A DNA stretch of 29,167 nt from positions 1 to 29,167 of the IMG/VR virus record IMGVR_UViG_3300045256_000311. One strand, given 5' to 3'. A model generated the notes under the pieces. It was not told the origin of the DNA, did no database searches, and saw only the letters and a list, made by a program, of their open reading frames with translations. The translations under genes were made by a program, and so were the position numbers. Positions 1-29,167 of the stretch are shown here, one piece after another. This DNA is from a virus. Every line of letters begins with the position of its first letter. Position 1 is the first letter of the stretch.

Positions 1-2
1 AC

Positions 3-578
3 TCTCAGGATTTGGGCCTTCCTCAAACGCGCCGGCGGCACGTGCTCATCGCGTTGCGAGACGGAGAGCCCCCATCGACGATCGCGAGGCCAGCGGTGGA
101 TCAGCCCGCGACTCTTCGGGACTACATCGGCGACCTCGTTGATGAGCCAAGGAGCAGGACCGGTCCCTTCTACGACCCAGGAACGCCGAGCAAGGAGAAC
201 AAGCGGCGTATTGACTACCTGTTCGATAATGGCTTGTTCGACCTTCCCAACTCGCAACGTCCGCCATGCCACCGAGACCGGGCGCACAGCTACGTGTCCA
301 TGTACGGACGGCTCCGATGGGATGCACCCGCCGGGACCATCACTAGCGGGTTCGGGTGCATGGGGCAGGGCCGGTACGTTCACCCCTCGCGGCGGAGAAC
401 GCTCACGCCTCACGAGGCGGCACGGGTACAGGGCTTTCCCGACTTCTACGACTTCTCGGATGTCCGCGGCGTCACAAGCCTGCGAGAGATGATCGGGAAC
501 GCCGTGCCGCCGAGGCTGTCAGCAATCGTCATGGACCAGCTGTTTCACGCCGGTGCTTTCCGATATGCGACGTGCTAA
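3..578 (+). CDS. drmMII: DNA cytosine-5 methyltransferase, C-terminal part (5' end outside window)
   Basis: C-terminal part of a C5-cytosine DNA methyltransferase, which transfers a methyl group from S-adenosylmethionine to cytosine C5 in double-stranded DNA. The frame is open to the left edge, so the gene starts upstream; a TTG at 12 lies inside a conserved motif and is not the start. Visible motifs are LGLPQTRRR (motif VIII, QxRxR), RTLTPHEAARVQGFPDFYDF (motif IX) and IGNAVPP (motif X). The variable stretch between VIII and IX would be the target-recognition domain. Motifs I, IV (PCQ) and VI are not in the window, so catalytic competence cannot be judged. A sigma factor, drmA and drmB follow in the same direction, which supports reading it as the DISARM 5mC methylase (DrmMII). 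The family call is firm; the DISARM role is inferred from context. Confidence 0.88.
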   Translation, partial: SQDLGLPQTRRRHVLIALRDGEPPSTIARPAVDQPATLRDYIGDLVDEPRSRTGPFYDPGTPSKENKRRIDYLFDNGLFDLPNSQRPPCHRDRAHSYVSMYGRLRWDAPAGTITSGFGCMGQGRYVHPSRRRTLTPHEAARVQGFPDFYDFSDVRGVTSLREMIGNAVPPRLSAIVMDQLFHAGAFRYATC

Positions 579-636
579 ATCGCGGGTGCATTGAAGCCAG
601 TGGGTTGGTACCATCCCGTCCCGGGAGGGTTCCGGA

Positions 637-1923
637 ATGGAACATGTGGGGGCCCCGCTTGGTGCGGATGTAGCAGCGGTGCCTGACGTCGCCCGCATCG
701 ACTTCTGCGTTTCCCTGCTCCAAGACGACTTTCACCGTCAGGGCAGAAGTCTGTCGTTGCGTGACGTCCATCGAGTCGTCTCTCGCCTAAAGCTGTCGCC
801 AGAGGCCGCAGCGACCGTTCTGAGTAAGGTCACTGGCCTGCTTGACTCCGAGCAGGAGCCGACCACTGCCGCCGAGCCTGACCAGAGCGACCGGCCGAAG
901 GTCGAAACGCCCACAACGTCACCACGACGTTCCGAGACCGACCTCGTATCTGTTCTCCTCAGCTCCTGCGGCGAGCGAAAGCTGCTGAGCCACGCTGAAG
1001 AGATTGCGCTCGGGCGCAGCTACAGGGTTGGGCGTGTGCTTGCCTCGGCTGCCCAGCAGACACCAGAGTGCCGATCGGCCATTCGCGCAGGCGAAGAGGC
1101 ATTCAACACACTGGTGAAGTGCAACCTTCGGCTGGTTGTCTCAGTGGCGCGAGAGTACCTGAACACCGTTGGGATGGAGCTGGTCGATCTGGTACACGAA
1201 GGCGTGCTTGGGCTCATACGTGCCGTCGAGAAGTACGACCCGGAACTTGGTTTCAGGTTTTCTACCTACGCGACCCACTGGATACACCAGCGGATCACCC
1301 GTGGAATTGCCGATCGGTCTCGACTCATTCGGCTGCCGGTCCACATCGCTCAAAATCTTAGTCTCCTGAGACGGAAGCGTCGGCGACTTGCGGAGGAGTC
1401 GGGACGGCAACCGTCGCCTAACGATCTGGCTCAGGATATGGGCCTCTCTCTATCTCACGTGCTGCTGCTCCTCACACTTGAGCGCGATGTCACGTCCTTC
1501 GACCAGTGGGAGCACAGCGAGGAGCGCAGCGGTGTCACACTACTGCCGGACCCTTCAACCCCGGACCCGTACGTCCAAGCCGAAAGAGCTGACGAGCAGA
1601 TGCGACTGCTTCGCGCCGTCAATCAACTCGACTCCCGGATGAAGGAGATCATCATCCGTCGCTACGGACTCGCCGACATGCCAGAGGAGACCCTTGAGCA
1701 GGTTGGGCAGCGATTCGGCATCACCCGCGAACGGATTCGCCAAATTGAGAAGGCGGCGATTGAGAGGCTCACTCGCCTGTTACAACGGAAGAGCAGCGAT
1801 GGGAACCAACCCGACAGTGCCAGTGGATCATCTAGAGGAAGCTTGTGCGAAGATGGTGACGTGGCTCACAAGCCGCGTCGTCGCCGATGGAAGAGGAGAC
1901 GTCGACGTACGCTCGGCTTATGA
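637..1923 (+). CDS. Sigma-70 family RNA polymerase sigma factor embedded in the DISARM operon
   Basis: 428-residue sigma factor of the primary/group 2 type, not an ECF factor. A possible region 1.1-like segment covers about residues 22-70, followed by a polar linker and region 1.2 (about 101-133). Region 2 (about 155-232) contains NLRLVVSVAREY, DLVHEGVLGLIRAVEKYDP and FRFSTYATHWIHQRITR. Region 3 covers about 235-315 and region 4 about 322-384, with the -35-binding helix GITRERIRQIEKAAIERL. The start is fixed by GGGAGGG seven bases before ATG 637. It lies 58 bases after the methyltransferase stop and overlaps the helicase gene, so it sits inside the operon. The last ~40 residues are Ser/Asp then Arg-rich and are encoded entirely in the overlap with drmA. 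Against E. coli sigma-70 ATWWIRQAITR, the first Trp is His here. It is probably functional, possibly dedicated to this locus; the target promoters are unknown. Confidence 0.93.
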   Translation: MEHVGAPLGADVAAVPDVARIDFCVSLLQDDFHRQGRSLSLRDVHRVVSRLKLSPEAAATVLSKVTGLLDSEQEPTTAAEPDQSDRPKVETPTTSPRRSETDLVSVLLSSCGERKLLSHAEEIALGRSYRVGRVLASAAQQTPECRSAIRAGEEAFNTLVKCNLRLVVSVAREYLNTVGMELVDLVHEGVLGLIRAVEKYDPELGFRFSTYATHWIHQRITRGIADRSRLIRLPVHIAQNLSLLRRKRRRLAEESGRQPSPNDLAQDMGLSLSHVLLLLTLERDVTSFDQWEHSEERSGVTLLPDPSTPDPYVQAERADEQMRLLRAVNQLDSRMKEIIIRRYGLADMPEETLEQVGQRFGITRERIRQIEKAAIERLTRLLQRKSSDGNQPDSASGSSRGSLCEDGDVAHKPRRRRWKRRRRRTLGL

Positions 1924-4852
1924 CCCAGTGGGCCGGTACTGGTTAGGTCGACTGTCGCCCGAGGATGTCGTTGTGTCCAACGCTGCGACACACGGTGACC
2001 GGTCCGAACGAATGGAGCCCTGCGCGATAGGGCTGCGTGCCCGGTTCGCGCGATCGACCCCTCTTGGCGTCACCGCCAGCTGCTGCGTCTGGCAGCGCTC
2101 GACAGCAGGCTGGACAAAGGGTCCACGTCGTTCGCAGACGTTGCATTTGACGCTACCAACGGCAGCCGGCACAGAGTCGCATGTGTTTCGTGCGCTGTCG
2201 GATGACTTGAGCAACGACTCCGGCGGGCAAGCGACGCTCGTCCGCCTCGACGTAGAGCTTGAGCAGTCGGCGGAGGGTCACGAGGAGTTCACCCTTCAGC
2301 TAGTGAACGCATCTCCGTCCCCCGGCTCGAATCGCTTCGGTCCGGTTCTGTTCGAAGTTGAACTGTGCGTAAACGGGCTGCCCCATGCGCCAATGCTCCT
2401 CGAAGCGCTGCCCGACTCGTTCAGGTATGACCGTCGTGTTATGGCGTACGGGATCAACTGTGGGATAGAGGTAACCGGCGACTCGATAGTCACCCGAGAC
2501 GTTGTACAAGTGGACCGGCAACGACCGAGCTTCTGGACTGCGCCGTCAGACGAGCCCGACCTCTCCTTCAACACCTTGTCGACTGAACCAACCTCGCCCT
2601 TGTCGGCCCTCGTTGCCAACCACCGAGCGTGGGGAGACGCACACTGGTCGGCCAACTCGCTTGCCGCTCGGGCAGCGCAATACGGGTGGACGGACGAGAT
2701 GAAAGCCGAAGCTGCCGAAGAGGCACAACAGTTTCATGGCGAGGCCGAGCGGCTGCAGGCTGGCCTCCAGCACCTCGTTCACGACAGCCGGCTGCTCCGC
2801 GCGTTCACCCTTATGAACGCAGCCATGGAGGTATCAGCTCGCGGGCGTTACAGCGGCTGGCGGCCCTTCCAGATCGGGTTCATATTGTCGAACTTAGCGG
2901 ACTGCGATCCCGCGTCACGCTCAGCAGACACCACCGACATCCTTTGGTTTGCGACTGGCGGTGGGAAGACCGAAACCTACCTCGGGCTGCTGCTCATTGC
3001 CGCCTTCTTCGACCGCTTACGAGGGAAGGTTGATGGCGTCACGGCATGGAGCAGGTTTCCTCTGCGCCTACTCTCGCTGCAGCAAACGCAGCGCTTCGCC
3101 GACGCGATCGCGGCAGCGGAGATCGTGCGACGACGCGAAGGTGTTGACGGCGAGCCCTTTAGCCTTGGGTTCCTAGTCGGAGATAGCTCCACGCCAAACC
3201 GGATCGCCAATGAGCCTGCACCCGGAGACCCGGACCCCCTCGACCCGGAAATGCCAGGGCGGTTCCAGATACTCCGCCGGTGTCCGTTCTGCCGTGCGGA
3301 TGTGCGAATGGCCTTCGATCGGCGAAGCTGGACGCTCCAGCACCAGTGTACGGGCGAGCGTTGTCCGTGGCCGGAAAAAGGCCTGCCATTCTACGTTGTC
3401 GACGAAGAGATCTACAGATTCCTTCCGACACTTGTCGTTGGCACCCTGGACAAAGTGGCGCTGGTGTCATGGCAAGCCAGTGTCCGCGGAATGTTTGCGC
3501 CGCCCTATGGCAAATGCTCCGAACCGTTGCACGGTTATACCTATGCCCCGCGATCGCAGCGCCCCAACGGCTGCCTGGTTCCCGGTTGCCGCGGTACAAG
3601 AAGTTCGCTGCCAATGGCAGGCGAACTCTATGCACCGTCCTTTCGCCTTCAAGACGAACTGCACCTATTGCGCGACAGTCTTGGAGCGATCAACGCGCAC
3701 TACGAAAGCCTGCTCGACCATCTGCAGTCATCCAGTACAGATACTCACGCGAAGATCGTCGGCTCTTCGGCTACGCTCAGCGGCTTTGAACGGCAGTGCG
3801 ACCAAATCTACCGGCGTCACGGCAGGGTGTTTCCACTTCAAGGCCCTTCCATCCACGAATCGCTATGGTCAGGGACATCGACCTCACTCCTGCGGCGGTT
3901 CATCGCTCTCGCTCCTCGGGGTGTGACGCTGGAGTTTGCTGCAGACAGAATGCTCACGAGCCTGCAATCGGCGATACGCGAGCTTGTCGCGGACCCGGTT
4001 CAAGTCTGTACGTCAGCGGGCATCCCGACCGCGATGGCCGCGGAGCTTGTCTCCTTGTACGGGACAGACGTCGTCTATGGCAATACCATTCGCGATCTTG
4101 ATGCGAGCCTCCGATCACTAGAGACACAGGTGCCGGTCGGGAAGCTTATCACGGCTCAGTTGACCGGTCAGACGCTCTTTTCAGAAGTCAGCAAGACACT
4201 TGAGCGACTTGAGCGTCCCGAGCCTGATTTTCAAGATCGCGTCCATGTAGTTGCGGCGTCTGCAATGATGTCGCACGGCGTAGACATTGATCGCCTCAAC
4301 GTCATGGTCATGCTGGGTCTTCCACTTGCGACTGCGGAGTTCATCCAGACTACTGCCCGAATCGGCCGGAAGCATCCGGGCCTCGTATTCGTGCTTCACA
4401 AGATGGCCCTCGAACGTGACGCAAGCGTCTACAGGTCGTTTCGGCACTTTGTGGAGCAAGGCGACCGCTTCGTTGACCCAGTTCCCGTTAGCAGGCGGAG
4501 TCAAAGGGTACTAGAACGGACTCTCTGCGGCCTGGTGCAGGCTCGGCTGTTACACATTCACGAGACGCGTGCGGGAAAGCCTCTCACTACCGTGCGCGCA
4601 CTGCGCGAGTACCAGAAAGCCGGCGCTCTGACGGAACTGGACGAACTGACAGAGTTGAAGAGCATTCTTGGGCTGGACTCTGATTTAGACTCAGGTGCCG
4701 TAGAGTACTTGCGCGAATGGCTCCACGACTTCTTCCGCAATCTGAACAATCCCGATCCCTCGGCAAAGTTCCCTTCTGATCTGTCTCCGACCGGCAAGCC
4801 AATGACATCGCTCCGCGACGTAGAGGAGCAGGCACCGATCCATGACGCCTGA
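1799..4852 (+). CDS. drmA: DISARM helicase DrmA
   Basis: Large SF2 helicase-like ATPase, 1017 residues from ATG 1799. Motif I ATGGGKT is at about residues 385-391, a DELH box at 619-622, SAT at 657-659, SHGVDIDRLN (motif V) at 825-834 and QTTARIGR (motif VI) at 850-857. A cysteine cluster (about C495, C498, C517, C522, C573, C592, C597) inserted between motif I and the DELH box looks zinc-binding. The N-terminus has YDPVGRYWLGRLSPE, resembling the (R)Y-L-G-L-P segment of DrmA proteins. In DISARM, DrmA and DrmB form the core complex that recognises incoming DNA. The frame is open upstream to 1694, but ATG 1799 is preferred because it has a GAAG-type ribosome site and leaves sigma region 4 intact; ATG 1856 is an alternative. 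The overlap with the sigma gene is 125 bases. drmB begins 15 bases downstream. Confidence 0.9.
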   Translation: MGTNPTVPVDHLEEACAKMVTWLTSRVVADGRGDVDVRSAYDPVGRYWLGRLSPEDVVVSNAATHGDRSERMEPCAIGLRARFARSTPLGVTASCCVWQRSTAGWTKGPRRSQTLHLTLPTAAGTESHVFRALSDDLSNDSGGQATLVRLDVELEQSAEGHEEFTLQLVNASPSPGSNRFGPVLFEVELCVNGLPHAPMLLEALPDSFRYDRRVMAYGINCGIEVTGDSIVTRDVVQVDRQRPSFWTAPSDEPDLSFNTLSTEPTSPLSALVANHRAWGDAHWSANSLAARAAQYGWTDEMKAEAAEEAQQFHGEAERLQAGLQHLVHDSRLLRAFTLMNAAMEVSARGRYSGWRPFQIGFILSNLADCDPASRSADTTDILWFATGGGKTETYLGLLLIAAFFDRLRGKVDGVTAWSRFPLRLLSLQQTQRFADAIAAAEIVRRREGVDGEPFSLGFLVGDSSTPNRIANEPAPGDPDPLDPEMPGRFQILRRCPFCRADVRMAFDRRSWTLQHQCTGERCPWPEKGLPFYVVDEEIYRFLPTLVVGTLDKVALVSWQASVRGMFAPPYGKCSEPLHGYTYAPRSQRPNGCLVPGCRGTRSSLPMAGELYAPSFRLQDELHLLRDSLGAINAHYESLLDHLQSSSTDTHAKIVGSSATLSGFERQCDQIYRRHGRVFPLQGPSIHESLWSGTSTSLLRRFIALAPRGVTLEFAADRMLTSLQSAIRELVADPVQVCTSAGIPTAMAAELVSLYGTDVVYGNTIRDLDASLRSLETQVPVGKLITAQLTGQTLFSEVSKTLERLERPEPDFQDRVHVVAASAMMSHGVDIDRLNVMVMLGLPLATAEFIQTTARIGRKHPGLVFVLHKMALERDASVYRSFRHFVEQGDRFVDPVPVSRRSQRVLERTLCGLVQARLLHIHETRAGKPLTTVRALREYQKAGALTELDELTELKSILGLDSDLDSGAVEYLREWLHDFFRNLNNPDPSAKFPSDLSPTGKPMTSLRDVEEQAPIHDA

Positions 4853-4867
4853 GCCACGGACGAACCC

Positions 4868-6613
4868 ATGAGAGAGTACCGTAGCGCCTCGCAGATCCTA
4901 TTCGGCGTGCTTCCGGAGCAGACAGTTGACCTCCGCGGCCGAGTCTGGAAGGTTAGCAGGTGGCAGAGCACCAACCCTGTTCGCATCGACGAGGCGGTGC
5001 TCAGGCGAGAACTGATTCGCCAAGCCTCCCGCTGGGCTGCCGCCGGACAGGATGGAGGATACGTACATGACCTGAATACCGGCTGGGGAGTTGAGCTCCG
5101 ATCGCTCAATCGTCAGGCTGGGGTAGTGGTCGAACGGTTTCCGAGGGTCTCACTGTGCAACGGCTGCAAGCGTCTCGCCGAAACGGACGATGGGCAGTGC
5201 CGCTGCGGTACTCGCGACTGGCGACAGCTACACTTTGTTGCTTACCACGAATGCGGCAGACTGAAGGAGCCGTTCATTCCCAAGTGCCCACAGCATGGTC
5301 AAGCTAGGATCGTATTCCCCGGCACCTCGTCGGCGGCTGAGATCACAATCGTCTGCCCAGTCTGCAACCGTGTTCTGCAACGCGGGTTGGGCCGGCCGAA
5401 ATGTGACTGTGGAAGCGGGCAGATGGTGTTTACCGTCCACCGTGCCGCATCGGTGTACACGCCAAGAACCGTCGTAATAGTCAACCCGCCTCGACCAGAT
5501 CGGCTGAGGCAGCTCCGATCAGCTGGCGGCACGGCCAGGGCAGTAGAGTGGGTGCTCGATGGAATGACGACCCGGAGCTTTGCCGACGTGCCCTCAAGTT
5601 CGGCATCGCTACTAGCGCAACTGCTCGACACCGGAATGAGTCGTGAGTTCGCAGAGAGTACTGTTCGAGCGGCCGTTGCTGCCGGTGAGGTTCAAGACGC
5701 CGGGGGCGGCTCGCGGGCGACAGCACTCTCGACGGATGCGGAACATGAGGCCGTATCGATTGCGACCGCGCTCGCCGAGTCTAGGGTAAGAACTAGCGAC
5801 TTGGCCTCAGCCGCGCAAGCGGGAACCAAGCGCCGCCGCCTGTACACCGTAGACTATCCCGCCGCGTTGGAGGCAGCGGGGATCGAGGCCATCGAGTTGG
5901 TGGAGCGATTCCCAATCATGACGGGGGTTTACGGCTACACTCGAGGCAAGCCAAATCCCGGCCAGTCTCGCTTGGTACCATTCAAGCCGCGGTCGGGTCG
6001 GACTTACACGGTGTATGGCGACGTTGCCGAAACGGAAGCCCTGTTCATCCGCCTTGCACCAATGGCAGTCGCCGATTGGCTTAGGCTCCGAGGCTTTGCT
6101 CTGCCAGCCTGGACCGACTCTCGCACTGCTCGGCTCGCGATCGCAAGCTCTGTACAGATTGCAGCCCCGGGCGAAGACCCGCCGGCCGCTCCGTCGCCGG
6201 GAAGCACGCTCCTGACGCTGGTGCATTCGGTGGCACACCGGCTTATCCGGCGGGCATCAGTGCTCGCAGGAATCGATCGCAACGCGCTATCTGAGTACCT
6301 CGTCCCGTGGCATCTTGGCTTCTTTGTCTTTGCGGCAGCGAGGGGAAGCTTCGTCCTTGGCGGGCTGCAGGCGCTGTTTGAAACAGAACTGCATACACTC
6401 TTGCGATCCTTAGTTCACGCGGAGCACCGTTGCGCTCTGGACCCGGGCTGTTCGCGCGCGGGTGCCTCGTGCGCCGCCTGTCTGCATCTCGGCGAACCGT
6501 CATGCCGGTGGTTCAACCGGTTCTTGGATCGTGGGGTGTTGCACGGTGATTCCGGCTATTTCCGCACTGCCGGGCGCGTAGGCGGTTTGCCGCAAGCAGC
6601 AGGGCCATCCTAG
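4868..6613 (+). CDS. drmB: DISARM protein DrmB (DUF1998 domain)
   Basis: 581 residues. The N-terminal half has three zinc-type clusters: C97-x2-C100 with C111-x-C113; H127/C129 with C140/H143; and C163-x2-C166 with C179-x-C181. The C-terminal third carries the DUF1998 signature: HSVAHRLIRRASVLAGI, then CALDPGCS, CAACLHLGEPSCRWFNR and LDRGVLHG. DUF1998 next to a DrmA-type helicase is the defining pair of DISARM; DrmB works with DrmA in a complex on DNA. The gene starts 15 bases after drmA at ATG 4868, with only a weak ribosome site, so translational coupling is likely. After its stop there is a small gap rather than a phospholipase-D gene, so drmC is missing at the place where it might be expected. 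The length is normal for the family and no frame damage is visible. Confidence 0.9.
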   Translation: MREYRSASQILFGVLPEQTVDLRGRVWKVSRWQSTNPVRIDEAVLRRELIRQASRWAAAGQDGGYVHDLNTGWGVELRSLNRQAGVVVERFPRVSLCNGCKRLAETDDGQCRCGTRDWRQLHFVAYHECGRLKEPFIPKCPQHGQARIVFPGTSSAAEITIVCPVCNRVLQRGLGRPKCDCGSGQMVFTVHRAASVYTPRTVVIVNPPRPDRLRQLRSAGGTARAVEWVLDGMTTRSFADVPSSSASLLAQLLDTGMSREFAESTVRAAVAAGEVQDAGGGSRATALSTDAEHEAVSIATALAESRVRTSDLASAAQAGTKRRRLYTVDYPAALEAAGIEAIELVERFPIMTGVYGYTRGKPNPGQSRLVPFKPRSGRTYTVYGDVAETEALFIRLAPMAVADWLRLRGFALPAWTDSRTARLAIASSVQIAAPGEDPPAAPSPGSTLLTLVHSVAHRLIRRASVLAGIDRNALSEYLVPWHLGFFVFAAARGSFVLGGLQALFETELHTLLRSLVHAEHRCALDPGCSRAGASCAACLHLGEPSCRWFNRFLDRGVLHGDSGYFRTAGRVGGLPQAAGPS

Positions 6614-6684
6614 TCCAACTACGGGGTGTGTCGCGGACGCCACTGGCCAACCTCCTGTCCTCACTTACGATTTGTCCGCGGCCA

Positions 6685-6981
6685 ATGGTGGCCGAACGAC
6701 AGGACGCAGTGAGCCGATTCCAACTTGGGCGAGTGCTCGCGACGCCGGGCGTGATCGAAGCGGCGGAGCGGGCGGGCGACGATCTGATGAACATCATCCG
6801 GCGGCACGCGGCGGGCGATTGGGGCACCGTCGGGCCGGAGGATCGGCGGGCCAACGAGCGGGCGCTGCGTGACGGCTCGCGGCTGCTCTCTGCCTACCTG
6901 CTGCGCGACGGCACCAAGGTGTGGGTCATCACCGAAGCGGACCGATCGGCCACGACGATCCTGTTGCCGGATGAGTATTGA
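6685..6981 (+). CDS. Small conserved protein of a plasmid/phage-associated family
   Basis: 98 residues from ATG 6685. The sequence pattern FQLGRVLATPGVIEAAERAG, then GDWG, ENE-like RANERAL, RLLSAYLLRDG and VWVITEADRSATTILLPDEY matches a widespread small family found on plasmids, phages and genomic islands. That family is often labelled only as plasmid-related, or misleadingly as a type I restriction subunit. No enzyme motif is visible and I assign no activity. The frame is open upstream to a GTG at 6628, but family similarity begins just after ATG 6685, so that start is chosen. It has no clear ribosome site, and the start codon lies in the four-base loop of a short GGCCA/TGGCC stem. The gene follows drmB by 71 bases and could be the last part of the defence operon or an independent accessory gene. 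Confidence 0.72.
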   Translation: MVAERQDAVSRFQLGRVLATPGVIEAAERAGDDLMNIIRRHAAGDWGTVGPEDRRANERALRDGSRLLSAYLLRDGTKVWVITEADRSATTILLPDEY

Positions 6982-7067
6982 GGCCGAGCGGCGCACCCTC
7001 CTGCGAAAGATTGCTTGACTCACCGCAGCGAGCGTGACACGATCCGTGGCCTCACGAAAGGGGTTCC

Positions 7068-7346
7068 ATGTCCGATCAGAAGTCGTGCCTTGAGGTCACG
7101 TTCAAACAGCCGGTTGAGGCCGTGGTCAGCAGCCCCGTGTACTCGCGGGAGATTCCCATCGTCTGGGAGTATTCAACGGTCCGAGCCTACAGGCAGTCGC
7201 AACCCTTCCCGGGTGACCCGCCGTTCACTGAGTTTGAGTTGTATGCCCTTCAAGAAGCGGGCAAGCACGGCTGGGAGATGGTCTGCTTAGTCGATGTCGG
7301 CCGTGAACGGCACTTCCTCTTGAAGCGACCGCAGCCGCCGCAGTAG
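7068..7346 (+). CDS. DUF4177-like small protein
   Basis: 92 residues with a clear start: ATG 7068 is preceded by GAAAGGGG at a good distance. The C-terminal half reads LQEAGKHGWEMVCLVDV followed by HFLLKRP. This is the typical end of DUF4177-type small proteins (a leader helix, G-x-x-GWE-x-V, then a strand ending in FKRP). The N-terminal half, with VWEYSTVRAY, would be the first strand. These proteins have no established biochemical role and occur often in phages and mobile elements. The gene stops nine bases from the stop of the convergent phage gene 7356-7601, with no obvious bidirectional terminator between them. The gene is well supported; its family is a moderate call. Confidence 0.72.
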   Translation: MSDQKSCLEVTFKQPVEAVVSSPVYSREIPIVWEYSTVRAYRQSQPFPGDPPFTEFELYALQEAGKHGWEMVCLVDVGRERHFLLKRPQPPQ

Positions 7347-7355
7347 GACGACGGG

Positions 7356-7601
7356 TCACCACTTGCCGAGCGGGCACCGCTCCGACGCCACCCGCGTCTT
7401 GGGCGCCAGCACGCACTTGCACACCCGACACTGGCAGAACCGCCCGATCACGCGGAGGCACGGGACGGCCTCGGGGCAGGAACGGCAGACGGCCCGCCGC
7501 CGCTCCGCGAGGTCGGGCGGGGCCGCGTCGATCGACAGCGCCGCCAGCGCCAGCCCCGCCGCCCCGTGGATCACGCCCCCGCAGTGGGAGCATCCGGGCA
7601 T
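7356..7601 (-). CDS. Cysteine-rich zinc-ribbon-like small phage protein
   Basis: 81 residues containing ten cysteines: C4-x2-C7, C39-x2-C42, C48, a dense CQCRVCKC group at 56-63, and C76 in the ending CPLGKW. The second half (ERR-x3-C-x2-C ... C-x-C-x2-C-x-C ... CP-x-GKW) resembles the DUF6171-type small phage zinc proteins found at the end of tail operons. It probably binds one or two zinc ions; the role is unknown. ATG 7601 overlaps the stop of the upstream tail gene (ATGA arrangement), so it is translated as the last gene of the late operon. Cysteine spacing is too regular for a shadow frame. Confidence 0.75.
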   Translation of the reverse strand: MPGCSHCGGVIHGAAGLALAALSIDAAPPDLAERRRAVCRSCPEAVPCLRVIGRFCQCRVCKCVLAPKTRVASERCPLGKW

Positions 7602-8491
7602 CAGATGCCCTCCGGCTCTTCGCAGTAGGGGATCGTGTTGCGCCGCAGCGTCGGCGGTGAGTAGCCGTAGAAGTTGGTCACGCAGCCGTCCAGCCGGTTG
7701 CAGCGATAGCCGGCCCAGTAACCGCCGTCGGGGGTGGACCAATCCGGCGTGCCGCCCGCGTCGGCCGGGTAGGCGTAGCGGAGCGCGAGCGTGTCGCCCG
7801 CGGACCAGATGACCTCGCTGCCCCACTTGAGTTCGTCGCCCTTGTACGTCGCGATGTGCGTGCCGTTGCGGTAGACCCAGAGCGCGTAGTTGGAGGCGAG
7901 GAAGACGCCGGAGGCCACCGCCATGCGGAACTTGCCGGGGCCGCCTCGGGTCACCGTCCACGCGAGCGCTTCGGCGGGGTCTGTGGTGGTGGCCGGCGTC
8001 GGCACGCACAGTTCGATGCAGAGGATCTGCGTCAGGAGTTCGTCGCCGTCGTCGGCGACGGGGCTGCCCCAGCCGTCCTCAAAGAGGAACTCATAGAACG
8101 CCGGGGCCGGCTGCATCGCGATCGTCAGCGTGCAGCTGCGCTCCCGCCGCGTCACGATCGAACCGAACGGGCCGACTTCCTCGTGCGCCGCGGTGACCCG
8201 GACGGCGAAGGTGGGAACCCAGGCGTAGTCGGCGAACGTCCCATCGGCGCTGACGTAGAAGTAGCTCGATTCGGCCGACGCCGGGGCCGTGCGTTCGGTC
8301 CACGTCGTGACGTTCGACGGCTTCACTTCGACCTTGAACGCCGCGTTCGGCGGCAGTTGCCAATCGGCGTTGCTCCACGCGACATCGACCCGGATGATCG
8401 GCGGGTTGAACGATCCGAACGTGTAACAGCCCTGCACCGTGGGCGTCAGCTGCACGCAGGCACAGCAGCACTTGCGCTTGAGGATGCTCAC
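7601..8491 (-). CDS. Distal tail / structural protein, unknown function
   Basis: 296 residues from GTG 8491, which overlaps the previous stop (GTGA), so it is translationally coupled. The frame is open further upstream, but that part is arginine/histidine-rich shadow sequence. The N-terminus is KRKCCCACVQ; the rest is rich in aromatic residues, threonine and short beta-type segments such as YALWVYRNGTHIATYKG and GDTLALRYAYP. That suggests a beta-sandwich virion protein. It lies after the tape measure, where tail-tip and baseplate proteins are encoded. I recognise no named family. Host-recognition or tip function is only a positional inference. Confidence 0.72.
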   Translation of the reverse strand: MSILKRKCCCACVQLTPTVQGCYTFGSFNPPIIRVDVAWSNADWQLPPNAAFKVEVKPSNVTTWTERTAPASAESSYFYVSADGTFADYAWVPTFAVRVTAAHEEVGPFGSIVTRRERSCTLTIAMQPAPAFYEFLFEDGWGSPVADDGDELLTQILCIELCVPTPATTTDPAEALAWTVTRGGPGKFRMAVASGVFLASNYALWVYRNGTHIATYKGDELKWGSEVIWSAGDTLALRYAYPADAGGTPDWSTPDGGYWAGYRCNRLDGCVTNFYGYSPPTLRRNTIPYCEEPEGI

Positions 8492-8964
8492 GACACGGCC
8501 CCCTGCACCACGGGGATGTTCGGCCAGTCGAAGAGCAGCCGCCAAGCGCTGTACGCATCGTCCCACGCCCGGCCGTGGCAGCGGAACCAGTGTCCGGTCG
8601 GGGCCGGCAGGATGCCGGTCACGTCGCCGCACACGGCCCCACTGGTCACCACCGTGTAGCCGCTCCGCTCGCCGGACGTGTTGCCGATTTCGATGACGTT
8701 GAATGCCGTGGCGCCGGTGCTCAGCGGCGTGGTGCTGAGCGGGGAGCGGTGGACGTCCACGGTGTACAGCCACCGCCACGGGGCGAACCCGCTCAGCAGC
8801 GTCGATCCCGTGATCTTCAACCACGAGCCATCAGCCCCCACCGACTCGCCCGCCGGGCCGGCGTTCGCGGAGGCCCCGCCGTCGCGCAGCACGAGGTCGG
8901 CGGCGCGCACGAGGCGGGCCGCCTGCTCGGGGGTGAACGCGGTCAGTCGGGTGGTCTTGGCCAT
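8488..8964 (-). CDS. Tail-region protein, unknown function
   Basis: 158 residues from ATG 8964 (MAKTTRLTAFTPEQAARLV). The N-terminal ~30 residues look like a helix; the rest, with GDVTGILPAPTGHWFRCHGR and DAYSAWRLLFDWPNIPVVQG, looks like small beta structure with many Gly, Thr and Trp. Its stop overlaps the start of the next gene by four bases. It sits between two other unassigned tail-region genes after the tape measure. No family recognised; the role as a minor tail component rests on position only. Confidence 0.7.
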   Translation of the reverse strand: MAKTTRLTAFTPEQAARLVRAADLVLRDGGASANAGPAGESVGADGSWLKITGSTLLSGFAPWRWLYTVDVHRSPLSTTPLSTGATAFNVIEIGNTSGERSGYTVVTSGAVCGDVTGILPAPTGHWFRCHGRAWDDAYSAWRLLFDWPNIPVVQGAVS

Positions 8965-8977
8965 GGTCGGTGACCCG

Positions 8978-9856
8978 TCACACGAGGCTGCTGATGTCGG
9001 CGGAGGCGTAGGGCGTGAGCACGATCTCAGCGCCGGCGTCGGTGCTGCTGCTCTTCTTGCTGCCGTCCGCGTTGAGCGGCCACGGCGTTTCGACGGGGGC
9101 ACCGTCGGCCCCGGCGATGCGGCGATACGTGCCGCCGGACTTCTCCCAGAGGCCGCGTGACTCGTACTTCTGCTGCCAGCCGTCGGCGTTTGCCTTCAGC
9201 GTGACGGTGAGCGTGCGGTAGCGCACGCCGTTCTGTTCCTTCACTTCGCTGAGCCGCGGCGGCGTGGTCTTGAGCGTGCCGGCGGCGTAGTTCCGGCCGT
9301 CAATCGTGACCGTGCCGGCGTTCACCTTCGGCTTGATGAACCCTTCATAGGCCGCGTAGTTCGTGGTGTGGGCCACGTTCTTTTCGATGTTGATGACGAG
9401 GCCCCCCGAGTCGCGCTTGGGCAACTCGGGGAACGGCTCGCCGGCCGTCGTCTGCGCGAGCTTCGGCGTGGGCGATTCATCCTTGAAGTATCCCGCCTCG
9501 CTGCCCTCGATGTCGTAGCTGACTTTTGTCGCCTCGCTCAGCGGGTTCTCCGCGACGGTCGATGTGCTGTCGTAATCGCAGGTCACGCGGTAAAGCTGCC
9601 GCGTCTGATCGACGGCCGCGGCCGAACGCGAGACGCAGGGCACGCCGGCGGTGGTGCCCGGCATCGTCTGGCCGATCGCGGTGATCGGGAGCGTGGTGCC
9701 GTCCGCGGTGGCCCGCTCCGCTTGGTACGGCGTCACCGGGAGCGACGCGGTGACGAGCCACACGCAGGTGCCGGTGGTCTTGCCGCGTTCCGTTTTCGAA
9801 GTCCACTCCGCGGTGACGGGTCGGATGGTGTAGAGGATTTCGGGTTCGTCGGGCAT
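8978..9856 (-). CDS. Tail-region protein after the tape measure, unknown function
   Basis: 292 residues from ATG 9856, with GGAGGG about ten bases upstream. It begins 20 bases after the tape-measure stop. The sequence is rich in Thr, Ser, Tyr and Glu with an all-beta look, for example YRVTCDYDSTS, GGLVINIEKNVAHTTNYAAY and YRTLTVTLKANADGW. In this slot siphoviruses often encode the distal tail protein or a tail-tip adaptor, but I see no named Dit or Tal motif. Composition fits a virion protein. The gene is certain; the function is unassigned. Confidence 0.78.
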   Translation of the reverse strand: MPDEPEILYTIRPVTAEWTSKTERGKTTGTCVWLVTASLPVTPYQAERATADGTTLPITAIGQTMPGTTAGVPCVSRSAAAVDQTRQLYRVTCDYDSTSTVAENPLSEATKVSYDIEGSEAGYFKDESPTPKLAQTTAGEPFPELPKRDSGGLVINIEKNVAHTTNYAAYEGFIKPKVNAGTVTIDGRNYAAGTLKTTPPRLSEVKEQNGVRYRTLTVTLKANADGWQQKYESRGLWEKSGGTYRRIAGADGAPVETPWPLNADGSKKSSSTDAGAEIVLTPYASADISSLV

Positions 9857-9876
9857 TCGTCACATCCCTCCATCCC

Positions 9877-11979
9877 TCACGCGGCCGTCGCGAGTTCGAC
9901 GCGATCGGCACCCTTGATCTCTGCGAGGATCGACCGCACCACCGACAGCAGATCGTCGCGGTTCGTGGCCCCGCTCTTCGCGGCCCCCGCGATCGCTTCG
10001 CGGGCGGCGGCGGGAACGGGAGCGGCCTTGGCGGGCGATGACACGGCGGAGCCTGCGGGGCCGGCGACGCCCGCGGCGGTCATCTCCGCGAAGCGGGCCT
10101 TGGCCGCGGCCTGCATGGCCTCCGCGGAACCGGCAACCAGAGCATCCCACTTGTCGGCGGTGTCCTTCGTGGCCCTGCCCAGCGCGTTCATTTCGTCGGT
10201 GGCGCTGGCGAGGTTCGCGGTGTTGAGCTTCGGCAGTTCGGGCGTCGCGGGGGCCGGGACATCGAGGGCCTTTACCGCGTTCGCCGCGGCTTGGGTGACG
10301 CCGGCCGCGGCCTGCTTCGCGGCCTGCTGCTGGTCGCTGAGGTACTTCCCCAAGCCTCCGGTGTACGCGGCCCCGAGCGTGTCGGCCTGCTGCTGCAAGC
10401 TCGCCTCTAGCGGGCCGATCTCACGTTCCGCGATCTTGGGCAACTCGCGGATCGACGACGTGAAGCCTTCGGTCAGGGCAGTCCACTGGAAGTTGAACCC
10501 GCCGCCGCTCAGGAATGATTTGAGCGCGGCGAAGAAGTTCAGGATGTTCGCCCACCCGTTGCGGAAGATCGCGGCCAAGAACTCGAACGCGGTGGTGAAG
10601 ATGTCCCGCCAGTTCTGCGCGAACCAGTCGAGGTAGGCGGGGATGACCTCGGTGAAAATGTACGCGAACTGATTCGCCGTCCGCACCGCGAACAGCGCGA
10701 CGTTGACGCCGGCGAGAGTCAGCGTGTCCTGCCAGTGGGTCACGGCGTAGGCGATCGTGTTGAACACGAGCGTCAGCCCATTCATGAGCCACGCGCCGGC
10801 GTTGTAAATGGACTGGAACACCCCGCCTGTCGTGGCCCCCGCCTCGCTCGTCTTCACCCCGATCAGGTCCATCGCCCACGTCCACGCCGCGGCGATCTGC
10901 GAGCCGGCCCACTGGACGATGCCCCACACCGCGGTGAACACGGCGCTGGCGGCGTTCCACAGCGACATCGTGTAGGCCGTCCACGTGGCCACCGTCGTCT
11001 GCCAGTTGCGGGCGACGAACTCGCCGATGGCGCCGACGATCGGGACGACAAAGTTGTAGACGGCCGTGAACGCGGCGACGACGGCCGACCAGACCGTGCG
11101 GCCGAACCCGACGATCAGCGGCGCGTACCGGGCGACGGCCGCGTTGATCGCCCCGCCTACGGTGCCGACCCAACCGGTGAACGCGGCGAGCGCGTCGCGG
11201 AGGCCGAACGCATCGACAATGGTGGTCACGAGGCCGGCGAGCGTGAGGCCGATGTTGTCCGAGAGGGTGGACCAGAGGCCCCCGAGCGTGCGCGATTGCT
11301 TCTCCATCAGGCCCGCGAACTGCCCGCCCGTCGCGGTGAGCGTGCCCAGCGCGGCGTCAAGCTGCGGGAACCCGACCTTGCCCGCCGTGACCATCGCGGC
11401 CACCTGCGACTCCGCCACGCCAAGCTGCTTGGCGAGGGCGCGGTAAATCGGGACGCCGGCCTCGGCAAGCTGGTTGAGGGTTTCGCCGGTGAGTTGCCCG
11501 CGAGACTTGATCTTGCCATAGATGGCTGCGAGGTCACCGAGCGGCTTGCCGGTGCCCGCGGCGATGTCACCGAGCATCGTGAGCTTGGCCGTGATCTTGT
11601 CGGCCCCGATGCCGAAGGCGAGCAGTTGCTTGGCGGAGGCGGCGATTTCCGGGAACTCGAACGGGGTGCTCGCGCTGAACTGCGTCAGTTCGGCCATCAT
11701 CGCCTTCGCGGCGTCGGCGCTGCCGAGCATCGTCTCAAACGCGACGCCCACCTGCTCCAGTTCGGCCGCGAGCGTGATCCCCGACGCGGCCCCCTTGATC
11801 GCCGCGAACGCGCCGCCAATCGCGGCCCCGATGCCGGTGAACTTCAGCAACGTCGAACCGGCGGAGCCCAGTGACGACGTGAAGCCGGTCACCGTGGAGC
11901 GGACGGATTGGAAGGCGCTGACGAACGGCTTGACCGTCGCCCCGAGCACCACGCTGAGACTGCTGATGCGCTTGGCCAT
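9877..11979 (-). CDS. Phage tail tape measure protein
   Basis: 700 residues. The N-terminal ~220 residues carry the tape-measure signature: AAELEQVGVAFETMLGSADAA, FSASTPFEFPEIAASAKQLLAFG, GDIAAGTGKPLGDLAAIYGKIKSRGQLTGETLNQLAEAGVPIYRAL in consecutive segments, and GKVGFPQLDAAL. The middle is a run of hydrophobic Ala/Val/Trp helices (about 250-480), typical of the part that may insert into the host membrane. The C-terminal third is Ala-rich and coiled-coil-like. The protein sets tail length and is packed inside the tail tube; by the usual ~1.5 angstrom per residue, a tail of roughly 100 nm is expected. The gene starts three bases after the stop of the frameshifted chaperone frame, as in lambda-like phages. 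Confidence 0.93.
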   Translation of the reverse strand: MAKRISSLSVVLGATVKPFVSAFQSVRSTVTGFTSSLGSAGSTLLKFTGIGAAIGGAFAAIKGAASGITLAAELEQVGVAFETMLGSADAAKAMMAELTQFSASTPFEFPEIAASAKQLLAFGIGADKITAKLTMLGDIAAGTGKPLGDLAAIYGKIKSRGQLTGETLNQLAEAGVPIYRALAKQLGVAESQVAAMVTAGKVGFPQLDAALGTLTATGGQFAGLMEKQSRTLGGLWSTLSDNIGLTLAGLVTTIVDAFGLRDALAAFTGWVGTVGGAINAAVARYAPLIVGFGRTVWSAVVAAFTAVYNFVVPIVGAIGEFVARNWQTTVATWTAYTMSLWNAASAVFTAVWGIVQWAGSQIAAAWTWAMDLIGVKTSEAGATTGGVFQSIYNAGAWLMNGLTLVFNTIAYAVTHWQDTLTLAGVNVALFAVRTANQFAYIFTEVIPAYLDWFAQNWRDIFTTAFEFLAAIFRNGWANILNFFAALKSFLSGGGFNFQWTALTEGFTSSIRELPKIAEREIGPLEASLQQQADTLGAAYTGGLGKYLSDQQQAAKQAAAGVTQAAANAVKALDVPAPATPELPKLNTANLASATDEMNALGRATKDTADKWDALVAGSAEAMQAAAKARFAEMTAAGVAGPAGSAVSSPAKAAPVPAAAREAIAGAAKSGATNRDDLLSVVRSILAEIKGADRVELATAA

Positions 11980-11982
11980 GGG

Positions 11983-12644
11983 TCACCCGGCCTTCCCGTT
12001 CGCGATGGCCTCCGCGACTTCGCTGCGGATGGCGTAAGCGTCCCATCGCGCACGCTCGGTGGCGTCGTCGTGAACGCCGGCCGCGGGCCTCAACTCAAAG
12101 TCGCGCTCGCGGAGCTTGCTGCTGGAGTGGGTCTGCGCGAGCAGGTAGCCGAGCCGCGTGGTGATCAGGCTCAGGGCCGGCCAGCCGGCGGGTTCCACCG
12201 CCAGGAACGCGGCCCACTCCGCGAACTGGTCGGCATCGAGGTCCGCGAGGAAGTCGTCAACATCGGGCCGGCCGAAGAGCAGCGCCAGCCGCATCGCGTC
12301 CCGCCGCCGTGGATCGCCGCGGAGGCGGGTCAGGAGTTTTTTGGTGCGACCTTGAGGCCGCTGAAGCGCATGACCTCTTCCGCGATCGTCTGAACTGTTT
12401 CGAAGTCCACCGCAGCGAGCCGGTCGGCATCGCCCTCTCCGAACATCGCGGCCCCGTCGTCGCGCAGGACGCACTTGGCGACGATGAACCGGAAGCCGGC
12501 GAGGGCCTTGTCGTCGGTGGCGTAGCTGCGGCGGATCGTTTCGACCTCCGCCGCGGTGAGCTTGCGGACCTTGAGCGCCGTGCCGTCCGGCAGCGTGACG
12601 TCGGCGGTGGCGGGTTTGCGGTTCAAGAACTGTTCGCGGTCCAT
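11983..12644 (-). CDS. Tail assembly chaperone GT (product of -1 ribosomal frameshift)
   Basis: Predicted fusion of the G frame (12644 down to 12336, 103 residues) with an overlapping -1 frame (12336 down to 11983, 117 residues), about 220 residues in total. The second frame has no suitable start of its own. It begins LLTRLRGDPRRRDAMRLALL and has a chaperone-T-like segment, FADLDADQFAEWAAFL-type in style (FLADLDADQFAEWAAFLA), followed by EPAGWPALSLITTRLGYLLA. This resembles the DUF4035/gpT family. In lambda and relatives G and GT bind the tape measure and tail tube subunits and are absent from the mature tail. The shift site is an exact A AAA AAC heptamer, and the coordinates show that the second frame is -1 relative to the first. 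The open part of this frame upstream of the G stop is arginine-rich shadow sequence. Confidence 0.82.
12330..12644 (-). CDS. Tail assembly chaperone G (unshifted product)
   Basis: 104 residues from ATG 12644 with GGAGG seven bases upstream. It begins MDREQFLNRKPATADVTLPDGT and contains LKVRKLTAAEVETIRR. This is a typical small tail assembly chaperone layout: a short beta segment, then helices. It lies between the tail tube gene and the tape measure, the invariant place for G. Its end, VAPKNS, is encoded across the slippery heptamer and terminates five bases after it. Most ribosomes are expected to stop here, giving G; a minority shift and make GT. Confidence 0.85.
   Translation of the reverse strand: MDREQFLNRKPATADVTLPDGTALKVRKLTAAEVETIRRSYATDDKALAGFRFIVAKCVLRDDGAAMFGEGDADRLAAVDFETVQTIAEEVMRFSGLKVAPKNS
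12336..12342 (-). promoter_or_regulatory. -1 programmed frameshift site A AAA AAC
   Basis: The leftward strand reads CCA AAA AAC TCC TGA in the G frame, so the heptamer A AAA AAC is in the exact 0-frame register (X XXY YYZ) for tandem slippage. After slipping, the ribosome reads CTC CTG ACC and continues into the T-like frame. The position, just before the G stop and in front of the tape measure, is the classical one. Confidence 0.85.
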
Positions 12645-12701
12645 GGTGGGGCCTCCGGTGTCGTGTCGCGGGCGTCAGGCGGTCAGCAGGCGCAGGGGCG
12701 G

Positions 12702-13163
12702 TCAGGCCGCGGGGGTCCAGACCATCTTGCCGATGCACTGCACCTCGCACTCCACGACGGGGCTGTCCTCCTGCCCGTCCACCGGGAGCGAGTGCTTGGT
12801 CAGGAAGCCGCGCACGACGGCCTTGCTTCCGTCGGGCAGGGTGACGCGCCAGTACTTCGTGGCGGTCGCCCGCGTCTCGGGGGCTGAGGCGAGTTGGAAC
12901 ACGGTTTCGAGCGCGGTGAACTGCGATCGCTGGTAGCGGTACGTGAACGGCAGCGTTCCGGGTTCGTAGATCGCGGGCGTGTATTCCTTGGTCGCGTCCG
13001 GGCTGTCGTCGTTCGTGGTCTCGCTCTTGCCCAGCTCGCGCTCCGGCAGCGTGATGTCGATCGTGCCGGCGACCTTGGTGTAGTAGCTGTTGCTGTCGGC
13101 GTCGCCATATTCGAGGCGCTTGCCGTGGCCGATCACATGTTCGCTGGGGGCATAGTCGCTCAT
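12702..13163 (-). CDS. Major tail tube protein
   Basis: 153 residues from ATG 13163 with an AGGAT ribosome site. It contains TIDITLPERELGKSETTNDDS, then IYEPGTLPFTYRYQRSQF and KYWRVTLPDGSKAVVRGFLT. This is the pattern of siphovirus tail tube subunits of the gpV type: an early strand-rich part, a loop with DD/DS, and a polymerising beta-sandwich. Position between the DUF3168-type terminator and the chaperone pair supports it. Hexameric rings of this protein would stack around the tape measure. Nine bases separate it from the preceding gene. Confidence 0.85.
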   Translation of the reverse strand: MSDYAPSEHVIGHGKRLEYGDADSNSYYTKVAGTIDITLPERELGKSETTNDDSPDATKEYTPAIYEPGTLPFTYRYQRSQFTALETVFQLASAPETRATATKYWRVTLPDGSKAVVRGFLTKHSLPVDGQEDSPVVECEVQCIGKMVWTPAA

Positions 13164-13172
13164 GGTGGATCC

Positions 13173-13601
13173 TCACACCGCGATCTGCTCGCGGTAGGTC
13201 ACGGTCACGTCGAAGCTGAACCTTGCGACGACGGCGTTCTCACCTTCGGCCCGCTGGCCGGGTACGAAGCGGTCGCCACGCAAGGTGATACGCTCGATTC
13301 GGGGCGAACTCGCCAACTCCGGCCCCCGGCCGTTCAGCGCCACCCGGATCGCGTCGGCGAGTGAGCGGGCGTCGGACGCACGGGCGGCGAAGATGTCGAG
13401 TTGGTACGTGGCCGTGGCGAGGCTGGAGGGGCCGTCGTCGCTGTCGAGCCGGTCGGTGTCGATGAGCGTGTAGACCACCCGCGGCAGGTCGCTCGTGACC
13501 TTGGTCACCTCCGTGGACGGGGCCACGCGGGGGCAGTGGGCGCGCAGGAGCGACGCTAGGGCGGAGTCGATCGTGTCGGTGGCGTTCGTGGCCTCGCTCA
13601 T
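13173..13601 (-). CDS. Tail terminator / tail completion protein (DUF3168-like)
   Basis: 142 residues from ATG 13601, overlapping the upstream stop by four bases (ATGA). Typical elements are IDSALASLLRAHCPRVAPS, LPRVVYTLIDTDRLDS, ATYQLDIFAARASDARSLADAIRVALNG and FSFDVTVTYRE. The order helix - strand - YQLDIFA strand - long helix - strands is that of DUF3168/gpU-like neck proteins that cap the tail tube and join it to the head. Position directly before the tail tube agrees. Confidence 0.83.
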   Translation of the reverse strand: MSEATNATDTIDSALASLLRAHCPRVAPSTEVTKVTSDLPRVVYTLIDTDRLDSDDGPSSLATATYQLDIFAARASDARSLADAIRVALNGRGPELASSPRIERITLRGDRFVPGQRAEGENAVVARFSFDVTVTYREQIAV

Positions 13602-14038
13602 TCGGCCCCCCGCTCGATTTCGGACCGGAGGCGGTCGGTGAAGGCTTGCTCCGCCGCGGGCATCGAGGCCGCGGCCGCACGGCGCATATAGCCAGCCGGC
13701 GGGACGAATCGGCCGTCCGGCGTCACGTGGCCTTCCTCCACCAGATGGTCAATGTTCGTCGGCCGGTCGGGGTTGGCCTGGTTGTCGGATTTGAGCTTCG
13801 CCGCGTCGGCACCGACGACGCCCCCGAGCGAGAGGCCACGGCCGACGATCGACGACGACTGGGCGCGCTTGAGCTTCCCCTCATCCACCGGGGCCGCGGC
13901 CTTCACGGCCTGCACCAGCACTCGGGTGCCCGCCCGCGTCGCGTTGCGCAGGGCGCGGCGTGCGACCGGGCCGGCGAGCTTGTCCAGCTTCGCCAGCAGC
14001 TTGTCTGCTCCGCGGACTGTGACGCCGGACCGCGCCAT
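13598..14038 (-). CDS. HK97 gp10-like head-tail / tail completion protein
   Basis: 146 residues from ATG 14038. Signature elements are VTVRGADKLLAKLDKLAG near the start, ARRALRNATRAGTRVLVQAVKAAAPVDEGKLKRA, and a C-terminal helix AAEQAFTDRLRSEIERG. The pattern A-P-x-DEG-x-L-x-x-A/S is the hallmark of the HK97 gp10 family of neck proteins. Its start overlaps the previous stop by one base. It lies between the head closure and tail terminator genes, which is the expected order. Confidence 0.87.
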   Translation of the reverse strand: MARSGVTVRGADKLLAKLDKLAGPVARRALRNATRAGTRVLVQAVKAAAPVDEGKLKRAQSSSIVGRGLSLGGVVGADAAKLKSDNQANPDRPTNIDHLVEEGHVTPDGRFVPPAGYMRRAAAASMPAAEQAFTDRLRSEIERGAE

Positions 14039-14358
14039 CAGCGCTGCTCCTTGAGGATCAGCAGCATCGACCGATCGCGCTCGCCTTCATTGACGATGCC
14101 GTCGATCGCGAAGCGGCGTGCGCCGAACTGAATCTGGCACTCGCTGGTGACGCCGGGGATGAACCGGGCGACGGCCACGACGGTGCCCGACTCGATCACT
14201 TCGCCGTTGGCGAGCACTTCCTTGGCGGAAGCCGTGCGGAACCCGACGAACGCGGTGCCGATGTCGTTCCAGACGTACACAGACCGCTCGCCGGCCGCAT
14301 TCTCTCTGTAGATCGGGCGGAGGATGGTCACGCGATGTCGAAGCTCACCGGCGCGCAT
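14038..14358 (-). CDS. Head closure (head-tail adaptor) protein
   Basis: 106 residues beginning MRAGELRHRVTILRPIY, followed by VYVWNDIGTAFVGFRTASAKEVL and ending RSMLLILKEQR. This is the standard pattern of the SPP1 gp16/HK97 gp7-type head-tail joining family (GxLRxRVTI ... V-x-W-x-x-x-G-x-x-x-A). It forms a ring that closes the portal channel after packaging and docks the tail. It begins two bases after the previous stop. Confidence 0.88.
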   Translation of the reverse strand: MRAGELRHRVTILRPIYRENAAGERSVYVWNDIGTAFVGFRTASAKEVLANGEVIESGTVVAVARFIPGVTSECQIQFGARRFAIDGIVNEGERDRSMLLILKEQR

Positions 14359-14360
14359 GG

Positions 14361-14675
14361 TTACACCGCCTCACGTGTGCAGAACTGGTTGACGATCCGC
14401 GTCAGCGCGTCGCCCACCTCGCTCGCGATGGTGCCGGTCACGTGCGTCTCGCGGTGTTCGTAGAACGTGCCGAGCACGAGCAGAACGCCGGCCTTGAGCA
14501 CGGCCGGCACCGGGTTGAAGTCGGACATCGGCCGCTGTAGCTCGCCCTCCACGAACTGAGTCGCGGCGAGCGCGATGCGGGTGATCAGCGCGTCGTCGGT
14601 ATCGACGGTCACCCGCAGGTGCTCTTTCGCTTCGGCGAGCGTGACGGCGGGCGTCGTGGAGAGGGTGAGCGGCAC
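14361..14675 (-). CDS. Head-tail connector protein (HK97 gp6-like)
   Basis: 104 residues from GTG 14675, with a GGAGG ribosome site upstream. The sequence VTLAEAKEHLRVTVDTDDALITRIALAATQFVEGEL in consecutive segments, then KAGVLLVLGTFYEHRE, is typical of gp6/gp15-like connector proteins that bind below the portal as a dodecamer. The position between capsid and head closure gene is canonical. Confidence 0.88.
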   Translation of the reverse strand: MPLTLSTTPAVTLAEAKEHLRVTVDTDDALITRIALAATQFVEGELQRPMSDFNPVPAVLKAGVLLVLGTFYEHRETHVTGTIASEVGDALTRIVNQFCTREAV

Positions 14676-14703
14676 GGAGGGGCCTCCGATGTGGCGGCGC
14701 AGG

Positions 14704-15042
14704 TCAGCCGCCGGACCAGCCGGGGATCAGGGCGAGCGGCTGGACCTCCGCACGCTGCCCGCTCGGGTGGGCGATCACGAGGTTGCCGCGGGCCGACCAG
14801 TAGTAGCCGCCGCCCGCCGCCGGGATGCTCGCGGCCCCGCTCGGCATGACGGTGAGGCCGGCCGCGTTCAGCGCGGTGCTGATCGCGGAGCGGAGGCCGG
14901 ACGGGGGGATGAACGGCACCGCGAACCCGGCGTTGACCAGCGTCGTCGCCTCCGCGCTGTCGAGGGTGACGACTTCGCCCGGCGAGCGGTGGTAGGTGTT
15001 CGCCGCGATCGACGTGAGCGTGAGTAGGGTTGTCGTCGGCAT
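14704..15042 (-). CDS. Small head-region protein, unknown function
   Basis: 112 residues from ATG 15042 (MPTTTLLTLTSIAANTYHR). The open frame extends upstream to 15102, but that part is out of character. It contains HRSPGEVVTLDSAEATTLVNAGFAV, which resembles the short C-terminal lysine/glycine-type motif of phage capsid-associated or head-fibre proteins (a KY-x-GE...A-x-LVEAG-A pattern). The rest is Gly/Ala-rich with GGGYYWSARGNLVIAHP. It sits between the major capsid and gp6-like genes. A role as a capsid decoration or adaptor protein is inferred from position only. Confidence 0.7.
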   Translation of the reverse strand: MPTTTLLTLTSIAANTYHRSPGEVVTLDSAEATTLVNAGFAVPFIPPSGLRSAISTALNAAGLTVMPSGAASIPAAGGGYYWSARGNLVIAHPSGQRAEVQPLALIPGWSGG

Positions 15043-15130
15043 CGTGCGTCCTGCGTCCGTGGTTGGCGAGCGGTGGACAGAACGGGGCCGCGGGGAACAC
15101 AACCCGCGGCCCCATCGGGCAAGGCTTGGA

Positions 15131-16339
15131 TTAGGCCGCGAGCTTCAGCAGCTTGACGGCCTTCGTGTCGGCCAAGTTTGCGTCGGCCCGCTGGAACACC
15201 CGGAACCCGACAAGGCCGTCACCGATGAAGAGTTCGTTCGCCCGGACCACCTCGACGGCGGTCACGTCGCGGATGAAGTACCGGGAGAAGTCGCCGGCCG
15301 CGACGACGGTGGAACTGGCCCCGTCGCTCAGCGTGGCGAGGTCGTTGTTCACCACGTACGGTATATCGAGGATCGTGGATGGCGCGCCGCCGGTGGCGCT
15401 GGAGAAGATGTAACGCCCGGCCCCGTCCTTCAGTTTGCGGACCGCGGCGAGCGTCGTGTCGTGCAACTGGAGGCGGAAGTTGGGGCTGCCGCGGTAGCCG
15501 GCATCGACGCTGTGGATGAGGTCGAGCAGTTCCTCGTACGTGATCGCGTTCGTCGCCGCGGCCGTCTTGCCCACGGTGCCGGCCGTGACGAACCCGCGGG
15601 GCTGGCCCGTACCGGTGCCCGTGGTGGCGTACTGGTTGAAAATGCGGCCGATGCGCTCCCCGGCGATGCCGATGATGTACTGCTCGATCGGGAAGGCGGT
15701 GTCGCGCAGCATCTCCTGCGACACCTTTACCCATTTGCTGTCGAAGCGATACGCCCCGAGCGTCACGTTGCCCAGCGCCGGGTCGGCGTTCGCGTTGTTA
15801 GTCGCCCCCTCCGCCACGATCTGACCCACGTTCGCGGTGTCGTCCGCGGTCGGGATCGTCAGCGGGTTGCCGTCCGTGGTCGGCAGCACGGTGGCGCCGG
15901 CCTGACGCACGCCGGCCCAGGACTTCTGCGCCACGATCAGCTGATCGTAGAACGCCCGCGGCCCGACGACGCCGGTGCCGGCGACGGTCAGGGCGCGCAG
16001 TTCCATCGGCGACGTGCCGCGCAGGTAGCGGTCGAACTGCTGGCGCTGCTCGTCGCGCTGCTCGCCGGCCTTCTGCTCGGGCGTGTTCACATCTTCGCGG
16101 CCGGGCTGCTGGCGCTGCTCGCCCTTGGCGGCAAGCTCGGTTTCGAGCTTTCGCGCGGCCTCCCACCGCTCGATGTCGCTCTTGATGGCCTCCGCCCGCG
16201 TGTTCAGAGCGTCGAACGCGGTGTGCTCTTCAGAAGTCAGGTCGCGCTTCTCATCCTCGCTCTGCTTGAGGATGGACTTCATCTCCGCCAGCTTCGCGGC
16301 CCGCTCTTCACGCAGTTGCTTGAGCTTCATCCAGTCCAT
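15131..16339 (-). CDS. HK97-type major capsid protein
   Basis: 402 residues from ATG 16339. The N-terminal ~100 residues are charged and helical (LREERAAKLAEMKSILKQ), the delta/scaffold domain normally removed by the prohead protease. The mature part contains GTSPMELRALT, GWGVRQAGATVLPT-like KSWAGVRQAGATVLPTTDG, ANVGQIVAEGATNN, the KWVKVSQEMLRDT E-loop/spine segment, and IIGIAGERIGRIFNQYATTGTGTGQPRGF split over the P-domain. This is the standard HK97 fold pattern for shell subunits. Upstream is the protease, as expected. The first in-frame ATG (16390) adds only shadow-like residues, so the later ATG is chosen. Confidence 0.95.
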   Translation of the reverse strand: MDWMKLKQLREERAAKLAEMKSILKQSEDEKRDLTSEEHTAFDALNTRAEAIKSDIERWEAARKLETELAAKGEQRQQPGREDVNTPEQKAGEQRDEQRQQFDRYLRGTSPMELRALTVAGTGVVGPRAFYDQLIVAQKSWAGVRQAGATVLPTTDGNPLTIPTADDTANVGQIVAEGATNNANADPALGNVTLGAYRFDSKWVKVSQEMLRDTAFPIEQYIIGIAGERIGRIFNQYATTGTGTGQPRGFVTAGTVGKTAAATNAITYEELLDLIHSVDAGYRGSPNFRLQLHDTTLAAVRKLKDGAGRYIFSSATGGAPSTILDIPYVVNNDLATLSDGASSTVVAAGDFSRYFIRDVTAVEVVRANELFIGDGLVGFRVFQRADANLADTKAVKLLKLAA

Positions 16340-16393
16340 TGCTGTATCTCCGAAGGTAGAGCGGCCACGGAACGGGGCCGGCTGCACCAAGTG

Positions 16394-17026
16394 TTACGCC
16401 ATCGACAGGGCCAACTTCGCCATCGCCGTGCGCCGACGCGGGAACTCGGGGCGGATCAGCGCCAGCACGGCGGGGTCGAACGTGGCGGAGCGAACCGCGA
16501 CGGAAGTGTCCTGGTACGCGGGGCTGCTCACGATCGACACTTCGCGGAGGTCCACGTCCAGCAGTTCGCGGATGGCCACCCCGTTCTCGTTGACGAACCT
16601 CTGCCCGGCGTCGCCGCGGACGTGGAAGCCGAAGCTCAGGCCCTTCACGTCGCCGCGGGTCACCAACGCCGCGGCGTCAGCCGCATACGTCGTGGCCGGC
16701 ATGTCGATCGAAACGGCAAGGCCGGTCGGTGTGGCCGTGAGTTGGACGGTGTTGTTGCTGGTGCGGCCCAAGAGCTTGGCGGAGTCGTGGTCCACGAGGG
16801 CGCGCACGTCCTGCTTGTTCGCCAAGGTGCCGTTGAAGGCCGACGGGGTGATACGTTCGCGCCACCCGCCCAGATCGACGCTGAGCGAGTTGAACGGGAT
16901 GACGCCGATAAACCGCCGCACCCCGCCGTCGCCCTCGGCACGGAGAGACAGCCCCGCGTCCACCGCGTAGAGGGTGGCGATGCGAGTCTCAACGGTCGGG
17001 CCGGTGGTGGTGTTGGCGCTGCTCAT
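16394..17026 (-). CDS. Prohead protease (family S78, HK97-like)
   Basis: 210 residues from ATG 17026. Motifs are RFIGVIPFNSLSVDLGGWRERI, ITPSAFNGTLA, ALVDHDSAKLLGR with the catalytic His at about 80, and GDVKGLSFGFHV with the nucleophile Ser at about 131. The C-terminus has LLDVDLREVSIVSSPAYQDTSV, the family's usual ending before a basic tail. It cleaves the capsid delta domain and itself during maturation. The long upstream extension of the open frame is shadow sequence of the portal gene. It starts eight bases after the portal stop. Confidence 0.93.
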   Translation of the reverse strand: MSSANTTTGPTVETRIATLYAVDAGLSLRAEGDGGVRRFIGVIPFNSLSVDLGGWRERITPSAFNGTLANKQDVRALVDHDSAKLLGRTSNNTVQLTATPTGLAVSIDMPATTYAADAAALVTRGDVKGLSFGFHVRGDAGQRFVNENGVAIRELLDVDLREVSIVSSPAYQDTSVAVRSATFDPAVLALIRPEFPRRRTAMAKLALSMA

Positions 17027-17034
17027 GGTCAAGC

Positions 17035-18282
17035 TCACTTGGTGGTCGTGTCGGCCGGCGGAGTCGCCGGCGAAGTCGAAGCCGCGGCCCCGCCGACGGG
17101 CGTCATGTTGAGCGGGCTGAGGTACGAATCGCCCCCTTCGATCGGCGGCAGCCCTTCCTTGCGGCGGATGTCGTTGATCGAAAGCCAGCCGCCCTGACGG
17201 CCGGTCTGATACGCCGTGTAGCGCTCCTGCGTGGTGGCGCGCAGAAGCGAATCGAGGTTGAACCTCACCTCCAGCTCCGGCTTCTCGCGCTCCAAGAGCA
17301 GCTTGGCCGCGGCCTCCTGCTCCAGCTTGATCACCCACGGGCTGATCGTCATCTGGTGGAACGCGGCCGACTGCGCCTCCAGACTCGCATAGCTCGATTT
17401 CTCAAGGATGCCGAGCATCCACGGCGGCACGCGAAAGAAACGCGCGATGTCGAGCACGATGGCGTTGCGGGCCTCCACCATCTGTCCCTCTTGCGGCTTG
17501 AGGGTGGTCGGGACGAACTTCATCGGATCAGGCAACACGGCGACGCGGAAGGCGTTTTCGATCCCCGTGTAGTTGGCCCGCCACGACTCCACGAACCGCT
17601 GCATCGCGTCCTTGTTCATCGCGGGCGTCTGCAGGATGCCCCCGACGTTGCCCCCGCTGAATGCCTTCGCGGCGTATCGGTTCATCGCGACATCCAGCCC
17701 GATCTGCTGAGACCCGGCCCGGACCGGCGACACGGGGCTGATGCCGTCGTGCGTCCACCCGAGCACCACGAGCACATCGGCCGGGGTGAGCGTGTGAACC
17801 GCCGTGCCGAGCGAGACGCGGTAGAGAAGCTGGCCCGCCTGCCGCATCGGCTGAACGCCGGCGGAGCGGAGCGGATACAGGCCGGTCGGCACACCGAGTT
17901 CGTCGCGCTCGATGGCCGCGAAGCCGGCCCCCCAGAGCAGCGCGTTACTGAGCAGCGCCTCACGGAACACGGCCGGCGTCATGAAAGGGTTCGGCGACGA
18001 CGCGAGGAGTTTGGCGACGGGGTGCTCATATAGCTTCTCGCCACCCTTCCGAGTCAGCACGTGAGCGGGCAGCGCTGCGATCGTCTGGGAGATTGTCGCG
18101 ATGCAGCCCCAGACGGCCGAACTGATGACCGCGTTGGCTTCGGTGACGGTGACGCCGGCGTCGGCGTACCCCGTCGGCCCCGCCCCGAACAAACTGAACG
18201 CGGGGGGCAGCGGGTCCATGCCGGGGGCCGGCAGCGCGCGCTGTTCCGCCGATCGACCGAAGATGCGGGCGAGTAGAGCCAT
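17035..18282 (-). CDS. Portal protein (HK97 family)
   Basis: 415 residues. Recognised by VTVTEANAVISSAVWGCIATISQTIAALP in segments, LYEHPVAKLLASSPNPFMTPAVFREALLSNALLWGAGFAAIERD, DVLVVLGWTHDGISPVSPV, FSGGNVGGILQTP, RFFRVPPWMLGILEKSSYASLEAQ, and GRQGGWLSINDIRRKEGLPPIEGGD. These are the classic portal wing and stem segments of the HK97 gp3 family. The dodecameric ring forms the DNA entry channel and binds TerL. A proline/threonine-rich tail ends the protein. It lies 14 bases after TerL. Confidence 0.96.
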   Translation of the reverse strand: MALLARIFGRSAEQRALPAPGMDPLPPAFSLFGAGPTGYADAGVTVTEANAVISSAVWGCIATISQTIAALPAHVLTRKGGEKLYEHPVAKLLASSPNPFMTPAVFREALLSNALLWGAGFAAIERDELGVPTGLYPLRSAGVQPMRQAGQLLYRVSLGTAVHTLTPADVLVVLGWTHDGISPVSPVRAGSQQIGLDVAMNRYAAKAFSGGNVGGILQTPAMNKDAMQRFVESWRANYTGIENAFRVAVLPDPMKFVPTTLKPQEGQMVEARNAIVLDIARFFRVPPWMLGILEKSSYASLEAQSAAFHQMTISPWVIKLEQEAAAKLLLEREKPELEVRFNLDSLLRATTQERYTAYQTGRQGGWLSINDIRRKEGLPPIEGGDSYLSPLNMTPVGGAAASTSPATPPADTTTK

Positions 18283-18296
18283 CCGGGATGCTACGG

Positions 18297-19973
18297 TTAC
18301 AACACGACAAGTTCGGGATGGGAGGCGTAGTAGTTGCCGTCACCCTCGCTCTTGGCCCCGGCCCCGAACCGCAGCGCGTTGACGGCCATCACCATCGACA
18401 CCGCGGCGTCGATGCGGGCCACCGACCGGCCCTTGGTCAGCCACTGGTTTCCCTGATCGTCCTGCTTCACGGCGGCGGAGGCGACTTGGAAGTTGAAGGC
18501 CGCGTTGTCGGGGTGGGCGAGTTCGCGGGCCAGCACCATGCGCTCCACTTCCTTCGTGGCCTGCGCGAGTGACCAGCCCTGCCGGACGGTGACGACGGGC
18601 AGCCCCGCCTTCATCAGCCGCTCCAGCAGGCCGCTCGCGTTGAACGGGTCGGCCTGAATCTCGCGGACATCCAGAAGCTGCGCGAGTTCGACGATGCGGC
18701 GCTCCACAACGGCATAGTCCACCGTGTTCCCCTCCGTGGCGGTGATGAGGCCGTCCCGAATCCACGCCGTGTACGGTGCCTTGTCGCGAGCCTGCCGACG
18801 AAACCGCCCTTCCGCGTTGTCCTTCGGAATGAAGATGTCGGCGTGAACGTAGGTCTGGCCCTCGTGTTCGATCGCGGCGACGACGGCCGTGGTGTCGGTG
18901 GTGCTGGAGAGGTCGATGCCGAGCGTGGCCCGGCAGCCGCGGAGGTCATCCAAAGCGAACGGGGCCGCGCACGCTTTCCACTCTTCAAGGCCCAGCCACG
19001 ACGCGGCCGTTTCTGTCCACTGGTTGAGCGAAAGCTGGCGGAACACCGCCATCTTGCGCGGCACCGCCCGCGCTTCGCGGAGGTCGCGGGCGTATTCGTC
19101 GCTCGGCACCGTGACATCGAGGTTCGGCTGGGCCATGCGCCACACAGCCGGGTCCGCGATGTCGGCATCGGGCGGAGCGGTGAACACGGCGGGGAGAAAC
19201 GTCGGGTCACTGATCAGGCCGTCGCGCACCTTGCAGGCGTAGTCCCAAACTTCGCCCGCGATCGACTCGGGGTTGGTGCCCGCGGTCGTGGTGAAGAACA
19301 TCAGCGGCTGCCGCCGCGAGCGCATGGAGGTTTCGAGAACATCAATCAGGTCAGGCAGCATCACGTGGAGCTCGTCAACGAGCGCGGCGTGAAGGTTGCC
19401 CCCGTGCTTCGTGCGGGCGCTGGCGTTGATGACGCGGTAGCTGCCTCCGTTGGCGACGCAGCGGATGGACTTCGCGAACATCTCCGCCCGCTTCACCAGC
19501 TCGGGCTCGTTCCGCACCATGGCCGCGGCGGCGTTGAAGACCTTGGTCGCCTGCTCGGCGTTGCCCGCCGCGCTGACGATCTCCGGCGTCGGCTCGCCGT
19601 CGGCGAACAGGAGATAGTTGGCGACCACCGCGGCGAGTTCGGTCTTGCCGCTCTTGCGGGCTGTCGAGAGAAGCACCTTGCGGTATCGCCGGAGGCCGTT
19701 CGGATCGACCCAGCCGAACAGGTTGGCGAGCAGCGCCACCTGCCACGGTTGGAGGATGAAGCGATGGCCGGCCCAGGTCGAGACGGTGAAGGTGCAAAGC
19801 TCGTGCGCGAACGCGACGACGCGGGCGGCGCGCTCGCGGTCGAACGAGAAGCCGGCCGCGTCGGCCCACGGGTCGTAGCCGGGCAGCGCGGAGCGGCAGG
19901 CAGCCTCAATCGCGTCGGGCGTCCACACGATCGGGAGCGGCGGCGAGGTTGTCGCGGAGCCGGCCGCGGTCAT
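18297..19973 (-). CDS. terL: Terminase large subunit (TerL)
   Basis: 558 residues. ATPase domain: LQPWQVALLANLFGW (adenine/Q motif), Walker A TARKSGKT at about 104-111, Walker B ALVDELH at about 197-203, and the coupling motif FFTTTAGT at about 226-233. Nuclease domain: RATLGIDLSSTTDTTAVVAA with catalytic Asp at about 354, a second acidic site in EIQADPFNA, and a C-terminal Asp in RIDAAVSMVMAV. It packages DNA into proheads using ATP and cuts concatemers. ATG 19973 overlaps the TerS stop in an ATGA arrangement. Confidence 0.96.
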   Translation of the reverse strand: MTAAGSATTSPPLPIVWTPDAIEAACRSALPGYDPWADAAGFSFDRERAARVVAFAHELCTFTVSTWAGHRFILQPWQVALLANLFGWVDPNGLRRYRKVLLSTARKSGKTELAAVVANYLLFADGEPTPEIVSAAGNAEQATKVFNAAAAMVRNEPELVKRAEMFAKSIRCVANGGSYRVINASARTKHGGNLHAALVDELHVMLPDLIDVLETSMRSRRQPLMFFTTTAGTNPESIAGEVWDYACKVRDGLISDPTFLPAVFTAPPDADIADPAVWRMAQPNLDVTVPSDEYARDLREARAVPRKMAVFRQLSLNQWTETAASWLGLEEWKACAAPFALDDLRGCRATLGIDLSSTTDTTAVVAAIEHEGQTYVHADIFIPKDNAEGRFRRQARDKAPYTAWIRDGLITATEGNTVDYAVVERRIVELAQLLDVREIQADPFNASGLLERLMKAGLPVVTVRQGWSLAQATKEVERMVLARELAHPDNAAFNFQVASAAVKQDDQGNQWLTKGRSVARIDAAVSMVMAVNALRFGAGAKSEGDGNYYASHPELVVL

Positions 19974-20482
19974 CCGGCCTCCGTGGCGAGCCGCAGCGGC
20001 GAGTCAAAGAATCGCGCCTTGGCGTTCGCGTCGGCCACGACGTTCGCGGGCGACACTTCGATCCGCGAGCGTGCGGAGGGAGTCATGCCGAATGCCTGCT
20101 CCAGCCGCCCCAACTCTTCGGCGAGCGAACGGGCGACGTTCGTCAGCGGCGACACGTTCATCGCCTTGACTCGGCCCTCCGCGTCGCGGAACACGGCCAC
20201 TTCGGTGCCGCTCTTTTCGATCGTTTGCACGGCCTGACGCCAGCGCACCCAGGTCGATGCGTAGCGAGCGAGCGCGTTGCCGTCGATCTGCCCGACCACA
20301 CCCATCTTGGTCAGCATCTTGACCACGCGGCGGAACTCCTTGCGCGCATCGGCGTTGAGCCACGACGGGCAAGTCGGCCGGCCCGTGGCCTGCGGCTCGT
20401 TGCTCGCAGCCCGGTCGGGTCGGTAGGTGCCGCGAGCGACTTTTAGCGCGGTCGGCAGAGGCTTTGGCCCACGCAGTCCCAT
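19970..20482 (-). CDS. terS: Terminase small subunit (P27 family)
   Basis: 170 residues from ATG 20482. It starts MGLRGPKPLPTALKVARGTYRPDR and contains RPTCPSWLNADARKEFRRVVKML, then IDGNALARYASTWVRWRQAVQTIEK and a C-terminal SPLTNVARSLAEELGRLEQAFGMTPSAR. This is the P27 small-terminase pattern (GR-G-P-KP start, P-x-WL-x-x-A-x-x-EW/F, GMTPSAR end). It recognises phage DNA and loads TerL. The frame is open far upstream, but that part belongs to other genes. Confidence 0.93.
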   Translation of the reverse strand: MGLRGPKPLPTALKVARGTYRPDRAASNEPQATGRPTCPSWLNADARKEFRRVVKMLTKMGVVGQIDGNALARYASTWVRWRQAVQTIEKSGTEVAVFRDAEGRVKAMNVSPLTNVARSLAEELGRLEQAFGMTPSARSRIEVSPANVVADANAKARFFDSPLRLATEAG

Positions 20483-20487
20483 GTGAC

Positions 20488-20767
20488 CTACTCCCCTCTC
20501 TGCGGCCGGCCCGCGAGCCGGCGCTGATGCTCGTTGTTGGCCATCCTGACCGCGGCCCGCGTCGTCAGGGTCAGGTGATCGGGCCGCACGCAGCGGGCGT
20601 TCTCGCACCAGTTCGACACGATCTTTCCGTCCGGCACGGGGCCGCGGTGGATCAACCACGAGGAACGTCGGGATGTTCGCGTGCGGCTGATCCCGAAACA
20701 GCCAGCAGCCCTCACGCGGCCGATCGTAGTGCCCGCCGAAGTTGGCCGCGTCGCGTTCGGTCGGCAT
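20488..20767 (-). pseudogene. HNH endonuclease-like gene, apparently frameshifted
   Basis: Two frames together make one HNH-like protein. From ATG 20767 one frame reads MPTERDAANFGGHYDRPREG then CWLFRDQP, the usual N-terminal REGCWLW part of small phage HNH proteins, but then runs on without homology. The +1-shifted frame supplies WLIHRGPVPDGKIVSNWCEN then ARCVRPDHLTLTTRAA, the standard C-terminal HNH core (GP-x-PDG-x-x-V ... C-x-N-x-x-CV-x-PDHL). It stops at 20488, six bases from terS. No single start gives both halves; the later frame could begin at GTG 20715 as a 75-residue truncated product. The switch must lie in about 20640-20700. Either a real decay event or a sequencing indel explains it. 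Confidence 0.65.
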
Positions 20768-20787
20768 GATCTGCTTCGCCGCTGGTC

Positions 20788-21654
20788 TTACTCCGCCTGG
20801 CATTCTGCGCCTCGCTTTCGGTCGATCGTGACCAACTCCATGCCGAAGTTGTCGACACCCTCCGGCACGATCAGCCCCGGCCGCGGCAGCAGCTTGTTGT
20901 CCTTGAAAGGCCGGTAATCCACATGGTGTTGCCACCTGCCCCACTTGCGCGTCACCTTCACCACGTCCGGATGCTGACGCTGGAGCGATTGGGCCATCAG
21001 CAGGCGGCCGTCGCGGCCGTCGTTGAGCTTGTAGAGCGATTCGGTGTTCCCGCCCTTCATGGTCATCGTCGGCATCTTCTCGCAGAGAAACGCGTTGAAG
21101 AGGATCGTGCACCAGCCGGCCTTCAAAGCGCGCAGGCTGAGGTCGCTGTCCTCGTTGTAGCGCCCTCGCCAACGGAACGGCAGATCGTTCTGAATCAGGA
21201 TCGCGGAGTAGATTCGCGTGTTCGGAGTGAACGGCGGAATCTTCGATTTCCTTGAACAAAACATGAAATAGTTCGGCCCCGCCATCGCGACGTTGAGGTA
21301 ACGATCGCAGAAATCCTCCATCGCGGCGAAGGGTGTTCCGGTCGCCAGCGGAACCTTCAGGTTGTTGTTGAACCGGTAAAACGAGCGCAGGTTATCATCG
21401 AGAACCCAATGCCTCTTGTGCCCCTCCGCGATCGCGCGTTCCCAGACAAAGTTCCTCGCTGGCACGGAGCTTCCGACGTTGCTGAACGGCAGCACGAGCA
21501 GCTTGGCCGGGTCGATCACCGCCGCGTACTGGTCGAACTCTTGAGGTTCGACGGCGACGCGATAGGGCACGCCGATCTTGTCGAGCGCCTTCGCCGTGAG
21601 CCGCGACTCCCATCGCGATTTGCTGACGATGAACACGGGGTACTTATTCAGCAT
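20788..21654 (-). CDS. TET-associated-type DNA glycosyltransferase (TAGT/GREB1-GT-like)
   Basis: 288 residues. Sequence features are YPVFIVSKSRWESRLTAKAL near the start, VPYRVAVEPQEFDQY, a conserved ARNFVWERAIAEGHKRHWVL followed by DDN (WVLDDN at 83-88, a metal/nucleotide-sugar type acidic site), RGRYNEDSDLSLRALKAGW at about 163-181, and TMTMKGGNTESLY. This matches the phage glycosyltransferases called TET-associated glycosyltransferases, predicted to attach sugar to oxidised pyrimidines in phage DNA and related to the GREB1 C-terminal domain. No TET/JBP dioxygenase is in the window, so the acceptor base is unknown. Its start overlaps the ParB-like gene by 11 bases. GC content and reading are somewhat less extreme than in neighbouring genes. 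The family call rests on remembered sequence pattern, with good agreement along the whole protein. Confidence 0.78.
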   Translation of the reverse strand: MLNKYPVFIVSKSRWESRLTAKALDKIGVPYRVAVEPQEFDQYAAVIDPAKLLVLPFSNVGSSVPARNFVWERAIAEGHKRHWVLDDNLRSFYRFNNNLKVPLATGTPFAAMEDFCDRYLNVAMAGPNYFMFCSRKSKIPPFTPNTRIYSAILIQNDLPFRWRGRYNEDSDLSLRALKAGWCTILFNAFLCEKMPTMTMKGGNTESLYKLNDGRDGRLLMAQSLQRQHPDVVKVTRKWGRWQHHVDYRPFKDNKLLPRPGLIVPEGVDNFGMELVTIDRKRGAECQAE

Positions 21655-22294
21655 GGTTGGCGTCCACGAAACGGATGTTTGAGATGTGCCCGATCGGCGC
21701 GGGCGGATACCACAGGCTGCGGGTCTTGTCGGTGATCGTCTGTTGGATCAGGGCGGCGAAGGCGTCGCGATCGGCCGCGGACGCGAAGTTGATCCTGATC
21801 GAATACGCCGCGGTCTGGTCCTCGCTCTCGCACTCCGGCATGCCGGTCCACGTCGTTGCGGGATCGTTCGGGACGCCGGCCCCGCCCGTGGCGGCGAGCA
21901 GTCGGGCGAGCTCATCGGCGGAGTAGCCGGCGGCCTCCGCCAGCGCGGCGTCTTCTGCGCGCAGAGATTCGAGCAGGGCCGCGAGGGCACTATCGTTGAA
22001 CGTGCTGCCGACCTCGGCATCACCGGCCCGGTTGTCGGCGATGGCGTAGGCCGTGGCCTCTGAGCCGCGGAGGTTCGACCTCACTGCATTGATCTCAGTC
22101 CACCCGAGCAGCTGCGCCGCCGCGAGTGTGCCGTTGCCGGCGCGCACGACGTTGGCCGCGTCGATCACGATCGGTTTCTGCTGGCCGAACCGCCGGAGGC
22201 TCGCCGCGATCGCCTGAATGTTCCGGGGGGTGTGAGTGCGTACGTTCGCCGGGTCGGTGACGAGCTTCGCGATTTCGATCGTCTCGATGTGCAT
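21644..22294 (-). CDS. ParB/Srx-fold domain protein, phage type
   Basis: 216 residues from ATG 22294 with an excellent AGGAGG site. The N-terminal ParB-like domain (about 1-95) has IEIAKLVTDPANVRTHTPRN, IAASLRRFGQQKPIVID, VVRAGNGTLAAAQLLGW (the GHG/GER box equivalent) and AYAIADNRAGD. The C-terminal half, with YSIRINFASAADRDAFAALI and SLWYPPAP, is a separate domain. Phage proteins of this type are not chromosome-partition factors; they occur near terminases and DNA-modification genes and may have nuclease or NTPase-related activity. Overlap with the downstream glycosyltransferase suggests joint function, for example in marking or modifying phage DNA. Confidence 0.87.
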   Translation of the reverse strand: MHIETIEIAKLVTDPANVRTHTPRNIQAIAASLRRFGQQKPIVIDAANVVRAGNGTLAAAQLLGWTEINAVRSNLRGSEATAYAIADNRAGDAEVGSTFNDSALAALLESLRAEDAALAEAAGYSADELARLLAATGGAGVPNDPATTWTGMPECESEDQTAAYSIRINFASAADRDAFAALIQQTITDKTRSLWYPPAPIGHISNIRFVDANHAE

Positions 22295-22495
22295 GGTTCA
22301 TCCTCCTGTCTGTCAGCCCCGCCAAGGCGCTTCCGGGCCGTTGTGCCGCGGTTGTTGAGGTCGGGCGGGGTTCCGGGTCGGTGGCGTCGGATCGCGCTGT
22401 GCGTCAGCCGCACGGGCTGGGGTCGAAAACCTGCCGGGGAACAAAGGGCGGGGGCGCTCGGTCTCCAAAAACCCGGTCGTCACCTTTTTGACCCC
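22295..22495 (-). other. Non-coding gap upstream of ParB/GT/terminase genes
   Basis: 201 bases without a convincing gene, the largest gap inside the leftward block. It divides the replication side from the packaging side. An AGGAGG ribosome site for the ParB-like gene lies at its left end. The right end has two short runs of T on the leftward strand (in GGGTTTTTGG and GGTTTTCGACC) in an otherwise GC-rich context. A promoter or the cos region could be here, but I see no sequence that proves either. Confidence 0.4.
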
Positions 22496-22756
22496 CTATC
22501 CCGCCCACCCGCCGACGGCCAAGGCGCGCGAGCAGGGCTGACCCTCGCGCCACCGCGCCATCGCCTCCGCGTGCCGCTCGATGGCGTCGGCCAAGACTGC
22601 TGTCGCCTGTCGTAGCTCCGTGAACCGGCGGGCCTCATCGGGCGACGGTTCGACGTAGATGTGCTGGCACTCGGGACACTCATAGATGACGCCCCCGTTC
22701 GCGATGCGTGATCGGATGGCACGGACCTCCAGAGAACAGCGAGGGCAGCGGATCAC
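22496..22756 (-). CDS. Small zinc-ribbon protein
   Basis: 86 residues from GTG 22756, preceded by GGAGG and overlapping the previous stop (GTGA). CPRC near the N-terminus and CPEC after YE form a four-cysteine zinc ribbon with the usual spacing (about 25 residues apart), followed by a helical region RFTELRQATAVLADAIERHAE. Such proteins are common in phage replication cassettes. A nucleic-acid-binding role is plausible but not shown. Confidence 0.72.
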   Translation of the reverse strand: MIRCPRCSLEVRAIRSRIANGGVIYECPECQHIYVEPSPDEARRFTELRQATAVLADAIERHAEAMARWREGQPCSRALAVGGWAG

Positions 22757-23214
22757 TGGACACCTCCGGTTGGTGGAGCCGCGAGAGCGGGACGTTGGAT
22801 CGTGCGCCGACGTGACCCCGGCCCCGCCGCGGACCATTCCCGCAGTAGCGCGACGGCCAGCGCCTCACGCTCCGCCTCCGCCTCAAGGTGGGCGGCGAGC
22901 CGGCGGCGGTAGGCGTCCACTTCGGCACGCTGCTCCGCGGTGAGCCGGCGCACGCGCACGCGGAGTTCACGTGCGGCCTCGGGACGGTTGGCGAAGATGG
23001 GGAGAGGGGCCGGCACGTCGGGGACGAAACGCCACGACTGACCTGCGATGATCTTGCGCACCGTGCGGGTGGCGACGCGGTAGGCCAGGGCGATGCCGGC
23101 GACGCTGAACCCGGCCCGGCGGAGATCGCGGATGCCTTGGACGTCGGCTCGCGTAAGCGTGGCATTGGCGGTGCTGTGCGTGCCGAATCGGCCGTCTGCT
23201 GTGCGGTCGCTCAT
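22753..23214 (-). CDS. Helix-turn-helix DNA-binding protein
   Basis: 153 residues from ATG 23214 (ATGA overlap). Residues about 20-60 read LTRADVQGIRDLRRAGFSVA then GIALAYRVATRTVRKIIAGQ and SWRFV. This is a Hin-resolvase/homeodomain-type helix-turn-helix of the form I-x-x-LR-x-x-G-x-S-x-x-x-IA-x-x-Y-x-V-x-x-x-TV-x-x-I-x-x-G-x-x-W. It is frequent in small phage proteins next to HNH genes. The remainder is a charged helix (about 80-125). It probably binds DNA; target and role are unknown. Confidence 0.75.
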   Translation of the reverse strand: MSDRTADGRFGTHSTANATLTRADVQGIRDLRRAGFSVAGIALAYRVATRTVRKIIAGQSWRFVPDVPAPLPIFANRPEAARELRVRVRRLTAEQRAEVDAYRRRLAAHLEAEAEREALAVALLREWSAAGPGSRRRTIQRPALAAPPTGGVQ

Positions 23215-23543
23215 GGCCGGCCCCCCGCCGCCGGACGCGGCTCGTTTATGCCTTCGGCCTTGTAGCGGGCGGTCACCTCGTCATGGTGAGGGCGGCACAA
23301 GCTGCGCAGGTTGCTCGGGTCGAGTCGGCCCCCGCCCGCCGTGATCGGCGTGATGTGGTCCACCAGCACGGCCGGAGTCACCACGCCAATGGCGTCGCAG
23401 AGTGCGCAGAGCGGATGAGCCGCAAGGTGCTGCTCGCGGAGGCGTCGCCAGTCTGCCCCGTATCCACGCTGCGCCGCAGTCGGCCGCGGATCGGGCCGGG
23501 CCGGCAGGATCGGCGGAGTGAAGGTGGGCGGTCGGGTGGGCAC
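23211..23543 (-). CDS. HNH endonuclease
   Basis: 110 residues from ATG 23543. HNH core: RGYGADWRRLREQHLAAHPLC then ALC, VLVDHITPITAGGGRLDPSN, LRSLCRPHHDEVT. The pattern CALC ... DHI-x-P ... N-x-x-x-LC-x-x-HH contains the catalytic His, the Asn and zinc cysteines. Phage HNH nucleases of this form often assist terminase in DNA cutting, though here it lies with replication genes rather than next to TerS. The protein is complete, unlike the HNH-like gene at 20488-20767. Confidence 0.9.
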   Translation of the reverse strand: MPTRPPTFTPPILPARPDPRPTAAQRGYGADWRRLREQHLAAHPLCALCDAIGVVTPAVLVDHITPITAGGGRLDPSNLRSLCRPHHDEVTARYKAEGINEPRPAAGGRP

Positions 23544-23551
23544 GCGAGACG

Positions 23552-24538
23552 TTACGTCCCGGTGTGCCGAAGTTCGCCATTCAGCAGTTCGCGATTCGCC
23601 CGGAGGTCCGGCCCCGCGAGCTTGATCAGCACGGTATTCGCCCGGTCCGTGAGGCGGCTGAACAGCGCCTGCCCGTACACGTCGATTAGCGCCTTGCCGT
23701 CGCAGTTCGTCGTGACGATCGTCGGCCGCTTGCTGGAATAGCGGGATTCGATCACCTGCTTCATCAGCCGGAACTCGGTGTCGTTGAGCCGGTTGCCGCC
23801 GATGTCGTCCAGCACGAGAAAGTGGGCGTCACGGAACCCGCTCGCGCCGTACCGCTTGTGCTTCGCCGCGGCGCGGCGTTGCCGGTCGAGCAGTTGCGAC
23901 TCCGTGACAAAGCGGAACTGGTCACAGTCCCACGGTGCGGCGTCGGACGCGCCACGGCTTATCGCGGTGAAGAGGGCGCGGGCCGCGATCTGTGACTTGC
24001 CCGTGCCGGCCGGGCCGGTGATCAGCAGGATGCCGGAGGATCGTCCAAGCCAGCCGGAGGCGACGTCCAACGCGGCCCGCTGGTGATCGGCCGGCCAGAG
24101 CTTGGTCGCGGCGACAGCGGCGAGGTCCGGCCCCGCCGCGTCTGCGAGGCGGGAGAGTGCGGCATCGCGACGACTCAGGGACTCGCGGCGATCGCGCTCT
24201 TGGCGGATCGCGGTCAACAGTTCGGCCGGCAGCACGTCCTTGGGATGGTGCAGCGCAGGCATGTGGTCGAGAGCGCGCATGATCTGCGATTCGGTCAGGC
24301 TCGCCGGCGAAGTCGAATATTCCGCGAGTGTCCGGCGGCGGTAGCGCTCACGCTCTTCGAGGCCGGGCCAGACGGTGCCGAGCAGGTCGAGTTCGGCATC
24401 GGTCATGTCGGCCGGCCGCTTCGCCTCAAGCAGTGCGCGGCAAGCCAGTTCCGCGTCGTTCGCGGGGCCGGGTGACGGCGGGGTCGGGGCCGGCGAGTCG
24501 CTGTCGAACAACGATGTCATGCGGTTGGTGGTGTCCAT
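23552..24538 (-). CDS. DnaC-like replicative helicase loader (AAA+ ATPase)
   Basis: 328 residues. The N-terminal ~150 residues are charged and helical, suitable for helicase or initiator contact. The AAA+ domain has Walker A GPAGTGKS at about 175-182, Walker B FLVLDDIG at about 240-247, sensor I TTN at about 276-278, and SRLTDRA at about 294-300 with the arginine finger. This is the DnaC/IstB pattern. It would load the host DnaB helicase at the phage origin. It follows the initiator gene by 23 bases, the same order as lambda O-P-like cassettes. Confidence 0.9.
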   Translation of the reverse strand: MDTTNRMTSLFDSDSPAPTPPSPGPANDAELACRALLEAKRPADMTDAELDLLGTVWPGLEERERYRRRTLAEYSTSPASLTESQIMRALDHMPALHHPKDVLPAELLTAIRQERDRRESLSRRDAALSRLADAAGPDLAAVAATKLWPADHQRAALDVASGWLGRSSGILLITGPAGTGKSQIAARALFTAISRGASDAAPWDCDQFRFVTESQLLDRQRRAAAKHKRYGASGFRDAHFLVLDDIGGNRLNDTEFRLMKQVIESRYSSKRPTIVTTNCDGKALIDVYGQALFSRLTDRANTVLIKLAGPDLRANRELLNGELRHTGT

Positions 24539-24561
24539 GTCGGACCTCCGTTGATGGGATG

Positions 24562-26028
24562 TCAGGCGAGCTCTGGGAAGTTCCTCAGGGCGGTAGCGAG
24601 CACTTCGTCACGCGGGCGTTGCTCAGCCCGCCATGCTCCGATGGGCTGGTAGCTGGTGGCCGGCTTGGGCGCTGCCGCGGGCTGGCCGGCGAGCACGCGG
24701 GCGACGACGGCCAGCACCTGCCGGTTGCTCGGGGCTGCTTCATCCAGGTCGGGCGGAGTGCTCATCCATGCCAGGGCCGCGGCGATGTCGGGCCAGCGGG
24801 TGGCGATCGTGAGCAAGGTGTTGATCGCGTCGGGCCGGGGCCGGGTGGAGAGGATCGACTTCACCGAGCCGATCAGCCGCCCCATCGCCGGCAGGCGGAG
24901 CGGCAGGCGCAGGCGCTCGCGGACGTGAGCTGCTGCGGCCCAATAGGCTGCCGCGATCTGCGCCTCACTCGCGTCGTCGTCGATCTTGCTCGGGTCGGCC
25001 GGGGTGGCGCGATGCCAGTGGCCGGCCGCGGGCGGGAGCGACGCGAGCGCGTCGGCCGGGGCATCGAGGCCGGCCGTGCCGAACTTCAGCCAGCGCGTCA
25101 TCGCATCGGCGCTGGCGCAGATGCGGACCTTGGCCGCGTCATCGAGCTTCACCCGGCCGGCCCCGGCCTTGGCCTTGCCCTTCGCCGGGGCCTTCGGCCG
25201 GCGGGCCGGCTCGTCGGGCCGATCCTCTCGGGGCCGCGGCTCAGCCCCACTCTCTGCCGCGGGGGACAGGTCGGGCCTCACCTCACTGGGCCTCACCTCG
25301 TCACGCGGCGTAGCCGCTCCCGATGGGGCCTCCGCTCCGCGGCCACTCTCGATACCGCGGGTAGGATGCTCCGCCCTGCCCTCCGCGGAGGTCGCTCCGC
25401 TCCCCTCGCTGAAGGACGCGGAGGAAGTAGGCCCCCGCGACGCCGCAGGCGGAGCGATAGCCGCCGCAGGCGGCGAGGCGGCGTCAGCCGCCATCTTCTC
25501 TTCTACTCTCCTCTTCTCTTTCTCTTCTTCCGTTTCTCTTATTAGGGGGTCGTTTGTGACCCCGGTGGGGGTGTCGTTTGCGACACCGGTACCCGTGTCG
25601 TCCGCGACACCAGTGGTGTCTTTCACGACACCGGTGCCATTTGTGACACCGGTGTCATCCGCGACACCAGTGTCTTCCCCGACACCGGTATGTGATCCCC
25701 GCTGCCGGAGCGAAGCGACGATCCGGGCCACCGTCGCCGCGTCGTCGAAGTTCGCCATGCGGTAGTGCCGGGTGAAGCCGCTGACGTCCTGCACGACTTC
25801 GAGGATGCCCGCGGCCACGAGCCGGGAGCGAATCCGCTTCACGGCACGCGGCTGCTTGTGGAGGCGCTTGGCGAGCGTTGAGGATCCAACCGCGATCGTC
25901 GGCACGTAGGTCTGAAGCACCGGCAGCAGGCCCCGCTCGCCGTCATCGAGCAGCGGCCAGACGTCAGTCATCAGGTGGTTAGCGAGGAACGCGAAACCTC
26001 GCTGGCGGCGGTCGGTGTGGTCGGACAT
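24562..26028 (-). CDS. Phage replication initiator with internal origin repeats
   Basis: 488 residues from ATG 26028; the upstream 37 residues of open frame are arginine-rich and lie over palindromes. The N-terminal domain (about 10-95) looks winged-helix: LMTDVWPLLDDGERGLLPVL, GSSTLAKRLHKQPRAVKRIR, LVAAGILEVVQDVSGFTRHY, like RepA/O-type initiators. Residues about 114-160 repeat TGV-x-DDTGV, encoded by an iteron-like DNA array. Then come a Glu/Lys/Arg stretch RETEEEKEKRRVEEK, a long Pro/Ala/Ser linker, and a C-terminal helical domain with RLPLRLPAMGRLIGSVKSIL. The layout (DNA-binding domain, repeats plus A/T-rich tract inside the gene, loader gene next) parallels lambda O. The initiator role is inferred from layout rather than strong family similarity. 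Confidence 0.78.
   Translation of the reverse strand: MSDHTDRRQRGFAFLANHLMTDVWPLLDDGERGLLPVLQTYVPTIAVGSSTLAKRLHKQPRAVKRIRSRLVAAGILEVVQDVSGFTRHYRMANFDDAATVARIVASLRQRGSHTGVGEDTGVADDTGVTNGTGVVKDTTGVADDTGTGVANDTPTGVTNDPLIRETEEEKEKRRVEEKMAADAASPPAAAIAPPAASRGPTSSASFSEGSGATSAEGRAEHPTRGIESGRGAEAPSGAATPRDEVRPSEVRPDLSPAAESGAEPRPREDRPDEPARRPKAPAKGKAKAGAGRVKLDDAAKVRICASADAMTRWLKFGTAGLDAPADALASLPPAAGHWHRATPADPSKIDDDASEAQIAAAYWAAAAHVRERLRLPLRLPAMGRLIGSVKSILSTRPRPDAINTLLTIATRWPDIAAALAWMSTPPDLDEAAPSNRQVLAVVARVLAGQPAAAPKPATSYQPIGAWRAEQRPRDEVLATALRNFPELA
25494..25544. other. Polypurine/polypyrimidine tract beside iterons, candidate unwinding element
   Basis: About 51 bases that are almost all C and T on the + strand (A and G on the coding strand), clearly richer in A/T than the surrounding DNA. 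It encodes the charged segment RETEEEKEKRRVEEK. It directly adjoins the repeat array on the same side where lambda has its A/T-rich unwinding region within gene O. Confidence 0.55.
25547..25689. repeat. Iteron-like array (seven copies) inside the initiator gene, candidate phage origin
   Basis: Seven degenerate copies with consensus GTGTCGTCCGCGACACCGGT, at 25547, 25571, 25595, 25616, 25636 (shortened), 25652 and 25670. The last four start-to-start steps are 18 bases or close to it, and the first ones 21-24. Most copies are themselves palindromic (GTGTCG ... CGACAC). Spacing in multiples of three keeps the protein frame (TGV-x-DDTGV repeats). Confidence 0.72.
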
Positions 26029-26048
26029 GGTGCGGCCCTCAAATGGAC

Positions 26049-26076
26049 GCGGCCCGTCGTTGGCGCGACGGGCCGC
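26049..26076. promoter_or_regulatory. Perfect 11-bp inverted repeat just upstream of the initiator gene
   Basis: GCGGCCCGTCG, a six-base spacer, then CGACGGGCCGC. It lies 20 bases upstream of ATG 26028, in the leader of the initiator gene. It could be an operator, a leader hairpin or an origin-associated site. No T-run follows on the leftward strand, so it is not a standard terminator. Confidence 0.6.
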
Positions 26077-26080
26077 AAGT

Positions 26081-26124
26081 GCGAGGGCACGCACTGTGGA
26101 TCGTTGTGAACGTCGTGCCCTCGC
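26081..26124. promoter_or_regulatory. Second 11-bp inverted repeat upstream of the initiator gene
   Basis: Arms GCGAGGGCACG (26081-26091) and CGTGCCCTCGC (26114-26124) are perfect and separated by 22 bases. The element abuts the first palindrome with a four-base gap, forming a double dyad in the leader of the replication operon. Together with 26125-26256, for which I see no gene, this is the control region of the leftward early genes. Confidence 0.6.
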
Positions 26125-26256
26125 AGCGCGCGTCGCCAAACGCTTTCACCCAACGCTACGTCGGGCGGCTGCTCACTTCGCCATTCCGTGAACATCGGTA
26201 TGCCCGACGACTCAGGTGGCTACACGTCCACTCGGGGATCGGCCCGGCCGATGAAC

Positions 26257-26287
26257 AAAAAATCGCCCGACCCACGAGGCCGGGCGA
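26257..26287 (-). terminator. Rho-independent terminator for 26355-26702
   Basis: On the leftward strand TCGCCCG pairs with CGGGCGA around an 11-base loop that can pair further (GG with CC), followed directly by TTTTTT. Stem plus T-run is the textbook form. It separates the small gene upstream from the replication operon. Confidence 0.78.
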
Positions 26288-26354
26288 CTCAAGCGGATGT
26301 CGCCGGCCGGAGGCTGCCGGGGCGACACGGGATGCTACGGCGAGGCCGGCCGGC

Positions 26355-26702
26355 CTACGCCACTTCTACGTCGGCCTCGGGGCCGAACACTCCCTGCGCC
26401 GTCTCCACGAGCTTGCCGGTGGGCTGGCCGGCGCTGTCATAGGCGTCGCGGAGGTCCAGCCCCAAGGGTTCGATCGTCTTGCGATGCGTGGCGATGTTGT
26501 CGTGAAACGGCGCCAGCCGCACGACGACGGCGGCGACGGCTGACCACTCGCCGACCAGCTCCGCGGCCTCGTGGTCACTGCCGGCCCGATAGAGGATGCG
26601 AACGGTCCTCGGGTCGGCGTAATCGAGAGCGGGCCGACGCGGGGGCCGTGCGGGGTCGGGGTTGACGATGATCGCATTGAGGGTGGTGGTCGTGTAGGCC
26701 AT
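26355..26702 (-). CDS. Hypothetical phage early protein
   Basis: 115 residues from ATG 26702 (MAYTTTTLNAIIVNPD); an ATG nine bases upstream is too close to the GGGGAGA ribosome site. It contains RTVRILYRAGSDHEAAELVG, EWSAVAAVVVRLAPFHDNIA and ends FGPEADVEVA. Codon use with G/C third positions supports a real gene, and a clear terminator follows it. No family recognised. Its own promoter must lie in 26703-26983. It could be an early or regulatory phage protein, but nothing in the sequence shows this. Confidence 0.68.
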   Translation of the reverse strand: MAYTTTTLNAIIVNPDPARPPRRPALDYADPRTVRILYRAGSDHEAAELVGEWSAVAAVVVRLAPFHDNIATHRKTIEPLGLDLRDAYDSAGQPTGKLVETAQGVFGPEADVEVA

Positions 26703-26983
26703 GCCGGGCATTCTCCCCGATGATTCCTGCTGGCCTCGTGGCGGCAGATCAGATTTCCGTGGTGGGGCCTTCGGCGGGTGATCCTCATAGATCAGGTTCG
26801 ACCCGGCCCCGCGGGTGCGACGCAGGGGCCGCAGGGTTCCTGTAGCACGTCCACGAGCAGGGCGAAGATTCCGGCCGTAGGTGCTGGACAGCGCTCCGCC
26901 GCGGGCGGGCCTTGAAGTGATGTCGCGGGATCACTCCCCGCGAACTCTGCCCGTATGCCGGCCGGCCTGCCGACAGGCAGAGC
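26703..26983. promoter_or_regulatory. Divergent intergenic region with small hairpins
   Basis: 281 bases between a leftward and a rightward gene, so promoters for both are expected here. Visible structures are CGCGGG/CCCGCG around a seven-base loop (26924-26942) and GCCTG/CAGGC just before the ATG at 26984. No consensus -35/-10 pair could be defended. Confidence 0.45.
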
Positions 26984-27364
26984 ATGACCACCACCATCGA
27001 CGCCCCGCCGACCACGGACACCAACGCGCTGGCCATCGTCGTCGCCCGCGTCATTCGGGACGCCGCTGCGGCTGAGGGAGAGACGCGCCGTAGCGAGGCC
27101 GACGCCATCGCCGCGCTGCTCGCCGAGCCTGCCGCGTGGCTGGACTGGCCCCCGGATGACCGCGACGATCTGGAGGATGAGGTGTATGAGTGGGCATCGG
27201 ACGCGGAGGCGTGCGACGTGCCGCGCCTCTCCGCGATGCTCGCCGTGAGGCCGCTGGCCAAGGTGGATGCCGAACTTCACCGCTGGGCAACGCGGGCGAT
27301 CATCGCAGCCTATGACGGACCTACGCCGATCGTGCCGCCGAGCGGGCCGCTGGTCGAGTTGTAG
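26984..27364 (+). CDS. Hypothetical acidic protein
   Basis: 126 residues from ATG 26984. It is acidic and helical: NALAIVVARVIRDAAAAEGE, ADAIAALLAEPAAWLDWPPD, DRDDLEDEVYEWASDAEACD. The G/C-rich third positions and protein-like composition argue that this frame, not the opposite-strand frames over the same region, is the gene. Strong net negative charge would fit a DNA-mimic or binding-partner protein, but that is speculation. No family recognised. Only a weak ribosome site (CAGGCAGAG) precedes it. Confidence 0.65.
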   Translation: MTTTIDAPPTTDTNALAIVVARVIRDAAAAEGETRRSEADAIAALLAEPAAWLDWPPDDRDDLEDEVYEWASDAEACDVPRLSAMLAVRPLAKVDAELHRWATRAIIAAYDGPTPIVPPSGPLVEL

Positions 27365-27507
27365 CGATCCTTATTGACGGTCCTTCCGACTAGGTGGACC
27401 GGATCGTCACCGTCGTTACCGTGAAGCACCTAACAGGTGGCACCACTGCGGCGGTATGCCGCTGTCGCGGCCCTTCCCCCCACCCTATGCCTGCGGGGCC
27501 GACCGTT

Positions 27508-27550
27508 TAGCCTCCTCACAGCAGCACGGCTAACGCTGCCCAGGAGGCTA
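27508..27550 (+). promoter_or_regulatory. Hairpin that would hide the ribosome binding site of the next gene
   Basis: TAGCCTCCT (27508-27516) is perfectly complementary to AGGAGGCTA (27542-27550). The latter contains the AGGAGG ribosome site eight bases before ATG 27556. Inside the loop GCAGC and GCTGC can pair as a second stem. In the RNA this would block translation until opened. Confidence 0.62.
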
Positions 27551-27555
27551 TTGCA

Positions 27556-28161
27556 ATGGCAAGCGCTTTGGACGATCTACGAGCACTGCTCTCCGATACC
27601 CCGAAGGGCCCGGTCGACTCCGATTCGCCGGTCGCCAGTTTGCTGACGGTTGTATGGGCTGCAGACCACGAGGGAGTTGCGCCGACCAAGATGCGGTCTA
27701 GCAAGCTGCATCGCGCGGAAGACTTCAGGTGGGCCCCGCCTGAGTTCTCGTTCATGATCGAGCGCCATGGGGGATACTGTGAAGGGTCCAGTCGGGCTGA
27801 ACTGCACCGTTGGTCGCTGAACACGATTACCGGCAGATGGAACATCACCAAGACAGGCCATCGGCAGCTGACGCCGATGTCAAAGCGGATGGATCTGAAG
27901 ACGCCCGCTCGGGAGGTCGCCACCGCAATCGTGCGCCGGCGAAAGGACAAGCGTTTGAAGTGGGACGCCGACGGTAACGCGGTGCGAGTTCTCGTCGGTG
28001 ACTTCATCACCGCGAACAACAAGCAGACCCTTGGATCGCGACGCAAGCGATTCCGGCTTGAGTTGGAGGCGATACTTAAGCCAAACGGTTGGCAACCAGC
28101 ACCCGGCCGCGCCGTCGGCACCTATAGCCGGCCGGCCCAAGCGCGACCTAAGCGGAAGTAG
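27556..28161 (+). CDS. Hypothetical basic protein
   Basis: 201 residues from ATG 27556, with AGGAGG at ideal spacing. It begins MASALDDLRALLSDTPKGPV and is increasingly basic, ending RPAQARPKRK. Segments such as RWNITKTGHRQLTPMSKRMD and VATAIVRRRKDKRLKWDADG suggest nucleic-acid contact, but no known domain is recognised. Its codon use is less G/C-extreme than that of the phage block, closer to the DISARM-side genes. The leader hairpin implies translational control. Function unassigned. Confidence 0.72.
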   Translation: MASALDDLRALLSDTPKGPVDSDSPVASLLTVVWAADHEGVAPTKMRSSKLHRAEDFRWAPPEFSFMIERHGGYCEGSSRAELHRWSLNTITGRWNITKTGHRQLTPMSKRMDLKTPAREVATAIVRRRKDKRLKWDADGNAVRVLVGDFITANNKQTLGSRRKRFRLELEAILKPNGWQPAPGRAVGTYSRPAQARPKRK

Positions 28162-28518
28162 AGCCTTTTGGATGGGTTGGCACCAGCCGCGTACAGTCGT
28201 CCTCACGCGGGGCGCACCGGCATACATCACCCGATGACCACTGAACCCGCAGACGGCAGCTTCGCCCTCGATGCTCGCCCCGGCGAAGTAATGGCTGGCT
28301 GGCCCGGCCAGCCCGCATGGGCCCGCCGCTTTCCGATTCTCGCGCTGTCGCTCTGCCCATTTCGCCTTCTGCCGCTTCGCGATGTAGGTCTTGTGAGATG
28401 GATACCTGTGGGCGGGCCAGCCCCGCGGTTCGTGCGTGTGGCAAGTAGCCGCAGAGAGTAGTCGGTGGAACCGCTGCCGTAGAAGATTCACCGCGACGGA
28501 ACTGGAAACGGAGTACCC
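28162..28518. other. Intergenic region without a supported gene
   Basis: 357 bases between two rightward genes. A strong GGCTGGC/GCCAGCC stem with a three-base loop lies at 28297-28313, without a T-run. Frames on the opposite strand are open here but run through the coding strand of the neighbouring gene and look like shadows. An AACGGAG ribosome site at the right end serves the next gene. Confidence 0.45.
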
Positions 28519-29091
28519 ATGCGGTCCACTACTCAGTACGTCTACAAGACGACCCTCGCCAAGACCTACGGTCTCACGCCGAAGCTGATCGCCCTACTTG
28601 GACCCGCAGACAAAGAGGTGCCGAACAGGCATCACAGGTCTGGCCCGCCCTCTCTGCTCTACGCCGTCGATCGAGTTGAGCAGTTCGTCACTGAGCACGC
28701 CGCAGAGGTCGCTGATGCCGCAAGCAGGCGGAAGGCACGGTCAGAGTCCGCGGCCCGCGGAGTGGTGACCAAGACCACGAAGCTCATCGACGGCATCGAC
28801 GAGATCGGGCTGACGTGGAGTGAGCTGCCGCGGAAGTATCAGACACTGTTGGACCGCGCGGCGAGCCACGCTGTCGCCCGATACGGCGCTGCCGCCCACA
28901 CTCCCGGCTATGCGGGCGTCGTCGCCACGGTGCGGCACGAGTTCACGAACTATGATGAACTCCTGCGCCTGATCCACGGAAAGGTGGGATCGTCAGCCGC
29001 GTACGAGAGTATCAGGTCACGCCTCGATGACGAGATTGAGGCCAAGCTCGCGGAGCGGTACCCCCGCGTGCTACACGATGCAGCCGAGTGA
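28519..29091 (+). CDS. Hypothetical protein with possible DNA-binding N-terminus
   Basis: 190 residues from ATG 28519. The N-terminus KTTLAKTYGLTPKLIALLGP, then DKEVPNRHHRSGPPSLLYAV and DRVEQFV, resembles the recogniser module of small helix-turn-helix proteins in which a helix-turn-helix is followed by a basic wing and a (P)xxLY-x-x-x-RVE strand-helix. The rest is helical: KARSESAARGVVTKTTKLID and VRHEFTNYDELLRLIHGKVG. No enzyme motif. A regulatory or accessory role is possible but unproven. The stop at 29089-29091 is followed by the G/C-rich right end. Confidence 0.65.
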   Translation: MRSTTQYVYKTTLAKTYGLTPKLIALLGPADKEVPNRHHRSGPPSLLYAVDRVEQFVTEHAAEVADAASRRKARSESAARGVVTKTTKLIDGIDEIGLTWSELPRKYQTLLDRAASHAVARYGAAAHTPGYAGVVATVRHEFTNYDELLRLIHGKVGSSAAYESIRSRLDDEIEAKLAERYPRVLHDAAE

Positions 29092-29167
29092 TCACGGCCC
29101 ACTAACGGAAGCGGGGGGGGCCCCCCGGCCGGGCCCCGGAGGATTGTGAAAACGACGCCGGGCCAAA
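29092..29167. other. G/C homopolymer-rich right end
   Basis: Contains a run of eight G followed by six C and further GGCC-type repeats, then an unremarkable 30 bases. It could form a very stable hairpin or reflect the low-quality end of an assembled contig. No gene is supported here. Confidence 0.4.

Follow-up and report, generated by a model that had tools for sequence, protein, structure and literature searches.

The sigma-70 family factor encoded beside a drmA-like gene in the viral DNA analysed here is, with little room for doubt, a genuine and co-inherited component of the DrmA gene set. Within the clade of DrmA helicases to which the neighbouring protein belongs, a sigma factor of the same group accompanied DrmA in 47 of the 56 loci that could be tested, and the hosts of these loci belong to five phyla (Planctomycetota, Acidobacteriota, Myxococcota, Pseudomonadota and Actinomycetota).

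Gene order in the window

The window, by which we mean the whole stretch of DNA that was analysed, is the IMG/VR virus record IMGVR_UViG_3300045256_000311, of 29,167 nucleotides (Table 1). Open reading frames, Pfam and PADLOC all bear out the preliminary description of a sigma-70 gene placed between a 5mC methyltransferase and drmA. The best PADLOC model for the truncated methyltransferase was DruM2/MTase_II, DrmMII scoring lower. The sequence GGGAGGG stands 5' of the sigma start codon, and the 3' end of the sigma reading frame overlaps the beginning of drmA by 125 bp. The phage genes come after the DrmB-like gene, drmC (coding for a PLD protein), drmD and drmE being absent from the window. 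From about 7.6 kb on, the window is that of a tailed phage with genes running mostly leftward, among them those for tape measure, head, protease, portal, terminase and a DnaC-like loader; a search of the window for tRNA genes found none. The defence genes may be cargo of the phage or host sequence lying beside a prophage. Close to the terminase gene there are also a ParB-like protein and a match to PHROG 842 (beta-glucosyl-HMC-alpha-glucosyltransferase), and the latter match indicates that the phage may glucosylate its own DNA.

Table 1. Features of the window, with the evidence for each
Feature	Position	Strand	Evidence
DNA cytosine-5 methyltransferase, C-terminal half	3..578	+	Pfam DNA_methylase 63.9 bits; truncated by contig start
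Sigma-70 family factor, DrmA-linked clade, 428 aa, ATG start	637..1923	+	Pfam, tree, residue table, AlphaFold model
Sigma N-terminal helical domain, aa ~21-68	697..840	+	Alignment; HHalign; pLDDT ~95
DrmA-like YprA-family helicase, ATG at 1799	1799..4852	+	PADLOC DrmA, E 9e-99
DrmB-like protein	4868..6613	+	PADLOC DrmB, E 1e-35
Glucosyltransferase-like match	20788..21654		PHROG 842
ParB-like protein	21644..22294		

Linkage of the sigma factor with DrmA

The preliminary description had proposed that genomes be searched for adjacency of this sigma clade to drmA, and the outcome was clear. We assembled 59 loci, namely 54 from a scan with the DrmA alignment (one genome per species), two viral contigs, the window and two plasmids, and scored all of them with sigma profiles; three (L043, L062 and L064) are cut by contig ends, which leaves the 56 testable ones. 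In 41 of the 47 sigma-bearing loci the sigma gene lies directly 5' of drmA, while the remaining six show drmA and drmB followed by a NERD gene, with the sigma on the opposite strand. About 0.4 occurrences would be expected by chance, as estimated from the density of sigma genes in the hosts, against the 47 observed among 56. A control made of more distant DrmAs (20 loci from an even draw of Actinomycetota and three plasmid loci, one locus being common to both sets) yielded a sigma in only two of its 23 loci. The start codon of drmA falls at the sigma stop codon in most loci, often three nucleotides before its last base, and this arrangement suggests that the two genes are translationally coupled. 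A dcm gene is present in the loci of most relatives.

The best plasmid match to the window sigma came from a Roseomonas plasmid with the order sigma, DrmA, DrmB and dcm and a divergent vsr, whose DrmA and DrmB share about 51-52% identity with their counterparts in the window (DrmB 51%). The second plasmid, from Burkholderia, carries dcm, DrmA and DrmB with a NERD helicase and has its sigma on the opposite strand; drmA is split there into several frames and drmB is interrupted by an IS3 element (L005:11938-17978). A search of viral contigs with the window sigma alone gave no match, and neither did a search of the INPHARED phages with the window DrmA.

Nine testable loci lack the sigma. Eight of them (L044 and L047-L053) form one nested branch of the DrmA clade, and the ninth, L058, has lost the gene. 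The nested branch carries canonical drmC and sometimes drmE, in the order dcm, (drmE), drmA, drmB, drmC, so that drmE occupies the slot of the sigma in several of its loci. Both drmC and drmE are confined to this branch, apart from a drmC in L063, and a DrmD-like gene occurs in some Actinomycetota.

The two sigma-bearing control loci encode unusual proteins. The sigma-like reading frame of L196 (5755-7017, + strand), directly 5' of its distant drmA, has region 2 and is devoid of region 4. That of L201 (2031-5648, - strand) is a protein of 1198 amino acids adjoining a NERD helicase, drmA and drmB, in which an N-terminal sigma-70 part is joined to an HTH and to a long stretch at the C terminus.

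A reciprocal test was conducted in 201 Micromonosporaceae genomes. Ten of them gave a sigma match of at least 316 bits, the rest staying at the level of ordinary RpoD (at most about 242 bits), and the same ten genomes hold the closest DrmA matches. Two further genomes (G336 and G423) encode a DrmA that is 52% identical with a sigma directly adjoining it, and in total all 12 close DrmAs had an adjacent sigma; the sigma search alone was blind to these two, hence other divergent members without DrmA may occur in the family.

Lineage of the linked sigma factors

The sigma tree comprised 110 rows, 47 of them linked sigmas and 63 other sigmas, mostly from the same host genomes, the group-1/2-type sigmas of the hosts having been gathered from 25 of these genomes. 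A single branch separated all 47 linked sigmas from the others, housekeeping sigmas included, a grouping that the preliminary description had proposed to check with a tree, and the support for this group is moderate (UFBoot 95 and SH-aLRT 70 in the careful analysis, SH-aLRT 69 in the quick one; 94% of bootstrap trees), the row of the window itself being long. Shuffling of the labels on the tree required about 36 changes. The linked sigmas are only distantly related to the RpoD of each host.

Pairwise distances between sigmas and between DrmAs were strongly correlated (Mantel r 0.913, null sd 0.067), and r dropped to 0.36 when only DrmA pairs differing by more than 45% were compared. In the DrmA tree the clade stands well apart (support 100), and within it the absence of sigma amounts to the one nested loss plus L058, a distribution that fits the presence of the sigma at the base of the clade. 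We thus did not find what the preliminary description had named as fatal to its proposal: far from there being no second locus, 47 loci carry the linked sigma, and it is not the host's ordinary sigma standing at this place in genomes devoid of DISARM.

Two sigmas from viral contigs without DrmA (L272 and L311) are by score a little nearer to the linked clade than to host sigmas; when added to the sigma tree they have long branches and an uncertain placement near the linked group.

Architecture and conserved residues of the sigma factor

The preliminary description held that regions 1.2 to 4 are intact in the window sigma. For regions 2, 3 and 4 this stands, as each scores above its Pfam cut-off; for region 1.2 Pfam gives no call in the window protein, and the claim holds there through the AlphaFold model, which contains all helices of the region. 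In the clade, Pfam identifies region 1.2 in 33 of 44 relatives and regions 2, 3 and 4 in 44, 42 and 44 of 44 members, respectively. The model (mean pLDDT 83, from an alignment of 44 sequences) has as its best PDB matches SigA and SigS in initiation complexes. An N-terminal domain conserved in the clade, and without a Pfam call, is similar to RpoD region 1.1 (92.7 probability in HHalign). In several sigmas of Micromonosporaceae and Pseudonocardiaceae (L018, L020, L023, L054 and others) an additional conserved N-terminal stretch (..DELR..LLADFV.RH.LT..DVD.L..) appears to duplicate the region 1.1-like domain.

Examination of the functional residues identified T429, Y430, W434, R451, E585, R586, R588, Q589 and D403 in all 47 linked sigmas, Q406 in 46 and W433 in 45. 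The residues that read the -10 and -35 elements are conserved to about the extent seen in host sigmas, those of region 4 that read the -35 element being invariant or nearly so. At the core interface D403 and Q406 are retained, and positions L402, L404, E407 and N409 of region 2.2 are relaxed in comparison with host sigmas. With regions 2, 3 and 4 in place and the -10, -35 and core residues mostly conserved, the protein belongs with the group 1/2 sigma-70 factors; because these residues are mostly kept, the linked sigma is probably a working one. No distinct regulon is predicted for it, since its promoter-reading residues match those of housekeeping sigmas.

The copy in the window has histidine at two near-invariant sites (Q406H and W433H, E. 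coli numbering). Conservation is lost over roughly its final 40 residues (about 388-428), a basic tail that runs into drmA; due to this lack of conservation and to the overlap with the drmA start, the functional part of the protein probably ends near position 1800. Taking the two substitutions and the basic tail together, this copy may be diverging.

Promoter of the operon

Most Micromonosporaceae loci carry a palindrome, GAAC-N4-GTTC (GAAT in one), that stands 24-25 nucleotides 5' of a TTGTCGGAC-N8-TACGAT-like element near the first sigma start codon; these loci are kin, and the occurrences are not independent events. An element of mycobacterial DNA-damage promoters has been published as tTGTCRgtg-8-TannnT (PMC5656591), and PafBC acts through it (PMC6789036). 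As a positive control, recA in three of these Micromonosporaceae genomes has CTGTCGGAC-N8-TAGCGT upstream. The palindrome fits a LexA-like box, and two such palindromes occur in the lexA region of one Micromonosporaceae genome. The combination of palindrome and element is missing in four family loci examined (L060, L249, L250 and L258), the last of which has 5' of its sigma gene an exact 12/12 match to the mycobacterial RecA-NDp element without the palindrome; no such match turned up in the background scanned at the other loci.

Judging from these motifs, the sigma-drmA operon of Micromonosporaceae would be read from a host promoter of the DNA-damage type, of the same element class as that of recA. 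The preliminary description had suggested that a dedicated sigma could switch the operon on upon infection; in Micromonosporaceae, the one lineage whose operon promoter proved legible, the recA-type promoter and the LexA-like box speak otherwise, and the sigma is not obviously the activator of its own operon there. The LexA-like box and RecA-NDp-like element are confined to Micromonosporaceae, a search for LexA boxes of the gamma- and alphaproteobacterial types having given isolated distant matches only. The preliminary description had proposed looking for a promoter motif common to these operons; no dedicated one emerged in the sigma-DrmA clade as a whole, and the host-type promoter was the only target promoter identified for the linked sigma.

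A different conserved block, TACAGT-like, lies about 10 bp 5' of the dcm start (L018, L019, L023, L025, L027, L028, L032, L054 and L057) and is conserved in nearly all of these nine loci. It would suit a leaderless promoter of dcm.

Relation to known defence systems

The preliminary description placed the sigma inside a DISARM operon. PADLOC supports this as far as the DrmA-like and DrmB-like neighbours are concerned; under the curated NCBIfam cut-offs both proteins fall short, DrmA with 372 bits against 950 for DISARM_DrmAS and DrmB with 81.6 bits against 240 for DrmB_fam, and the system is hence DISARM-related and not canonical DISARM. With DISARM of classes 1 and 2 (drmMI/drmMII, drmA, drmB, drmC, drmD/drmE) it shares the gene order of the DrmA-type helicase and DrmB. 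A DNA methyltransferase is present as well, the truncated one of the window being one that may or may not correspond to drmMII. Some actinobacterial members additionally share a DrmD-like SNF2 helicase with an Eco57I-type methyltransferase, and the nested branch without sigma shares drmC and at times drmE. It differs in its dedicated sigma, in the frequent presence of Vsr and a NERD-UvrD helicase, and in the usual absence of drmC and drmE.

The CRISPR-linked Calp system has the ECF-like CalpS, and has in common with the present system that infection is answered through transcription and a sigma of its own; it differs in the type of sigma, in nucleotide signalling and in protease control, partner genes of that kind being absent here. 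A Lon-protease part of Calp has been described (PMC12751052).

The Mza system (mzaABCDE) offers a precedent, as its MzaA is a sigma-70 factor within a defence system (PMC9523054; NCBIfam NF041931), but its partner genes are not those found with the sigma and DrmA. The window sigma scores 239 bits against NF041931, for which the cut-off is 800, and scans of the window with PADLOC and Pfam returned only DrmA, DrmB and phage genes, without the partners mzaB-E. A PADLOC match to MzaA was rejected as a lead to kinship, ordinary RpoD matching better at about 250 bits.

A YprA-family helicase is also common to ARMADA, BRIGADE, TALON, Druantia and Dpd, among which Vsr or NERD nucleases recur according to a survey of the family, whose main text mentions a sigma factor for none of its systems (PMC12458937). 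The open-access article texts searched describe no DISARM variant with a sigma factor. The proposal of an undescribed variant stands within that literature, and the recurrence of the sigma in this clade shows it to be more than a single case; this widespread, sigma-bearing branch of the DISARM family is apparently undescribed so far.

Proposed role of the sigma factor

We give first place, with a probability of about 0.5, to the reading in which a DISARM-related defence system has an ancient sigma factor dedicated to it, and this sigma builds its own holoenzyme on housekeeping-like promoters. The core set of the system comprises sigma, DrmA, DrmB, a 5mC methyltransferase and in most cases Vsr. 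What completes it is a NERD-UvrD helicase, chiefly in Pseudomonadota and Myxococcota, or, in some Actinomycetota, the DrmD-like helicase and Eco57I-type methyltransferase. Infection or DNA damage would turn the operon on, so that sigma and DrmA would be produced together. The sigma would then form its holoenzyme at housekeeping-like promoters, and through this holoenzyme the defence genes, and maybe other genes too, could go on being transcribed or be transcribed more strongly at a time when the host sigma or the transcription programme of the host is under phage attack. What the computation shows is co-inheritance with DrmA, adjacency and an intact sigma architecture; binding to polymerase, the targets of the sigma and any contact with DrmA and DrmB are inferred. 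Several findings count against a dedicated holoenzyme: the host-type promoter as the sole target promoter identified, promoter-reading residues that match those of housekeeping sigmas, the relaxed core-binding positions of region 2.2, the two substitutions of the window copy, the moderate basal support and the uncertain placement of L272 and L311 near the group.

A tentative second reading makes the sigma a targeting subunit. Alone or bound to RNA polymerase, it would mark promoters or open complexes on unmethylated phage DNA and recruit the co-produced DrmA and DrmB, being the recognition part of the system and not mainly a regulator of transcription. Consistent with such a role, the sigma is kept with DrmA and DrmB whatever the accessory genes, drmA begins at its stop codon, and it is gone in the branch with canonical drmC, where drmE can take its slot; the sigma of L196 without region 4 and the fusion in L201 are moreover hard to read as ordinary initiation factors. 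However, the near-invariance of the -35-reading residues in the 47 linked sigmas fits full promoter use, and a contact of the sigma with DrmA or DrmB is purely hypothetical. Somewhat more doubtful is the related idea that promoters on invading DNA devoid of methylation would be located by the sigma, alone or within its holoenzyme, and passed on to DrmA and DrmB, so that being transcribed and unmethylated would signify foreign.

It is rather unlikely that the protein is a backup resistant to anti-sigma factors, or a guard, replacing or sensing the host sigma once a phage has inactivated it. The group-1-like layout with its region 1.1-like domain, the housekeeping-like promoter residues and the distance from host RpoD would agree with that function, but the sequence gives no hint of a phage anti-sigma, and neither an anti-sigma nor a sensor gene is conserved beside the linked sigma. 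Finally, an ordinary host or phage sigma lying beside drmA by chance in the window contig, a thought invited by how common sigma genes are and by phage contigs that bear sigmas without DrmA, can be set aside given the recurrent linkage across phyla, the separate sigma group and the reciprocity in Micromonosporaceae.

DISARM is a widespread, restriction-like defence, and little is understood so far of what triggers it and of its specificity. Co-inheritance with DrmA in at least five phyla suggests that the sigma is a working component of the defence and not a stray host gene. The sigma also provides defence finders with a marker gene. In one actinobacterial family the results suggest a defence placed under DNA-damage control. 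With a large sister group in which different phyla have retained a sigma factor together with DrmA, the idea that transcription initiation and DNA restriction are connected can be put to a direct test.
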